64,000 nt of DNA from Alphaproteobacteria bacterium (GTDB taxonomy: Bacteria; Pseudomonadota; Alphaproteobacteria; Thalassobaculales; Thalassobaculaceae), in assembly GCA_022822665.1 (NCBI GenBank), contig JAJEAR010000048.1, forward strand, positions 1 through 64,000, written 5' to 3'. The translations under genes and the position numbers were made by a program. This document shows, one piece after another, positions 1 to 64,000 of the stretch. The notes below the pieces were generated by a model. It was not told the DNA's origin, made no database searches, and worked only from the letters and a program-made list of their open reading frames with translations. The first letter of the stretch is position 1. The number at the start of each line of letters is the position of its first letter.

Positions 1-135
1 TACCTCGACGAATTCGTCTTCCGATTCAACCGGAGGAGAACCAGACACGCCGCCTTGCGTTCACTGTTCACCCTCGCAATCAACGCTGAACCTCTGACCT
101 ACAACATGTTGATCAAACCGGAGCCAAGTGCATAA
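1..135 (+). CDS. C-terminal end of an IS1595-family (ISXO2-like) transposase, cut by the window edge
   Basis: Frame 1 is open from the first base to TAA at 133-135, giving 44 residues that begin YLDEFVFRFNRRRTRH. The YLDEF.FRFNRR signature is typical of the C-terminus of IS1595/ISXO2-type DDE transposases. The 5' part lies outside the window, so it cannot be said whether the element is intact. No clear terminal inverted repeat was found just downstream. The next open frame can be extended back over this stop (GTG at 128), which suggests an insertion scar upstream of the GlnE-like gene. Recognition is by signature only. Confidence 0.65.
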   Translation, partial: YLDEFVFRFNRRRTRHAALRSLFTLAINAEPLTYNMLIKPEPSA

Positions 136-259
136 GCGGTATCTGTATTTTTCCATTCAACGACACTCGGACCACCACGCCAAGCCTTCAAAACCTTATC
201 CATTGCTACAGAGACTCTCTGAGGACATAGCGCCAAGCCTCCCAGAGGGTTATGGATCG

Positions 260-1699
260 ATGATGGGTCTCATTCTTTTTCCATCGAAATGGTTCCAGAA
301 AATGGATCCTCTGGTCGAAGAATGGCGGCGCAAATACTATCCCGACATAAAGGATTGGCGGGCGCTCTCCAGCGAGGCTTACCGTCACCGGCCCGAGTCG
401 CTCCCCTTGATTTCGGAGATTATTCGGGACGCGCCATGTTTGGCAAGATATATGGAGGTCTGTTATCCGCTGATCGACAGCGTCGCCACCCAGCGATTTC
501 AACAGATTACCGTTCCCGACAATATAGGCATGGAACCTGATGAGGTTCTCCTTGCCCAGAGGGGGCTGCTGCGGCTCTATTACAGCCAAGAGTTCGGCTG
601 CACAGAAATGATTGAAGATATGAACATTTCAGAAATGGATATGGCCGAGGACGTTGCAGAAAATGCGCAAATTTGGTGCAACGACCAGGCCTTTCAGATC
701 GGTGTAAGGATGATGCGGGGACATGTTTTGGGGAAGGACGCCGGCCGACCGCTCTCCAACATGGTCGACGCGGCGATAACACCCTTGGCGCGAGCCGTTC
801 TCGACGAATTCATTGCCCATCGGGGCCCGGTTCCCGGCGCCGGCGTCGGTTTTGTAGCCCTTGGCAGGCTCGGGGAGCGCCGGGTGACCTTCGAATCGGA
901 AGTCGAAATCATCGCTTTGGCGGATGGCGCGTTGGACATCGAAGGCAACGGGTTCGTTCTGGAAGACCATGCCGCGGAATTCTGCAGGAGGTTTAACAAG
1001 GTCGCGGCGCAGTGGTCGACCAACAACATGCTCGTCAGGTCCGTCCATATGCAGCCCCCGGGCAGCGGGAACCACAGCGTTACAGGTGCGCTGGAGCGTT
1101 TTGCGAACGGCGCCGGACAACCGGATGCGGATTTTCTGCGGGAAGCGGCGTCGGCGAGGATCGTGTGCGTGATCGGCGACCACCCGGACGAATTCGCTGA
1201 ACGGTTCGAGGAAGCCAGGCGATCCATCCTCCTCCGGCAGGCTCCGTGGGCCGACGATATTCCTCATCCTGTCCCGGACGCGGAGGGCGAGCGGCTGCTC
1301 CCTGCGATACTGGAAGGCCCGGGCGGTCTGCGCGATCTCCAACGGGCCGCGCTCGGGTTGCGTTTGCAATATGGCGAGAGCCATCCGGATATGACGGGCG
1401 GGGATGGACCGGCGGCTGCTTTTAGGAAAGCCGGAGAACACGGAATGCTCGAATCGCAGACTGCGGAGGCACTTGCCGAGGCAGCGGAGTTCCTGCTGGG
1501 TGTGGAGTGTGTCCTCTCGCTGGCGAAAGGCGAACAGGCGGGGGAGGCGCATTGGGAGGACGCGGTTAAAGCTACCGTGGCCCGGGCCTGCGACGCCGGA
1601 GATTTCGAAGAGGTCGTTGCGAAAGCGGAAGCGGCGACCGCCTGCATCGCTGCATGTCCGGTTGCGGTTGCCGGCCCCGACGTGGGGGAGCCCGGTTGA
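260..1699 (+). CDS. GlnE-like single-unit protein with altered catalytic acids (possible pseudo-adenylyltransferase)
   Basis: About 479 residues from ATG 260, which has AGAGGG about 10 nt upstream. The frame also opens at GTG 128, but that start overlaps the transposase end. Numbering from GTG 128, the layout follows one half of glutamine synthetase adenylyltransferase/removase: a helical N-terminal part, a nucleotidyltransferase strand-turn at about 240-265, a basic P-x-G block near 308-325 (MQPPGSGNHSVTGALERF), a GPGGLRD block and a helical tail. GlnE normally reads G-x-LG-x-RE-x(4)-SD-x-DL. Here it is LGRLGERRVTFESEVEI, so both metal-binding Asp positions are Glu. Full GlnE has two such units in about 950 residues; this protein has one. 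GC is lower in the first 500 bases than later. Likely a regulatory or dead paralogue; the homology is my own alignment by eye. Confidence 0.55.
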   Translation: MMGLILFPSKWFQKMDPLVEEWRRKYYPDIKDWRALSSEAYRHRPESLPLISEIIRDAPCLARYMEVCYPLIDSVATQRFQQITVPDNIGMEPDEVLLAQRGLLRLYYSQEFGCTEMIEDMNISEMDMAEDVAENAQIWCNDQAFQIGVRMMRGHVLGKDAGRPLSNMVDAAITPLARAVLDEFIAHRGPVPGAGVGFVALGRLGERRVTFESEVEIIALADGALDIEGNGFVLEDHAAEFCRRFNKVAAQWSTNNMLVRSVHMQPPGSGNHSVTGALERFANGAGQPDADFLREAASARIVCVIGDHPDEFAERFEEARRSILLRQAPWADDIPHPVPDAEGERLLPAILEGPGGLRDLQRAALGLRLQYGESHPDMTGGDGPAAAFRKAGEHGMLESQTAEALAEAAEFLLGVECVLSLAKGEQAGEAHWEDAVKATVARACDAGDFEEVVAKAEAATACIAACPVAVAGPDVGEPG

Positions 1700-1814
1700 A
1701 GCGACGCCCCTTTCGATGGACCGTTCGTGCCGTGCGGACCAGGTTGCCGGTCCTTCACGCCCAACGAGGTCGATCGATCGTTCATGGCGCGCGCCGGCCA
1801 GCTTCCGGCTGGCA

Positions 1815-4241
1815 CTACCGATCCGGCAGGAGCGTCAGCACCCCCGCCGCCTTCTGCAAGGCCTCGGCGCGGGTTCGGGGAATGCGGACATACTCGCCGT
1901 CCCGCCACCGTCGGGTCGTGTTGTCGTAGCGCCAGGACAGGAAATTGCCGCTGGCGCCGGTTCCGACGGAGAACAGGGAGTCCGAGAGATCGGACAGGTC
2001 GTAAACCGCGCGGTAGCCGGAGCCATGGTTAACGGCGAAGGGCGCCTCCTCATTGGCGACATTATGCCGCCCGCGATTGACGGTGAAGCTGCCGCCTCCC
2101 GTCTCGATACGGATATCCGCCAACCGCTTCAGGACCGGAATGTGGCCAAGCAGAACATGGCCGAACACGGCCGGGTGCGCCTCGCCCCAAGCCCAGTCCT
2201 CCATGTCGTCTCCGTAGCGGTGCGCCAGACCGTCGAGAGCTCGCAAGAGAGCGACGGCGACGGTCTGGCCACAAGTCTCGAGGGGCGTTGTCGTCACATC
2301 GTCGCACCATTCCGGGCGGTTTGTCAGCATGTGGGCGACCGTGCCCGGCCGGAGGCCGAAGAATGGTTGGAAGAGGTCGCCGAGCTCGTCGGCGTAGAGA
2401 CCGCGGTTCACCTCTGCGAGCCAGGCCGCAAATATCAACGGCGCTGCCGACGCGCGCGCCATACGCAGGTCCCAGCTGCGCAGCAGGGACAATGCGCGTT
2501 TCGCGTTGTCGTTCATCCTGGAGGGTTCGGCGAGCGTCAGAAACAGGGGGACGAGGTCAGCCGCAGCTCCGGAGAACTCGTCGTGCTGCAACGCGGTTTC
2601 CGTTGCAACCGTGCGCGGAGCGACCTGCTCCACGTGTGCCTCGATTCGCTCCGCCCGGTATGGCGGTGACCAGCGGCGGGCGAGGAACCACCGATGGTTG
2701 CCAGGAACGATGCGTTGATTGGCGTGGACGATGAGGCCGGACGGCGGGTTGAAGGCGCGTGGAAGCGCATCGTACGGCACGAACCCGGTCCAATCCCCTT
2801 CGCCGGTCCATCCGGCAGAGGGTAGCCAGCCGTCGCCGCTGCTGCGTATCGGAACCCGCCCCGGCGACAGGAAGCCGATATTTCCATCTGTATCGGCATA
2901 GGTGATGCTGACATGAGGAGAGTGGAAATTCTCAAGGGCGGACGTGAAACCGGCCCAGTTTCGAGCCCGGTTCAGGTTGAGAAAGGCGAGGACGGTCATG
3001 TCGTCGTCGCGCAGAAGCGTGGACGAGAATGCGACCACATAATCCCGATTCCCGGGATATTGCCCATCAATGACGGCGAAATCGGGCGCGAGGTCGGAAA
3101 CAACCGGGCCGTGGCGCGTTTCCCGCACTTCCAGCTCCACGGGCTCCCGCCCATTCACAGCAATGGTTTCAGTCCGCTCGTCGAACGGACGCGGTCCGCC
3201 TGGTGCATCGTAACGGCCGGGCTCGCCTTCGCTTATGCGCTCAATAAAGAAGTCCTGAAAGTCGCTGCCTGCATTGGTGACGCCCCACGCAATGGAGCCG
3301 TTATGCCCCAGAACGAAAACCGGTGCTCCCGGAACCGTTGCGCCCACCAGACTGATGCCCGGCGCTTCCAGGCGCGCGAGATACCAGAGTCCCGGGGCCG
3401 TCAGCGCCAGATGGGGATCGCTGGCCAACATGGGCAGGCCGCTTGCGGTCCGGCCGCCTGCGACTGCCCACGCATTGGACGCCTGTGCTTCCGATCGCGA
3501 GCCGCCGGACATGGCCTGCCACAAGAACTTCCATTGGGCGGCGAGGGGCGTGCGTCCGGCAATCGCCCGGGCGCGACCGGCACCGGACAAGGCGCGATCG
3601 ATATCCTCTGGGAAAAGGTCGGAGAGTTGCGCGGGAGACAATCTTGCCGCAAGCGCGCCGCGAAGGGCTTCACTCTCCCACTCCCAAACCAGGTTGGCCA
3701 GTTTGACGCCGCTCCGCGCCAGCGAATCCTTCGGCTGCCACGGTTTCGGTTCGTAGCCGAGCATGACGAATTCGGGCGGCAGCGCGCCGGATCTGGTTGC
3801 CAGCCAGGCGTTGATGCCGGCGGAATAGGCATTCAGAACCCCGACCGCCTCCTCCGGCAGGCGCGAGAGAATCCGCTCCGCATTCCGCTCCGTCCCGAGC
3901 GTCCGCGCCATGCGATCTATGGAGAGCGTTCGCTCGCCGATGACTTCGGAAAGCGTTCCGCTGCCGATCCGGCGCGCGAAGTCCATCTGGAACATCCGGT
4001 CGCGCGCATGCACGTACCCGAGCAGGAAATAGGCATCGTCGACCGTCGCCGCCCGGATATGCGGAATGCCGTTGGCGTCGTAGATGACTTCTCCCCGCTC
4101 CTGGAGGCCGGGAAGCCGGATCTCACCGTCGAGCCGCGGCAGCGATGTGCGCAGCCAGGACCAGCCCGCTGCGCCTGCGAGGAAGATCGCGGCGGCGAAC
4201 GCCACCGGCAGAGCCATCCACAGTCTCGTCCTTCGTCTCAT
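1815..4241 (-). CDS. Penicillin acylase family (Ntn-hydrolase) protein
   Basis: 808 residues from ATG 4241, overlapping the stop of the upstream MATE gene as ATGA, so translation is probably coupled. A membrane anchor or signal sequence spans about residues 8-30. The alpha-chain block YDANGIPHIRA (54-64) and the RDRMFQMDFARR block (80-91) are typical. The autocatalytic cleavage site and N-terminal Ser nucleophile are in ASNAWAVAGGR (Ser255). After processing the protein would be a periplasmic alpha/beta amidase. The family includes penicillin G acylase, AHL acylases and the periplasmic deacylases that mature peptide products. Its position behind an exporter and a sulfotransferase suggests processing of an exported acylated metabolite or a signal, but the substrate cannot be read from the sequence. 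Confidence 0.88.
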   Translation of the reverse strand: MRRRTRLWMALPVAFAAAIFLAGAAGWSWLRTSLPRLDGEIRLPGLQERGEVIYDANGIPHIRAATVDDAYFLLGYVHARDRMFQMDFARRIGSGTLSEVIGERTLSIDRMARTLGTERNAERILSRLPEEAVGVLNAYSAGINAWLATRSGALPPEFVMLGYEPKPWQPKDSLARSGVKLANLVWEWESEALRGALAARLSPAQLSDLFPEDIDRALSGAGRARAIAGRTPLAAQWKFLWQAMSGGSRSEAQASNAWAVAGGRTASGLPMLASDPHLALTAPGLWYLARLEAPGISLVGATVPGAPVFVLGHNGSIAWGVTNAGSDFQDFFIERISEGEPGRYDAPGGPRPFDERTETIAVNGREPVELEVRETRHGPVVSDLAPDFAVIDGQYPGNRDYVVAFSSTLLRDDDMTVLAFLNLNRARNWAGFTSALENFHSPHVSITYADTDGNIGFLSPGRVPIRSSGDGWLPSAGWTGEGDWTGFVPYDALPRAFNPPSGLIVHANQRIVPGNHRWFLARRWSPPYRAERIEAHVEQVAPRTVATETALQHDEFSGAAADLVPLFLTLAEPSRMNDNAKRALSLLRSWDLRMARASAAPLIFAAWLAEVNRGLYADELGDLFQPFFGLRPGTVAHMLTNRPEWCDDVTTTPLETCGQTVAVALLRALDGLAHRYGDDMEDWAWGEAHPAVFGHVLLGHIPVLKRLADIRIETGGGSFTVNRGRHNVANEEAPFAVNHGSGYRAVYDLSDLSDSLFSVGTGASGNFLSWRYDNTTRRWRDGEYVRIPRTRAEALQKAAGVLTLLPDR

Positions 4242-5635
4242 GCCGCATCCTTCGGCGATGGTTCCCGCGCGCCCATTCGGGCAACAAGACGCCAGGCGAG
4301 CCCGAGCGAGAGAAAACCGGCAAGAGCTCGGCCGATCGGCACGGCGCACACCGCCGCCGCTCCGCCAAGTGCGAACGCGACCGGCTCCCCGTCCGGCATT
4401 CCCACAAGCAGGACCAGCGCCAGCAGCGTCATGACATTCGCCATCCAATCCAGGGCCGTCGTCCAGAAGGAACGTCCGAAATGGTAGAATACCGGCCTGC
4501 AAAGCGCCGCCATGCTTGCCGGGATGAACGCGGCGAAACCGTACAGGGCGTAAACATGCACTATGCCCGACGCTTCCGCCGTCAGATCGAACATTCGCGA
4601 GATCAGGCCGGAGGTCGACGCGAACAGCGCCCAGACCGCTACGACGTAGCAGGCGGAGAATACCGCCGCGCTACGAAGACTGGCGGCGGTCCGGCCGGTG
4701 TCGCCAGCGCCGTAATTCTGCCCCAGAACCGGGTTGAGCGCGATGGTTAGTCCCATGATCCCGCATCCCGCGAGCAAGGTGATCCGTGCCAGCAGCGCCC
4801 ATGCGGCGAGGGCGCTGTCCCCAAACGCCGCGACCCACCAGGTCGCCAGCAACCAGATTGTGGGCGTCGCGAGTTCCGACAGGGCAGCCGGTCCCGCGAT
4901 TGCAAGAACGGCCCCGGCGTCGCGAACCGTTTCGAATAAATCGGGCAGTTTCAGGAGACGGTATTTGAAGATGACGAACCCGACGCCGAGCGCCGCGCTG
5001 GTCGCGCGGTCCGCCAGCAACGCCCAGGCGGCTCCCTCCAGACCCAGACCGGCCCAGAAAATCAACGCCGGGCTGACCACCAGAGCCACCAGACTGCCCG
5101 AAACGGTCACCGCCACGGATCGACGCACGTCGCCGGCGCCGCGCAATATCGCACCCGTCACCAGGCTCACCGCTGCGAGAGGGACGGAATACAGGGCGAT
5201 CTCAAGATAGAGGTCCGCAGCGTCGAAGACCGCACCGGGTTCCACGAAGGAAACCAGAACCGCGCCGCGAAAGACCTGCGCCAATCCCATGGCGGCGCTT
5301 AAAACCACCATGGTGACGACCAGGCATGACGTCGCCCGCCGCGCGGCCAGGGCCTTGTCGCCGGCACCGAGTGGCTGGCTGACCTGCACGGTCGCCGCCG
5401 ACGCGAAGGCGAGCCCGATGGAAATCACGACATATTCGATGAATCTCGACAGCCCGACAGCAGCGATCAACCGCTCGTCACGCAAAAGCGAGATATAGAA
5501 GAGGGTTACCAGGTCCGCCAGAAAGATGAACAGTAGCGCCGTCGAAGCGGGCACGGCCATACGAAGCAGGTGGCGCCCGACCGGGCCGGCCGTATAGACG
5601 CCCTCCGCCTCGTTCCGTGCTCCCGACTCTGACAT
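4238..5635 (-). CDS. MATE family efflux transporter
   Basis: 465 residues, almost entirely hydrophobic, with about 12 membrane helices in two repeats as expected for MATE (NorM/DinF-type) cation-coupled exporters of about 450 residues. The N-terminal GPVGRHLLRMAVPAS block and the later GAGDKALAARR loop resemble MATE loop 2-3 sequences. It starts 14 nt after the sulfotransferase stop and its own stop overlaps the start of the penicillin-acylase gene, so the three genes form one minus-strand operon. In that setting it may export the sulfated product that the hydrolase then acts on, which is inference. Confidence 0.88.
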   Translation of the reverse strand: MSESGARNEAEGVYTAGPVGRHLLRMAVPASTALLFIFLADLVTLFYISLLRDERLIAAVGLSRFIEYVVISIGLAFASAATVQVSQPLGAGDKALAARRATSCLVVTMVVLSAAMGLAQVFRGAVLVSFVEPGAVFDAADLYLEIALYSVPLAAVSLVTGAILRGAGDVRRSVAVTVSGSLVALVVSPALIFWAGLGLEGAAWALLADRATSAALGVGFVIFKYRLLKLPDLFETVRDAGAVLAIAGPAALSELATPTIWLLATWWVAAFGDSALAAWALLARITLLAGCGIMGLTIALNPVLGQNYGAGDTGRTAASLRSAAVFSACYVVAVWALFASTSGLISRMFDLTAEASGIVHVYALYGFAAFIPASMAALCRPVFYHFGRSFWTTALDWMANVMTLLALVLLVGMPDGEPVAFALGGAAAVCAVPIGRALAGFLSLGLAWRLVARMGAREPSPKDAA

Positions 5636-5649
5636 CGCTGCGGTGTGCC

Positions 5650-6696
5650 CTACACGGCGTAGCCAAGCCGCTCCAGGCCCGGCCGGCAGGCCTCAGTCAA
5701 TGCAGCCCGCTCTTCCGGATCGAGCTGCGCCAGTCTGGACCGGGACGGTCGCGGTATCCCGGCAGCTTTCCGCACCCATTCCCCGCTTTCCAGATCGCTG
5801 GAAATAAACCGAATTATACGACGCACCTCGCGCTCCGCATTCTGCTGCAAATCGTCAAACCGTACATCCAGGACCTGCTCCGACGGCAGGTCCTGGATAA
5901 AGTCCTGGGTCGCATCCACCATCGAACTCCATAGTGCGCCGAAGTGTACGAGCTCCAGTCGGTCGGCGGACATGGGGATCGGAAATCGTGACAAGTACTT
6001 CAGCGGTTGCAGGCGCAGCGCCATCGAATCCCAGAACTCACTGCGTTTCGCTTCAACTCTGAAGGGATCGTATCTTCGCTTCTGGAGAGCAAGTATGTAG
6101 GGCGCAATTCCCCTGAATGGATGATGTTCGAACATCGAAATCGCAACATCCCGCCCGTCCCGATGTATGTTGATCAATTTTGCTTCCGGGAATCTGCACA
6201 TAAGCCTCGATGCATACATGGAAGATCCACCGGAGCGCTCCACCCAGACCTTTCGATCGAATCTATCACACAGCCACTCGAAAAGGTCACGGCAGTGATT
6301 TGCGGGAGACTGGCGTGGGAAGTTTCGCACAATTGGTTCCAGTTCATCGAAAAGTCTTTCATACTGGTTTGTCAAATGAGGAAGTGTCACACATAGAATC
6401 GGAGGAACAGTCTTTCGTCCAAAACGGGCATCAGGATCTTCGAATGGATACAATAGTTCCTCGTAGTCTTTTCTCAGAAGATAACGAACCAATTGCGGTT
6501 GATGAGTAAGAACATTCCACATACCGTTTCCGGTTATTCTCCATCGACTGAACAACGCGGTACTGTGAAACGTAAAAAACTCGGAGATGCTGAGAAGATC
6601 CGGATGCAAGTTCAGCATGTTGGACAACATCGTGGACCCGCAACGGCCAGAACTGAGGACGATAATCGGTGAATAGCGCAATTGCTGTCCGGTCAT
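5650..6696 (-). CDS. PAPS-dependent sulfotransferase
   Basis: 348 residues from ATG 6696, chosen because a GGGGGGA Shine-Dalgarno lies about 7 nt upstream; a TTG at 6711 would add five residues. The 5'-phosphosulfate binding loop is SSGRCGSTML (residues 15-24), near the N-terminus as usual for bacterial sulfotransferases, and the 3'-phosphate site is HRDGRDVAISM. It would transfer sulfate from PAPS to a hydroxyl or amine acceptor in the cytoplasm. It leads an operon with a MATE exporter and a penicillin-acylase-type hydrolase. The PAPS-forming genes cysD and cysNC lie 2-5 kb upstream on the same strand, separated by wrecked genes. Its codons are less GC-biased than the core genes. Confidence 0.85.
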   Translation of the reverse strand: MTGQQLRYSPIIVLSSGRCGSTMLSNMLNLHPDLLSISEFFTFHSTALFSRWRITGNGMWNVLTHQPQLVRYLLRKDYEELLYPFEDPDARFGRKTVPPILCVTLPHLTNQYERLFDELEPIVRNFPRQSPANHCRDLFEWLCDRFDRKVWVERSGGSSMYASRLMCRFPEAKLINIHRDGRDVAISMFEHHPFRGIAPYILALQKRRYDPFRVEAKRSEFWDSMALRLQPLKYLSRFPIPMSADRLELVHFGALWSSMVDATQDFIQDLPSEQVLDVRFDDLQQNAEREVRRIIRFISSDLESGEWVRKAAGIPRPSRSRLAQLDPEERAALTEACRPGLERLGYAV

Positions 6697-6789
6697 CGAA
6701 CATCCCCCCAATCGTTTGAATCCCTTCGCCTGTCGGCGTACCCCGCGCTCAACAGAGTGTACCCAGTATGCTGCACGGATATCCCGACA

Positions 6790-7400
6790 TCAATCCAGAA
6801 GTCGAATTAGTGCGTCTGCGGCAAGGTCCACCGTCATCGTCGCCGTATCGATCCGCAGTTCGGGAGTTTCCGACGGTTCGCAAGGGGAATTGATCCCGGT
6901 GAAGTTCACGGATTCACCTCTGCGCGCCCTGTCGTAAAGGACTTTCGGCTCAGGCGCCCCGCAGAGAGCGAGCGGCACGTCCACATAGATCTTCAGGAAG
7001 TCTCATTCCTCTATTTCGTCGTTGGCCATGCTACATTCCAACCTGAATGGGGAGATAAAGGAAACGATCACAATCAACCCCGATTGGGCCATGAACTTCG
7101 CAACCTCGGCCTTGCGGCGGATGTTCTCGCCTCCAGTAGCGCTCGGTGAAGCCAAGATCCGCATCAAGACCAAGTCGGAAATTGTCCTCGTCCAGGAGAT
7201 CTGTGCGCCTGCCCCTCGCATGGAGCTTCTGTTCCATGCGGTCGGCGACAGTCGATTTCGAGGGTCCGGACAAGCCCGGTCATCCACAACACGCAGGGAC
7301 GATGCCCGAGAGCTCGTGGTCTCGCTGCCTTGTCGATCTTCAACTCCTGCCGGACGACGCTGCACGCGCGGAAGACGCACCTTTCCACTGTACACGTCAT
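6790..7400 (-). pseudogene. Decayed duplicate of the cysNC APS-kinase domain
   Basis: Pieces of adenylylsulfate kinase can be read in order on the minus strand but in different frames: [23 protein letters not shown], then a damaged P-loop ([15 protein letters not shown] instead of [15 protein letters not shown]), then [23 protein letters not shown], then FTGINSPCEPSETPELRIDTATMTVD with a stop at 6790-6792. Each piece matches the C-terminal third of the intact cysNC at 8779-10692, including its linker before the kinase, so the source was a fused cysNC rather than a stand-alone cysC. At least three frameshifts separate the blocks. It lies directly upstream of the sulfotransferase, which hints that a kinase-sulfotransferase unit once existed. 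Confidence 0.85.
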
Positions 7401-7500
7401 TACAGAGGTTTATGAGGCTTCGCGTCTTTCCCTTTTCATATGATCACCGGATCCAACCCATCCCCTGACGGGATATGTCCGACCAGCCGCTGCCAATCGG

Positions 7501-7818
7501 TCACGCAACCGCTGCCAGACCATTCTTGGCGACCAGTGTCAACAGCTTGAGCGAGGTGCCGCGGGGGCGCTTCTCACCATGCTCCCGCTGGCTTACCAGA
7601 CCTGTCGTCACGTTGAGGCAGCGCGCGCACACCGCCTGGCTCGCACGCTCGCGCAGCCGAAGCTCGCGAATGTCCTGCGGCGTCATCTCCTTGACGGGTG
7701 CGAGGCACATCTCGTCGAGCTTGCGCGTGGTCTGTTTCGACATCTGGCCAGCTTCGGCCAGGCCGAGCGCCGCCTCGTGCGCGGCCGCAAGCGCCTCACT
7801 CTTGTATTACTTGGTCAT
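7501..7818 (-). pseudogene. HigA/YiaG-like antitoxin with an early nonsense codon
   Basis: From ATG 7818 the frame reads M-T-K-stop (TAA at 7809-7807) and then stays open as YKSEALAAAHEAALGLAEAG to the end at 7501. The C-terminal part is a clear XRE-type HTH antitoxin: MTPQDIRELRLRERASQ followed by LNVTTGLVSQREHGEKRP, where relatives usually have VSQWERGEKRP. An in-frame ATG at 7743 could restart translation and give an 80-residue HTH fragment. The preceding toxin gene would originally have overlapped this start. Together they form a decayed type II toxin-antitoxin module of the toxin-first HigBA kind. Confidence 0.75.
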
Positions 7819-8210
7819 TGCATTCCACCTCGATTATCGCTCCAGTCGCCCGCGCGGTCGCAAGACCCGTCGCGTCCAGCGCCGGATACCCGATACCCGT
7901 TGGCCAGCAGCCTGTAGGTCACCAACTCGTCCCGCCGCAGGTTCTCCCGGGCGCTCTTGGCAAACCCGTAGACGAAGAACGCCAGCGCGCCCCGGTGGAA
8001 CAGCACGGTCGTGCGGAACCCGCTGGACCGGCCGCCGCCCTTGCGAGCGATGCGCTGCTTGATGACGCCGCCGCCGAGGTCGGCGTCGATCAACCCCTCC
8101 CCGGCGCGTCGGACGGCCTCGCACAACGCCGCATCCTCCAGTCCCTCGCGGTCGGCAAAACGGGCGAACGCCTTGGTCTTGAACGTCTGCAACCCGAGCC
8201 TCGCGCACAA
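7796..8210 (-). pseudogene. RelE/HigB-like toxin with a frameshifted C-terminus
   Basis: The N-terminal part (QTFKTKAFARFADREGL, then GLIDADLGGGVIKQRIARKG and FFVYGFAKSARENLRRDEL) matches the small RelE/ParE-superfamily toxins of COG4737 type. After LLANGY the frame runs into unrelated sequence and stops at 7815. Shifting frame at the 7-bp tandem repeat at 7885-7898 restores a family-like tail, ALDATGLATARATGAIIEVECND, that ends at 7796 and overlaps the antitoxin start. The start is uncertain: TTG at 8210 or 8192. The duplication therefore most likely broke the toxin, whose antitoxin partner also carries a nonsense codon. Confidence 0.72.
7885..7898. repeat. 7-bp tandem duplication GATACCC x2 inside the toxin remnant
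   Basis: GATACCC at 7885-7891 is repeated immediately at 7892-7898. Removing one copy joins LLANGY to PALDATGLATARATG in one frame and recovers a plausible toxin C-terminus. The seven-base insertion therefore explains the frameshift by itself, as expected from replication slippage. Confidence 0.7.
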
Positions 8211-8220
8211 CCGCCTTCAA

Positions 8221-8778
8221 GGCCTCTTTTATGATACCGGGTGTGGCCTTTTAACTCGCGGCACGCCCCTGCCCGCTCCGCTGCCATCCTGCCACCGTTT
8301 CCATCCATGCGCCCTGCACCGGCAGGAGGAGAGGCCTGAACGTGAGCGGGGCGGCGGTCCGCGCTTCACAGGTCAGGACGCTGCCGCCCATTTCCAATAC
8401 GGCACGATGGAGACGACGCCATAAGCGGGCAATCGCATTGCCCGACAATACGGCGGCAGCCTTTCTCACCCATTTCTTCGGACCTGGCCTGGCCGACGAA
8501 CGCTACGCTGTCGAGAAGTTCCGGGCTACGGCGGACCGCGATGTTCGGCGCTGCCCCCGACTCGGTGCCGAGGGGCGGCGGAGCTTCCTCCGTCCGTTTC
8601 CGGATTGGCAAGGAGGAAGCCGTCATGGCTTGTCGCGACGTCGAGGCCCGGCACGCGCAGGGTCCGGCGCGCCGGCACAGGCGGGTTGCCGAGCGGCGCG
8701 CGCGGCACGTGCATCAGGTATGGGTCGAGGACGCTGAACCAACCAGGCGCGGTTCACTGACGGTCAGCCTGCACCCGT
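8221..8778. other. Gap of about 560 bp with no recognisable gene
   Basis: Short open frames exist on both strands (for example 8366-8626 minus), but none has a recognisable motif, a good ribosome site or a family-like pattern. The segment lies between the decayed toxin and the end of intact cysNC and is probably part of the same degraded accessory sequence. No terminator with a T-run was seen after cysNC, whose stop is at 8779-8781. Confidence 0.5.
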
Positions 8779-10692
8779 CTATCCGGCGACGCCGGATGGA
8801 TCCGCATCCAGCAACCGGATGACCTCGTCGGCGGCCTGGTCGACCGTCATCGCGGTCGTATCGATCCGCAACGCCGGCGCGAGGGGCGGTTCGTAGGGCG
8901 AGTCGATGCCGGTAAAACGGACGAGTTCTCCATTGCGGGCCCTCGCATACAGGCCTTTCGGGTCGCGCTCCTCGCAGACCTCGAGTGGCGTGTCGACGAA
9001 GACCTCGTGGAACTCGTCCGCCTCAAGCAGGTCACGTGCCATTTCACGTTCCGACCGGAACGGGGAAATGAAGGAAACGATCACGATCAGACCGGCATCG
9101 ACCATCAACTTCGCCACCTCGGCCACCCGGCGGATGTTCTCGACCCGATCCTGGTCCGTGAAGCCGAGGTCCCTGTTCAGACCATGCCTGACGTTGTCGC
9201 CATCCAGCAGGTAGGTGTGCATGCCCTGCCGGTGCAGCTTCTGTTCCACCCGGTCCGCAACGGTCGACTTGCCGGCACCGGACAGCCCGGTCATCCAGAT
9301 CACGCAGGGACGTTGACCGATCGCGCGCGCGCGAGTTGCCTTGTCGATTTTCATGTCCTGCCAGACGATGTTACTGGCACGGCGCAACGCGAACGCGGCG
9401 ATGCCGGCGCCGACGGTTGCGTTGGTAAACCGGTCGATCAGGACGAAGGCGCCCGTCTTCCTGTTGGCCGAATAGGCGTCGAACGGGACCGGACGGTCCA
9501 GCGACAGCTTGCAGTACCCGACCTCGTTCAGGTGTAACGACTTGGCGGCAAACCGTCCCAGCGTGTCGACGTCGATCCTGTGGGTCAGGTCGGTGACCTG
9601 GGCGACAGCGGAAGCGCACGCGAACCGAACCAGGTACGGCCGTCCCGGCAGCATGGGGTGCGTATCCATCCAGATCACGTGGGCAGCGAGCTGATCGGAA
9701 AGTTCCGGCGGCCGCTCGGCCGTTGCAAGCATGTCCCCGCGGCTCACGTCGATCTCGTCGGCGAGCGTCAGGGTGACCGCCTGGCCAGCCACGGCCTCCT
9801 CCAGATCACCGGACGGGCCCAGGATCCGCTCGACCGACGTCTGTCTGCCCGACGGGCTGACGACCACCGATTCCCCCCGCCGGACCGAACCCGATGCCAC
9901 GGTGCCGCTGAAGCCGCGGAAATCCGGATTGGGACGATTGACCCACTGGACGGGCAGCCGGAACGCGCCTGCTCGCTCCCCGTCGCCGACCGGAACGGTT
10001 TCCAGCACTTCCATCAGCGTCGGGCCCTGATACCACGGCGTGGAGCCGCCACGGACAAGGATGTTGTCGCCCTTGAGCGCGGACAGCGGGACAGCCGTGA
10101 CCCCGGTGAGATCGAGAGCGCCGGCGAGTGCACCGAAGTTCCGGACAATAGATTGGAAGACATCCTGGTCGTACCCGACCAGGTCCATCTTGTTGACGGC
10201 GAGGATCACCCTGTGGATGCCGAAAAGCCGGACGATGTAGGCGTGCCGCCGCGTCTGGGTCAGGATCCCCTTGCGGGCATCGACCAGGATCAGCGCGATG
10301 TCGGAATTCGAGGCGCCCGTGGCCATGTTTCGCGTGTACTGCTCGTGACCGGGAGCATCGATGGCGATGAACCTGCGCCGGTCACTCTCGAAATAGCGGT
10401 ACGCGACATCAATGGTGATGCCCTGTTCGCGCTCCGCCTGCAGTCCATCGACGAGCAGGGCGAGATCAACGGCATCGCCCTGGGTGCCGTAGGTCCGGCT
10501 TTCGGCCCTGGCAGCGGAGACCTGGTCCTCGAAAACCGTGTTCGAGTCGTAGAGCAGCCGGCCGAGCAGGGTCGACTTGCCGTCGTCCACCGACCCGCAG
10601 ATGACGAAACGCAACTGGTCCTTGCGTTCCTGGGCGGCGAAGAAGGCGTCGATGTCTTCCGACGGACACCCCGTGTCTGCATCGGACGGCAT
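8779..10692 (-). CDS. cysNC: Bifunctional sulfate adenylyltransferase GTPase subunit / adenylylsulfate kinase (CysN-CysC fusion)
   Basis: 637 residues. The N-terminal CysN GTPase shows G1 GSVDDGKST (33-41), G3 DAPGHEQY (112-119) and G4 NKMD (167-170), followed by EF-Tu-like beta-barrels to about 440. The C-terminal APS kinase has its P-loop GLSGAGKST at 469-477, the [10 protein letters not shown] motif and the ISPFRSER loop. CysN drives ATP sulfurylase (with CysD) by GTP hydrolysis, and the kinase then phosphorylates APS to PAPS. The start ATG overlaps the cysD stop by one base (TGATG), so the two are coupled. The gene matches alphaproteobacterial and rhizobial NodQ-type fusions. No cysH or cysI is nearby, and the nearest user of PAPS is the sulfotransferase at 5650-6696. 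Confidence 0.95.
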
Positions 10693-11585
10693 CAGAAATA
10701 CCCCTCCATCTTCTTTTTCTCCATCGATCCGAGCCGGTCATGATCGATTGCCCTGCCCTGGCGTTCGGAGACCGCGCTCCGGGACAGCTCGAGCACGATT
10801 TCCCGTACTGAGGCCGCACCGGAGTCCACCGCCCCGGTCAGCGGATAGCAGCCGAGCGTGCGGAAGCGGACCAGGCGATCCTCCGGTTCCTCCCCGGGGT
10901 GGAGCGGCAACCGTTCGTCGTCAACCATGATCAGTTGGCCGTCGCGTTCCACGATCGGGCGCCTGGCCGCGAAATACAGTGGCACGACGGGAATGGCCTC
11001 GCGGTGGATGTACTGCCACACATCGAGTTCGGTCCAGTTCGACAGCGGAAAGACTCGCACGCTTTCGCCGGGCGAGATACGGGTATTGTAGAGCGACCAC
11101 GGTTCCGGGCGCTGGTTCCTGGGATCCCACCGATGTGCCCGGTCGCGGAAGGAAAGGACCCGCTCCTTGGCGCGCGACTTCTCCTCGTCGCGCCGGGCGC
11201 CACCGAAAGCGGCGTCGAAGCCGTGCCGGCCAAGTGCCTGTTTCAGCGCCTCGGTCTTCATCACGTCGGTGTGCAGGCCCGGACCATGGGTGATCGGGCT
11301 GATACCGCGTTCCACGCCCTCCCGGTTGACGTGAACGATCAGGTCGAGGCCGAGACGCGCTGCCGTTGCGTCGCGAAACCGGATCATCTCCCGGAACTTC
11401 CAGGTGGTGTCGACGTGCAACAGCGGGAACGGGAGCCTGCCCGGCGCAAAGGCCTTGAGCGCCAGGTGCAGCATGACGCTCGAATCCTTGCCGATCGAAT
11501 AGAGCATGACCGGCTTGCGAAACTCGGCGGCCACCTCGCGAAAGATGTGAATGCTCTCGGACTCGAGGCGATCGAGGTGTGTCAT
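10692..11585 (-). CDS. cysD: Sulfate adenylyltransferase subunit 2 (CysD)
   Basis: 297 residues from ATG 11585, preferred because AGGA lies 10 nt upstream and E. coli CysD starts at an equivalent THL..LE.ESIHI position. GTG 11627 and ATG 11612 are in-frame alternatives. The PP-loop ATP-pyrophosphatase motif is [14 protein letters not shown], followed by [10 protein letters not shown]. The conserved [13 protein letters not shown] and C-terminal [10 protein letters not shown] blocks are present. With CysN it forms APS from ATP and sulfate in the cytoplasm. It is the promoter-proximal gene of the cysD-cysNC operon. Confidence 0.95.
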
Positions 11586-12162
11586 CCCTGCCCGTTCCTG
11601 CCCGTGCACCATGATCCCCGCTGTCACACATTACCGTTGCGTGCGTATCGATACCCGCACAGGTCACACGGAGCAAACCGGAAGTCGGCCGCCCTCGCTG
11701 GGTCCGGGCACCGGTTTCCAGCCCGGATGCCGGCCTCTCGCCGTCTGGACCCGGCGCCGGTTCCGACTGAAATCCTCTCGCTCTTGCCGATCGACAATCT
11801 CCCCCTTCGGTCTCGGCCGCATTCCGTCCGGCTCAGCGTTGAAGATGTGGCTCTTGGCCGAGTTGTGGATAACCGGCCCGCCGCAGCGGGTGGACCGCCC
11901 CGTTCTCGTATCCGGTTTGGCTGATCGATACACCGCGTTGGGGCGGTGCAGTACCGGCCGGCCCTGAGGCTGCCTTGCGGCAGGTTGTGCTTGTCGCCGA
12001 TCGGCGCGGTCGGGTAGGATTGCTGCACTGCAAGAGGCGCCGGCGTCCTGTCCGTGCGCAGCTGCATCGAACCCAGGCAGACTGACGGGTAACCGGGACG
12101 CGAAGGAACCGGCTCCCGGGTCTCGTGCCGCAACCTCGACAACCCCGTCCGCGGAGATCGCC
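11586..12162. other. Divergent intergenic region between cysD and gabD
   Basis: 577 bp with no convincing gene. It must hold the promoters of the leftward cysD-cysNC operon and the rightward gabD-gor-cysS operon. A single DnaA-box-like TGTGGATAA occurs at 11864-11872, which is not enough to suggest an origin. No riboswitch family was recognised. Confidence 0.55.
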
Positions 12163-13653
12163 ATGAACCTCGCCGACAGACTGGCAGACCCGTCTCTGTT
12201 TCGCCAGCAGGCCTACGTCGACGGCGCCTGGATGGACGCCGAGGGCGGCGGTTCGATCCCGGTGACCGATCCTGCCACCGGGGCGGTGATCGGAACCGTA
12301 CCCGACATGGGGGCACCCGATACCAGGACCGCGATCGAGGCGGCAAACGCCGCCTGGCCGGCCTGGCGCAGCCTGACCGGCAAGCAGCGTGCCGCGATCC
12401 TGCGGCGCTGGTTCGACCTCATGATCGAACATGCCGACGACCTGGCCGCGATCATGACTGCCGAACAGGGCAAGCCGGTTGCGGAAGCCCGGGGCGAGAT
12501 CGCCTACGGCGCCTCGTTTATCGAGTGGTTTTCCGAGGAGGCGAAGCGAACCTATGGTGACGTGATCCCGCACCACCAGGACGGAAAACGGATCGTCGTC
12601 ATCCGCCAGCCGGTCGGTGTCGTCGCCGCCATCACACCCTGGAACTTCCCCAACGCGATGATCACCCGCAAGGCGGCGCCGGCCCTTGCCGCCGGCTGCC
12701 CCATCGTGATCAAGCCGGCGAAGATGACGCCGTTCTCGGCCCTCGCCATGGGCGAACTCGCTACACGTGCAGGAATTCCCGCCGGGGTGTTCAACGTGAT
12801 CACCGGCGCACGCTCCGGCGAAATCGGCAGCGAGATGACCACGAGCCCGCTGGTCCGCAAGGTGACCTTCACCGGCTCGACCGGCATCGGCAAGATCCTG
12901 ATGCAGCAGTCGGCCAGCACGGTGAAGAAGATCTCGCTCGAACTCGGTGGCAACGCCCCGCTGATCGTGTTCGACGACGCCGACCTTGACCAGGCGGTGT
13001 CCGGCGCCATCGCCTGCAAGTTCCGCAACGCCGGGCAGACCTGCGTCTGCGCCAACCGCATCTTCGTCCAGGACGGGATCTACGACGAGTTCGCCAGCCG
13101 TTTCGCCGAGGCCGCCGCGGCCATGAAGATGGGGAACGGGTTCGAGGACGGGGTGGTGATCGGCCCGATGATCGAGACCGCGGCAGTGGAAAAGACCGAG
13201 GAACACATCCGCGATGCCGTCGCCCTGGGCGCGAGCGTGGCGAGCGGCGGTACCCGCAGCCCGCTCGGCGAGCTGTTCTACACGCCGACAGTGCTGACCG
13301 ATGCCACCCGCGACATGGCGATCTTCCGCGAGGAAACCTTCGGGCCGGTCGCCCCGCTGTTCCGGTTCCGCGACGAGGCCGAGGTCATCGACCTCGCCAA
13401 CGATACCGAGTTCGGCCTCGCGTCCTACTTCTACGCCCGCGACCTTGGCCGGGTCTGGCGGGTCGCGGAGGCGCTGGAGTACGGCATGGTGGCGGTCAAC
13501 GAGGGTATCCTGTCGACCGAGGTCGCGCCCTTCGGCGGCATCAAGGAATCCGGACTCGGACGCGAGGGCTCGAAATACGGGATGGATGAGTACACCGAGC
13601 TCAAGTACATCCTCATGGGCGGACTTGACAGCCCGGTCTCTCCCCGGGCCTGA
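12163..13653 (+). CDS. gabD: NAD(P)-dependent succinate-semialdehyde dehydrogenase
   Basis: 496 residues, the usual GabD length. Aldehyde dehydrogenase hallmarks are all present: PWNFP (159-163), the general-base Glu260 in LELGGN and catalytic Cys294 in NAGQTC. The Cys-x-Cys at 294/296 (GQTCVCANR) is typical of GabD-type enzymes. It oxidises succinate semialdehyde to succinate, the last step of GABA and related 4-carbon catabolism. GGAG precedes the ATG. It leads an operon with gor (17-nt gap) and cysS (14-nt gap). Other semialdehydes such as glutarate semialdehyde cannot be excluded. Confidence 0.9.
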   Translation: MNLADRLADPSLFRQQAYVDGAWMDAEGGGSIPVTDPATGAVIGTVPDMGAPDTRTAIEAANAAWPAWRSLTGKQRAAILRRWFDLMIEHADDLAAIMTAEQGKPVAEARGEIAYGASFIEWFSEEAKRTYGDVIPHHQDGKRIVVIRQPVGVVAAITPWNFPNAMITRKAAPALAAGCPIVIKPAKMTPFSALAMGELATRAGIPAGVFNVITGARSGEIGSEMTTSPLVRKVTFTGSTGIGKILMQQSASTVKKISLELGGNAPLIVFDDADLDQAVSGAIACKFRNAGQTCVCANRIFVQDGIYDEFASRFAEAAAAMKMGNGFEDGVVIGPMIETAAVEKTEEHIRDAVALGASVASGGTRSPLGELFYTPTVLTDATRDMAIFREETFGPVAPLFRFRDEAEVIDLANDTEFGLASYFYARDLGRVWRVAEALEYGMVAVNEGILSTEVAPFGGIKESGLGREGSKYGMDEYTELKYILMGGLDSPVSPRA

Positions 13654-13670
13654 CGCGGGAAAGGGTCGGC

Positions 13671-15053
13671 ATGCCCCGATACGACTACGACCTGATCACC
13701 ATCGGCGCCGGCTCCGGCGGGGTCCGCGCCTCGCGGCTCGCCGGGTCCTATGGCGCCAGGGTCGCCGTGATCGAGGAAATCCGCGAAGGCGGGACCTGCG
13801 TATTGCGGGGATGCGTTCCAAAGAAACTGCTGGTCTATGGCAGCCATGTCGGCGAGGAACTCGCCGATGCCGAGGGCTATGGCTGGACCATCGGTCCGGT
13901 GTCCCACGACTGGGCCGCCATGATCGCGGCCAAGAACCGGGAACTCGACCGCCTGCACGGTATCTACGTTTCGCTGCTCGAGAATGCCGGGGTGCACCGC
14001 TATCGGGGCCGGGGCGTGCTGCGTGATGCCCACACGGTCGAGGTCGGTGACCGGGTACTGACGGGCGAGCGCATCCTGATCGCCGTCGGCGGCTGGCCGA
14101 GCCTGCCCCGGGTTCCCGGCATCGAACGTGCACTGACGTCAAACGAGGCGCTGGAACTGCCGGACCGTCCCGAACGGGTCGTGATCGTCGGTTCCGGCTA
14201 CATCGCGGTCGAGTTCGCCAGTATCTTTCGCGGCTTCGGGTCCGAGGTCGACCTCGTGTTCCGGGCCGAGCGGCCGTTGCGCGGCTTCGACGAGGATGTC
14301 CGCGGCGTGCTGGGGGACGAACTCGCGAAGAAGGGCATTCGCCTGCGTCCCGGCCTCCTGCCCGCCGGGATCGGACAGGACGGGTCCGGGGTCCGGGTGA
14401 CGCTCACCTCGGGCGAGATACTTCATGCCGACGCCATCATGTATGCCACCGGCCGGCTGCCGAACACCGGCGGCCTCGGACTTGCCGAGGCCGGGGTCGC
14501 GCTCACGACAAACGGCGCCGTGCGGGTTGACGAATGGAGCCGGTCGAGCGTGCCCTCCGTCCATGCGATCGGAGACGTGACCGACCGCATCAACCTCACC
14601 CCGGTAGCCATCGCCGAAGGACGCGCCTTTGCCGAGACCGTCTACAACTCCAACCCGATGACCGCGAATCATGAGGACGTTCCCAGCGCGGTGTTCAGCC
14701 AGCCGCCGGTTGCATCGGTCGGACTTGCCGAGCATGACGCGCGCGCGCGATACGGCGAGGTTGATGTCTACGTCGCCGGTTTCCGGCCGATGAAGTACAC
14801 GCTGACCCGGAATCAGGAACGCGGCATGCAGAAGCTGATTGTCGACCGGGCGAGCCAGCGGGTCGTCGGCGCCCACATGGTGGGTGTGGACGCAGCCGAG
14901 ATCATCCAGGGTATCGCCATCGCGGTCAGGATGAAGGCGACCAAGGCCGATTTCGACGCTACCGTCGGTGTGCATCCGACCGCGGCCGAGGAATTCGTGA
15001 CCATGCGGGACCGGCGGCCAGACCCGGTCAATCAGGTCGCCGCCGCCCAGTAG
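13671..15053 (+). CDS. gor: Glutathione-disulfide reductase
   Basis: 460 residues. The FAD-binding GAGSGG is at 12-17. The redox disulfide sits in GGTCVLRGCVPKK (Cys43 and Cys48), where lipoamide dehydrogenases have a different spacing and context. A second Rossmann motif is VIVGSGYIAVEFA, and the C-terminal dimer-interface His-Glu is in HPTAAEEFVTM. It reduces GSSG with NADPH in the cytoplasm. Mycothione- or trypanothione-type reductases share the fold, but the CVPKK sequence and length favour Gor. It sits between gabD and cysS in a tight operon. Confidence 0.92.
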   Translation: MPRYDYDLITIGAGSGGVRASRLAGSYGARVAVIEEIREGGTCVLRGCVPKKLLVYGSHVGEELADAEGYGWTIGPVSHDWAAMIAAKNRELDRLHGIYVSLLENAGVHRYRGRGVLRDAHTVEVGDRVLTGERILIAVGGWPSLPRVPGIERALTSNEALELPDRPERVVIVGSGYIAVEFASIFRGFGSEVDLVFRAERPLRGFDEDVRGVLGDELAKKGIRLRPGLLPAGIGQDGSGVRVTLTSGEILHADAIMYATGRLPNTGGLGLAEAGVALTTNGAVRVDEWSRSSVPSVHAIGDVTDRINLTPVAIAEGRAFAETVYNSNPMTANHEDVPSAVFSQPPVASVGLAEHDARARYGEVDVYVAGFRPMKYTLTRNQERGMQKLIVDRASQRVVGAHMVGVDAAEIIQGIAIAVRMKATKADFDATVGVHPTAAEEFVTMRDRRPDPVNQVAAAQ

Positions 15054-15067
15054 CAGGTCGACACCGG

Positions 15068-16438
15068 ATGACCCTGTTCTTCCACGACACGCTCACGCGC
15101 GGCAAGGTGCCGTTTGTTCCGCTTGATCCGGCGCATGTACGCCTCTACGTGTGCGGCCCGACGGTCTACGATCACGCCCATATCGGCAACGCCCGTCCGG
15201 TCGTTGTCTTCGACGTGCTCTACCGCCTGCTCAGGCACCACTATCCGCGCGTGACATACGTGCGCAACATCACCGACATAGACGACAAGATCAACGCGCG
15301 TGCGGCCGAGTCGGGACAGGATATCCGCGAGCTGACCGAGACGACGGCCCGGGACTTCCAGCGGGACATGGCCGCGATCGGCGCCCTGCCTCCTGACCGG
15401 GAACCGAGGGCGACCGAGCACGTGGTCGAGATGATCGCCATGATCGAGACACTGCTCGCGCGCGAACACGCCTATGTGGCCGAAGGTCATGTGCTGTTCT
15501 CCGTGCTGTCGATGCCGGACTATGGCGCACTGTCGCGCCTCGACCGGGCGCAGCTCATCGACGGCGCGAGGGTCGATGTCGCGCCGTACAAGCGTGATCC
15601 GGCCGACTTCGTGCTGTGGAAGCCGTCCGCGCCGGGTACGCCCGGCTGGCACAGCCCGTGGGGGTATGGACGCCCAGGCTGGCATATCGAGTGCTCGGCC
15701 ATGAGCCACGCCTACCTGGGCGAGACCTTCGACATCCACGCCGGCGGTATCGACCTGGTGTTTCCGCACCACGAGAACGAGATCGCGCAGACACGGTGCG
15801 CCTTCGGCACGCATGCCATGGCCTCGGTGTGGATGCACAACGGGTTTGTCACCGTCGAGGGCGAGAAGATGGCCAAGTCGCTCGGCAACTTCTTCACCGT
15901 GCACGACCTGCTGGGCGACTGGCCCGGCGAGGTGATCCGGTACGCCCTGCTTGCCGCGCAGTACCGCGCTCCGCTCGACTATGGCAGGCGCGGACTGGCC
16001 GAGGCCCGCTCCGCGCTCGACCGGTTGTACCAGGCACTGCGTCCGACCGGTTCGGTGGAACCGTCAACCCCGTCGGACGCGGTGCTCCAGGCGCTTGGCG
16101 ACGACCTCAACACACCGCTCGCGCTTGCCGGCCTGCACCGGCAGGCCGGTGCGCTCAATCGGGCGGACACCGATAGCGAACGGCGCGAGATTGCCGGCGA
16201 ACTCCGGGCATCGGGCCTGTTGCTCGGCCTGCTGGAGTCGGACCCCGAGGCCTGGTTCCAGGCGGGCACGGCGACCGGCCCCGACGAGGCCGGGATCCGG
16301 CACCTGATCCAGGCTCGCAACGAGGCACGGGCCGCGCGTGACTTCGCCACCGCCGACCGGATCCGCGACCAGCTGCGGGCGGACGGCATCGCGCTCGAGG
16401 ACGGGGCGGACGGGACCAGCTGGAAGCGCCTGTCGTGA
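15068..16438 (+). CDS. cysS: Cysteinyl-tRNA synthetase
   Basis: 456 residues, the normal bacterial length. The class I signature HIGN is at 38-41 and KMAKS at 267-271. Zinc and substrate residues include Cys29, Cys209 (GWHIECSAM) and the HHENE block at 234-238. It charges tRNA-Cys. Its stop is 3 nt from the end of the opposing gene, so the two transcripts converge without a clear terminator between them. Last gene of the gabD-gor-cysS run, linking thiol metabolism (glutathione) with cysteine use. Confidence 0.96.
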
Positions 16439-16441
16439 CCG

Positions 16442-16987
16442 TCAGGCGCTGCGTGCGAGCGCCTCCTCCTCGATGTCGAGCTGCAGGACATCGTTGAACC
16501 GGTTGAACGCACCGCACAGCGCGATCCGCCAGGTGAGTTCGACGATCTGCGGCTCGGAGAAATGCCTGCGCAGTCGCAGGAACATCGCATCGCGCACGCG
16601 GTGGAAGTCGCGTGTCACCGCGATGGCATATTCGACCACCAGCCGGTCGATCTCGTCGAGCTCCGGGTGATCGTCGTGGTCGAGCAGCCGGTCGATACCC
16701 TGGGGCGAGATGCCCTCGACGGCAAGCCGGGGCCCGTGATGGGCGACACAGTAGGCGCAGCTGTTCAACTGCGAGACCGCGACCAGGGCGAGTTCAAGGT
16801 AACGCTTCCCGACCAGGGACTCCTGGCCGAGTTCGGTCAGCATGCCGAACACATGGGCGAAGACGGGAGTGCGATGGGCCATGGCACCGACCAGGCTCGA
16901 GAACGGCCCGTAGGTCGCCATGTCGTCGAACAGATGACGGTGCTGTTCGGGAACCGCGTCCCGACCGGCATAGGATATCCGCGCCAT
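16442..16987 (-). CDS. Carboxymuconolactone decarboxylase / AhpD-like family protein
   Basis: 181 residues with the AhpD-type CxxC-containing motif SCAYCVAHH (Cys77, Cys80), followed by a helical tail. Proteins with this motif act as peroxidase-like or redox helper proteins; true gamma-carboxymuconolactone decarboxylases lack the two cysteines. GGAGG lies upstream of ATG 16987. It is transcribed alone and converges with cysS. The biological partner is not evident, although a thiol peroxidase role would fit the neighbouring gor. Confidence 0.82.
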   Translation of the reverse strand: MARISYAGRDAVPEQHRHLFDDMATYGPFSSLVGAMAHRTPVFAHVFGMLTELGQESLVGKRYLELALVAVSQLNSCAYCVAHHGPRLAVEGISPQGIDRLLDHDDHPELDEIDRLVVEYAIAVTRDFHRVRDAMFLRLRRHFSEPQIVELTWRIALCGAFNRFNDVLQLDIEEEALARSA

Positions 16988-17072
16988 TGACTGCCTCCGA
17001 AGCTGCGCTGATCGATGCGCGGCATGCTACGGGAACACCCTGCTCCGGACAATCGCGCCGAACCCGGCGCAC

Positions 17073-19160
17073 CTACCGGCCCATCAGCGCCGGGAGGTCG
17101 GAAATGATGGTAGCGACGCGGTTCATGCCCGACTTCAGGGCCCTCCGCACCTGGGCCGGGGTCCCGGCCAGGTCGACGCGGTTCGAGGGTTTCGCACCGT
17201 TCTTCATGTCCTCGACCTGCTGGCGCAGTACCAGGGTCATGCAGGTGGTCTGGAACTCGAGCAGGGCGGCGCAGTCGGCCGCACCAAGCCGGCCGGCCCG
17301 TTCGATCGCATCGAGCCTCGCGGCGGTGGATGCGGCGTCAAGTCCCGAACGCAGTGCCAGGGCCCGGACAAGGCTGACCAGCGGCAGCAGGCCATGACGC
17401 TTCAGGTCGACCCGGCCGCGTTCGACCGGAAGACGGCCGAGGAAACCGAGGCGGGGCGCGGTGTCGGTTACCGACTGCGCCAGCAGGCCAAGAAACGGCC
17501 GGGCTCCGGCCGCGGCAGCCACGGCATCCTGCCTCAGCCGGCGACCCAGCGACCGCTCGCCCGCGACCGGCGCAAGATCGAAGAAGATGTCCACGCTGAG
17601 CAGGTCTTCCGGACGCGCCCGTGACAGCCAGTGGGCAACCCGGTCCCGCCATTGATCCACGGTGCCGCGCCACACCGGGTTCGACGCCATCACGCCGCCG
17701 TCACACAGCCGTATTCCGGCCTCCGCCAGCCCCTCGGCCAGGATCGAGCCGAACTCGGCGAACCAGTCGTCGTCCGCGGGCCCGCCCTCGTGCACCAGCG
17801 CATTGTCCTGATCGGCGCCGAGCAGGCTTTCGGCCCGTCCTCCCGACCCGAGAACCAGTACGGCGTAGCCCGCTGGCGGCCCGCCGCGCCCCCGGGCGGC
17901 CATGCGTTCACACGAGATCTCCGACATGCGTGCGGTGACCGCCTGCAGTTCGCGGCCGATGACGCGCGCGATGGCACGGCCGTCGAGCCCGTCCGCCAGC
18001 AGTCCTTCCGCAACCTCCGGGACCCGTGCGTAGGCCGTTGCCAGCTCCTGCTCGGTTGTCGCCGTTCCGGTTGCATCCCTGACGGCGAGCTGCTCGCGGG
18101 CCCGGTGGTGCAGGAGATCGCGGTGCGAAACCATGCCACAGGCAAGCCCCCCGTCATCGGTCACCGCGAGGTGCCGGATCCCGAGCCGGTCCATGCGCGC
18201 AAGCGCCCGGTAGAGCAGTTCATCCTGCCCGAGACCGACCACGGGCGCGCTCATCACCTCTTCGATGCCGGTCCCGGGCGACCTGTTCACCAGTCCGCCC
18301 AGCAGGTCGCGCTCGGTGATGATGCCCGATGGCACACCATGGCCCGGACCGACCAGCAGCGAACCGATGCGTCGCTCGATCATGGTCCGGGCGGCGTCGG
18401 CCAGGCCGGTACCCGGCGCGATCCACACCGGCGGTGCACTCATGACGTCGCCGAGCGTGCGTGCGAACACGGTTCCGTCGAGCCGGGCCGGTTCGGTCGT
18501 GGCCGGCCCGGCATCGGAATGCCAGCCGGAGGCGAACTCCTTGTGGACGAGGTCGCGACGGCGTGCAAGGAGCCCGCGCGCCTCGGCAAGGGTCCGCACA
18601 CCGGCCCGGGAAAGCTGCGGCAGCAGGCACCTGTAGCATTCCGCTACCGCAACGGCATCGGCGAGTGCGTCGTGCCGCCGGGAGACCGACACGCCGAGCA
18701 TGCCGGTGACTGCCTCCATGCCCGGATGGGGCAGGCCAGGTTCCAGTGCCGCCAGCACCATGCCGACATCGAGCGACGGCGGGTCGGTCCACGCCATCGC
18801 GCGCCGTTCGGCCTCGGCGCGCAGGATCGCGAGATCGAACGCGATGTGCACCCCGATGACAATCCGTCCGGCAAGCAGGTCCGCAAGCCGGGGCAGCACC
18901 AGCTCGAGCCCGGGCGCGTCGGCCAGCGCCGCATCGTCGAGACCGGTGATCCGCGCCGCGGTCGCCGGCACCGCAATGTCCGGCCTGACCAGGCAGTCCA
19001 TGCGCGGGGTATCGAGCAGGACCGGGCCGTCCAGCAGTACGACCCCGACCTGAATTACCCTGTCACGGGCAACGTCAAGGCCGGTGGTTTCCAGGTCCAG
19101 ACTGGCAAGCGGCAGGGCCGACAGCGGGGCAAGACCTGACGGAGAGCGGATCCCGTCCAT
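17073..19160 (-). CDS. DEDDh exonuclease - tandem CBS - DUF294 nucleotidyltransferase-like fusion
   Basis: 695 residues from ATG 19160, with GGAGG six nt upstream; GTG 19163 is also possible. Residues 18-180 form a DnaQ-like exonuclease with all acidic residues visible: Asp22/Glu24 (SLDLETTG), Asp109 (HIAFD), His163 and Asp168 (RRHDALAD). Two CBS domains follow at about 235-292 and 300-355. Then comes a DUF294 putative nucleotidyltransferase with GSGGRAESLLGADQDNAL (438-455), and a DUF294 C-terminal helical domain to the end. DUF294-CBS proteins often sit beside acetate-type symporters, as here, and may sense adenylates through CBS to tune uptake. The exonuclease fusion suggests a nucleic acid or nucleotide target. 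Function not established. Confidence 0.88.
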   Translation of the reverse strand: MDGIRSPSGLAPLSALPLASLDLETTGLDVARDRVIQVGVVLLDGPVLLDTPRMDCLVRPDIAVPATAARITGLDDAALADAPGLELVLPRLADLLAGRIVIGVHIAFDLAILRAEAERRAMAWTDPPSLDVGMVLAALEPGLPHPGMEAVTGMLGVSVSRRHDALADAVAVAECYRCLLPQLSRAGVRTLAEARGLLARRRDLVHKEFASGWHSDAGPATTEPARLDGTVFARTLGDVMSAPPVWIAPGTGLADAARTMIERRIGSLLVGPGHGVPSGIITERDLLGGLVNRSPGTGIEEVMSAPVVGLGQDELLYRALARMDRLGIRHLAVTDDGGLACGMVSHRDLLHHRAREQLAVRDATGTATTEQELATAYARVPEVAEGLLADGLDGRAIARVIGRELQAVTARMSEISCERMAARGRGGPPAGYAVLVLGSGGRAESLLGADQDNALVHEGGPADDDWFAEFGSILAEGLAEAGIRLCDGGVMASNPVWRGTVDQWRDRVAHWLSRARPEDLLSVDIFFDLAPVAGERSLGRRLRQDAVAAAAGARPFLGLLAQSVTDTAPRLGFLGRLPVERGRVDLKRHGLLPLVSLVRALALRSGLDAASTAARLDAIERAGRLGAADCAALLEFQTTCMTLVLRQQVEDMKNGAKPSNRVDLAGTPAQVRRALKSGMNRVATIISDLPALMGR

Positions 19161-19181
19161 CACGTGCCTCCGGATGGCAGG

Positions 19182-19535
19182 TCAGTTCAGGAAGAACCCT
19201 ACCAACTGCGCCACGCCAAGCGCGACCTCGCTCTCGAGCGGAAACGACAGCATGCCCATGACCGAGTACCCGAGCAGCCACGGCATGACATAGAACCGGA
19301 TCATGAAGAAGAACCAGGCGACATACAGCGGCACCATCGGCGCGATCAGGAAGCCCGGCGTGACCGGGTCGAACAGCCTGATCAGCGGGTCGGTGGCCCG
19401 GACGAAGAAACGCATGAAGAAGAACTGGCTGTTCTGCGGCAGGAAGATACCCATGCCAAATCGGCCGATCAGCGTCCACATGATCACGCCGAGCAGATAA
19501 TCGATGACCACGACCCAGAGCGGAAATCCTGCCAT
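19182..19535 (-). CDS. Small integral membrane protein in the symporter cluster
   Basis: 117 residues with about three hydrophobic helices: residues 5-30 (WVVVIDYLLGVIMWTLIGRF), 60-85 and 90-115. Between them is a loop RATDPLIRLFDPVTPGF. The shape resembles YggT-like or other small alphaproteobacterial membrane proteins, without a firm family. AGGA lies upstream of ATG 19535. It starts 95 nt after the symporter stop, across a strong hairpin, and ends 21 nt before the DUF294 fusion start, so it belongs to the same minus-strand transcription unit. Role unknown, possibly an accessory to the symporter or regulator. Confidence 0.72.
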   Translation of the reverse strand: MAGFPLWVVVIDYLLGVIMWTLIGRFGMGIFLPQNSQFFFMRFFVRATDPLIRLFDPVTPGFLIAPMVPLYVAWFFFMIRFYVMPWLLGYSVMGMLSFPLESEVALGVAQLVGFFLN

Positions 19536-19577
19536 GACCCGGGGATCCTTTCGCGCACGCTCCCGTGCATCATGCGA

Positions 19578-19608
19578 ACGGGGGCGGAGACCGGGTCTCC
19601 GCCCCCGT
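19578..19608. terminator. Strong hairpin after the symporter gene, without a T-run
   Basis: ACGGGGGCGGAGACC (19578-19592) is perfectly complementary to 19594-19608, so in practice a 12-13 bp GC-rich stem with a short loop. It lies between the symporter stop and the next minus-strand gene. No T-run follows on either strand. It may act as a transcript-stabilising or partly terminating element that lowers expression of the downstream membrane protein and DUF294 gene. Confidence 0.5.
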
Positions 19609-19630
19609 CACACGTGGTACCGACCCGGTT

Positions 19631-21460
19631 CTAGTGGTCCGAGCTCAGGATCGGATCACCCTTGGGTATCCTCACCTCGTCGACCATCTTCTGGGTCTCT
19701 TCATCGGGCTCGGCGGTCGCGAGTGACACCACCACCATTGCCACCAGGCTCACGGCGGCACCGACGATGCCGAACCGCAGGTGATCGATGCCGATCCACG
19801 GCTCCATGCCCGCAAAGCGAACCATGTAGAGGTACCAGGACCCCGCCAGGAAGCCGAACGCCATGCCGGCGATCGCACCCTGCCGGTTGGCCCGTTTCCA
19901 CCAGATGCCCAGCACAAGCGGGAAGAACAGGCCGGACATGGCGAAGTCGAAGGCCCAGGCCACGGCTCCGAGAATACTGGTGAGCTTCAGGCTCGCCACG
20001 GCCGCACCGGCCGCACCCAGCACGATCAGCAATACCCGGGCCACGACCAGCCGCTTGGCGGTTTCGGCCTTCGGATCGATGATCTTGTAGTACAGGTCAT
20101 GGCTGAGCGCGTTGGCGATCGCCAGCAGCAGTCCGTCGGCCGTCGACATGGCGGCGGCCATGCCGCCGGCGGCGACCAGGCCGGAGATCACGTACGGCAG
20201 ACCGGCGATTTCCGGTGTCGCGAGAACGACGATATCACCGCGCATGAAGAACTCGTTGATCTGCAGTATGCCATCGCCATTGCTGTCAACCAGCTTGACG
20301 AATCCCACCGAGCTCCACTTCTGGATCCACTCCAGCGCATTCACGTCGGCAATCGCCTTGCCGATGATGCTTGTCGCCAGGTTCGGATCGAGCACCTGCA
20401 GCTTGGTGAAGGTCGCCAGGGCCGGTGCCGTGAAGTACAGCAGGAAGATGAAGAACAGTGACCAGGCCACCGAGGTCCGCGCCGCCTTCACCGAAGGCGT
20501 GGTGAAGTAGCGCATCAGGATGTGCGGGAGCGAGGCGGTGCCCATCATCATGCAGGCGACCAGGGTCACGAACTTCCAGGCAGCCAGTCCGCCCTCGCCG
20601 GCCGTGGAGTGCGGCACCGTCAGGGCCCTGAGCCCGGCGACCGCCTCCGCCGGCATCAGCGTGCCGACCTGGTGCAGGGCCTCAAGCTCGACCAGCCGTG
20701 CCACGGCGTCACCGTAAACCAGCTGCGGGAACACCCCGAAACCCTGCTTGTTCGACATCCAGAACACCGGCACCAGGTAGGCGATGATCAGCACGATGTA
20801 CTGGGCTACCTGGGTCCAGGTCACCGCCCGCATGCCTCCCAGCATCGAGCAGAGCAGGATACCGGCCAGCCCGAACCAGACGCCGACCTCGAACGGGATC
20901 TGCAGGGCACGCGACGCGATGGTCCCGGTCGCGTTGATCTGCGCGGTCACGTAGGTAAACGAGGCGACCACGAGAACGATGACGGCAAACAGCCGGGCCG
21001 TGTTGCCGCCGTAGCGGGTCCCGATGAAGTCCGGAACGGTGTAGCACCCGAACTTGCGCAGGTACGGCGCCATGAGCACCGCGACCAGCACGTAGCCGCC
21101 GGTCCAGCCGACGACGAAGGCGAGGTAGCCGTGACCGCCCATGTAGATGCCGCCGGCCATGGCCACGAAGGACGCGCCCGACATCCAGTCGGCCGCGGTC
21201 GCCATGCCGTTGAATACGGGCGGAACCTGCCGGCCGGCAACGTAGTAGGCATCGACCTGCATGGTCCGGGACAGCCAGCCGATGCCGGCATAGATCGCCA
21301 CCGTGAACACAACGAACAGGATGCCGAGGGTGTCGGCCGCGACACCCATCTGCTCCAGTACGGCCATCAGGAGGATAAAGACGATGAATCCGCCGGTGTA
21401 GAAACCGTAGATTCTCGGGAGATTGTCTACGAAATCGCCCGTTCCTCTCAACAAGCTCAT
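19631..21460 (-). CDS. Sodium:solute symporter (SSS) family, acetate-permease-like large subunit
   Basis: 609 residues with about 13 membrane helices. The SSS core signatures are seen, including AADWMSGASFVAMAGG (89-104), GYVLVAVLMAPYLRKFGCYTVPDF and LPHILMRYFTT. It is longer than ActP (about 550) because of soluble insertions at about 250-290 and 355-415. The second contains an EF-hand-like loop DSNGDGILQINE (392-403). It is paired with a DUF4212 subunit 9 nt upstream, which is the VC_2705-type two-part symporter. Nearby genes for a propionate/acetate-CoA ligase and a DUF294-CBS regulator point to uptake of short-chain carboxylates such as acetate or propionate. Located in the inner membrane. 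Confidence 0.9.
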   Translation of the reverse strand: MSLLRGTGDFVDNLPRIYGFYTGGFIVFILLMAVLEQMGVAADTLGILFVVFTVAIYAGIGWLSRTMQVDAYYVAGRQVPPVFNGMATAADWMSGASFVAMAGGIYMGGHGYLAFVVGWTGGYVLVAVLMAPYLRKFGCYTVPDFIGTRYGGNTARLFAVIVLVVASFTYVTAQINATGTIASRALQIPFEVGVWFGLAGILLCSMLGGMRAVTWTQVAQYIVLIIAYLVPVFWMSNKQGFGVFPQLVYGDAVARLVELEALHQVGTLMPAEAVAGLRALTVPHSTAGEGGLAAWKFVTLVACMMMGTASLPHILMRYFTTPSVKAARTSVAWSLFFIFLLYFTAPALATFTKLQVLDPNLATSIIGKAIADVNALEWIQKWSSVGFVKLVDSNGDGILQINEFFMRGDIVVLATPEIAGLPYVISGLVAAGGMAAAMSTADGLLLAIANALSHDLYYKIIDPKAETAKRLVVARVLLIVLGAAGAAVASLKLTSILGAVAWAFDFAMSGLFFPLVLGIWWKRANRQGAIAGMAFGFLAGSWYLYMVRFAGMEPWIGIDHLRFGIVGAAVSLVAMVVVSLATAEPDEETQKMVDEVRIPKGDPILSSDH

Positions 21461-21469
21461 GACACCCCC

Positions 21470-21733
21470 CTACTCGTCTTCGGCCATGCCGCATTGCACG
21501 TCGATCGCATGCTGCTGGCGGATAAAGATAAAGAGTTGCACCACGAACACGACCAGTGATCCCTGCGCCGCCATGTAGAAGCCCAGCGGGAAGTGCATGA
21601 AACTGGTCTGGTTCAAGGTAGGTGCGAACCAGTGAATGAGGTAGGCGAAGACGAACCAGATCACCAGATGTATGATCATCAGCTGCCTGGTCCGCCTCCA
21701 ATGCTCTTCCCTCTGGGAAGCATTGTCAGGCAT
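21470..21733 (-). CDS. DUF4212 small subunit of the sodium:solute symporter
   Basis: 87 residues from ATG 21733, preceded by a G-rich Shine-Dalgarno (GGGGGAAAAACC). Two membrane helices at about 20-40 and 52-74, with the conserved HWFAP and FPLGFYMAAQGS motifs of the DUF4212 family (sodium/substrate symporter small subunit). The stop is 9 nt before the start of the large subunit, so the two are co-translated. The family always pairs with SSS large subunits of the VC_2705 type. First gene of the minus-strand symporter operon; divergent from the hypothetical gene at 21900. Confidence 0.9.
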   Translation of the reverse strand: MPDNASQREEHWRRTRQLMIIHLVIWFVFAYLIHWFAPTLNQTSFMHFPLGFYMAAQGSLVVFVVQLFIFIRQQHAIDVQCGMAEDE

Positions 21734-21899
21734 GGTTTTTCCCCCATGATGGCGGCACGCCCGCGCGGAGGGGTGCACGCCACTGTTTCCGACCTCGGAA
21801 TGCGGCCACGTGCAGCATTCCGCGCACCAGACTCCAGTGTACTGTGACTGTTTCATGTCACAACGACAACCGTGCGGTGGAATCACGAATGGGAATGGG

Positions 21900-22601
21900 A
21901 TGCTTCTGCAACAGTTCAGGATCGGGTTCGGCACCGAAAGTCCTGGCGCACTCCTTCGCGCACTTCGCGATTACCTGATCGGAACCGGGCGTCAGCGGCC
22001 GGTACGCGACTGCGACGGCCTGGCCACGTTCATCGCGGCAAGGTCGAGTCACGTGGCCCAGACTTCGCTCTACGGTTACCTGCGGACCAGGGCCGGCACC
22101 ATGTATCCCGAACTATTCTCGAACGATGATTTCATGGTTTCGATCAATATTGCCAAATGGCAGATGTGGCTTGCCTGTCTTTCCGACCTCTCGGTGTACT
22201 GCGGCGGCATGCTGGCGCGGCGCAGCCCCGCCACGGAGCAGGACCGGATCCATGACATCGTTGCGTACGCCGTCGGAACCGCACTGGCCGAGGCGGGCGA
22301 GCCGCAGGAGGCGGGAGCGGCCTTCCCGGAGAACGCCGCCTCAGTTCGCGCCAGAATCGATTCGGTCGACTGGCGGGTGGTGGAAGACGGCGAATCGCAC
22401 TTTACCTGCAGTCCGGAAGCACTGGTCACCTGGGCGCCGATTGTCGAGGGCCTCAAGGAACTCGACCGCGACATCGTGGTGAACTCGGTCCGGTTCCGCT
22501 GGCAGGAGGTCCGCCGGGATGTGCGCCGGCTGCTCGATGCCGACGCGGTGATCGCATCGGAACCGGCGGGCACACCCGGGCCGGTTCAGCCAGACAGATA
22601 G
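21900..22601 (+). CDS. Conserved-looking alphaproteobacterial protein of unknown function
   Basis: 233 residues from ATG 21900 (MLLQQFRIGFG); ATG 21855 would add 15 residues, and no ideal Shine-Dalgarno settles the start. No signal peptide or membrane helix. The sequence has well-formed helical blocks (SHVAQTSLYGYLRTRAGTMYP, NIAKWQMWLACLSDLSVYCGG, DIVVNSVRFRWQEVRRDVRRLL) and strong third-position GC bias, so it is a real gene. I do not recognise the family. It sits between the symporter and CoA-ligase genes, divergent from the first and convergent with the second, overlapping the ligase stop by 16 nt. A role in the same carboxylate pathway is only a guess. Confidence 0.72.
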   Translation: MLLQQFRIGFGTESPGALLRALRDYLIGTGRQRPVRDCDGLATFIAARSSHVAQTSLYGYLRTRAGTMYPELFSNDDFMVSINIAKWQMWLACLSDLSVYCGGMLARRSPATEQDRIHDIVAYAVGTALAEAGEPQEAGAAFPENAASVRARIDSVDWRVVEDGESHFTCSPEALVTWAPIVEGLKELDRDIVVNSVRFRWQEVRRDVRRLLDADAVIASEPAGTPGPVQPDR

Positions 22602-24481
22602 CCGGCGTCGCGCAACTCCGTCGCAATCTCGTCCAGGATATCCGGATCGTCGATGGTCGCCGGAATCGGATAGTCCCGGTCATCGGCAATGCACTGCATG
22701 GTACCGCGAAGGATCTTGCCCGACCGGGTCTTGGGCAGGCGCCCGACCACGATCGCCTGGCGGAAAGACGCCACCGGGCCAATCTCCTCGCGCACCATGC
22801 GGATAACCTCGGTCACGATCTGAGAATGCGGCCGGTTGACCCCGTCCTTCAGCACCAGGAATCCCATCGGCACCTGTCCCTTCAGCGCGTCTGCCGCGCC
22901 AATGACCGCACATTCCGCCACGTCGGGGTGAGACGCCAGCACCTGTTCCATGCCACCGGTTGACAGGCGGTGCCCCGCGACATTGATGATGTCATCGGTG
23001 CGCGACATGATGTGCAGATAGCCGTCCTCGTCGATGATGCCGGCGTCCCCGGTCTGGTAGTAGCCCGGGTAGGCGCTGAAGTAGCTCTCGACGAACCGCT
23101 CGTCGTTCTGCCACAGGGTCGGCAGGGCGCCGGGCGGCAGCGGGATCCTGATCGAGATGGCGCCGATTTCTCCGGGCGCAACCGGGGTGCAGTCCGGTGC
23201 CAGAACCTCGATTCCCCAACCCGGGACCGGCGCGGTCGGCGAACCGGGCTTCACCGGCAGCCGCTCGATTCCGAGACAGTTCGCCGCGATCGGCCAGCCG
23301 GTCTCCGTTTGCCACCAGTGATCGATGACCGGCACGCGAAGTACCTCCTCGGTCCACCTGAGCGTGTCGGGATCGCACCGCTCGCCGGCGAGGAACTGTG
23401 ACTTGAGTGCGGAAAGGTCGTGCTGGCGCAGAAGCAGGGCGTCGGGATCCTCCTTGCGAATGGCCCGCATCGCCGTGGGAGCGGTAAACATGCACGACAC
23501 CCGGTGCTGCGCCATCACCCGCCAGAACGCGCCGGCATCGGGCGTCCCGACCGGCTTGCCCTCGTAGAGCACCGTCGTGCAGCCATGAAACAGCGGCGCG
23601 TAGACGATGTAGCTGTGGCCCACGACCCAGCCGACGTCCGACGCAGCCCAGTAGACCTCGCCGGGCTCGACCCCGTAGATGTTGCGCATCGACCACTTCA
23701 GAGCCACCGCGTGCCCGCCGGTCGGCCTGACCACTCCCTTCGGCACACCGGTGGTTCCGGACGTGTAGAGAATGTAGGCGGGGTCGGTGGCCTCGACCTC
23801 CACGCAGTCCACGGGCTCGGCCCCCTCGTGCGCAGCGTGCCAGTCGATGTCCCGTCCCTCCTGCATCGCGGCCTCGCACATCGGCCGCTGCAGGACGATG
23901 CAGGTTCGCGGCCTGTGTTCCGCCAGGTCGAGAGCGCCATCGAGCAACGGTTTGTACTCGACGACGCGACCGGGCTCGATGCCGCAGGATGCCGCCACCA
24001 CAAGTACCGGCCTGGCATCGTCGATCCGCTTCGCCAGCTCGCTGGCGGCAAAACCGCCGAACACAACCGAGTGCACGGCGCCGATCCGCGTGCACGCGAG
24101 CATCGCGATCACTGTCTCGGGAACCATGGGCATGTAGATGATCACCCGGTCGCCGTACGCCACTCCGTGCCGGCGCAGCACCCCGGCGAACAGCGCAACC
24201 GCATCGCGCAGTTCCCGGTAGCTGAACTCGCGGACGGTTCCGGTGACCGGGCTGTCGTAGATCAGTGCCGCCTGGTCGGCCCGACCCTCGCGCAGGTGCC
24301 GGTCGAGTGCATTGTCACAGGTGTTGAGACGACCGCCGGCAAACCAGCGGGTAAACGGCGGCCTGTCGTTGTCGAGAACCCGGTCCCACCGCTTCTGCCA
24401 GACCAGGTCGGCGGCGGCGGCGGCCCAGAACGCTTCGGGCTCCTCAAGTGATCGGCGGTAGATGTCCTCGTACTGTCCCAC
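22586..24481 (-). CDS. prpE: Propionate--CoA ligase / acetyl-CoA synthetase family
   Basis: 631 residues from GTG 24481, which has GGAGGG five nt upstream and gives the usual PrpE beginning (GQYEDIYRRSL); ATG 24496 is the alternative. Adenylate-forming motifs are YILYTSGTTGVPKGVV (P-loop-like), WWQTETGWPI and the C-terminal PKTRSGKILRG with the acetylatable lysine. Length and the early Y..IY..SL motif favour PrpE over Acs, but propionate, acetate and similar acids are all possible. It activates acids brought in by the SSS/DUF4212 symporter downstream on the same strand. Its 3' end overlaps the opposing hypothetical gene. Confidence 0.87.
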   Translation of the reverse strand: MGQYEDIYRRSLEEPEAFWAAAAADLVWQKRWDRVLDNDRPPFTRWFAGGRLNTCDNALDRHLREGRADQAALIYDSPVTGTVREFSYRELRDAVALFAGVLRRHGVAYGDRVIIYMPMVPETVIAMLACTRIGAVHSVVFGGFAASELAKRIDDARPVLVVAASCGIEPGRVVEYKPLLDGALDLAEHRPRTCIVLQRPMCEAAMQEGRDIDWHAAHEGAEPVDCVEVEATDPAYILYTSGTTGVPKGVVRPTGGHAVALKWSMRNIYGVEPGEVYWAASDVGWVVGHSYIVYAPLFHGCTTVLYEGKPVGTPDAGAFWRVMAQHRVSCMFTAPTAMRAIRKEDPDALLLRQHDLSALKSQFLAGERCDPDTLRWTEEVLRVPVIDHWWQTETGWPIAANCLGIERLPVKPGSPTAPVPGWGIEVLAPDCTPVAPGEIGAISIRIPLPPGALPTLWQNDERFVESYFSAYPGYYQTGDAGIIDEDGYLHIMSRTDDIINVAGHRLSTGGMEQVLASHPDVAECAVIGAADALKGQVPMGFLVLKDGVNRPHSQIVTEVIRMVREEIGPVASFRQAIVVGRLPKTRSGKILRGTMQCIADDRDYPIPATIDDPDILDEIATELRDAGYLSG

Positions 24482-24513
24482 TCGTCCCTCCACCATCCAG
24501 GCGGCGGTGACCG

Positions 24514-25630
24514 CTATGTCCCCGCCGCGTCGTTGCCCAGCCGGCGCGAAAGCGCCGCTTCCAGGAACCGGTCAAGCGATCCGTCGAGAACCGACTGTAT
24601 ATCAGAGGTCTCGATCCCGGTCCGCAGGTCTTTCACCATCTGGTAGGGCTGCAGGACATAGGAACGGATCTGGTGTCCCCAGCCAATGTCGGACTTGCCG
24701 GCCTCGACCGCTTCCGCCGCTTCCTCGCGGCGCCGGATCTCCAGCTCGTATAGCCGGGCGCGCAGCATCTCCATCGCGGTGGCGCGATTGCGGTGCTGCG
24801 ACCGGTCGTTCTGGCACTGGACCACGATTCCGGTCGGCTCGTGGGTGATGCGGACCGCCGAGTCGGTCTTGTTGACATGCTGGCCGCCGGCGCCGGACGA
24901 GCGGTAGGTGTCGATGCGCAGGTCCTTCTCCTCGACCGTGATCTCGATGGTCTCGTCGATCACCGGGTAGACCCAGGCCGACGAGAAGCTGGTGTGGCGG
25001 CGCGACGCCGAGTCGAACGGCGAGATCCGCACCAGCCTGTGCACGCCGCTCTCCGTCTTCAGCCAGCCATACGCGTTGTGGCCCCTGACCTGCAGCGTCG
25101 CCGACTTGATGCCGGCCTCCTCGCCGTCACTCTGCTCCAGGACATCAACCTCGTAGCCGCGTACCCGGCACCAGCGCTGGTACATGCGCAGGAGCATCTC
25201 GGCCCAGTCCTGGGCCTCGGTCCCGCCCGCTCCGGCATGGATCTCGAGGTAGCAGTCGTTGGCGTCCGCCTCGCCGGAGAGCAGTGTCTCGAGCTGTCTG
25301 GTCCGGCAGGCCTCGCGCAGTGTCCGCAGATCCCCCGTCGCCTCGGCGACGATTTCCGCCTCGTCCTCGGCCTCGCCGAGTTCCATGAGATCGACGGTTT
25401 CTTCAAGTTGCCGCTCGATGTCACGCACCGCGGAGATCGAGCGTTCGAGCGAAGTCCGTTCCTTCAGGACCGCCTGCGCACGCTCGTTGTCCAGCCACAG
25501 GTCCGGATCACCGGCAAGGGCATTCAGTTCATCCAGCCGAACCGTTGCCGCATCCCAGTCAAAGATGCCTCCGCATGAGCTCGATGGACTGGCGGATTTC
25601 CTCGGCAGTTGCCGCGGCTTCAGCATTCAT
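24514..25630 (-). CDS. prfB: Peptide chain release factor 2, made by programmed +1 frameshifting
   Basis: Translation starts at ATG 25630 (MNAEAAATAEEIRQSIELM) and reaches an in-frame UGA at 25561-25559 after CTT. A +1 shift at CTT-T continues into GAC TGG GAT and the long frame to 24514, for about 371 residues in all, close to the 365 of E. coli RF2. The peptidyl-hydrolysis motif GGQ is in SGAGGQHVNKTDSAVRITH. RF2 reads UGA and UAA, so the shift autoregulates its own level. It lies just downstream of PBP1A on the same strand with a 28-nt gap, a pairing common in alphaproteobacteria. Confidence 0.95.
25559..25573 (-). promoter_or_regulatory. RF2 programmed frameshift site
   Basis: On the minus strand the bases read CGG AGG CAT CTT TGA, followed by C. 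An internal Shine-Dalgarno-like GGAGG, three bases, the slippery CTT T and the UGA stop have the same spacing as the E. coli prfB site. Low RF2 slows termination at UGA and favours the +1 slip. Confidence 0.93.
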
Positions 25631-25658
25631 GACGGTTCCCCCTGCGACTCCAGGTCGA

Positions 25659-28070
25659 CTAATAGAGGCCGTGGCCGGATCCATCAACCGGTCCGCTCAC
25701 GATCCCGCCGTCGACCTGCCCGGGCACCGGCTGCTGACCGGGCTTGAAGGCCTCGATGATCACATTTTCATCACCGGCCTGCGCCAGTTCCCCGGTCTCG
25801 GGATTGATGCGGACGTGCAGGATGCCCGAGGGTGCCCGGAACGGAACCGGCAGCGTGCCGCTGAGCGCCCTGCCCATGAACTCCTTGAAGATGGGAACGG
25901 CAACCCTTGACCCGGTATCGCGCGGGCCGAGGGTTCGGGGTGTATCGAAGCCGACGAAGGTGCCAACCACGAGATCGGGCGAAAACCCGATGAACCAGGC
26001 GTCGACATTGTCGTTCGACGTCCCGGTCTTGCCGGCCAGTGGCCGGCCCAGCTCGGAGATCCGCCGCCCGGTGCCACGTTGGACAACGCCCTCCAGCATG
26101 CGAACCATCTGGTAGACCGATGCGGAGTCGACCACGCGCTCGCCGCGTTCCGGCACCCGGGGCACCGCGCCGGGGTCGGTGCCCATGCATTCCAGACAGG
26201 CCCGGGTGTCACTGCGGTACACGTTGCGTCCATTCCGGTCCTGGATCCGGTCGATCAGTGTCGGCGTCACCCGGTAGCCGCCGTTGACCAGCGTGCCGTA
26301 GGCAGCGGCGAGCCTCAGCAGCGTGGTCTCCCCCGACCCGAGCGCCATCGCGAGATGTTCGTCCATGTTGTCGACGATACCGAACCGGTGCGCGGCCTCC
26401 GTCACCCGCTCCATCCCGATCGCCTGGGCAAGTCGCACCGTCATCAGGTTGCGGGATTTCTCGATACCCAGACGCATGGCGCTCGGGCCGTAGAACCTGC
26501 GCGTGTAGTTGGCCGGTTTCCACTTGCGGCGCCCCGGTCCCAGGTCGAGGACGAACGGCGCGTCGAGGATGACGCTCGTCGGTGTGTAGCCCTGTTCGAG
26601 GGCTGCGAGATAGACGAAGGGCTTGAACGCCGATCCGGGCTGGCGCCAGGCCTGGGTCGCCCGGTTGAAGCTCGAGACCGAGAAGTCCCAGCCGCCGCTC
26701 ATGGCAAGCACCCGGCCGGTGTGGGGATCAAGGGCCACGAGCGCCCCGTTGACGTCGGGAACCTGGCGCAATCCGTAGGACAGGATCGGCGGGACGTCCT
26801 CGAAGCTGTCTGCTTCGACCCGCTCTGCGAGCACCTCCACCAGAATTACGTCACCGGTCGAAAGCACCTGGTCGACCGATCCCACCTTCGGGCCCAGTCT
26901 CTGCCCCTTCCGCGTTCGCCGCGCCCAGCGCAGTTCCTCCAGAGCCAAGAGGCCGGTTTCCCCGTCCGGCAGGCCGATGCGGGCGACCTCGGCGCCGGTG
27001 GCAAGGACCACGGCAACCTGCCATGTCGGGCGCATGCCGGGCTGTGGCCCGAACTCGATCAATCTCTCGCGCCAGCCCGGACCGGTCTCGATCCTGCCCA
27101 GGGCGCCGCGCCAGCCGTGACGCCTGTCATAGAGCTCGAGCCCGTCCCTCAGCGCGGCGTCGGCGATACGCTGCAAGCGCCAGTCCAGGCTGGTCCGCAC
27201 CGACAGTCCGCCACGGTAGAGATCATCCTCGCCGTAGCGCGTCAGCAGCTGGCGCCGCACCTCTTCCGCAAAGTAGGTCGCAACGGCAGTCTCGGTCGCC
27301 TCGCGGCGTCGGACCACCAGCGGTCTCTTGCTCGCCTCGGCCGCGAGAACGTCCGTGATCACCCCGTCCTCAGCCATGCGCTGCAGCACCCAGTTGCGGC
27401 GCCACACCGCCTTCTCGTACTGCCGCTCCGGGTGGTAGTTGTTGGGCGCCTTGGGCAGTGCTGCCAGGTACGCCGCCTCTTCCACGTCCAGCTCCGAGAG
27501 CGCCTTGTTGAAGTAGTTGAGCGCCGCCGCGGCGATGCCGTGGGAGCCGCGGCCGAAGTAGATCTGGTTCAGGTACAGTTCAAGAATCCGGTCCTTGCTG
27601 AGCACCCGCTCGATGCGGAAGGCGAGGATCGCCTCCTTGATCTTGCGTTCGACTGTGACCTCGCTGGTGAGCAGGAAGTTCTTGGCAACCTGCTGGGTGA
27701 TGGTCGATGCCCCGCGCAGGCGGCGACCGGTCGCGTAGTAGCGCAGGTTTTGCACCATGGCGGCGGCCAGACTGACGAAGTCGACGCCCGGATGACTGTA
27801 GAAGTCCTTGTCCTCCGCCGCCAGCACAGCTCCGATCACCAGTCCGGGCACCGCCGAGATCGGCACGAAGATCCGCTGCTCCGTCGCGTACTCGATCACG
27901 AGGCGGCCGTCGGAGGCGTGAACCCGGGTCAGCACCGCCGGCCGGTAATCGGCGAGCTGGCGATAGTCGGGCAGCCCCTGGCCGTAGGCGCGCAGCACCC
28001 ACAGCGCGCCGGCTGCACCGGCAAGCGCAATGACAAGACAGACCGCCGCCGTTCCGACAATCCACCTCAC
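25659..28070 (-). CDS. mrcA: Penicillin-binding protein 1A (bifunctional transglycosylase/transpeptidase)
   Basis: 803 residues from GTG 28070, preceded by AGGAG. A membrane anchor spans about 6-28. The GT51 glycosyltransferase shows EDKDFYSHPG, RGASTITQQVAKN and KEAILAFRIER. An OB-like insertion follows, then the transpeptidase with the active-site Ser in GSAFKPF, the SRN triad element and KTGTSND. It polymerises and cross-links peptidoglycan in the periplasm. In many alphaproteobacteria an N-acetylmuramoyl-L-alanine amidase gene lies between this gene and rne; here that space has no gene. Downstream is prfB. Confidence 0.95.
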   Translation of the reverse strand: MRWIVGTAAVCLVIALAGAAGALWVLRAYGQGLPDYRQLADYRPAVLTRVHASDGRLVIEYATEQRIFVPISAVPGLVIGAVLAAEDKDFYSHPGVDFVSLAAAMVQNLRYYATGRRLRGASTITQQVAKNFLLTSEVTVERKIKEAILAFRIERVLSKDRILELYLNQIYFGRGSHGIAAAALNYFNKALSELDVEEAAYLAALPKAPNNYHPERQYEKAVWRRNWVLQRMAEDGVITDVLAAEASKRPLVVRRREATETAVATYFAEEVRRQLLTRYGEDDLYRGGLSVRTSLDWRLQRIADAALRDGLELYDRRHGWRGALGRIETGPGWRERLIEFGPQPGMRPTWQVAVVLATGAEVARIGLPDGETGLLALEELRWARRTRKGQRLGPKVGSVDQVLSTGDVILVEVLAERVEADSFEDVPPILSYGLRQVPDVNGALVALDPHTGRVLAMSGGWDFSVSSFNRATQAWRQPGSAFKPFVYLAALEQGYTPTSVILDAPFVLDLGPGRRKWKPANYTRRFYGPSAMRLGIEKSRNLMTVRLAQAIGMERVTEAAHRFGIVDNMDEHLAMALGSGETTLLRLAAAYGTLVNGGYRVTPTLIDRIQDRNGRNVYRSDTRACLECMGTDPGAVPRVPERGERVVDSASVYQMVRMLEGVVQRGTGRRISELGRPLAGKTGTSNDNVDAWFIGFSPDLVVGTFVGFDTPRTLGPRDTGSRVAVPIFKEFMGRALSGTLPVPFRAPSGILHVRINPETGELAQAGDENVIIEAFKPGQQPVPGQVDGGIVSGPVDGSGHGLY

Positions 28071-29204
28071 GTCATCGTCTCCTGCGCCCAGTCAGGTATT
28101 CCGCAGCCGGGCACGCGCACGGTTCCGATCCATCGGAATACCCCTGCACCCGTGCCGTTCCCGGAGCCTCGCCGATCATACACGCCAGGGCCCCGACACT
28201 CTCATGCGGAAATGCTATGGCCAGGGTGTGTCAGTCACGATACCCGGAATGACAGGCGCAGGAACCCGGAACATGCGCAGAGCGGGTGACAGCAGACCGC
28301 GCCCGGGTGAACAACCGCTCGACATTCCCGACGCCGGGTCGTTCGCGTTTCGCGAACGACCCGTTCCCGCAGCGAAGCCGAAACCACAACAGCCCCGGGC
28401 CAGGTCGCAGGGTGCGGTCTCCGATTCCCCGCGCCCTGCTATGCGGACACGCGCGCGCCGTACCTGCTCCGCGGCCGTTCGGACCGCCCGGCCGCGCCGC
28501 GGGCCAGCCTTCGGGACGAGTGTTCACCGTGTCCGACCAAAGACGCAGGCCGGTCGGCCTTCCTCGCGACCATGGCTGCCAGGCCTGCCGGTCCGCTTCC
28601 GGAGCGCCTTCGGACCAGGTCAGGCGCGCCTTGCCGCGGGACCGCGATTCGCGCCGTGTCGACCGCGACATGTCCGCGGCTGAACATCGGGGAGAGGGAC
28701 GGAACGGTGATGTAGCGTGGCCCGGCAGGTATGGCATTGAAAATACTTGGTCGTTCGGATACATTCCGTGCGCACCGGAATCGGTTGCCTGCTGGCGGCT
28801 GGTTCCGCCCTGCATCCCCGGGGATTCCAAACGGTTCCCTTCAACACAGCAAATGATCCGTGTCGGTCGCGCCAGCCAATCGACTGCGTGTCCGCGCGGA
28901 GCAGGGTTCAAGCACATGTTGCGCGCGCTCGACACCGTGACCGGGTACCCGGTTCACCCGACACGGCCCGGACGGCACGAGGTCCCCTCGCGCGGCGGCT
29001 GCATGCAGATCCCCGGTGGGGCTGCACGCGACGGCCGGACCGCGCACGCCGGCGTCTTCGCGACGCGCACCCGATCCGACCACTCATACGGTGCTCGCGG
29101 GCACTGGTTGACGTTGTGGCGCGCAGACGAACGACCGTCTCCGGTCAGGCTCGCGCGGCCAGTTCACCGATCAGTGTCCCGGGGCACCCCGGAGCCCAAT
29201 ATCC
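28071..29204. other. 1.1-kb region between mrcA and rne without a recognisable gene
   Basis: Open frames on both strands are Arg/Pro/Gly-rich, lack motifs and look like GC-rich noise. It must carry the leftward mrcA promoter and the rightward rne promoter plus a long rne leader. RNase E leaders in other bacteria are long and structured and allow autoregulation. Visible structure includes the 13-bp hairpin at 28335-28363 and a 14-bp palindrome ACCGGGTACCCGGT at 28940-28953. No amidase gene, which often occupies this place, could be found. Confidence 0.55.
28335..28363. repeat. Perfect 13-bp inverted repeat (hairpin), 3-nt loop
   Basis: CGGGTCGTTCGCG at 28335-28347 and its exact complement at 28351-28363 flank a TTT loop. 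No T-run follows on either strand, so it is not a standard terminator. It lies about 270 bp upstream of the mrcA start and about 840 bp before rne. It could be an operator, a boundary hairpin or part of a leader RNA. Confidence 0.7.
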
Positions 29205-31886
29205 ATGACCAAGCGCATGCTGATCGACGCAACCCAGCCCGAGGAAACCCGGGTGGTTGTGGTCGATGGGATACGTCTCGATGACTTCGATTTCGAGGCC
29301 TCGAACCAGCGCCAGCTGAAAGGCAACATCTACCTCGCAAAGGTCACGCGCGTCGAACCTTCACTCCAGGCCGCCTTCATCGAATACGGGGGTGACCGGC
29401 ACGGGTTCCTGGCCTTCGGCGAGATCCACCCGGACTACTACCGGATTCCCGTCGAGGACCGTCAGGCCCTGATCGAGTCCCAGGAGGGGCCCGCGCTGCG
29501 CGACCCCGATGACGAGGTCGATGGCGACGAGCAAGTCGGTGACGAGGAGACCGATTCCGCCGAAACCGCGCCACCCGAGGAGACCGAGCCCGCCGAGAGC
29601 GTCGGGCGCGGCCGGTCGCGCCGCCAGGGTGCGGCGCGGCGCTACCGGATCCAGGAGGTCATCAGCCGGCGCCAGATCCTGCTGGTCCAGGTGGTCAAGG
29701 AACAGCGCGGGAACAAGGGAGCATCGCTCACCACCTACCTGTCACTCGCAGGCCGCTACTGTGTTCTGATGCCGAACAACCCCCGCGGTGGCGGGGTGAG
29801 CCGCAAGATCACCAACGCTGCCGACCGCAACCGGCTGAAGAAGATCGTCGAGGAGCTGGACGTTCCGGAAGGCATGGCGATCATCGTGCGGACGGCCGGG
29901 CGCGAGCGGACCAGGTCGGAGATCAAGCGCGACTGCGAATACCTGCTCAGGCTGTGGGACCGGATTCGCGAACAGACCCTGGTTTCGACCGCTCCGTGCC
30001 TCGTGCACGAGGAGGCGAACCTGATCCGTCGCTCGATCCGGGACCTCTACACCCGGGACATCGAGGAAGTGCTGGTCCAGGGCGACGAGGGCTACCGCAC
30101 GGCCAAGTCGTTCATGAAGATGCTCATCCCGAGCCATGCCCGCCGGGTCCAGCCATTCCGCGAGGACGGCGCGCCCCTGCTGCATCAGTACCAGGTCGAG
30201 AGCCAGCTCACCGCCATCCACGAGGCAACGGTTCCGCTGCAGTCGGGCGGCTACCTGGTCATCGACCAGACGGAGGCCCTGGTTGCCATCGACGTGAACT
30301 CGGGGCGGGCTACCCGGGCCCGCAGTGTCGAGGACACGGCGCTGCGCACCAACCTGGAAGCCGCCAGCGAAATCGCGAGGCAGCTTCGCCTGCGCGACCT
30401 CGCCGGTCTGATCGTGATCGACTTCATCGACATGGCCGAGTCCCGCAACCAGACGGCTGTGGAACGACGCATGAAGGAGGCAGTCAAACCCGACCGCGCA
30501 CGCATCCAGCTCGGGCGGATCAGCCAGTTCGGCCTGATGGAACTCTCGCGACAGAGACTTCGCCCCAGCGTGTTCGAGACCAGCACCGTCGTCTGTCCGC
30601 ATTGCCAGGGAAGCGGGCGGGTCCGTTCCACCGAATCCTCCGCCCTGCAGGCATTGCGGGCGATCGAGGAGGAGGGGGTGAAGCAACGGGCGTCGCGCAT
30701 TGCCGTCCGGCTGCCTCCGGCCACCGGCTTCTACATCCTCAACAGCAAACGCATGGCACTGACCGACATCGAGCAGCGTTACGGTTTCGATGCCGTGCTG
30801 GAGCCGGACGACACCCTGCTGTCGGCCGAGTCCCGGATCGAGGTCCTCGAGGCAAAGGCCGCCGGCGATCGATTGGCACAGTTTTCTCCGCCGCCGGAAC
30901 AGGCCGCCGCGAGCGAGGAGCCACGGAGCAGCGGCCGTCGACGCAGACGGTCGGACCGCAAGAAGAGCGATGCCGAGGACCAGGTCGAGCAGGCTTCTGC
31001 CCGGCCGGAAGCGGCGGCAGACGACAACACGGAGGACGGCGAAGCCGGACGGAAGCGGCGGCGGCGCGGCAAGCGCGGTGGACGGCGTCGCGCACGCCGG
31101 AGCGAAGCCGAGGTCGAGTCCGGCCAGGAGGAGAACCAGGCCGCGGACGCGCCGGCCGGACAGCCCGCCGGCGACGGCGAGCAGGCCGGGGACGCAGAAC
31201 AGGCGGCGGCTACCCCACCGGCTCCACGCAGGCGCAGGTCGCGCAGGCGCTCGCCGCCGCGGACCGCACCCGAGGCGGTTCAGGAGCCTGTCGCAACCGG
31301 TGAAGCCGTCCCGATCGACGGTTCCGCCGCGCAGGCAGCGATCGAGACCGGCGAGACGGACCCGGGAGGGGATGGCATTCCGGCCGCGGAAACCGTTGTA
31401 GGGTCGACACCGGGTAACGGAGCAGCCACACAGCACGGGGACGATCCCGTCGCTGCGCCCGGAGTGCCCGCAACCGATCCGGCAGGGACGTCCGATCCCG
31501 GGGACGCGCATACAACGGCGCAGACCGTGTCCGAAACCGAAGATCCGGCAGACGCTCACGCGGTACCGGACACGCAGGCACCGGCAAATGGTGACGCCGC
31601 ACCGGACGCCGGCACTCCGGCGGACACCGACGTTGCGGCACAAGACACAGTCGAGCCGGACTCCGCGGACGAAGCGGTTTCCGGGGCCGTGGAGGAGGCG
31701 GAGACGGAGCCGGCGAACGATGACCAGCCTGCCGCGCCCGGACTTGTGGTCGAGATAATGTCCGGTGAAGGCGTGGTCCGGCTCGAGGACGATGCGCCGC
31801 CACAGGAGACTCCGGAAACCCCTATGCCCGTGCCCGAAACCGGACAGCCGCCGCGGCGTGGCTGGTGGAGCCGGCCAGAGGGCTGA
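29205..31886 (+). CDS. rne: Ribonuclease E
   Basis: 893 residues. The start TKRMLIDATQPEETRVVVVDG is typical of alphaproteobacterial RNase E. An S1 domain follows, with an acidic insertion at about 95-140 that is common in this class. The RNase H-like catalytic region has the metal-binding aspartates in LVAIDVNSGRATRAR and LIVIDFIDM. The Zn-link is CPHCQGSGRV. The last 300 residues are low-complexity: first Arg-rich (RNA-binding, about 580-640), then Ala/Glu/Asp/Thr-rich and presumably disordered degradosome scaffold. GGAG precedes ATG 29205. It initiates mRNA decay and rRNA/tRNA processing. It converges with the aminotransferase gene, 5 nt apart. Confidence 0.96.
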   Translation: MTKRMLIDATQPEETRVVVVDGIRLDDFDFEASNQRQLKGNIYLAKVTRVEPSLQAAFIEYGGDRHGFLAFGEIHPDYYRIPVEDRQALIESQEGPALRDPDDEVDGDEQVGDEETDSAETAPPEETEPAESVGRGRSRRQGAARRYRIQEVISRRQILLVQVVKEQRGNKGASLTTYLSLAGRYCVLMPNNPRGGGVSRKITNAADRNRLKKIVEELDVPEGMAIIVRTAGRERTRSEIKRDCEYLLRLWDRIREQTLVSTAPCLVHEEANLIRRSIRDLYTRDIEEVLVQGDEGYRTAKSFMKMLIPSHARRVQPFREDGAPLLHQYQVESQLTAIHEATVPLQSGGYLVIDQTEALVAIDVNSGRATRARSVEDTALRTNLEAASEIARQLRLRDLAGLIVIDFIDMAESRNQTAVERRMKEAVKPDRARIQLGRISQFGLMELSRQRLRPSVFETSTVVCPHCQGSGRVRSTESSALQALRAIEEEGVKQRASRIAVRLPPATGFYILNSKRMALTDIEQRYGFDAVLEPDDTLLSAESRIEVLEAKAAGDRLAQFSPPPEQAAASEEPRSSGRRRRRSDRKKSDAEDQVEQASARPEAAADDNTEDGEAGRKRRRRGKRGGRRRARRSEAEVESGQEENQAADAPAGQPAGDGEQAGDAEQAAATPPAPRRRRSRRRSPPRTAPEAVQEPVATGEAVPIDGSAAQAAIETGETDPGGDGIPAAETVVGSTPGNGAATQHGDDPVAAPGVPATDPAGTSDPGDAHTTAQTVSETEDPADAHAVPDTQAPANGDAAPDAGTPADTDVAAQDTVEPDSADEAVSGAVEEAETEPANDDQPAAPGLVVEIMSGEGVVRLEDDAPPQETPETPMPVPETGQPPRRGWWSRPEG

Positions 31887-31891
31887 CCCGG

Positions 31892-33037
31892 TCAGGCCAG
31901 CCAGGTCCGCAGACGGGCGCAGGCCTCGACCATCTCCCGGGTCGAACCTGCAAACGACAGGCGGACCGTCGCCATGCCCCGCCCGGCATCGAAATCGACA
32001 CCGGGCGTGCACGCCACGCCGATTTCCGCCAGCATGCGGCTGCAGAACTCGACGCTGTCGTTGGTGAACCGCGAGACGCCGGCATAGATGTAGAAGGCCC
32101 CGTCTGCAGGCGCGAGATCGGTGATGCCGGCCGCGGGGAGTTCGTTCAGCAGCACCTCGCGGTTGCGCCGGTAGCGAGCAACGTTCGCCTCGAGTTCCTC
32201 GTGGCAGTCGAAGGCCGCCACCGCGGCGTGCTGCGACAGGCTCGGCGAAGAGATGAACAGATTCTGCGACAGGCACTCCACCGCCCGAACCAGCTCGGGC
32301 GGCACGATCATCCAGCCGAGCCGCCACCCGGTCATCGAGAAGTACTTAGAGAAACTGTTCACCACGATTGTCTCGTCGCCGAAACGGAGGGCGCTCGCCT
32401 GCGTCACGTCGTAGACAATCCCGTGGTAGATCTCGTCGGAGACCACCCTGATGCCGCGGCTCCGGCAGTATTCGAGCAGGGTCCGCATCCGGTCCGGATC
32501 GAGCATGGTTCCCGCCGGGTTCGACGGACTGGCGACCACCAGACCGTCCAGCGGACCGTCGAGGGTCTCGAGCAGGGCCGGCGTCGGCTGGTACCGGTGC
32601 TCGGCGGCGGACGGGATCATGACCGGCGTGATGCCGAGTGCCGTCAGGATGTTCCGGTACGCCGGGTAGCCGGGCGTGACCATGGCGACGCGATCGCCAG
32701 CGTCGAAGGCCGCGAGGAAGGCAAGCAGGAAAGCCGCGGAAGACCCCTTGGTGACAGCGATGCGCTCGATGCCGACGTCGACTCCGTACCAGTCGCGGTA
32801 GTGCCCGGCGATGCGCTCGCGCAGTTCGGGAATGCCGAAGGCGAGCGTGTATCCCAGCCGGTCCCGCTCGAGCGCCCGCCTTGCGGCCTCGATCACCCCG
32901 CGCGGCGCGGCCGTCGCCGGCTGTCCCACCTCGAGGTGCAGGACGTCCGCACCGGCAGCCTCGCGGTCGGCTGCCGCCTGCATGACATCCATCACGATGA
33001 ACGGCGGGACCTGGCCGCGCCGGGAAACCTTCAACAC
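31892..33037 (-). CDS. PLP-dependent class I/II aminotransferase
   Basis: 381 residues from GTG 33037, which follows GAGAGG at six nt; GTG 33040 and TTG 33034 are close alternatives. The fold-type I pattern is clear: HLEVGQPATAAP, the substrate block SPSNPAGT, the PLP-ring Asp in VSDEIYHG, the Schiff-base Lys in NSFSKYFSMTGWRLGW and a C-terminal Arg in VRLSFAG. It transfers amino groups between an amino acid and a keto acid in the cytoplasm. Most similar in pattern to aspartate/aromatic aminotransferases. The exact substrate cannot be told, and no pathway partner is adjacent. Confidence 0.87.
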   Translation of the reverse strand: MLKVSRRGQVPPFIVMDVMQAAADREAAGADVLHLEVGQPATAAPRGVIEAARRALERDRLGYTLAFGIPELRERIAGHYRDWYGVDVGIERIAVTKGSSAAFLLAFLAAFDAGDRVAMVTPGYPAYRNILTALGITPVMIPSAAEHRYQPTPALLETLDGPLDGLVVASPSNPAGTMLDPDRMRTLLEYCRSRGIRVVSDEIYHGIVYDVTQASALRFGDETIVVNSFSKYFSMTGWRLGWMIVPPELVRAVECLSQNLFISSPSLSQHAAVAAFDCHEELEANVARYRRNREVLLNELPAAGITDLAPADGAFYIYAGVSRFTNDSVEFCSRMLAEIGVACTPGVDFDAGRGMATVRLSFAGSTREMVEACARLRTWLA

Positions 33038-33375
33038 CACGATCCTCTCTCCCTGTCCCGTCCGGCCGAAATCGCCTGCCTCGCCACGGTGGTGACGTGT
33101 AGGCCGACAGTCAGTCGGACCGCAACGGAAAGTTCCGGCACCATGCCGGTTGCCGGACGGGCCGGCAGGCGGTTCCGGCGCAGCGGCGACCATGCCCGCC
33201 AGTGGGACGCCGGGGGACGCCGGAGGCTGACGCTCCCGCACGCGCAGGAACGCCCGCACCGGCGGCGAGCAGCGGAACCGGTCGGAAAATGGCGGCGTGA
33301 TGCGCCGCCGACTATTCGCTATAAGGGTGCCGGGAATTCTGTCTTCGCCACCCGAAAACCGGGAAGCCTCAGCAC
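33038..33375. other. Divergent spacer between the aminotransferase and M48 protease genes
   Basis: 338 bp, no gene seen. A possible -10 element TATAAG lies at 33320-33325, about 50 bp before the protease start. It is preceded by a small inverted repeat GGCGGCG/CGCCGCC at 33291-33309 where a -35 box would be expected. No good TTGACA was found, so the promoter assignment is weak. Confidence 0.4.
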
Positions 33376-34725
33376 ATGATCGACCCCGGCCGACTGGTCA
33401 AGGCATGCATGGCGGCGCTTCTTCTCGTGTCCGGCGCGCTGGTTCCCGCCGCGTCGGCGCGCACGCTCATCTCCGACACCGAGATCGAGGCGACGGTTGC
33501 GGACCTTGCCCGTCCCCTGCTCGAGGCCGCCGGACTCGACCCGGGATCGGTCCGCATCCTGGTGATCGGATCCGATGAACTGAACGCCTTTGTGGCCGGC
33601 GGCCAGAACCTGTTCCTGTTCACCGGCCTCATCATGCGCACGGAGACACCGGGACAGCTGAGCGGCGTGCTCGCCCACGAGATCGGTCACATCGCGAGCG
33701 GCCACCTGGCGCGCACGTCCGTCGCGGTGGAGGACGCATCCGTGGCCGCGATCCTCGGCCTCGTGCTCGGAACCACCGCGGCGGTGGTCAGCGGGCGCGC
33801 GGACGCCGCCGCCGCGGTGCTGCAGGGAACCTCCAGCTTGCTGCGTGCCAACCTGTTCGCCTACACCCGCACCCAGGAATCGGCAGCGGACCAGGCTGCC
33901 GTCCGCCTGCTCGATTCGACCGGACAGTCATCTCGCGGCTACGCCGAATTCCTGCGCATCCTCGATACGGAGTTCTCGGCCCTGGCCGGCCGGCCGGCCA
34001 TCGCGACCACGCACCCGCTTACTCCCGACCGGATCGCGTTCGCCGAACAGCATGTTGCGAACTCGCCCCACGCCGATGCCCCGGTTCCTGTCGAACAGGT
34101 CCGCCGGCACGCGCGGATGGTTGCCAAGCTGCGGGGTTTCCTGCTGCCGCCGGAGCAGACGCTCAGGCTCTATCCCGAGGCCAGCGACTCCGTTGCGGCC
34201 CGGTACGCGCGCGCGATCGCGACCTTCAGGAAAACCGGGCTCGCGCCGGCGCTCGCACTGATCGACGGTCTGATCGCCGGGTATCCCGACGACGGATATT
34301 TCCGGGAACTGAAGGGCCAGCTGCTGTTCGAATCCGGTCGGCCGGGCGAAGCCCGCGCCGCCTACCTCGACGCGCTCCGGTTACTCAAGGGAGCGGGACC
34401 GATACCGGCGACCTCGCTCGAGACGGCGCGTGTCGAACTCGCTCTCGATACGGCGGAGACCAACCGCTCCGCCCGTCGGCGACTCGAACGGGTCGTGCGT
34501 CACAGACCAGAATCCGCGGTCGCCTGGCGCCAGCTTGCCATCGCGCAGGGACGAACGGGCGCGCGGGGACTGGCCGCACTCTCGCTGGCGGAAGAGGCAC
34601 TGCTCGGCAACCGCCGCAACGAGGCGGTGCGCTTTGCCGAACGGGCACAGCACGGCCTTCCCGTGGGATCACCGGGATGGGTCAGGGCGGAAGACATCCT
34701 GCACGCAGCGGGCCGGCGTGAATAA
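33376..34725 (+). CDS. Periplasmic M48 family metalloprotease with TPR-like tail (BepA-like)
   Basis: 449 residues. A Sec signal spans about 1-28 (AALLLVSGALVPAASA, cleaved near residue 28). The zinc site is HEIGH at 101-105, with the third ligand Glu168 in QESAADQ, as in BepA/LoiP. After about residue 250 the sequence is helical with TPR-like repeats (LIDGLIAGYPDDGYFRELKGQLLFESG). BepA degrades or helps assemble outer-membrane proteins such as LptD and has the same protease-TPR order. A DsbA-like gene follows 28 nt later, consistent with envelope quality control. Confidence 0.88.
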   Translation: MIDPGRLVKACMAALLLVSGALVPAASARTLISDTEIEATVADLARPLLEAAGLDPGSVRILVIGSDELNAFVAGGQNLFLFTGLIMRTETPGQLSGVLAHEIGHIASGHLARTSVAVEDASVAAILGLVLGTTAAVVSGRADAAAAVLQGTSSLLRANLFAYTRTQESAADQAAVRLLDSTGQSSRGYAEFLRILDTEFSALAGRPAIATTHPLTPDRIAFAEQHVANSPHADAPVPVEQVRRHARMVAKLRGFLLPPEQTLRLYPEASDSVAARYARAIATFRKTGLAPALALIDGLIAGYPDDGYFRELKGQLLFESGRPGEARAAYLDALRLLKGAGPIPATSLETARVELALDTAETNRSARRRLERVVRHRPESAVAWRQLAIAQGRTGARGLAALSLAEEALLGNRRNEAVRFAERAQHGLPVGSPGWVRAEDILHAAGRRE

Positions 34726-34753
34726 CGGCCGGGAAACGAGGAAGGAAACCGGA

Positions 34754-35512
34754 ATGATGACAACAGGCAACCGTGTGCGAACCTGTGTCGTTGCTCTCGC
34801 CATCCTGCTCTGCACAGCCGGGGCCCCGGTGGCGCAGGATGCGGAGTTCACGGAGCGCGAGCTCGAAGTGATCGACGAACGGATCCGTTCCTTCATCCTG
34901 GCCAACCCGGAAGTCGTGCTGCGGTCGCTGCGCGAACTGCAGGAGCAGACGGAACTCGAACAGGTCGAACAGCGGCGCGGGCTGGTGCGGGACCTGGTCG
35001 CCGAGATCGAACAGGATCCCGATGACCCGGTGCTCGGCAATCCCGACGGGGACGTGACCCTGGTCGAGTTCTTCGACTACCAGTGCGGGTTCTGCAAGCG
35101 GATGGCCAGCCCCCTGTTCGAAACCGCGCGCGCCGACGGCAGGGTACGCCTGGTCATGAAGGAGTTTCCGATCCTCGGCCCGGTATCGGAAATCGCCGCC
35201 CGCGCCGCGCTCGCCTCGCGCCGGCAGGACCGGTACGAGGACATGCACATTGCGCTGATGAGCGTGCGCGGCAAGCTGACCGAGCAGGCGGTGCTCCAGA
35301 CCGCCAGGGAACTCGGGCTCGACGTCGACCGGCTCGAGGCGGACATGGCCGACCCGGAATTGGCCCGGATCTACGGCAAGGTCCGTGCGCTGGCGAACCG
35401 CCTCGATATCAACGGGACTCCCACGCTCATCATCGGCGACGAACTGGTCGCGGGGGCCATCGACGCCGGTCGGCTGCAGGCCCTGATCGACGAGGCCCGG
35501 GCGCCGGGCTGA
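34754..35512 (+). CDS. DsbA-family periplasmic thiol-disulfide oxidoreductase
   Basis: 252 residues from ATG 34754, with GAGGAAGGAAA upstream. Signal peptide about 1-27 (ALAILLCTAGAPVAQ). An N-terminal helical extension rich in Glu/Gln spans about 30-90, followed by a thioredoxin-fold DsbA domain with CGFC at 111-114 and a cis-Pro in NGTPTLII. The layout (helical stretch then DSBA) is that of ScsC/Com1-like proteins, whose N-terminal segment can oligomerise, so disulfide isomerase activity is possible. It follows the M48 protease in an envelope-maintenance operon. Its stop abuts the stop of the opposing EamA gene. Confidence 0.88.
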   Translation: MMTTGNRVRTCVVALAILLCTAGAPVAQDAEFTERELEVIDERIRSFILANPEVVLRSLRELQEQTELEQVEQRRGLVRDLVAEIEQDPDDPVLGNPDGDVTLVEFFDYQCGFCKRMASPLFETARADGRVRLVMKEFPILGPVSEIAARAALASRRQDRYEDMHIALMSVRGKLTEQAVLQTARELGLDVDRLEADMADPELARIYGKVRALANRLDINGTPTLIIGDELVAGAIDAGRLQALIDEARAPG

Positions 35513-36400
35513 TCAGTCGGCGAGTCCGATCAGGATCACCGCCGGGGTAACCATCGCGACGGCGAGCAGGATGCGCGGCGTGATCCGTTCCTGCCTGAAG
35601 GCGACGACGCTCATGATCAGGGTGAAGACAGGCGAGGCCGCCACCACCGGCACGACCTGGACCACGGTTCCGAGCAGCAGGGCCGTGTTCAGCGCCATGA
35701 TCGCCACGCCGAAACAGAGGCTCGCACCCATGAACCACAGGGCCGCGCGGCTGCGCCACGGGATCGCCGGCGCCGACCGGCGGACATGGTGGGCGGTCTG
35801 GGTGACCACTGCGGAGACCACGAAGCCGACCATGCTCGCGATGTAGGGATCGGGAATCCATTCCATTCCGTATTTCGACAGGACGTGACCCGCCGACCTG
35901 ACCAGCGCCGCCCCGATGGGAAGCAACAGCGCCCAGACCGGCCAGCTGACCGCAGCGCCCCCTCGCCTGCCGGACAGGACCATCACCGCCGCCACGATGA
36001 CCAGGGTGCCTGCGCCGGTCTGCCAGGTCAGCACCTCTCCAAGCCAGAGTATGCCGAGGGCCGCGCCGAACAGCGGCGAGGTGGAGGTAAGGGTGGTGGC
36101 AAGGGTGGGCCCGAGGTACTTCATGCCGGCGAGCGCCAGGTTGGCCGAGAGCGCGGGCCGGAACAGCCCAACCAGCACGAAGGTCAGCACCGCAGGGTGC
36201 AGCAGGTGGGCCGGGTCGAGCAGGAACGGCGCAGCCAGCAGGAACAGGACCGCTGAGGTGGTGATGGTGATCACCGCACCGCTGCGCGGCTCGATGCTCA
36301 GCAGTCCGACACTCTGGAACTGGGCGCCAAGGGCGAACAGGAACGCGGCCACCAATGCCAGCAGGACCGGCAGCGCATCGACAAGCGGCACTGAGCGCAC
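35513..36400 (-). CDS. EamA/DMT superfamily permease
   Basis: 295 residues from GTG 36400, with about ten membrane helices in two EamA repeats. Typical features are the first-repeat end LAGMKYLGPTLATTLTSTSPLFGAALGILWLGEVLT and a second repeat closing with VVAASPVFTLIMSVVAF. DMT permeases export or import amino acids, metabolites or nucleotide precursors; substrate unknown. It is transcribed towards the DsbA-like gene and ends exactly where that gene ends. Upstream on the same strand, 50 nt away, is the end of opgH, so it may be cotranscribed with opgH. Confidence 0.85.
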   Translation of the reverse strand: MRSVPLVDALPVLLALVAAFLFALGAQFQSVGLLSIEPRSGAVITITTSAVLFLLAAPFLLDPAHLLHPAVLTFVLVGLFRPALSANLALAGMKYLGPTLATTLTSTSPLFGAALGILWLGEVLTWQTGAGTLVIVAAVMVLSGRRGGAAVSWPVWALLLPIGAALVRSAGHVLSKYGMEWIPDPYIASMVGFVVSAVVTQTAHHVRRSAPAIPWRSRAALWFMGASLCFGVAIMALNTALLLGTVVQVVPVVAASPVFTLIMSVVAFRQERITPRILLAVAMVTPAVILIGLAD

Positions 36401-36450
36401 TCCCCAGGTCAGTCGCAGACCCGCGGCCCGCCGGCGTTACCGCCCCTCAC

Positions 36451-38217
36451 CTACACTGACTCCCTGCCCGGTGCCGGCGGGGTGGCGGCGAGAATCCGGA
36501 ACCCGGCCCAATCGACCGCATCGGGCGGATCGATCTCCTCGGGAACCGCACACCAGCCGGACCGCGCCAGGAACCGGCCAGGCCTGCGCCACGAGGTCAC
36601 GACCGCAATCGGCACCGCCAGCAGCAGGCCGGTAAACACCGGTGCGCCCCACAACAGGAAATCGGGCGCAAACCCGGCAAGGGCGCAGGCAAGGCCGAGA
36701 CCGGCAAGCGGATGCGGCCACAGGGCCCGGGCAGCCTCGCCCGGCGACAGTTCCCGCTGACTTCGGCCCTGGGCCTCCCAGGCGATCCGGCGCCCCGTGC
36801 ACAGGCCCGCGATGAAGATGGTCTGCGCGAGCGCGAGCGCCGGGGTCAGCAGGACCGAGAACACCAGTTCCAGTACCGCGCCCCACAACAAGACGGTGGT
36901 CCCACCATAGCGCACCCTCTCACCCGGCCGCAGCAGCACGTCGGTCACACCCAGGATCTTCGGTGCGAAATTCATCAGCACCACGGTTGCGAACAGCCCG
37001 ACCACCATCTGCCTGCGGACCACGAAGTCGGCGCCGGCCGCCGCCGTCAGCGCCGAATCGATGATGCCCACCGCCATGAAACAGTACCAGACCGGTGCCG
37101 CCGTATACATCAGGATGGCGAGCACGAGCTGGATTCGTCCCAGCAGCCGGATCCCGGGCATGGACAGCAGCCGCAGGTACTGCAGATTTCCCTGGCACCA
37201 GCGCAGGTCCCGGCGAATGAACTCGCGCAGCGTGGGCGGGTTCTCCTCGAAACTGCCGTCCTCGATCGGCAGGACCCTGACCTCGTAGCCGGCCCGGCGC
37301 ATCAGGACCGCCTCCACCTGGTCGTGGCTGAGGATCTCGCCGCCAAGCGGCGGTGAACCCGACAGGCGCGGCAGCCGGCAGGCGCGGCGGAACGGTTCCA
37401 TTCGGACGATGGCGTTGTGGCCCCAGTACGGACCCTGGTCTCCCTGCCACCAAGCGCTTCCCGTGGTGTAGGCCCGCATGCCGTGACGCATGCCGAACTG
37501 GAAGACACGGCAGAACGGGCTGAGCGACGGCAGGCCGGTGACCAGGGACTGCAGGATGCCGAGCTGCGGGTTCGCCTGCATCAGGCGCACGAGGCGCACG
37601 ATCGCAGCCCCCGACATCAGGCTGTCCGCATCGAGCAGCACCATGTGGTCGAAACCGTAGCCGGAACGATCACAGAACTCCTCGATGTTGCCGGCCTTGT
37701 AGCGATGATTGACCGGGCGGCGGTGGTAGTGGAGCGGCAGGCCGGAGCGGGCGTGCCACCCGGCGCACAGGCGTTCCTCATCGGCGACAATGTCGGGCCG
37801 GCTGCTGTCGCTGAGCAGGAACAGCGCAAACCTCCCGGCGTGGCCAGTCGCCTCGAGCGAGGCGGCGACAGCCCCGAGACGGGCGAACACTGCATCCGGG
37901 TTCTCGTTGCGAACCGGCATCACCACCGCGGTCCGGGTGACAAGCGGGCCGTCATCGGCGCATGTGCCATCCGAGTTCAGTCCGTTGATCGGCAATACCC
38001 GGTGCAGCCAGTCGGGCCCGAGGCGCATCAGCACCACCCCGATCACCGCGTTCCACAGGCCGATCGCAAGCCAGGGGGTGTTGAGCGCAAACAGGAGCAC
38101 CAGAAGCAGTTCCGCCACGGTCAGCCCGCGCGGCGCGAACACCAGGGCAAGCCACGTGGTCAGCACCGCCATGGTGGCCAGCACCAGCAGCAGGAAGGTC
38201 AGCCGCCGGATCCTCAT
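36451..38217 (-). CDS. opgH: Glucan biosynthesis glucosyltransferase H (OpgH/MdoH)
   Basis: 588 residues from ATG 38217 (MRIRRLTFLL); the frame is open further up but looks noncoding there, and no strong Shine-Dalgarno decides the start. Two N-terminal membrane helices, then a cytoplasmic GT2 domain with DSSRPDIVADEER, the metal-binding DADS and the acceptor motif RRDLRWCQGNLQ (QRRRW-like), then about five or six membrane helices. It builds the beta-glucan backbone of osmoregulated periplasmic glucans from UDP-glucose. E. coli OpgH is about 850 residues; this short form lacks the long N-terminal and C-terminal extensions. No opgG is adjacent, but opgC is divergent across a 0.94-kb spacer. Confidence 0.92.
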   Translation of the reverse strand: MRIRRLTFLLLVLATMAVLTTWLALVFAPRGLTVAELLLVLLFALNTPWLAIGLWNAVIGVVLMRLGPDWLHRVLPINGLNSDGTCADDGPLVTRTAVVMPVRNENPDAVFARLGAVAASLEATGHAGRFALFLLSDSSRPDIVADEERLCAGWHARSGLPLHYHRRPVNHRYKAGNIEEFCDRSGYGFDHMVLLDADSLMSGAAIVRLVRLMQANPQLGILQSLVTGLPSLSPFCRVFQFGMRHGMRAYTTGSAWWQGDQGPYWGHNAIVRMEPFRRACRLPRLSGSPPLGGEILSHDQVEAVLMRRAGYEVRVLPIEDGSFEENPPTLREFIRRDLRWCQGNLQYLRLLSMPGIRLLGRIQLVLAILMYTAAPVWYCFMAVGIIDSALTAAAGADFVVRRQMVVGLFATVVLMNFAPKILGVTDVLLRPGERVRYGGTTVLLWGAVLELVFSVLLTPALALAQTIFIAGLCTGRRIAWEAQGRSQRELSPGEAARALWPHPLAGLGLACALAGFAPDFLLWGAPVFTGLLLAVPIAVVTSWRRPGRFLARSGWCAVPEEIDPPDAVDWAGFRILAATPPAPGRESV

Positions 38218-39156
38218 CGTGATCCGGGACCTATACCGGCAGCGCCTTCTCGCGGCTCGCCGGGCCGGCCGTCGCCTATCGCCGGGCGGACATGCCGGTC
38301 CCCGGTCCATGGTCTCCCGCTCCACGCGGCATGCGCCGCACACGGCCGTTTCTCAGGATCGGAGAAAGACCCGTTCCCCCGGCCGGGACAGACGCCGGGC
38401 GATGAAGTCGCGTCAGTCAACGGCATGCTCCCACGCGGTTTCACGGTTCCTCGTGAATGGTCCGTCGCCATCGCGTTCCTGACGGTACCGTCCCTGCCGC
38501 CCAGGTGAGGCCCTCACCTGTTCCATACCGGGAAACCCGCACACACGTCCCCCCGGAGATCACGCGCAACATGTGCTGGTGGAGTGGTGGACGTTCCGGC
38601 AGACGGGCCAACCCGAACGAGGCGCACGTACCATATCCCACCGGCTCGCGAAACGTGAGCGATGAGCCTGTGAGAGTACAAGGCGGGACCGTGCATGCGC
38701 CGGCAACCATCTCGCAAGGGATCACGCGCGTTGGCGGGCGGCACCTTCAGGGACAATCGTACAGCGCAGGACCGCTTGCATCGGCGCCTGTCCGGTCGCA
38801 GGTGCGAGACGTGCGAATCACGCAGCGGTGTGGAGCAGACCATTCGGCACACGGTGTTCTCCGGGACCAGCGGCGCAGTGCGGGAAACGGCTACCGAAGA
38901 AGGCCAGCACCATGTAGATTGGACCCGAGCACACGTGTGGTGCCGGACATGCACCGTTCGCGTTGCCGGGCCGTCTCCGCACGGAGCCGGCCGGCCAGTC
39001 GGGCCCGTCTCTCGCGTCATGCGACGCCTCCGATCCTGGGGACCTCCTCGCAATGCCCCTGCCCCGGTGCCTCGTGACCAGTCCTGCTTGCCGGTCCGCC
39101 ACCCGACCCCGGTCCGGGGAGACAGGCATGACGCATGCCCATCCCCGGGGGACACG
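38218..39156. other. 0.94-kb divergent spacer between opgH and opgC without a recognisable gene
   Basis: Frames on both strands are open but Arg/Thr/Cys-rich and lack motifs or conserved-looking blocks, so I do not call a gene. The region must hold promoters for both glucan genes. Composition is more even than in the coding genes. No tRNA, terminator or riboswitch could be recognised. Confidence 0.5.
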
Positions 39157-40335
39157 ATGATGTCAGCTCCGCGCAAGCGTGACCCGCGGCTCGATTTCTT
39201 CCGCGGCGTGGCCATGCTCATTATCTTCCTCGCCCACGTGCCGACCAACCTGTGGGGCCAGTACATCCCGGCCCGGTTCGGCTGGTCGGACGCGGCGGAG
39301 ATGTTCGTGTTCTGCTCCGGTTACGCCGCAGCCATCGCGTTTGGCGGCACCTTCGTGCGCGCCGGCTTCTGGTACGGTGTTGCGCGGGTGTCGTATCGCA
39401 TCTGGCAACTCTACTCGTCGCACCTGATCATCTTCTTCTTCGTGCTGGTGCTGTGCCTGCTGGGCAACCTGCTGCTCGACTCCCCGGTCAACTACCTGAG
39501 CCGGCTGAACCTGCACTACGTGATCAACCAGCCGGTGGACGCGCTGATCGGCCTGTTTACCCTGACCTACGTTCCCAACTACTTCGACATCCTGCCGATG
39601 TACATGGGGGCGCTGCTGATGCTCCCGGCGGCCATGTTGCTGGCACGGGTCCACCGCCTGGCGCCGCTGCTCGCGTCCTTCGTGGTCTGGAGCCTGAACT
39701 GGGTGTTCGATGGCGGACTCCCGGCCCACCCGGCGCATCCCCACCTCGAGTGGTTCTTCAACCCGCTGGGCTGGCAGGTCCTGTTCTTCACCGGCTTCGC
39801 CCTGGCCAGGGGCTGGGTCAAGGCGCCGCCGGCGAACGCCGTGCTCGTATGTCTGGCGCTGCTGTTCGTCGTGGCGAGCATCCCGTTTGCCCACTGGCCG
39901 ACCTGGACGCGCATCCCCGCCTACGAGGCGATCCACGACGTACTCAAGCCGTGGCGCACCAAGATCGACTACGGACCGCTCAGGTATGTTCATTTCCTGT
40001 GCCTTGCCTATCTGGCCATCGTGTTCGTGAAGGGCCGCGAACACCTGCTCGAGGCGGCGTGGGCGCGTCCGATCCTGAAGGTCGGACAGCAGGCGCTGCC
40101 GGTATTCCTGCTCAACCTGTGGTTGGCGCAGCTGGCCGGGATGATCCTCGATCTTTCCGGCCGGTCGACCTGGAGCTTCGCCGCGGTCAACCTCGTCGGA
40201 CTCGCCTGCATCGTCGGGTTTGCCTATATGGTCAGCTGGATCAAGCGCGCACCCTGGCAATCCGCCGCATCCCGGACACCGGGAGCGGGAGAGGACCGGG
40301 TTGCACGGCAGCCCATGGCGTTCCAGGGCGACTGA
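39157..40335 (+). CDS. opgC: OpgC family periplasmic-glucan succinyl/acyl-modifying membrane protein
   Basis: 392 residues from ATG 39157 (a second ATG follows directly), with GGGGGA just upstream; the frame is open 460 nt further up, but that part looks noncoding. The sequence begins with the OpgC signature RDPRLDFFRGVAMLIIFLAHVPTN and has about ten membrane helices. The conserved KIDYGPLRYVHF and LPVFLLNLWLAQLAG blocks are also present. OpgC adds succinyl groups to periplasmic glucans. It is divergent from opgH, supporting one glucan pathway. The DHDPS-family gene begins 34 nt after it and may be cotranscribed. Confidence 0.9.
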   Translation: MMSAPRKRDPRLDFFRGVAMLIIFLAHVPTNLWGQYIPARFGWSDAAEMFVFCSGYAAAIAFGGTFVRAGFWYGVARVSYRIWQLYSSHLIIFFFVLVLCLLGNLLLDSPVNYLSRLNLHYVINQPVDALIGLFTLTYVPNYFDILPMYMGALLMLPAAMLLARVHRLAPLLASFVVWSLNWVFDGGLPAHPAHPHLEWFFNPLGWQVLFFTGFALARGWVKAPPANAVLVCLALLFVVASIPFAHWPTWTRIPAYEAIHDVLKPWRTKIDYGPLRYVHFLCLAYLAIVFVKGREHLLEAAWARPILKVGQQALPVFLLNLWLAQLAGMILDLSGRSTWSFAAVNLVGLACIVGFAYMVSWIKRAPWQSAASRTPGAGEDRVARQPMAFQGD

Positions 40336-40369
40336 CAACGGGAACCATCCCCGGGGAGGAGATTTCAGC

Positions 40370-41275
40370 ATGGTCGAACTGAAGGGCGTGATTCCGCCCG
40401 CCACCACACCGTTCGATGCCGACGGAGAGATTGCCTACCCGCTGGTGGCACGCCAGATGGACTGGTTCGCCGAAGCCGGGGTGACCGGCGGGGTGGCGGT
40501 CGGCGGCAGCACCGGCGAGGGTCATACGCTGGATGCCGAGGAGCACGTGAAGCTGATCGACACCGCCGTCGAGGCGGCTGCCGGCCGCTTTCCGGTGATT
40601 GCCGGCCTGATTACCGACAGCACCCGTGACGCGGTCCGCCGCGGCAGGTCCCTCGCCAGCCTCGGTATCGCCGCACTCCAGGTCACCCCGGTCCACTACC
40701 TGTTCCGACCCGACGACGATGCGATGGTGGAACATTTCAGGGCACTCGCCGGCGAGACCGGCATGCCGATCATCATCTACAACGTGGTGCCGTGGACCTA
40801 CCTCTCGCCGCAGCTGCTGTTGCACATCATGCGCGACGTCCCCGGCGTGGTCGGTGTCAAGCAGAGTGCCGGCGACCTGAAGCTCATGGCGGACCTGGTC
40901 ATGGACGCGGGGCCGGACGACCACATCTTCAGCGCCGTGGACGCGCTGATGTACCCGTCCTACGTCCTTGGCTGCCACGGCTCGATCGCCGCGATCCTGA
41001 CGGCCGCGCCGCAGGCCAGCGTGGCGCTGTGGGACGCGGTCCAGGCCGGTGACCATGTCGCGGCGCTCGACCTGCACCTGCGGTTGCTGCGGCTGTGGAA
41101 CGCGCTGGCGGCACCGACCGACATCCTGCCCGCGGCGACCAAGTATGCCCAGGGCCTGCAGGGATGCACCGCCGGCCTGCCGCGGGCGCCCATGTCGATG
41201 CCCGGAGACGCGCAGAAGGCCGAGATCAGGGCAGCACTGGGCGCACTCGATAGCGCGGCACTCGCTGCCGACTAG
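40370..41275 (+). CDS. Dihydrodipicolinate synthase / N-acetylneuraminate lyase family aldolase
   Basis: 301 residues from ATG 40370, with a strong GGGGAGGAG Shine-Dalgarno. A TIM-barrel class I aldolase: the GGSTGEG loop (45-51), catalytic Tyr137 (IIIYNVVP) and Schiff-base Lys164 (GVKQSAGD). The family covers DapA, sialic-acid lyase and many sugar-acid or hydroxy-keto-acid aldolases. The loop differs from the GTTGES of true DapA, and lysine-pathway genes are absent nearby, so a catabolic aldolase is more likely. It follows opgC by 34 nt and is the last gene before the AT-richer island. Confidence 0.85.
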   Translation: MVELKGVIPPATTPFDADGEIAYPLVARQMDWFAEAGVTGGVAVGGSTGEGHTLDAEEHVKLIDTAVEAAAGRFPVIAGLITDSTRDAVRRGRSLASLGIAALQVTPVHYLFRPDDDAMVEHFRALAGETGMPIIIYNVVPWTYLSPQLLLHIMRDVPGVVGVKQSAGDLKLMADLVMDAGPDDHIFSAVDALMYPSYVLGCHGSIAAILTAAPQASVALWDAVQAGDHVAALDLHLRLLRLWNALAAPTDILPAATKYAQGLQGCTAGLPRAPMSMPGDAQKAEIRAALGALDSAALAAD

Positions 41276-41601
41276 GCCGCAACGCTCACCAGGGAGAAGA
41301 GCGTACACCTGACCGGGGGCGCTGACAGTCGATGGCCGGGGCTGAGTTCGAAACGGCCCGGTCAGGTGGCGGTGCGCCAGTGGTTCGTGGTTTCACGCGC
41401 GGACGGGCACGGGACTACGACGGAACCAGGCGCGAGCCGTCTGCCGCCGTACGATCTCAACGGACCATGCTTCAAGGGCTCATCCCTTCCCGACGGGTCT
41501 GGAAAGTGCCTCCGCTCGCGCCGTCCACCAGTACCACTCGCCAGCCCTTGATCACGCCAGAATTGTAGCTGCAATACCGACACTGCTGAAGCTGGCACTC
41601 C
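41276..41601. other. Spacer before the decayed brnT
   Basis: 326 bp with no gene seen. GC falls across this stretch into the accessory island that runs to about 42,970. The last 40 bp contain the palindrome-like TTGTAGCTGCAA described separately. Confidence 0.45.
41563..41574. promoter_or_regulatory. Possible operator TTGTAGCTGCAA upstream of brnT
   Basis: A near-perfect palindrome (one mismatch) 27 bp before the brnT ATG. BrnA antitoxins bind palindromes overlapping their own promoter, so this is a plausible relic operator. Based on position and symmetry only. Confidence 0.3.
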
Positions 41602-41949
41602 ATGAACTGGACATGGGACGAGAGCAAGAGCTACGCCAACAGGTAAAAGCACAGCCTGGGTTTCGATACAGCCCAACCCGTGCTCGATGATCCTTTTCAT
41701 GCCCCGCGACCCGACCCGTATCCGCACGAGCACGGATGGCGGACCACAGGCATGATCGCGAACGTCATTGTCGATGTCCCCGAGATCCTGAAATGGGAAC
41801 ATGCGCGGCGAAGCCGGTTTTATCGTCCGGTCAAGAAGCAGATCACGTTGCGCCTGGATGCGGACGTGCTGGCCTGGTTCAAGAGCAAGGTGCCGGGCGG
41901 CCGGGGATATCAGACCGAAATCAACCGCGCCCTGCGTCAGCACCTTCAA
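41602..41949 (+). pseudogene. Fused remnant of a brnT toxin and brnA antitoxin
   Basis: From ATG 41602 the frame reads MNWTWDESKSYANR, stop (TAA 41644-41646), KHSLGFDTAQPVLDDPFHA and then PDPYPHEHGWRTTGMIANVIV, which is a BrnT N-terminal half. Without a frame change it passes into RFYRPVKKQITLRLD and AWFKSKVPGGRGYQTEINRAL, the DNA-binding C-terminal part of a BrnA-type antitoxin. The second half of brnT and the start of brnA are therefore missing, most simply by one deletion that kept the frame. The early stop would in any case silence the toxin. The frame then continues into the HEPN-like remnant. Confidence 0.75.
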
Positions 41950-42966
41950 CCCGACCCTTTAGCCGAGGCATCACAAAGACTTCCCTCCCAACGCTTTGCC
42001 ACCTACTCCCGGTTTTGGCAATTTGAGACCTGGCTGAGAACAATGGTGTATGTCGAGCTCCGTACCCGCCACGGTGACGCATGACATCACTATCTCAAAC
42101 TACCTAATTTCCGACCCTTTGAAAACGACGGGAAGCTACCGCATATACCTGCAAGTGAGCAACTGCAAACCAGCTGTATGCAGTTAGGTGACCTCCCAAA
42201 AACTATTTGGTGCAATTGGGAGTTGTTCCAACCATACCTTCCACCAAAGCAAATCTGGGATGCCAGGCTTCTTGAAGTCAACCAGGTTCGAAACAGGGTT
42301 GCCCATTTCAGGTCAGCTCACGAGAACGACCTGGATCTGGTTCAATAATTGCTCAAGGATGTAGACAAAGGGTTCTGGACCTGTTGCACTTCCTACAACT
42401 CCGACTCTTTCTTCCTTCATCCGTCCAAAGATGAAGTTGTGATCGCGTTTCTTGATCGGGATTCATTTTCGTGGGCCACCCAACATCAAACACTTTTCGT
42501 GAAAATCGACATATTGCGGCGGGAGTACTTGACGTCAACACATCGTGAATAGATAGGTGGTGAGCACGGATATTTCTATTCCGTTACGATCTTGCCAAGA
42601 GGAGATCGAAGAGTAGATTACTCTCGATTCCTTTTCTTCACACTGCCCGTTCACTCACACGTCTACCATATATGTTTGGACTACTCTCCTTGCTCGGTCT
42701 GTGTTACGTTACCTGCTGTCCTTGCAAAGACTGTCCCCATTAAGATCATTGAAGGGTTGATACACGCGGCACAAAACGCATTGCGACCGGACCGTGTCCC
42801 TAGACATTTCCAGCCTGACCCGCAACCCGCCATGGATCCGGCAGAGCATGAAAGGATAATGGCTGATCGGGTGGCCGAAGAATGGCCCGAATACGTACTC
42901 GGTCCATCCAACCCCATGACCTTTCTGTGTCCTGACATGCCATGTTTATTTCTTGGCGTGGACTAA
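41950..42966 (+). pseudogene. HEPN-like protein gene interrupted by three in-frame stop codons
   Basis: One frame, the same as the upstream brnT/brnA relic, can be read for about 1 kb: SQRFATYSRFWQFETWLR...RTRHGDA, TGA (42082), HHYLKLPNFRPFENDGKLPH...LEVNQVRNRVAHFRSAHEND...DLVQ, TAA (42346), LLKDVDKGFW...STHRE, TAG (42550), IGGEHGYFYSVTILPRGDRR...to TAA at 42966. RNRVAHF fits the R-N-x(3)-H motif of HEPN ribonucleases, which act in toxin-antitoxin and abortive-infection systems. No frameshift is needed anywhere. GC is clearly lower than in neighbouring genes, suggesting transfer. The family assignment rests mainly on that motif and on the linkage to BrnTA. Confidence 0.6.
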
Positions 42967-43353
42967 ATCCGGTAAAGGACGCGTTGCGTAGCCGTTGGAG
43001 GTCGGCCTCATTCGCCCGGAAACCAGGGACGTGTGCGAACCGCTCGGGCTGTTCGACAAGCTCGTCTCGCACCGCGTGCAAATCCTTGAGCCGGTTCGCA
43101 TGGTGTTAATGAGAAACGTGCGCGCATAGCGGATGATCTTCGCTGGAGCCGTTGACACAGCGGGGGAGAAGTCGCCCCAGCGTTCGAGGAGGCGCCGGAT
43201 CGCGTTGAGGCCGCGCTTGTGTCCCGGCAACGCACCGGATACTCGCCGCGCCGGGACATGGAGTCGGGTTTCGGGCAGGCCAGACGCACGCGCTACGCGT
43301 GGATACCCGGACCATCGTCAACCTGACTCGTCACAATATTGGAGGGTCAGGCG
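42967..43353. other. Boundary of the accessory island with no recognisable gene
   Basis: 387 bp in which GC returns to the chromosomal level. A minus-strand frame (42946-43230) contains HKRGLNAIRRLLERWGDFSP-like sequence that might be a fragment of an inactivated gene, but I cannot identify it. No direct repeat or tRNA that would serve as an attachment site was seen. Confidence 0.4.
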
Positions 43354-45018
43354 TCAGCCCGCCCCGGGGGACGAGCCGAAGGCATTGGTGATCGGATAGC
43401 GGCGGTCGCGCCCGAATGCCCGCAGGCCGATCTTGACCCCGGGCGGCGCCTGCCGGCGCTTGTACTCGGCCCGGTCGAGCATGCGCCATACCCTGAGCAC
43501 CGTGTCCCGTTCGTAACCGGCGGCCACGATTTCGTCCACCGTCGCCTCGTTCTCGATCAGCCCCTCGAGCACGGCGTCGAGCACATGGTATGGCGGCAGG
43601 GTGTCCTGGTCGGTCTGGTCCGGCTTGAGTTCGGCCGAAGGCGGTTTGGTGATGATGCGCTCGGGCATGACCGGGCCTTCCGGGCCCGACGCCCCGGGCG
43701 GCCGGTTGGTGTTGCGCCACCGCGCGAGCGCGAACACGGCCGTCTTGTAGACATCCTTCAGCACCGAGTAGCCGCCGCACATGTCGCCGTAGAGCGTCGC
43801 GTACCCGACCGACATCTCCGACTTGTTGCCGGTCGACAGCACCATCGAGCCGAACTTGTTCGACAGCGCCATCAGGGTGAGGCCGCGGGCCCGCGCCTGG
43901 ATGTTCTCCTCGGCGATACCGCTCGCGGTGCCGTCGAAATGCGCCGCGAGCATGTCGGAGAACGCCTGCATGGCCGGACCGATGGCCACGGTATCGAGCC
44001 GTACCCCGAGCATCCGTGCGGCCGCGGTCGCATCCTCGAGGCTCTCGGGGCTGGTGTAGGGTGACGGCATCATGACGCAGTGCACGCCGTCGGGACCAAG
44101 CGCATCGACAGCCACCGCCGCGCTGAGTGCCGAATCGATCCCGCCCGACATCCCGAGGATGACACCCGGGAAGCCGTTCTTGCGCACGTAGTCCCGCAGG
44201 CCGGTCACCATGGCCGCATAGACCGCGGCGGGACCGGTCTCGGGTGACGCGATCACGCCGGGGACGCAGTTCCACCCATCCCCGCCCCGCTGCCACCGGG
44301 TCACGGTGACCTGTTCCTCCCACGCCGGCAGCTGCACCGCCAGGGACCGGTCGGCATTCATCACGAACGACATGCCGTCGAACACCAGTTCGTCCTGGCC
44401 GCCGACCTGGTTCAGGTACACCAGCGGCAGCCCGGTCTCGACCACCCGCGCCACCGCGTGGGTCAGCCGCACGTCCGGCTTGCCGGCCTCGAACGGCGAG
44501 CCGTTGGGCACCAGCAACAACTCGGCGCCGGTTTCGGCCAGGCATTCCGTCACGTCGGGCGTCCAGATGTCCTCGCAGATCGGCACCCCGATGCGGATGT
44601 CGCGAAAGTTGACCGGTCCGGGCAGCGGCCCGGGATCGAACACGCGTTTCTCGTCGAACACACCGTAGTTCGGAAGGTCGTGCTTGAACCGCGCCGCGGC
44701 CACCCGGCCCCCGTCAATCAGCAGATGGGCGTTGTACAGCCGGTCGCCTTCCCGCCACGGCGCCCCCAGCAACACCGCCGGCCCGCCATCGGCGGTCTCC
44801 GGCGCGAAGGCCTCGACACAGCGACGGACCTCGGAGACGAACTGCGGCTTGCGCACCAGGTCCTCGGGTGGATAGCCGCACAGGAACAGTTCCGAGGTCA
44901 GCACCAGGTCGGCGCCGGATGCCGCCGCCCGCGCCTGCCGGAGCCTGGCCAGGTTGGGTTCTAGACGGCCGACCGTCGGGTTCAGTTGCGCAAGCGCGAT
45001 CGAAACTGCGTTTGTCAT
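43354..45018 (-). CDS. nadE: Glutamine-dependent NAD+ synthetase
   Basis: 554 residues from ATG 45018, with GAGG five nt upstream. The N-terminal nitrilase-type glutaminase has the Glu43-Lys112-Cys148 triad (SELFLCGYP, FKHDLPNYG, GVPICEDIW). The C-terminal NAD synthetase domain has the ATP-pyrophosphatase motif SGGIDS at 291-296 and the NKFGSMVLSTGNKSE block. It converts deamido-NAD to NAD with glutamine as nitrogen donor, the last step of NAD synthesis. A 117-residue gene lies 7 nt upstream on the same strand and is probably cotranscribed. Confidence 0.95.
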   Translation of the reverse strand: MTNAVSIALAQLNPTVGRLEPNLARLRQARAAASGADLVLTSELFLCGYPPEDLVRKPQFVSEVRRCVEAFAPETADGGPAVLLGAPWREGDRLYNAHLLIDGGRVAAARFKHDLPNYGVFDEKRVFDPGPLPGPVNFRDIRIGVPICEDIWTPDVTECLAETGAELLLVPNGSPFEAGKPDVRLTHAVARVVETGLPLVYLNQVGGQDELVFDGMSFVMNADRSLAVQLPAWEEQVTVTRWQRGGDGWNCVPGVIASPETGPAAVYAAMVTGLRDYVRKNGFPGVILGMSGGIDSALSAAVAVDALGPDGVHCVMMPSPYTSPESLEDATAAARMLGVRLDTVAIGPAMQAFSDMLAAHFDGTASGIAEENIQARARGLTLMALSNKFGSMVLSTGNKSEMSVGYATLYGDMCGGYSVLKDVYKTAVFALARWRNTNRPPGASGPEGPVMPERIITKPPSAELKPDQTDQDTLPPYHVLDAVLEGLIENEATVDEIVAAGYERDTVLRVWRMLDRAEYKRRQAPPGVKIGLRAFGRDRRYPITNAFGSSPGAG

Positions 45019-45025
45019 GGGTCCT

Positions 45026-45379
45026 CTACGGCTCCCGTCGTGCCGCGTCATGAATACGACGCAACTCGACAGCATGAAAGACCACCGCCTCTGGCCCCTC
45101 GTCGGGACCGGCATAGATGCCGAGACGGCGGCACAGGTCAAAGAAACCCGGTGCGGGCAGTCCGCCGCGCACCTTCGAGACCGCTACCGCAGCCCGCAGC
45201 GGCCGCCCCGCGGCATGGTCCTGGCGTATCAGCCGTTCGAGTTCACGCGTGACCGCAGCGATGCGGCCCGGTCCCCGAACGCAGGCGCGCACGGCAAGAT
45301 CGAGGTAGGTGATGGTCCGGCCTGCCCGTGCGACAGCGCCCAGGACGGTCTCAAACCGGGTCGTATCGGTGACACGCAT
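45026..45379 (-). CDS. Small conserved-looking protein of unknown function upstream of nadE
   Basis: 117 residues from ATG 45379, ending 7 nt before nadE. Soluble, helical and basic at the N-terminus (TELERLIRQDHAAGRPLRAAVAV is the most regular part: ELERLIRQDHAAGRPLRAAV). It closes with a Gly/Pro-rich GGLPAPGFFDLCRRLGIYAG and FHAVELRRIHDAARREP. This pattern is reminiscent of small uncharacterised alphaproteobacterial proteins, but I cannot name a family. Codon bias supports a real gene. Tight linkage suggests cotranscription with nadE; function unknown. Confidence 0.65.
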   Translation of the reverse strand: MRVTDTTRFETVLGAVARAGRTITYLDLAVRACVRGPGRIAAVTRELERLIRQDHAAGRPLRAAVAVSKVRGGLPAPGFFDLCRRLGIYAGPDEGPEAVVFHAVELRRIHDAARREP

Positions 45380-45446
45380 GGTCCGCAACGGGTAGAATGG
45401 ATGTGCCGGCTGGCGGCATCCTACAGACACGGGTCCACAGGTGGCC

Positions 45447-46181
45447 ATGCTGTTTCTGAAGTCCCTTGCCTTCAACGCGTTGCTCACCGGGACAACCCTT
45501 GTGCTCGGGATTGCCGGGCTGCCGCTGCTGCTGCTCGGCCGGCGCTGGTGCTGCCGGTTGCGCGATCTGTGGATCGGCATCGTGCTGGGCGGCCTGCGTC
45601 TGCTCGTCGGCCTCCGCTGGCGAGTGGAAGGCCGGGAGAACCTCCCCTCTTCTGCGCGCGTCATCGTGGCCTCAAAGCACCAGTCGGCATGGGAGACGCT
45701 GGCCCTGCACACGCTGTTCCCGGACCCCGCATTCGTGATGAAGCGCGAACTCCTCAGGCTGCCGCTGATCGGCTGGTACATGGCCCGGGTGGGCATGGTC
45801 CCGATCGACCGGTCCGGTGGCGCGAGAGCGCTGCGCACCATGATCGCCGCCGCGCGGACCCTGTCGGACGCGAGCCGGCCAGTGGTCATCTTTCCGCAGG
45901 GAACCCGGGTAGCGCCCGGCGTGGACGCGCCGTATCACAGCGGGCTGTACGCGGTTTACCGCGCTCTCGACGTGCCGGTGGTTCCGGTTGCGCTCAACTC
46001 CGGTCGCTTCTGGCCGCGTCAGGCCTTCATCAAGCGTCCGGGAACAATCACGGTGCGCCTGCTGCCCGCCATCGAACCGGGCCTGGAGCGCAGCGAGTTC
46101 ATGCGCCGGGTCAGGAGGACCATCGAGGAGGCGTCCGCGGCACTCGAAGCCGCGCCGCCGGCTCAGCGCCCGGCGGCGTAG
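45447..46181 (+). CDS. plsC: 1-acyl-sn-glycerol-3-phosphate acyltransferase (PlsC family)
   Basis: 244 residues from ATG 45447, with AGGTGG close upstream; GTG 45441 adds two residues. One or two N-terminal membrane helices (12-32, 40-55). Acyltransferase motif I is HQSAWE (78-83), a variant of HX4D with Glu. Motif III is FPQGTR (149-154), where many relatives have FPEGTR. The enzyme acylates lysophosphatidic acid to phosphatidic acid at the inner membrane. The last 19 nt overlap the end of the convergent gamma-glutamyltransferase-like gene. Related acyltransferases with other acceptors are possible. Confidence 0.88.
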   Translation: MLFLKSLAFNALLTGTTLVLGIAGLPLLLLGRRWCCRLRDLWIGIVLGGLRLLVGLRWRVEGRENLPSSARVIVASKHQSAWETLALHTLFPDPAFVMKRELLRLPLIGWYMARVGMVPIDRSGGARALRTMIAAARTLSDASRPVVIFPQGTRVAPGVDAPYHSGLYAVYRALDVPVVPVALNSGRFWPRQAFIKRPGTITVRLLPAIEPGLERSEFMRRVRRTIEEASAALEAAPPAQRPAA

Positions 46182-47959
46182 CCCTGCATTCCGCGCGGAT
46201 TCGCCGCCGCCTTCAGCACCGCGCCCTCGCGCGCCGCGGCGGTCAGCCGGCCTTCCGACCAGTCCTCTCCGCGCTCCACCACGTGGCCCCGGCGCTCGAG
46301 TTCGCGCACCGTCACGGCCGGGAACCGTCCCTCCAGCACCAGCTTGCGGTCGGATCGCGACCGTGGCCAGAACGAGCTCGGGAAATGCTCGGTATGGAAT
46401 GCCGGGGTGTCGATCGCCTCCTGGAGGTTCATCGCGTGTTCGACCCGGTGCAGGAACAGGAGCAGGGACCACTGGTCCTGCTGGTCGCCCCCGGGGGTTC
46501 CGAACACCATCCACGGCTCCCCGTCCCTGAGCGCAAGCGACGGTGACAGGGTGGTGCGCGGACGCTTGCCCGGCTCCAGGGCCGACGGGGAGGCCGGATC
46601 AAGCCAGAACATCTGGCCCCGGTTGCCGAGGCAGAAGCCCAGTTCGGGGATCACCGGCGAACTCTGCAACCAGCCGCCACTGGGAGTGCACGAGATCATG
46701 TTGCCGGCCTGGTCGATGATGTCGAGGTGCACCGTGTCGCCGGCCATGGCCCCGGTACGGGCCACCGTCGGCTCACCGGTGCCCAGGGCCGGTGACGCCG
46801 CGAAGCCCGACCGGTTGCGCAGGGCATGCTCGATGCGCGCCGTCCGGCCCCCGATCGCGCCCGGGTGCACGCCGCTCGCGGCAGCAGGCCCGATCGCGGC
46901 GCGGCGGCGTTCGGCGTAGGCGCGGCTCAGCAGAACATCGACCGGCACGTCGACAAACTCCGGATCACCGTACCAGGCCTCCCGGTCGGCAAAAGCGAGC
47001 TTGGCCGCCTCGACCACCAGGTGCACGAAATCCGGGCCGACCGGATCGGCGTCACCGATACCCATGCCGTCCAGCAGCGCGAGCTGCTGCAGCAGGACGG
47101 GTCCCTGGCTCCACGGACCGCACTTGCACACGGTGTAACGGCCGTAGTCGTAGCCGAGCGGCGCCTCGATCGTGGCCCGCCAGCGGGCAAGATCGTCTCC
47201 CGCAAGCAGTCCGCGATGCCGGCGGCCACTCGCATCCATGACCTCGCTGGTGCGGAAGAACCGGTCGATCGCCTCGGCGATCCAGCCCTGGGACCAGATC
47301 GCGCGCGCCCGGTCGATCCGGGCCTCACGCGAGCCGCCGCCGGCCTCGGCCTCGTCGAGCAGCCGGGACCAGGTGCCAGCGAGAGCCCGGTTTGCAAACA
47401 GCGACCCCGGGGCCGGAGCCCGTCCGCCCGGCAGGTAGACGGCGGCCGAGCTCGGCCATTCCCGCTCGAACAGGTCACGGACGGTCTCGATGGTCGCGGT
47501 AATGCGGCCGACCACCGGGTAACCGTTCTGCGCAAACCCGAGCGCCGGCGAGAGCACGTCCGCAAGCCCCATGGTCCCGTAGTCGCGCAGCAGCAGCATC
47601 CAGCTGTCGAACGCACCGGGTACCACCGCGCACAGCAACCCGCTGCCCGGGACAAGGTCGAGCCCGAGATCCTCGAAGACACCGATGGTGGCGGCGGCCG
47701 GTGCCGGACCCTGGCCGCAGATTACCCGCGGCGCGTCCTCGCCGGCGACGTGGAAGATCCCGGGCATGTCACCACCCGGACCGTTCAGGTGCGGCTCGAC
47801 CACCTGCAGGGCAAGGCCGGTCGCCACGGCCGCGTCGAAGGCGTTGCCGCCCTTTTCCAGGATCGCCATCCCCGTCGCGGTCGCGAGCCAGTGGGTACTC
47901 GTGACCATTCCGAAGGTACCGAGCAGTTCGGGCCGGGTGGTAAACATTTCATCTCGCAC
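46163..47959 (-). CDS. Gamma-glutamyltransferase family protein (Ntn-hydrolase)
   Basis: 598 residues from GTG 47959 (AGGA four nt upstream); ATG 47947 is an alternative. Large-chain GGT pattern: GNAFDAAVATGLALQVVEPHLNGPGGD, then the autocleavage nucleophile Thr409 in AGDTVHLDIID, and CTPSGGW and FGTPGGDQQDQW in the small chain. No signal peptide is obvious, so it may be cytoplasmic, unlike classical GGT. Members include glutathione hydrolases and cephalosporin-acylase-like amidases. It follows the aspartate-dehydrogenase-like gene by 56 nt on the same strand and faces the D-glutamate genes dgcN-dgcA, so release or transfer of gamma-glutamyl groups would fit. Confidence 0.88.
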   Translation of the reverse strand: MRDEMFTTRPELLGTFGMVTSTHWLATATGMAILEKGGNAFDAAVATGLALQVVEPHLNGPGGDMPGIFHVAGEDAPRVICGQGPAPAAATIGVFEDLGLDLVPGSGLLCAVVPGAFDSWMLLLRDYGTMGLADVLSPALGFAQNGYPVVGRITATIETVRDLFEREWPSSAAVYLPGGRAPAPGSLFANRALAGTWSRLLDEAEAGGGSREARIDRARAIWSQGWIAEAIDRFFRTSEVMDASGRRHRGLLAGDDLARWRATIEAPLGYDYGRYTVCKCGPWSQGPVLLQQLALLDGMGIGDADPVGPDFVHLVVEAAKLAFADREAWYGDPEFVDVPVDVLLSRAYAERRRAAIGPAAASGVHPGAIGGRTARIEHALRNRSGFAASPALGTGEPTVARTGAMAGDTVHLDIIDQAGNMISCTPSGGWLQSSPVIPELGFCLGNRGQMFWLDPASPSALEPGKRPRTTLSPSLALRDGEPWMVFGTPGGDQQDQWSLLLFLHRVEHAMNLQEAIDTPAFHTEHFPSSFWPRSRSDRKLVLEGRFPAVTVRELERRGHVVERGEDWSEGRLTAAAREGAVLKAAANPRGMQGYAAGR

Positions 47960-48015
47960 GTGATCCTGTCGGAGGTCGGACTATAGTGAGTGGCGTTCCG
48001 GCCGGGCAAGCAGCG

Positions 48016-48831
48016 TCAGCTCCCCGCAACCAGCGGTGCGGTCAGGCGGCGGAGCGCCGCGACCATGCTCTGGGCGGTGATGCGGCCCGTACGCGGGTTC
48101 TGTTCGGTCGGGATGTTCTCGATGGTCATGGTAAACCGGGCGCTGTCCGATTCCACCGTGATGGTATGGGTGTTGCGGGTGACGCCCGGGTCGGCCCAGA
48201 TCTGCAGCATGGTCCGGTCGGGCCCGATGCCGGCAAGCCCCAGGGCCGCGGCAACATTGACGTTGGCCGGGAAGCCGGCCGCACCCTCGCGTGCCGTACC
48301 CGAGAAAACCAGTTTCGCCTCGGTCAGCCCGGCCACCGAGATCGCGTTGCGCACCAGGTGCGGCGCGCCCTCGAGGCCGCCGGGCGGCTTGCGGGTCTCG
48401 ATGGTGACGCTCTCGATCACCCCCTCTGCCGCGGCACGGACCGCGTCGAGCCCGATCAGCGCCCCGGTCGGGATGATGATGCGCGCTCCGGTCTCGGCCG
48501 CCCTGTCCACCAGGTGCATGCGCCCGAGCAGGGCACCCACACTGGCCGGAACAAGGATTCGTCCGGCCTCGACGGCCGGCCCGGCACTGTGCTCGAAGAC
48601 CTCGGCCGGCGCGCATTCCACCACGACGTCGCAGTGCGCGGCCAGTCCGGCGAGATCGGTCACCACCAGGTCGGGCGGCGGAGTTTCCAGTACCTTGGTC
48701 ACCTTCCCGGGACTGCGGACCCCCACCGCGGCGAGCCGCTGGCCCGGGATCCCGCCCGATGCAAACAGGCGCGCAAGCGCGCTTCCGATGGTCCCGAGAC
48801 CGGCTATGCCGACGGCCAGATCGCGTGTCAT
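48016..48831 (-). CDS. Aspartate dehydrogenase-like protein (NadX/DUF108 family)
   Basis: 271 residues from ATG 48831, with AGGGGAGGGG upstream; the frame is open much further, but that part overlaps the divergent dgcN. A Rossmann motif GLGTIG (11-16) starts the protein. The family-typical VPASVGALLG, IPTGALIGLDAVRAA, GGLEGAPHLV and PANVNVAAALGLAGIGPDRT blocks follow. L-aspartate dehydrogenases of this family interconvert aspartate and oxaloacetate or feed iminoaspartate to NAD synthesis. nadA and nadC are not nearby, so a catabolic role in the adjacent amino-acid cluster is plausible. Operon with the GGT-like gene. Confidence 0.85.
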   Translation of the reverse strand: MTRDLAVGIAGLGTIGSALARLFASGGIPGQRLAAVGVRSPGKVTKVLETPPPDLVVTDLAGLAAHCDVVVECAPAEVFEHSAGPAVEAGRILVPASVGALLGRMHLVDRAAETGARIIIPTGALIGLDAVRAAAEGVIESVTIETRKPPGGLEGAPHLVRNAISVAGLTEAKLVFSGTAREGAAGFPANVNVAAALGLAGIGPDRTMLQIWADPGVTRNTHTITVESDSARFTMTIENIPTEQNPRTGRITAQSMVAALRRLTAPLVAGS

Positions 48832-48963
48832 GTCCACCCCTCCCCTTCCGGTAGCGTACCCACTATGCCAAGAGGGTGGTCGGCCCGCGAGCCATCGTCT
48901 CGCCAACTTGCCCGCGGGCGGGTAGTCTGCGGGCCCTTTGGTTCGTGAACAGGGAGCCCGCCG

Positions 48964-49968
48964 GTGGAAATCAGAAACCCGTACCTGCTGTTCCTGGGCG
49001 ACGCCCCCGATCAGCTGGCAGCCAAGACCGCAAACGGTGTGCGGGTCTGGCGGCCGGACTGGTGCATCGGTCAGCGCCGGCTGCCCGGCTGTAACGCCGA
49101 CTGCGCGGTGCCGGATCTGACGATCGAGGACGCGGCCGCGGCAGGCGCGCGCACCATGATCCTGGGCGTTGCCAACCGCGGCGGCTTCATGCCCGACAGC
49201 TGGATTGCCGAAATGGTCCAGGCGGTTTCGCTCGGCATGGACATCGCGAGCGGGCTGCACACCCGGATCACCGCCATTCCGGAACTGGTCGAGGCCGCGA
49301 GGACACACGGCCGCTCGCTGCACGAGGTTCGCCAGCCGACCCGCGAGTTCTCGGTCGCGAACGGGACGCGGCGTTCCGGCAAGCGTCTGCTGACGGTGGG
49401 CACCGACGTGTCGGTGGGCAAGATGTTCACCTCGCTGGCCATCGAGCGCGAGCTGCACGCCCGCGGCCTGGCCGCAAGTTTCCGGGCCACCGGACAGACC
49501 GGCATCTTCATTGCCGGGTCAGGTGTGTCCATCGACGCGGTGATCGCGGATTTCATCTCCGGCTCGGTCGAGTGGCTGGCGCCCGAAAACGATCCTGAGC
49601 ACTGGGATGTCATCGAGGGCCAGGGGTCGCTGTTCAACGTCTCCTACGCCGGTGTCACGCTGGGCCTGATCCACGGTGCCCAGCCCGACGTGCTGGTGAT
49701 GTGCCACGAGGCGGGCAGGCCGCACATGCGTGGAATGCCGCACTTCCCGGTCATCGACATTCCGACCTGCATCGCCGCGTGTCTCGAGGCTGCGCGGCTC
49801 ACGAACCCGGCTGTCCGCTGTGCCGGGGTCTCGATCAACACCTCGCGCCTGGACGAGGCCGAGGGACGTGCGTTCTGTGCCCGGATTGCCGGGGAGACCG
49901 GGCTCGTGACCGTCGATCCGATGCGCGACGGGGTTGTCGCCCTCGTTGACGCGGTACTGCGGGACTGA
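48964..49968 (+). CDS. dgcN: DUF1611 family protein, probable D-glutamate N-acetyltransferase (DgcN)
   Basis: 334 residues from GTG 48964, with AGGGAG upstream. The N-terminal half holds the DUF1611 Rossmann-like domain. The C-terminal half is P-loop type with GTDVSVGKMFTS (146-157) and GTRRSGK just before, plus GQTGIFIAGSGVSIDA and HEAGRPHMRG. DgcN proteins acetylate D-glutamate and are encoded next to the N-acetyl-D-glutamate racemase DgcA, exactly as here, where dgcA starts 3 nt later. The 132-bp gap to the divergent aspartate-dehydrogenase-like gene must contain both promoters. The assignment rests on family and pairing. Confidence 0.85.
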   Translation: MEIRNPYLLFLGDAPDQLAAKTANGVRVWRPDWCIGQRRLPGCNADCAVPDLTIEDAAAAGARTMILGVANRGGFMPDSWIAEMVQAVSLGMDIASGLHTRITAIPELVEAARTHGRSLHEVRQPTREFSVANGTRRSGKRLLTVGTDVSVGKMFTSLAIERELHARGLAASFRATGQTGIFIAGSGVSIDAVIADFISGSVEWLAPENDPEHWDVIEGQGSLFNVSYAGVTLGLIHGAQPDVLVMCHEAGRPHMRGMPHFPVIDIPTCIAACLEAARLTNPAVRCAGVSINTSRLDEAEGRAFCARIAGETGLVTVDPMRDGVVALVDAVLRD

Positions 49969-49971
49969 TCA

Positions 49972-50958
49972 ATGGCGCGCAGTCTCGAGGTTACCCGCGA
50001 GGACTGGCCGCTGCGCGGGACCTTCCGGATCTCGCGTGGCGCACGCACCAGTTCCCGGGTGATTGTCGCCGCGGTCTCCGAGGACGGGATGACCGGCCGA
50101 GGCGAGTGCTTTCCCTATGCACGCTACGGCGAGACCTCCGACAGCGTTGCCGCGCAGATCCACTCGGTGGCCGGAGCAATCACGTCGGGGACCGGCAGGC
50201 AGGAGCTCCAGGCCCTGTTGCCGCCGGGAGCAGCGCGCAACGCGCTCGACTGCGCGTTGTGGGACCTCGAGGCGCGCCGGTCGGGTCTCAGGGCCTGGGA
50301 ACTGGCCGGGCTCGGGGAGCCGGAACCAGTCACGACGGTCTACACCCTTGGCGTGGACACGCCGGACGCGATGGCGAGCGCCGCGAAGCGGAATGCCGAA
50401 CGTCCCCTGCTCAAGCTCAAGCTGGCCGGTGACGGCGCCGACATCGCCCGGCTCGAGGCGATCCACGCCGCGGTCCCGTCCACCCGGCTCGTGGTCGACG
50501 TCAACGAGGGCTGGAGCATCGACGACTACCGCGCCACCGCACCGCTGCTGCCGGGGCTCGGCGTGGAGATGATCGAACAGCCGCTGCCGGCGGCGGGGGA
50601 CCACGCCCTTGAGGGGCTCGAGCGGCCGGTGCCCGTCTGCGCCGACGAGAGTTGCCATGTCTCCGAAGACATCGGGATGCTGGCGGGGCGCTACGACCTG
50701 GTCAACATCAAGCTCGACAAGACCGGGGGCCTCACCGAGGCGCTTCTGCTCGCGGCGGCGGCGCGCCGCCAGGGGCTGGGGATCATGGTCGGCTGCATGA
50801 TCGGCACCTCGCTGGCCATGGCGCCTGCCGTCCTGGTCGCCCAGGGCGCCGCGGTGGTCGACCTTGACGGCCCGCTGCTGCTCGCCCGTGACCGCGAACC
50901 GGGCCTCGAGTATGACGCGAGCCTGGTCTTTCCGCCGCCGACCCGGCTGTGGGGCTGA
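49972..50958 (+). CDS. dgcA: Enolase-superfamily epimerase, probable N-acetyl-D-glutamate racemase (DgcA)
   Basis: 328 residues. Enolase-superfamily catalytic set: KLK with Lys148/Lys150, metal ligands Asp176 (VDVNEGW), Glu202 (MIEQPLP) and Asp225 (ADESCHV), and second-side Lys247/Lys250 (NIKLDKTGG). This is the dipeptide-epimerase-like subgroup. Beside DUF1611 it is expected to racemise N-acetyl-D-glutamate to N-acetyl-L-glutamate. True L-Ala-D/L-Glu epimerase activity in muropeptide recycling is the main alternative, and both deal with D-glutamate. The start overlaps nothing but lies 3 nt from the dgcN stop, so coupling is likely. Confidence 0.87.
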   Translation: MARSLEVTREDWPLRGTFRISRGARTSSRVIVAAVSEDGMTGRGECFPYARYGETSDSVAAQIHSVAGAITSGTGRQELQALLPPGAARNALDCALWDLEARRSGLRAWELAGLGEPEPVTTVYTLGVDTPDAMASAAKRNAERPLLKLKLAGDGADIARLEAIHAAVPSTRLVVDVNEGWSIDDYRATAPLLPGLGVEMIEQPLPAAGDHALEGLERPVPVCADESCHVSEDIGMLAGRYDLVNIKLDKTGGLTEALLLAAAARRQGLGIMVGCMIGTSLAMAPAVLVAQGAAVVDLDGPLLLARDREPGLEYDASLVFPPPTRLWG

Positions 50959-51023
50959 ACCGCTCTGGCCGGAACCGTGCGGCCTCGCGTATTGTCCGCG
51001 CCCGACCCTGAAGGGAGATCGAC

Positions 51024-52193
51024 ATGGGTGACTCCGGCCACGGCGACGTGATCCGGGAAATCCGGCGTGCCGTTGCGGCACTGTGCGCCACGTTTCCCGG
51101 CGAGTACTGGCGCGAGAAGGACCGCGAGCGCGCCTATCCGAGCGAATTCGTCCAGGCGCTGACCGATGCCGGATACCTTGCGGTGCTGATCCCGGAGGAA
51201 TACGGGGGCAGCGGACTGCCGATCTCCGCCGCCGCGGCGGTGCTGGAGGAAATTCACAAGGCCGGGTGCAACGGGGCCGCGTGCCACGCGCAGATGTACA
51301 TCATGGGAACCCTGCTGAGACACGGCAGCGAGGCGCAGAAGCAGGCCTTCCTGCCGAAGATCGCCGCCGGCGAGCTGCGTCTGCAGGCCTTCGGCGTCTC
51401 GGAGCCAACCAGCGGGACCGACACCCTGTCGCTGCGCACCACCGCGGTCAGGCAGGGCAATGACAGCTACTTGGTAAACGGGCAGAAGATCTGGACGTCA
51501 CGCGCCGAGCATTCCGACCTCATGCTGCTGCTTGCACGCACGACACCGCGCGAGCAGGTCACGCGGCGCACCGAGGGCCTCTCGGTGTTCCTGGTCGACA
51601 TGCGCGCGACCCGGGGCCGCGGCCTGGAGATCCGACCGATCCGCACCATGATCAACCATTCCACCACCGAGGTGTTCTTCGACAACATGGAGATCCCCGC
51701 CGACGCCCTGATCGGCGAGGAAGGCCGCGGGTTCCGCTACATCCTCGACGGGATGAACGCCGAGCGGATCCTGATCAGCCACGAATCTCTCGGCGATGCA
51801 CGCTGGTTCCTGAAAAAGGCCGTCGACTACGCCGGGGACCGGTCGGTGTTTGGCCGCCCGATCGGTCAGAACCAGGGCATCCAGTTTCCGATCGCGAAGG
51901 CCTATGCGAATACCGAGGCGGCGGCGCTGATGGCACAGCGCGCGGCCGAACTGTTCGAGGCGGGCGAGCCGTGCGGAGCGGAATCGAACATGGCCAAGAT
52001 GCTGGCCGCGGACGCAGCCTGGGAGGCCGGCGACGTGTGCGTCCAGACGTTCGGCGGGTTCGCCTTCGCCGAGGAGTACGATGTGGAACGCAAGTACCGC
52101 GAGGCTCGGCTCTACCGGGTAGCGCCGATCTCGACCAACCTGGTCCTGGCCTACCTCGCCGAACACGTGCTGGGCCTGCCAAGGTCGTACTGA
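51024..52193 (+). CDS. Acyl-CoA dehydrogenase
   Basis: 389 residues from ATG 51024, with GGGAGA upstream. The three-domain ACAD pattern is complete: N-terminal helices with FVQALTDAGYLAVLIPEEYGG, FAD/substrate loop FGVSEPTSGTDTLSLRTTA, WTSRAEHSD, and C-terminal CVQTFGGFAFAEEYDVERKYREAR. FAD-dependent alpha-beta desaturation of an acyl-CoA, passing electrons to ETF. The CoA-transferase gene follows after 9 nt, so the pair probably activates and oxidises one carboxylic acid. Chain length or branching cannot be judged. Confidence 0.9.
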   Translation: MGDSGHGDVIREIRRAVAALCATFPGEYWREKDRERAYPSEFVQALTDAGYLAVLIPEEYGGSGLPISAAAAVLEEIHKAGCNGAACHAQMYIMGTLLRHGSEAQKQAFLPKIAAGELRLQAFGVSEPTSGTDTLSLRTTAVRQGNDSYLVNGQKIWTSRAEHSDLMLLLARTTPREQVTRRTEGLSVFLVDMRATRGRGLEIRPIRTMINHSTTEVFFDNMEIPADALIGEEGRGFRYILDGMNAERILISHESLGDARWFLKKAVDYAGDRSVFGRPIGQNQGIQFPIAKAYANTEAAALMAQRAAELFEAGEPCGAESNMAKMLAADAAWEAGDVCVQTFGGFAFAEEYDVERKYREARLYRVAPISTNLVLAYLAEHVLGLPRSY

Positions 52194-52202
52194 GGAGGTG
52201 TG

Positions 52203-53333
52203 ATGCCGGGACCGCTCGAGGGAGTGCTTGTCGTCGCCCTGGAACAGGCGGTGGCAGCCCCGTACTGTACCAGCCGTCTTGCCGATGCCGGCGCCCGGGT
52301 GATCAAGGTCGAACGGGCCGACGGCGACTTCGCGCGCGGATACGACCGCCAGGTCATGGGGCAGTCGGCATACTTCGTGTGGCTCAACCGCGGAAAGGAA
52401 AGCCTGGTCCTCGACATCAAGGACCCCGCGGACGCCGCCCTGCTCGAACGCATCCTGTCGCGGGCCGACGTCTTCGTTCAGAACCTCGCGCCGGGCGCGG
52501 CCAGGCGGGCGGGATTCGGATCCGAGGACCTGCGCCGTCGCTACCCCCGGCTCATCACAGTCGACATCTCCGGCTATGGCGAGAGCGGCCCCTATGCCTC
52601 GATGAAGGCCTACGACTTCCTGGTGCAGGCAGAAAGCGGGCTGATCTCGGTCACCGGTTCTCCTTCGCAGATGGGACGGGTAGGCGCCTCGGTCTGCGAC
52701 ATCGCCGCCGGCATGTATTCCAAGATCGCGGTGCTCGAGGCGCTGATCGCGCGCTCGCGCACCGGCGAGGGCTCCTGCATCCGGACCTCGATGTTCGCCG
52801 GCATGGCTGAGTGGCTGGCCCCGTGGCTGCTGCACCACGCCTATGGCGAACTCGCGGAGCAGCGGATCGGCCTGCACCACCCGGCGATCGCGCCCTACGG
52901 CGCCTACGCCTGCGCCGGCGGGGCACTGATCCTGATCGCGGTACAGAACGAGCGCGAGTGGCAGCGCCTGTGCGCCGAGGTGCTCGGCCGACCGGAGCTC
53001 GCCGACGATGCCAGGGTGCATGACAACCCGGCCCGGCTCGCCAACCGCGCGTTTCTCGACGCCGAAATCAACGCCGTCTTCTCCGGACTGTCCCGGGAGA
53101 CTGTCCGCGCGCGGCTGGAAGCGGCACGCATTGCCTACGGATCGGTGAATTCCATTGCCGATGTCCATGCCCATCCGGCGCTTGAACGGATCCCGGTCGA
53201 GACGCCGCGCGGACCGGTGGAGGTCACCGCGCCGCCGGCGCGCCGCGCGGGCGAAAGCGAACCGGTCCTCCGCGTCCCCGAACTCGGCGAGCACACCGGG
53301 TCAATCCGCGCGGAGTTTTCCCCGGCGGACTGA
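52203..53333 (+). CDS. Class III CoA-transferase (CaiB/BaiF family)
   Basis: 376 residues from ATG 52203, preceded by GAGGAGGT. The family start PLEGVLVVALEQAVAAPYCTSRLADAGARVIKVE is clear. The catalytic Asp that carries the acyl anhydride is Asp138 in AYDFLVQAESGLISVTG, and DIKDP and DISGYGESGPY are also typical. It moves CoA between carboxylic acids without ATP. It is the partner of the acyl-CoA dehydrogenase just upstream. Located between the D-glutamate genes and the TRAP transporter, which may supply its substrate. The next gene is 356 nt away. Confidence 0.9.
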   Translation: MPGPLEGVLVVALEQAVAAPYCTSRLADAGARVIKVERADGDFARGYDRQVMGQSAYFVWLNRGKESLVLDIKDPADAALLERILSRADVFVQNLAPGAARRAGFGSEDLRRRYPRLITVDISGYGESGPYASMKAYDFLVQAESGLISVTGSPSQMGRVGASVCDIAAGMYSKIAVLEALIARSRTGEGSCIRTSMFAGMAEWLAPWLLHHAYGELAEQRIGLHHPAIAPYGAYACAGGALILIAVQNEREWQRLCAEVLGRPELADDARVHDNPARLANRAFLDAEINAVFSGLSRETVRARLEAARIAYGSVNSIADVHAHPALERIPVETPRGPVEVTAPPARRAGESEPVLRVPELGEHTGSIRAEFSPAD

Positions 53334-53689
53334 CGGGGCACACTGCCCTTCAGGTGCCCGGAACGCACCGGGTTCCAGGCCCGAACGCATGGCGGCGTTC
53401 CCGCTCGCGTGACCTGGCCCGGTGCACCGCGCGGGGGCCGGTGTTTGCGCCCCCGCCAACGGCGTCGCACCGATTGGCCGTCCATGCTGACGGCCCCGGG
53501 GGAACAGCGAAACTCCGGGCCTGGCGGATGGTCCAAATTTCCTTTTGTCACGGTGCGGGTCTTCCCGTAGTGTTTCGCGGCCCGGCGGTGCGATTTGCAA
53601 GGATAATGACACGCGTACCGTCCGGGCCCGCCGGGTGGACCAACAGGGGCACGGCGGAGCAGTGTAACGATACGGGAGGACAACACGTC
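53334..53689. other. Upstream region of the TRAP transporter locus
   Basis: 356 bp with no gene. It contains the promoter candidate at 53545-53573 and a good Shine-Dalgarno GGGAGGA about 10 nt before the dctP start. No operator palindrome was recognised. Confidence 0.5.
53545..53573 (+). promoter_or_regulatory. Sigma-70-like promoter candidate for the TRAP locus
   Basis: TTGTCA at 53545-53550 and TAGTGT at 53568-53573 are separated by 17 bp. The -35 box matches the consensus at five of six bases; the -10 box is weak. It would give a leader of about 110 nt before dctP. Confidence 0.35.
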
Positions 53690-54760
53690 ATGACCAAACC
53701 GCTCGTGAAGACGGTGGCGGCTGTTGCGGCGGCAGGTGCGCTTGCACTCGGCGCGGCGAGTGCCGCACAGGCCCAGAAGATCAACTGGAAGATGCAGTCG
53801 GCCTTCGGGTCCCAGATCGCCCACCTGGGTCCGGCAGGCGTCCGGATCGCCAATTTCGTGACCACCATGTCGAACAACAGGTTCACGCTGAAGTTCTTCG
53901 AACCCGGCGCGCTCATTCCGCCGTTCGAGTGCTTCGACGCGGTGTCCAAGGGGTCGGTCGAGTCCTGCTACACCACGCCCGGCTATCACACCGGCAAGTA
54001 TCCGGGCCTCGCGTTCATGACCGCGGTGCCGTTTGGCCCGCAGTACGGCGAGTTCCTCGGCTGGCAGTGGTTTGGCGGCGGTGAGGAGATCGCGGACAAG
54101 ATCTACGCCAAGCACAACCTGCGCGCACTTTCCTGCGGATCGATCGGTGCCGAGACCTCCGGCTGGTTCAAGGAAGAGGTCAAGTCGCTCGACGACCTGA
54201 AGGGCATGAAGATGCGCTTCTTCGGCCTGGGTGCGAAGGTCATGACCAAGATCGGCGTCTCGACCCAGCTGCTCGCCGGTGCCGACATCTATCCGGCGCT
54301 GGAGCGCGGCGTGATCGATGCGACCGAGTTCTCGATGCCGAACATGGACATCGACTACGGTTTCCACCAGATCGCCAAGAACAACTACTATCCCGGCTGG
54401 CACCAGCAGATTTCGACCGGTGAACTCCTGGTCAACCGGGAAAACCACGCCGGGCTTCCCGAGCGCTACCAGATGATGCTCGACGTGGGCTGCAAGGCCA
54501 ACATGGTGATCGAGTATGCCGAGACCGAGGCCGAGAACCCGAAGGCCATGCTTGAAATGAAGTCCAAGCACGGTGTGACCAACCGGCGCTGGACCGACGA
54601 TCAGCTGGCCGTGTTCGAGCGGGCCTGGCAGGAAGTGGTCGCCGAGGAATCCGCGAAGGACGCGACCTTCAAGGAGTTCGCGGACAGCTACTTCGCCTTC
54701 CGCAAGGTCTACAAGATCTGGGGTGATGCCCAGGCGCTGAAGTCGACCTACCTCGACTGA
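53690..54760 (+). CDS. TRAP transporter substrate-binding protein (DctP family)
   Basis: 356 residues from ATG 53690. Sec signal peptide with cleavage after AQA (residue 28). The mature protein has TRAP-SBP features: NRFTLKFFEPGALIPPFECFDAV, SGWFKEEVKSLDDLKGMKMR (with the substrate-carboxylate Arg region) and ALERGVIDATEFSMPNMD. It resembles the TakP/keto-acid type, which binds alpha-keto or other carboxylic acids in the periplasm. A terminator-like hairpin follows at once, so the binding protein is probably made in excess over the permease. Ligand unknown. Confidence 0.92.
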   Translation: MTKPLVKTVAAVAAAGALALGAASAAQAQKINWKMQSAFGSQIAHLGPAGVRIANFVTTMSNNRFTLKFFEPGALIPPFECFDAVSKGSVESCYTTPGYHTGKYPGLAFMTAVPFGPQYGEFLGWQWFGGGEEIADKIYAKHNLRALSCGSIGAETSGWFKEEVKSLDDLKGMKMRFFGLGAKVMTKIGVSTQLLAGADIYPALERGVIDATEFSMPNMDIDYGFHQIAKNNYYPGWHQQISTGELLVNRENHAGLPERYQMMLDVGCKANMVIEYAETEAENPKAMLEMKSKHGVTNRRWTDDQLAVFERAWQEVVAEESAKDATFKEFADSYFAFRKVYKIWGDAQALKSTYLD

Positions 54761-54795
54761 TCGGCACTGAACGTCGGGTGAGTCCACCCGCGGTG

Positions 54796-54821
54796 AAACC
54801 GGGGCCTCGCGCCCCGGTTTT
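54796..54821 (+). terminator. Intrinsic terminator/attenuator after the binding-protein gene
   Basis: AAACCGGGGC (54796-54805) pairs with GCCCCGGTTT (54811-54820) around a CTCGC loop and ends in TTTT. It lies 36 nt after the dctP stop and 125 nt before the first permease gene. The short T-run suggests partial termination, a common way to make more binding protein than permease. Confidence 0.75.
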
Positions 54822-54945
54822 GCTGTCGACACACCGCAGAGCGGTTCGCGACCGGACGGCGCGGCCGCCTGCGGACCGCAACGCAGGGTGAGGCGCCCTG
54901 CACCAAGGTGGCGCGGTCAGACGCACGCATGTGGAGAACCTCGCA

Positions 54946-56472
54946 ATGATGGACCGCGTATCGGGCTGGACTTCGGAACGCAAGTCGCTGGTCATTCTCG
55001 CCTCCTTCATCGGCTTCGTCGTGGCCGTGGGCGTCGTGAGCGTCGGTATCGAATCCGGCACGGTGATGGCGGACTACGAGATCACCCGGTCGGCCGCGAT
55101 CCACGCCGTCGTGCGCGAGTATCTTTCGATCGCCATGTTCATGAGCCTTGCGATCCTGCTGTTCTCCGGCTACCCGGTCGCCTTCATCCTCGGCGGCCTG
55201 TCGATGCTGTTCGGTCTGCTCGGCTACCTGATGGGCTCGTTCCACCTGATCGAGTTCTTCAATTTCATTCCTCGCATCTGGGGCATGGCGGCGGAGAACC
55301 TGGTCCTCGTCGCGGTACCCGCCTTCGTGTTCATGGGAGTGATGCTGGAACGCAGCGGGATCGCGAACGACCTGCTCTACTGCGTCCAGGTGTTGCTGAA
55401 GCGCGTTCCGGGCGCGCTCGCGCTTGCGGTCACGGTCATGGGGACAATCCTCGCTGCCATGACCGGCATCATCGGCGCCTCGGTGACCATGATGACCGCG
55501 CTCGCCCTGCCGACGATGATGCGCCAGGGCTACAGCCACGCGCTCTCGACAGGCGTGATCGCGGCATCGGGCACGCTCGGGATCCTGATCCCGCCCAGCA
55601 TCATGCTGATCATCATGGCCGACCTCATGGCAATCTCGGTCGGCAACGTGTTCATGGCCGCGATCCTGCCGGGACTGACCCTGTCCGCATTCTACCTGGT
55701 GTTCGTGGCCACACTCGCGGCGGTTCGGCCCGAAATCGCCCCGCCGTTGCCGCGGCACCTGCTCAACATCCCCCGCTCGGAGATGGCGCCCCTGGTCGCC
55801 CGCAGCTTCCTGCCGCCGGTGTTCCTGATCGGCCTGATCAAGGGCTCGATCCTGTTTGGCTGGGCCACGCCGTCAGAGGCCGGTGCGGTCGGCGCCTTTG
55901 GCGCCGCGCTGCTTGCGGCCGCCAACCGCCGCCTGGACTTTCCGACCCTGGTCAACGTGTGCCAGACCTCGGCGCGAACCGTGTCGATGATCTTTTTCAT
56001 CGTCGTCAGCGCCACCTGCTTCGCCTATGTGTACCGGTCCCTTGGCGGCGACGACGTGGTGGAGCACCTGATCATCGAGAAGGCCGGGCTCGGCCCGTGG
56101 GGCATGCTGATCCTGGTGATGGTGATCGTGTTCTTCCTCGGCTTCTTCCTGGATTTCCTCGAGATCACCCTGATCGTCCTGCCGGTGTTCACACCGCTGA
56201 TCATCAACATGGACTTCGGCACCCATGTCCCGTCAAGCGAGATCAAGTACTGGTTCATCATCCTGCTGGCTGTGAACCTGCAGACGTCGTTCCTGACCCC
56301 GCCGTTCGGCTTCGCGCTGTTCTACATGAAGGGCATCGCGCCGCGCGAGATCAAGATTCAGTCGATCTACAAGGGCATTATCCCATTTGTGATCCTGCAG
56401 GCGCTGGGCGTGGTGACGGTCATGGTCTGGCCCGACGTCGCACTGTGGCTGATGCGATCGACCTATGGCTAG
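54946..56472 (+). CDS. TRAP transporter large permease (DctM), copy 1
   Basis: 508 residues from ATG 54946 (GGAG about nine nt upstream); GTG 54931 adds five residues. After an N-terminal extension with one helix (about 12-35) comes a typical DctM body of about 12 helices. It carries VAVPAFVFMGVMLERSG, TGIIGASVTMMTALALPTMM, SGTLGILIPPSIMLI and GWATPSEAGAVGAFGAALL. It forms the ion-coupled transport channel with DctQ. It is about 80 percent identical by eye to the next gene, so this is a tandem duplication. Longer than the usual DctM (about 430 residues) because of the N-terminal extension, present in both copies. Confidence 0.92.
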   Translation: MMDRVSGWTSERKSLVILASFIGFVVAVGVVSVGIESGTVMADYEITRSAAIHAVVREYLSIAMFMSLAILLFSGYPVAFILGGLSMLFGLLGYLMGSFHLIEFFNFIPRIWGMAAENLVLVAVPAFVFMGVMLERSGIANDLLYCVQVLLKRVPGALALAVTVMGTILAAMTGIIGASVTMMTALALPTMMRQGYSHALSTGVIAASGTLGILIPPSIMLIIMADLMAISVGNVFMAAILPGLTLSAFYLVFVATLAAVRPEIAPPLPRHLLNIPRSEMAPLVARSFLPPVFLIGLIKGSILFGWATPSEAGAVGAFGAALLAAANRRLDFPTLVNVCQTSARTVSMIFFIVVSATCFAYVYRSLGGDDVVEHLIIEKAGLGPWGMLILVMVIVFFLGFFLDFLEITLIVLPVFTPLIINMDFGTHVPSSEIKYWFIILLAVNLQTSFLTPPFGFALFYMKGIAPREIKIQSIYKGIIPFVILQALGVVTVMVWPDVALWLMRSTYG

Positions 56473-56742
56473 ACCACCGGTAGTGGCAGGCGGACAGCGG
56501 GTATTCCGGGCCCGGGAGGGCAGTTCGCGGCAGTTCGAGTCGCGGGCCGTGTTGTGTCGGCCGGAAGTCTGGCGTAGATTTCGCACGATCGGAACCCGGG
56601 AGTGACAATCGGCTCGACGAGGAATGGCCTGAACGCGCGGTCGGAACTGCTCGCGGGACGCATGACTGCCGGTGCCGGGAACCGTGGTCCGCAGCACGCC
56701 GCAGCAGTGGCAGTTTCCTGAAGAGGGGCTTGGGGAGAGGCA

Positions 56743-58275
56743 ATGGATCATTCAAGCGTGGGTGGCGGGCGCTCGGCCGAAGGCAAGATCGCCGTACTGC
56801 TGGGAACGCTGCTCGGGCTTGTCGTACTGCTGGCAGCGTACGGCGCCTACAACTACTCCGGCTGGCTGATGGTCGAGGAGGAGATCTCGCGAGGCGAGGC
56901 CCTGACCTGGGTTGCGCAGGAGTACATCTCGATGGTCATGTTCGTGACCCTCGCGCTGCTGCTGTTCTCCGGCTATCCGGTCGCCTTCATCCTCGGCGGC
57001 CTGTCGATGCTGTTCGGCGTTCTGGGTTTCTTCCTCGAGACCTTCTCGCTGATCGAGTTCTTCAACTTCATCCCCCGCATCTGGGGCCAGGCGGCCGAGA
57101 ACCTGGTGCTGGTCGCGGTTCCGGCGTTCGTGTTCATGGGCGTCATGATGGAGCGGAGCGGGATCGCCAACGACCTGCTGTACTGTGTCCAGGTTCTGCT
57201 GAAACGTGTTCCCGGCGCGCTTGCGCTCGCGGTCACGGTCATGGGCACGATCCTCGCGGCCATGACCGGCATCATCGGCGCCTCGGTCACCATGATGACC
57301 GCACTCGCCCTGCCGACAATGATGCGCCAGGGCTACAGCCATGCGCTGTCATGCGGCGTGATCGCGGCGTCGGGCACACTCGGGATCCTGATCCCGCCCA
57401 GCATCATGCTGATCATCATGTCCGACCTGATGGCGATTTCGGTCGGAAACGTGTTCATGGCCGCGGTTGTCCCCGGACTGACCCTCGCGGCCTTCTACCT
57501 GATCTTCGTCGCGACGATCTCGGCCATCAAGCCAAGCATGGCGCCACCGTTGCCCGGGAACCTGCTCAATGTCCCGCGCAACGAGATGGGACCGCTGATC
57601 GCACGCAGCTTCCTGCCACCGGTGTTCCTGATCACGCTCATCAAGGGCTCGATCCTGCTCGGCTGGGCCACACCGTCGGAGGCAGGCGCAGTCGGAGCCT
57701 TCGGTGCAACCCTGCTTGCGGCGTTCAACCGGCGGCTGAACAAGGAAACCCTGGTCGGGGTGTGCCACACCTCGGCGAAGACGGTCTCGATGATCTTCTT
57801 CATCGTCATCAGCGCCACCTGTTTCGCCTACGTCTACCGGTCGCTGGGCGGAGACGATGTCGTCGAGCACCTCATCGTCGAGAAGGCGGGCCTGGACGCG
57901 TGGGGAATGCTGTTCCTGATCATGGCAATCGTGTTCTTCCTCGGGTTCTTCCTCGACTGGCTGGAAATCACCCTGATCGTGCTGCCGGTATTCACGCCGC
58001 TGGTAGCCGGGCTGGACTTCGGCGGTCACCTGCCGCAGGAGGACATCAGGTTCTGGTTCATCATCCTGCTGGCCGTGAACCTGCAAACGTCATTCCTTAC
58101 GCCACCCTTCGGGTTCGCGCTGTTCTACATGAAGGGAATTGCGCCGCGTGAGATCAAGATCGAGTCAATCTACAAGGGCATCATCCCGTTCGTCTTCCTG
58201 CAGGCGCTGGGCGTCATCACCATCCTGGCGTACCCGCAGGTCGCACTGTGGCTGATGCATGTCGTGCACGGGTAG
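56743..58275 (+). CDS. TRAP transporter large permease (DctM), copy 2
   Basis: 510 residues from ATG 56743, with GGGGAGAGG upstream. Same architecture as copy 1, with nearly identical core helices and divergent N-terminus (MDHSSVGGGRSAEGKIAVLL), second loop and some C-terminal positions. Both copies keep the pore-lining motifs, so neither looks dead. The 270-bp gap before it has no T-run terminator. The small permease starts 15 nt after its stop, so copy 2 is the one tightly coupled to DctQ. Two M subunits may allow two transport units to share one binding protein, or may give dosage. Confidence 0.92.
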   Translation: MDHSSVGGGRSAEGKIAVLLGTLLGLVVLLAAYGAYNYSGWLMVEEEISRGEALTWVAQEYISMVMFVTLALLLFSGYPVAFILGGLSMLFGVLGFFLETFSLIEFFNFIPRIWGQAAENLVLVAVPAFVFMGVMMERSGIANDLLYCVQVLLKRVPGALALAVTVMGTILAAMTGIIGASVTMMTALALPTMMRQGYSHALSCGVIAASGTLGILIPPSIMLIIMSDLMAISVGNVFMAAVVPGLTLAAFYLIFVATISAIKPSMAPPLPGNLLNVPRNEMGPLIARSFLPPVFLITLIKGSILLGWATPSEAGAVGAFGATLLAAFNRRLNKETLVGVCHTSAKTVSMIFFIVISATCFAYVYRSLGGDDVVEHLIVEKAGLDAWGMLFLIMAIVFFLGFFLDWLEITLIVLPVFTPLVAGLDFGGHLPQEDIRFWFIILLAVNLQTSFLTPPFGFALFYMKGIAPREIKIESIYKGIIPFVFLQALGVITILAYPQVALWLMHVVHG

Positions 58276-58290
58276 GGGAGGACGCAACTG

Positions 58291-59088
58291 ATGGCTGCCG
58301 AAGAAACTGTCCGGATCGACGCCGGTAACATCACCGGAGGACGGCTGTTCAACCAGCCGACCGCCGACGCCCTGGTCGGGCTGTCGCTGACACTCAGGGG
58401 CTTTGTCGACTGGTGTGGACGGTACGCGTCACTGCTGTTCGTACCGCTGATCCTCGTGACCGTGTACGATGTCTGCCTGCGCAAGACCGGCAAGTTCCAG
58501 ATCGACCTGAAGTTTGCCGCCGAGGAGTGGGGCCTGGGCCCGTTATTCGAGTCCACGCTGCTGCAGGAAAGCCAGTGGCACTTCCACACCGCGCTGTTCG
58601 CCTTCGTGCTCGGGTTCGGCTGTGTCTGGAATACCCAGGTCCGGGTCGACCTGGTGCGCGAACATCTCGCGTTCCGGCGCAAGGCCTGGCTCGAACTGCT
58701 TGGCGCCACTTTCTTCATGCTGCCGTACACGGCAGTGGTGATCTACTTCGCGGCCTCGTTTGCCTACGATTCATGGGCGATCAGTGAAATCTCCGCCTCC
58801 CAGGTGGGACTGCCGCACCGGTGGATCATCAAGACTGTGCTCACGCTCGGGTTCTGCGTCGCCTTCATCGCCGGGATTGCGGTGTGGCTGCAGGCCCTGC
58901 TGGCACTGACCGCGCCACAGGCGATGCGCTACGAACTCATGACCCTCGAATGGCCGGAAGATACCGGTGCGACGATCGAGGGCAAGGAGCGGATGGACGT
59001 CGACCTGAGCGTGTCGGTCGAGGAAGATCTGGAACTCCAGACCAAGCAGATCCTGGGTGAGGAAGTCGTCCAGAACAAGCAGACCTGA
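58291..59088 (+). CDS. TRAP transporter small permease (DctQ) with a long C-terminal tail
   Basis: 265 residues, longer than the usual 160-200. Four membrane helices at about 48-66, 95-115, 130-152 and 175-205, with FKFAAEEWGLGPLFESTLLQ between the first two. The DctQ body has VRVDLVREHLAFRRKAWLELLGA. The last 55 residues form an acidic, Gln/Glu-rich cytoplasmic tail (DVDLSVSVEEDLELQTKQILGEE) not seen in typical DctQ. It pairs with a DctM subunit. A strong terminator follows, closing the P-M-M-Q unit. Confidence 0.88.
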   Translation: MAAEETVRIDAGNITGGRLFNQPTADALVGLSLTLRGFVDWCGRYASLLFVPLILVTVYDVCLRKTGKFQIDLKFAAEEWGLGPLFESTLLQESQWHFHTALFAFVLGFGCVWNTQVRVDLVREHLAFRRKAWLELLGATFFMLPYTAVVIYFAASFAYDSWAISEISASQVGLPHRWIIKTVLTLGFCVAFIAGIAVWLQALLALTAPQAMRYELMTLEWPEDTGATIEGKERMDVDLSVSVEEDLELQTKQILGEEVVQNKQT

Positions 59089-59122
59089 CGCGGAGGCCCG
59101 CGGAAACGCGACCTTGTCCCTG

Positions 59123-59158
59123 CGGGCGCCCGCCGTTTGACGGGCGCCCGTTTTTTTT
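59123..59158 (+). terminator. Strong intrinsic terminator after dctQ
   Basis: CGGGCGCCCG at 59123-59132 pairs with the same self-complementary sequence at 59141-59150 across an 8-nt loop, followed by eight T at 59151-59158. It lies 34 nt after the dctQ stop and ends the TRAP transcription unit. Confidence 0.9.
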
Positions 59159-59188
59159 CTTGAGGCCACAGGAGCACGTTCAAGCGAC

Positions 59189-59668
59189 ATGTGGAAGTGG
59201 CAGGATTTCCTGAAACGCTATGTGTGGGACGAGGACACCACCCCGTACTTCACCGCGGTCGCGAAGCTCAGCCGCGGCCAGGCCGACAACGAACTGTTCT
59301 TCTTTGCCATCATGGCGTCGGTCCTGTTCGGGATCGGGACCTTTGCTTCCATCACCGGCCATGCGCCCTTCGGGGTTTCAAAGCTCGCGGCCATCTACTG
59401 CTTTACCGTTGTTTCCGCCGCAGTGCTGGTCGGCACGGTCAAGATCGTCTACGCCGCACTGTGGGTCGCCAGCGCACCGGTCATCGTGTTCCTGGCGGTG
59501 CTGGGGTTCGGGTTTCCCGACAGCATGGCACTGGTCGACGAACTGGTCCTGCTGGTCCTGCTGCTGCTCCTGACACGCTACATGTGGCGGGTCATCCAGA
59601 TCTGCCGGGTCTACCGGATGCTGCCGCACCGCGAACCTCAGAACCGGTCGCGGCGGCGCCTGTTCTGA
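59189..59668 (+). CDS. Small membrane protein next to the TRAP locus
   Basis: 159 residues with about four helices (36-56, 66-90, 90-110, 113-132) after a soluble, charged N-terminus (MWKWQDFLKRYVWDEDTTPYF). A basic C-terminal tail ends QNRSRRRLF. ATG 59189 is preceded by a weak Shine-Dalgarno. I do not recognise a family; the fold looks like a generic small inner-membrane protein. The next gene starts with GTG two nt after the TGA stop, so the two are translationally coupled. The terminator upstream separates them from dctQ, so they likely have their own promoter. Confidence 0.7.
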   Translation: MWKWQDFLKRYVWDEDTTPYFTAVAKLSRGQADNELFFFAIMASVLFGIGTFASITGHAPFGVSKLAAIYCFTVVSAAVLVGTVKIVYAALWVASAPVIVFLAVLGFGFPDSMALVDELVLLVLLLLLTRYMWRVIQICRVYRMLPHREPQNRSRRRLF

Positions 59669-59670
59669 AC

Positions 59671-60048
59671 GTGCAGACGCTGGAGCGACTGAACCGGGCA
59701 CTGCTGGCGACCTACCGCTGGCATCAGCCGCTGTTCCTGGCCGGCCTGGCCGTACTCGGGACCATTGACCTTGCGTTCTTCGATGGCTGGGGGACCTTCT
59801 GGGTCATGCTGTCGTGGGGCATGGTCTTCGGCATCCACTTCATGGTGTTCCGCGCCCAGACGGTGGACGAACGCTGGGTTGCGGAACGCACGATCTTCGA
59901 CGTGCAGCGGCCCTGGGACACCGGTCACATCCAGGAGATCAGGAAAAGCCCGTTCGGCAAGTCGATCTACCGCACCGAGCTCGGCCGGGTCGACGAACAA
60001 GGCCGGCCGGTTTCCCGTCGAAAGAACCCACCGACCGAACGGAGCTGA
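59671..60048 (+). CDS. 2TM-domain-type small membrane protein
   Basis: 125 residues from GTG 59671, two nt after the previous stop; no strong ribosome site, so it likely depends on coupling. Two helices (about 18-34 and 40-58, FWVMLSWGMVFGIHFMVF) resemble the 2TM domain. A soluble tail follows with WVAERTIFDVQRPWDTGHI and a basic, Arg/Lys-rich end. The frame is open upstream through the previous gene but out of phase with it. Partner of the preceding membrane protein; role unknown. Confidence 0.7.
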   Translation: MQTLERLNRALLATYRWHQPLFLAGLAVLGTIDLAFFDGWGTFWVMLSWGMVFGIHFMVFRAQTVDERWVAERTIFDVQRPWDTGHIQEIRKSPFGKSIYRTELGRVDEQGRPVSRRKNPPTERS

Positions 60049-60246
60049 CGGCGCCGTTTCCGCCCCGCGGGGCCTCTCCCCGGCCAGCGGAAGGCGTTGC
60101 CTGCCGATCCATCCCGTCGGACGGTGCTGACTGCCGGCCTGTCCCGTGAAGATCCGGCGCTGCCCCGCGATGATTCGCTTTGTTGAACACGCGCGACTGA
60201 CGTACCCTTGTGGCCAGGTGGTCGGCATAGCTGGAGGTACGGGGCC

Positions 60247-62688
60247 ATGGCTGATCTTCCAGCTCATGCCCGGGTCGTCGTCATCGGGGGCGGCGTCGTC
60301 GGCTGTTCCGTCCTCTACCACCTGGCTCTCGCCGGCTGGGCGGACTGCGTGGTGCTGGAAAAGGCCGAACTCGCCTCGGGCTCGAGCTGGCACGCGGCCG
60401 GCAACTGTCCCAATTTCTCGGCATCCTGGAGCATCATGAAGCTCCAGAGCGACTCGACCGCGCTCTACCGCGAACTCGCCTCGCGGCCTGATGCCCCGAT
60501 CAACTACCACGTGACCGGCTCGATTCGGCTCGCACACAGCGCTGCGCGCATGCACGAGTTCGCGCATGTGGTGTCCATGGGACGGAACATGGGGCTGGAA
60601 TTCGAACTCCTCGGTCCCGACGACCTGCGCGCCCGCTACCCGTTTCTCGAGACCCACGACCTGGAGGGCGGGCTGTGGGATCCGACCGACGGGGATATCG
60701 ACCCGTCACAGCTGACCCAGGCGCTGGCCGCCGCCGCGCGCGGCCTGGGAGCGAGGGTGGTCCGGTTCTGCCCGGTCACAGGGGTCGAGCGCACTGCCGG
60801 GGGCTGGCGCGTGCTCACTCCGCAGGGCGCGGTGAGCTGCCGGTACGTGGTAAACGCCGCCGGCTATCGGGCGCGCGAAGTCGGGCGGATGTTTGGTCGC
60901 GAGGTCCCGTCAGTCGCCCTGTCGCACCAGTACATGGTCACGGAATCCATCGATGCCCTTGCCGATCGCGACCGGAGGCTGCCGTTGCTGCGCGACCCCG
61001 ACAGTTCCTGGTACCTGCGCCAGGAAATCGACGGGCTGCTGCTCGGACCCTACGAGCGGAACTGCCGGGCGCACTGGACAGGTCGTGACGACCCGATGCC
61101 CGACGACTTCTCGTTCCAGCTCTACCCGGACGACCTCGACCGGCTCGAGTGGTACATCGAGGATGCGTGCGCCCGGGTGCCGGTGCTGGGTACGGCCGGC
61201 ATCAGCCGGGTGGTCAACGGGCCCATTCCCTATGCACCCGACGGCAACCCCCTGGTCGGACCGATGCCGGGCGTGCCCGACGCCTTCGAGGCCTGCGTCT
61301 TCACCTTCGGCATCGTCCAGGCCGGGGGAGCCGGAAGACTGCTGGCCGAGTGGATCACCGAAGGCGAGACATCAACCGACAGCTGGTCGATCGACCCGCG
61401 CCGGTTCACCGACCACGCCAACCAGGTCTACGCCGAGGCCAAGGGCATCGAGGTCTACTCGCACGAATACGCCATGCACTTCCCGGGCATCCAGTGGCCG
61501 GCGGGCCGGCCGGCGAAGACATCGCCGGTCCATGCCATGCTGGAAGCCAGGGGTGCGGAGTTCGGCGCCGCCGGCGGTTGGGAGCGGGCCGACTGGTTTC
61601 CGCGCGACAGTGACCGGCGCGGACCGGCCTGCGGCTGGGGCCGGCAACACTGGTTCGGGACCGTGGGCGAGGAGTGCCGGCACGTCGCCCGCGCGGCCGG
61701 AGTCCTGGACCTGCCGGGGTTCTCGCGTTTCGAGATCACCGGCTCCGACGCGGCCGCCTGGCTGTTGCGGATGATCACCGGCCGGCTTCCGGCCCCGGGC
61801 CGGACCGGCCTTGCCTACTTCGCCTCTCCGGCGGGGCGGGTCCTGACCGAAATGACCATCACCCGGTTCGATGACGGCCGCTTCTGGCTGCTCGGGCCGG
61901 CAGGCGGCTACTGGCACGACCGTGATTGGCTCCTCGGGCACCGGTCAGGCGACGTGCGGATCGAGGACCTGACCAGCCGCTGGACGACGCTCGTCATCGC
62001 CGGGCCGCGCTCGCGCGAGGTGATGGCGAATGCAACGGCACTCGCGCTGTCGAACGAGGAATTCCCGTGGCTGCATCACCGTCCGGTCGAGGTGGCGATG
62101 GCGCGCGGACACGCGATCCGGGTCTCCTATGCCGGCGAGCTCGGGTGGGAACTGCATGTCCCGTTCGAACACGCCGCAGCGGTGTACCGCAGGGTGCTCG
62201 AGGCCGGCGAGGCCTGTGGCATCGCCGATTTCGGAATGCTGGCGCTGGACTCGATGCGGATCGAAAAGGGCTACCGGTCGTGGAAGAGCGACCTCAGCAG
62301 CGACTACAGCATGATCGAGAGTGGCCTGGCCGGCTGGATAGACTTCCGCAAGGACGATTTCGTCGGCCGGACGGCACTGCTTGCCGAACGCGAGGCCGGA
62401 CCAGTCCGCGATTGCGCCACGCTTCTCGTTGACGAACCGGCGCTGCCGGGACACGGCGAGGCGATCGCCCTGTCGACGGTGTTCGACGGGCCAACCCCGG
62501 TCGGGCTCGTGCTGTCGGCCGGCTACGGACACCGGGTCGGCCAGTCGCTGGCCCTGGCGGTCTGCGAGACCGCGGCACTCGAACCCGGCCGTGCGCTCGA
62601 AATCGAGATCCTGGGAGAACGGCGCGCGGCGCGGGTCGCACCGCGCCGGGCCGTCTATGACCCCGACAACCTGCGCCTGAAGGCGTAA
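60247..62688 (+). CDS. Dimethylglycine/sarcosine dehydrogenase-like flavoprotein with C-terminal GcvT domain
   Basis: 813 residues from ATG 60247. The N-terminal DAO-type FAD domain has GGGVVG (14-19) and SGSSWHAAGN, in which His49 matches the covalently flavinylated His of dimethylglycine dehydrogenase. The C-terminal half (about 430-813) is an aminomethyltransferase-like GcvT fold with FSRFEITGSDAAAWLLRM, RIEKGYRSWKSDLSSDYSMIE and GLAGWIDFRKDDFVGR. Such proteins oxidatively demethylate N-methylated amino acids, passing the one-carbon unit to tetrahydrofolate. It precedes the MttB-family gene by 19 nt, so a methylated-amine substrate is likely. The exact substrate is unknown. Confidence 0.88.
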   Translation: MADLPAHARVVVIGGGVVGCSVLYHLALAGWADCVVLEKAELASGSSWHAAGNCPNFSASWSIMKLQSDSTALYRELASRPDAPINYHVTGSIRLAHSAARMHEFAHVVSMGRNMGLEFELLGPDDLRARYPFLETHDLEGGLWDPTDGDIDPSQLTQALAAAARGLGARVVRFCPVTGVERTAGGWRVLTPQGAVSCRYVVNAAGYRAREVGRMFGREVPSVALSHQYMVTESIDALADRDRRLPLLRDPDSSWYLRQEIDGLLLGPYERNCRAHWTGRDDPMPDDFSFQLYPDDLDRLEWYIEDACARVPVLGTAGISRVVNGPIPYAPDGNPLVGPMPGVPDAFEACVFTFGIVQAGGAGRLLAEWITEGETSTDSWSIDPRRFTDHANQVYAEAKGIEVYSHEYAMHFPGIQWPAGRPAKTSPVHAMLEARGAEFGAAGGWERADWFPRDSDRRGPACGWGRQHWFGTVGEECRHVARAAGVLDLPGFSRFEITGSDAAAWLLRMITGRLPAPGRTGLAYFASPAGRVLTEMTITRFDDGRFWLLGPAGGYWHDRDWLLGHRSGDVRIEDLTSRWTTLVIAGPRSREVMANATALALSNEEFPWLHHRPVEVAMARGHAIRVSYAGELGWELHVPFEHAAAVYRRVLEAGEACGIADFGMLALDSMRIEKGYRSWKSDLSSDYSMIESGLAGWIDFRKDDFVGRTALLAEREAGPVRDCATLLVDEPALPGHGEAIALSTVFDGPTPVGLVLSAGYGHRVGQSLALAVCETAALEPGRALEIEILGERRAARVAPRRAVYDPDNLRLKA

Positions 62689-62707
62689 CGCACAGGGAGG
62701 AAGCGGC

Positions 62708-64000
62708 ATGGGCACATCGGTCATCGACGCAACCCCGCGCCGGCGCCGCGGCCGGTCCGCCCGCCGCGAGGAACGCCTCGCGCCGCTGGCAGAGGACATC
62801 CGCCCGGTTCGCGGCGGCCTGGCAGGGGGCTGGTACCGGCCGTTCGGCGACCACGACGTCGGCCGTATTCACCAGTCGGTCCTCCAGGTGCTGGAACAGA
62901 TCGGCCTGTCCGGCGCCACGGCCTCCTGTGTCGAACTGTGCGAGGCCGCGGGAGCCGTGCACGGCAGTGACGGCCGGTTGCGGTTTCCCCGCGGGCTGGT
63001 CGAGGACACCATTGCCGGCGCCGGCAGGAAGTTCCCGCTGCACGCACGAAACCCGGCGCACGACATGGAGCCGTTCGGCTCGAACGTCTATTTCGGAACA
63101 GCCGGTGCGGCAACGCAGATTGTCGATGTCGTAACCGCCTCCTACCGTAACGCCACGGTCCACGACCTGTACCAGGCAGCGGTGCTGGTGGAGCACCTCG
63201 ACAACATCCATTTCTTCCAGCGCCCGGTCACCCCCACCGATGTCGAGGGGCTGCTGCAGCTGGATACCAACACGCTGTACGCCTGTCTTGCGGGAACCGG
63301 CAAGCACATCGGTACCAGCTTCACGAAGCGCGCCGGCGCCGAACTGGGCCTCGAGATCCTGCACGAGGTGGCCGGTGGCGAAAAGGCCTGGCGCGAGCGT
63401 CCTTTCGTCAGCAATTCGAACTGTTTCGTGGTTCCTCCGCTGACCTTTGCCGAGGATGCCTGCGGTGTGCTGGAAACCTGTGTGCGCGGCGGCATGCCCG
63501 TGCTGCTGCTTTCGGCCGGCCAGGCCGGCGCAACCGCCCCGGCGGCACTGGCGGGAGCGGTGGTCCAGGCCTGTTCCGAGGTCCTGGCGGGACTGGTCTA
63601 CGTCAACGCCATCTGTCCCGGATCGCCGGCCATCTTCGGGACCTGGCCGTTCGTGTCGGACCTGCGCACCGGCTCGATGTCTGGAGGATCCGGCGAACAG
63701 GGCCTGCTGTCGGCCGCCTGCGGCCAGATGGCCTGCTTCTACGACCTGACCGGCGGGGCGCCGGCCGGCATGAGCGATGCCAAGCTGCCCGACTACCAAG
63801 CGGGCTACGAAAAGGGAGCCACCGCGATCATGGCCGGTCTTGCCGGTCTCAACCTCGTCTACGAGGCCGCCGGCATGCATGCCTCCCTGCTCGGGTTCTG
63901 CCTCGAGAGCCTTATCCTCGACAACGACCTGCTCGGCCAGGCGATGCGCGGCGTGCGTGGCATCGAGGTTACCGAGGACTCACTGTCACTCGATGTGATC
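62708..64000 (+). CDS. Trimethylamine methyltransferase (MttB) family protein, partial at window end
   Basis: 431 codons from ATG 62708 (GGGAGG upstream) to the window edge, with no stop. MttB-superfamily features are visible: LAPLAEDIRPVRGGL, DIRPV-like start, VHDLYQAAVLVEHLDNIHFF, VNAICPGSPAIFGTW and GMHASLLGFCLESLILDND. There is no in-frame UAG, so this is a non-pyrrolysine member like the glycine-betaine methyltransferase MtgB. These proteins move a methyl group from a quaternary or tertiary amine to a corrinoid protein, which would be expected just beyond the window. Probably cotranscribed with the dimethylglycine-dehydrogenase-like gene. Confidence 0.88.
   Translation, partial: MGTSVIDATPRRRRGRSARREERLAPLAEDIRPVRGGLAGGWYRPFGDHDVGRIHQSVLQVLEQIGLSGATASCVELCEAAGAVHGSDGRLRFPRGLVEDTIAGAGRKFPLHARNPAHDMEPFGSNVYFGTAGAATQIVDVVTASYRNATVHDLYQAAVLVEHLDNIHFFQRPVTPTDVEGLLQLDTNTLYACLAGTGKHIGTSFTKRAGAELGLEILHEVAGGEKAWRERPFVSNSNCFVVPPLTFAEDACGVLETCVRGGMPVLLLSAGQAGATAPAALAGAVVQACSEVLAGLVYVNAICPGSPAIFGTWPFVSDLRTGSMSGGSGEQGLLSAACGQMACFYDLTGGAPAGMSDAKLPDYQAGYEKGATAIMAGLAGLNLVYEAAGMHASLLGFCLESLILDNDLLGQAMRGVRGIEVTEDSLSLDVI

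What the first reader, a model, noticed from the sequence alone, without database searches (positions are those of the whole stretch)
41602..42966. Nonsense-only destruction of a BrnT/BrnA/HEPN locus over 455 codons
A single frame runs from the brnT ATG to a final TAA. It is interrupted by four stops (TAA, TGA, TAA, TAG) but no frameshift, while protein-like sequence (a BrnT half, a BrnA half and a HEPN motif RNRVAHF) continues between them. Several of the stops can be explained by C-to-T or G-to-A changes of Gln/Trp codons. Such a pattern is unusual for random decay, where indels normally appear. Explanations include recent silencing of toxic genes, targeted deamination or stop-codon readthrough.
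Basis: partly seen in the sequence, partly recalled or inferred. Interest (0 to 1): 0.6.

Follow-up and report, generated by a model that had tools for sequence, protein, structure and literature searches.

The report
Ordinary decayed toxin-antitoxin/HEPN gene island
A small acquired stretch of DNA carrying a broken toxin-antitoxin pair and a broken RNA-cutting (HEPN) gene has decayed by ordinary point mutations and deletions; the apparent 'stops only, no indels' pattern disappears when intact relatives are compared.

Summary
The frame is real: 41602-42966 reads as one frame with internal stops TAA 41644, TGA 42082, TAA 42346 and TAG 42550. It joins half a brnT, half a brnA and a nearly complete Swt1-like HEPN gene. 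'Nonsense-only' is wrong. In three intact same-family operons the two halves lie 181-193 bp apart (always 1 mod 3), and in all seven intact operons read here brnA sits in the +1 frame relative to brnT. The shared frame therefore arose through a frame-changing deletion. The brnA stop and the HEPN start are also missing at their junction. No HEPN homologue examined has a detectable brnTA within about 5 kb. Within HEPN the homology stays in one frame (333 bits to 19 intact homologues) with three stops and a 13-codon in-frame gap. One stop replaces an invariant Trp and one a near-invariant Gln; the other two cannot be assigned. A neutral simulation gives about 4-13% for three stops and no frameshift: mildly unusual only. 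Other broken homologues carry frameshifts or truncations. A same-genus genome lacks the whole 2.08-kb segment between dapA and nadE. This is an ordinary relic of an acquired island; nothing supports targeted deamination or readthrough.

The parts
41278..43352 (.). Segment (about 2,075 bp) absent from the same-genus genome G001, between the convergent genes dapA (ends 41275) and nadE; AGGC at both edges (41274-41277 and 43349-43352)
   Evidence: Alignment to G001 contig C116
41277..41445 (.). Dispersed repeat starting at the island's left edge; three further partial copies in this genome (74-84% identical), none in the 36 relatives searched, G001 included
41602..41772 (+). brnT remnant: N-terminal 57 codons, with an internal TAA at 41644-41646; C-terminal part deleted
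   Evidence: PF04365 30.5 bits, profile 1-54/77; comparison with intact operons
41772..41773 (+). Junction of a frame-changing deletion (about 181-193 bp, 1 mod 3 in three relatives) that fuses brnT' to 'brnA
   Evidence: frame offset +1 in all seven intact operons
41773..41946 (+). brnA remnant: C-terminal ribbon-helix-helix half; N-terminal part missing
   Evidence: PF14384 57 bits, profile 23-67/68
41947..41985 (+). brnA-HEPN junction: no brnA stop codon and no HEPN start codon in frame
   Evidence: sequence; intact homologues
41986..42966 (+). Swt1-like HEPN gene relic, homologous over its length in one frame; stops TGA 42082, TAA 42346, TAG 42550; 13-codon in-frame gap at about 42480
   Evidence: 333 bits to a profile of 19 intact homologues; alignment

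Best explanation
The locus is a non-functional relic of a small acquired island sitting between dapA and nadE. It held a BrnT/BrnA toxin-antitoxin operon and an originally separate Swt1-like HEPN gene. Shown: the brnT C-terminus and brnA N-terminus are missing through a frame-changing deletion; brnT also has an early stop; the HEPN gene has lost its own start codon and carries three in-frame stops and a 13-codon gap. Inferred: once the island gave no benefit, unselected point mutations (mostly the usual GC-to-AT kind) and deletions accumulated. Inferred: the three pieces share a frame by chance at the two joins (roughly 1 in 3 each), and the HEPN block shows no frameshift because it died recently enough for only a few lesions.
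For: Frame-changing brnT'-'brnA deletion. No record among 72,556 plasmids has one place covering 80% of the fusion. HEPN homologues show no brnTA within about 5 kb, so the order is not a conserved operon. TGA and one TAA replace residues conserved in intact homologues. The relic departs from 6 of 40 invariant residues, against about 1 of 41 on average and 4 of 44 at most for intact homologues, the expected sign of a recently unconstrained gene. Empty site in the same genus. HEPN third-position GC 0.52 against 0.87 in dapA, as for acquired DNA. Four homologues elsewhere look broken, two with frameshifts and two with truncations. A published survey in Pseudomonas found 23% of brnTA-like loci without an intact toxin ORF (PMC7280312).
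Against: With an indel/substitution ratio of 0.10 (Agrobacterium 0.30/2.92, PMC4978911) the simulation gives only 4% for three stops and no frameshift in HEPN, and 13% at a ratio of 0.05; so the HEPN part alone is mildly unusual. The mutation spectrum was assumed. No close intact relative exists (best 42% identity), so the order of lesions and dN/dS could not be measured.
Confidence: 0.93

Rival explanations
1. Targeted deamination or another C-to-T mutator inactivated the genes by nonsense mutations alone.
For: Two of four stops align with Trp and Gln, the residues whose codons become stops by single G>A or C>T changes.
Against: The other two stops cannot be assigned. Indels are present. Unguided GC-to-AT-biased mutation gives about 69% of stops by the same changes.
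Confidence: 0.02
2. A live gene read through its stop codons (suppression or recoding).
For: The HEPN frame stays open to homology past each stop.
Against: Three different stop codons are used; 20 intact homologues have none there; the HEPN start codon, the BrnT C-terminus and the BrnA N-terminus are missing; invariant residues are lost.
Confidence: 0.01
3. The stops are sequencing or assembly errors in an intact locus.
For: Draft genome of 87 contigs; errors of this kind are known to create spurious pseudogenes (PMC11017572).
Against: Four base-call errors in 1.4 kb would be needed, plus the brnTA deletion, which point errors do not explain, plus an excess of changes at invariant residues. 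Reads were not available.
Confidence: 0.03

Closest known systems
BrnT/BrnA type II toxin-antitoxin operons with a lost toxin ORF (Pseudomonas survey, PMC7280312)
   Same: Toxin gene disrupted while antitoxin sequence persists
   Different: Here the antitoxin's N-terminal half is gone too and the two genes are fused by a deletion
Swt1-like HEPN proteins (Pfam PF18731; PMC3710099); PADLOC candidate PDC-M34B
   Same: R-x4-H motif (RNRVAH), conserved N-terminal helical region, about 330-residue length
   Different: The relic has three stops, no start codon and a 13-codon gap; its Pfam score (16.5) is below the cut-off (27.5), whereas several intact homologues pass it
Ordinary bacterial pseudogenes
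   Same: Mixture of nonsense mutations, deletions and lost start/stop signals
   Different: No frameshift inside the 978-bp HEPN block, as can happen by chance in a young pseudogene

Membership tests
BrnT toxin (PF04365) | Complete domain above the curated cut-off in an intact ORF | tested here: not met
   30.5 bits against 34.5; profile 1-54 of 77; internal TAA
BrnA antitoxin (PF14384) | Ribbon-helix-helix half above the cut-off | tested here: met
   57 bits against 26.1; profile 23-67 of 68
BrnA antitoxin (PF14384) | Own start and N-terminal half, in an operon downstream of brnT | tested here: not met
   N-terminal half deleted, fused to brnT'
Swt1-like HEPN (PF18731) | R-x4-6-H motif | tested here: met
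   RNRVAH retained; R, R, A and H invariant in 19 homologues
Swt1-like HEPN (PF18731) | Score above the curated cut-off in an intact ORF | tested here: not met
   Relic 16.5 against 27.5; intact homologues 21.1-38.4
Swt1-like HEPN (PF18731) | HEPN fold by comparison with solved structures | tested here: inconclusive
   Homologue L006 model, mean pLDDT 87.4; no significant PDB match
Swt1-like HEPN (PF18731) | RNase activity | not testable with these tools
   Needs biochemistry
Stop-codon readthrough gene | Stops conserved at the same place in relatives | tested here: not met
   0 of 20 intact homologues have a stop at the three HEPN stop columns
Nonsense-only inactivation | No indels relative to intact homologues | tested here: not met
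   Deletion of length 1 mod 3 between brnT and brnA; 13-codon in-frame gap in HEPN

The most novel reading that the evidence does not exclude
A mutator with C-to-T preference, or strong selection against HEPN toxicity, favoured nonsense mutations in the HEPN block specifically, leaving its frame otherwise untouched.
Probability: 0.03. Interest if true: 0.5.

Novelty: already known. Interest (0 to 1): 0.12.

Why it matters
It shows that an apparent 'stops without indels' pattern can be made by a deletion that happens to bring neighbouring gene fragments into one frame; only intact relatives reveal it. Otherwise it is one more case of a toxin-antitoxin/HEPN island that was acquired and is decaying.

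Tried and rejected
A first genome-contig scan with the relic alone found nothing; a profile with two plasmid homologues found 41 loci. No phage record matches. No NCBIfam match. The flanks of the island gave no Pfam match. The left-edge repeat folds no better than shuffles (z -0.5). No similar solved structure by sequence; Foldseek gave no match below E 0.001, and the second look (best Z 5.4, pterin-dehydratase-like, C-terminal part only) is within what unrelated folds give. In the neighbourhood search one BrnT query (G003) was typed with small errors; the other five queries were taken from the translations and gave the same negative. The conserved-column test used unequal thresholds and was replaced. 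A literature search for solitary or degenerate toxin-antitoxin pseudogenes with five terms found no paper.

Full report
Observation. Window 41602-42966 reads as one frame with internal stops at 41644 (TAA), 42082 (TGA), 42346 (TAA) and 42550 (TAG), ending at TAA 42964. Pfam finds a BrnT start (30.5 bits, profile 1-54 of 77, below cut-off), a BrnA end (57 bits, profile 23-67 of 68) and a weak HEPN_Swt1 match (16.5 bits, below cut-off). A small number of stops is not remarkable by itself in this GC-rich window: 45% of sampled 455-codon frames have five or fewer. The evidence that the HEPN block is real is its match to intact proteins.

Intact relatives of the HEPN gene. tblastn found a 38.6%-identical protein on an Aurantiacibacter plasmid, and a profile scan found 41 loci in bacterial genomes plus one viral contig. 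A profile of 19 intact homologues matches the relic in a single frame over nearly its whole length (333 bits); the other two forward frames give nothing. There is thus no lasting frameshift inside HEPN. There is a 13-codon in-frame gap at about 42480, which one divergent intact homologue (L026) roughly shares, so it may predate the decay, and an in-frame length difference near the C-terminus. At the stop columns, TGA 42082 aligns with Trp in 20 of 20 homologues, TAA 42346 with Gln in 18 and His in 2, and TAG 42550 lies in a variable column. The intact proteins match Swt1-like HEPN and the PADLOC candidate PDC-M34B.

The brnTA part. Three genomes of the same family have intact brnT-brnA operons. 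Measured between the residues that abut in the window, they have 193, 181 and 184 bp, always 1 mod 3. In these three, and in four plasmid operons, brnA lies in the +1 frame relative to brnT; in the four plasmid operons the two genes overlap by 11-20 bp. The window has both fragments in the same frame with nothing between them. The single frame is therefore the product of a frame-changing deletion. The brnT stop column is variable in relatives (Ala, Gly, Lys, Val, Ile), so its original codon is not resolved.

The brnA-HEPN join. Neither a brnA stop nor a HEPN start codon remains in frame at 41947-41985. HEPN homologues have no detectable brnTA within about 5 kb, so the juxtaposition is not a conserved operon. 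How these two genes came to abut is not known.

The island. In G001, of the same genus, dapA and nadE are convergent and 12 bp apart. The window carries about 2,075 bp more, 41278-43352, with AGGC at both edges. The left edge begins with a repeat that has three further partial copies in this genome and none in 36 relatives. HEPN third-position GC is 0.52 against 0.87 in dapA. I read this as an insertion in this lineage; a deletion in G001 is not excluded.

Is the lack of frameshifts in HEPN remarkable? Intact homologues were mutated in silico with a GC-to-AT-biased spectrum until three stops arose. The median was 59 substitutions; 69% of stops came from C>T or G>A. The chance of no frameshift by then was 13% at an indel/substitution ratio of 0.05 and 4% at 0.10; Agrobacterium has 0.30/2.92, about 0.10 (PMC4978911). 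The spectrum is assumed, so these are rough. Since the locus was picked from a long window because it looked odd, this is not strong evidence of anything special. The relic departs from 6 of 40 invariant residues (intact mean about 1 of 41, maximum 4 of 44), as expected for a gene that lost constraint not long ago. Four homologues elsewhere look broken by other lesions: frameshifts in L025 and L027, truncation in L029 and apparently L030, whose contig ends nearby.

Verdict. Ordinary decay of an acquired island explains the data; deamination, readthrough and sequencing error are not supported, though reads were not available.

Noticed in passing
41277-41445: Dispersed repeat of at least 169 bp with three further partial copies in this genome (contigs C86, C70, C10) and none in 36 relatives; the C86 copy lies near serine-recombinase-like gene fragments (named by eye).
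   Followed up: partly
41680-42084: A 134-codon ORF (GTG start) still spans the BrnA ribbon-helix-helix half; a truncated DNA-binding protein could in principle still be made.
   Followed up: no
L104 300-900: Rhizorhabdus wittichii plasmid pDC08 has an intact brnA preceded by only the C-terminal end of a brnT: another decayed brnTA locus.
   Followed up: no
L017 1458-8857: A Swt1-like HEPN homologue sits between a helicase-like and a DUF1156-like methylase-like gene (named from sequence by eye, not by a search), resembling a defence operon.
   Followed up: no
L006 model residues 155-335: The HEPN homologues carry a confidently predicted C-terminal alpha/beta part with no clear match among solved structures in the whole-model search.
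   Followed up: partly
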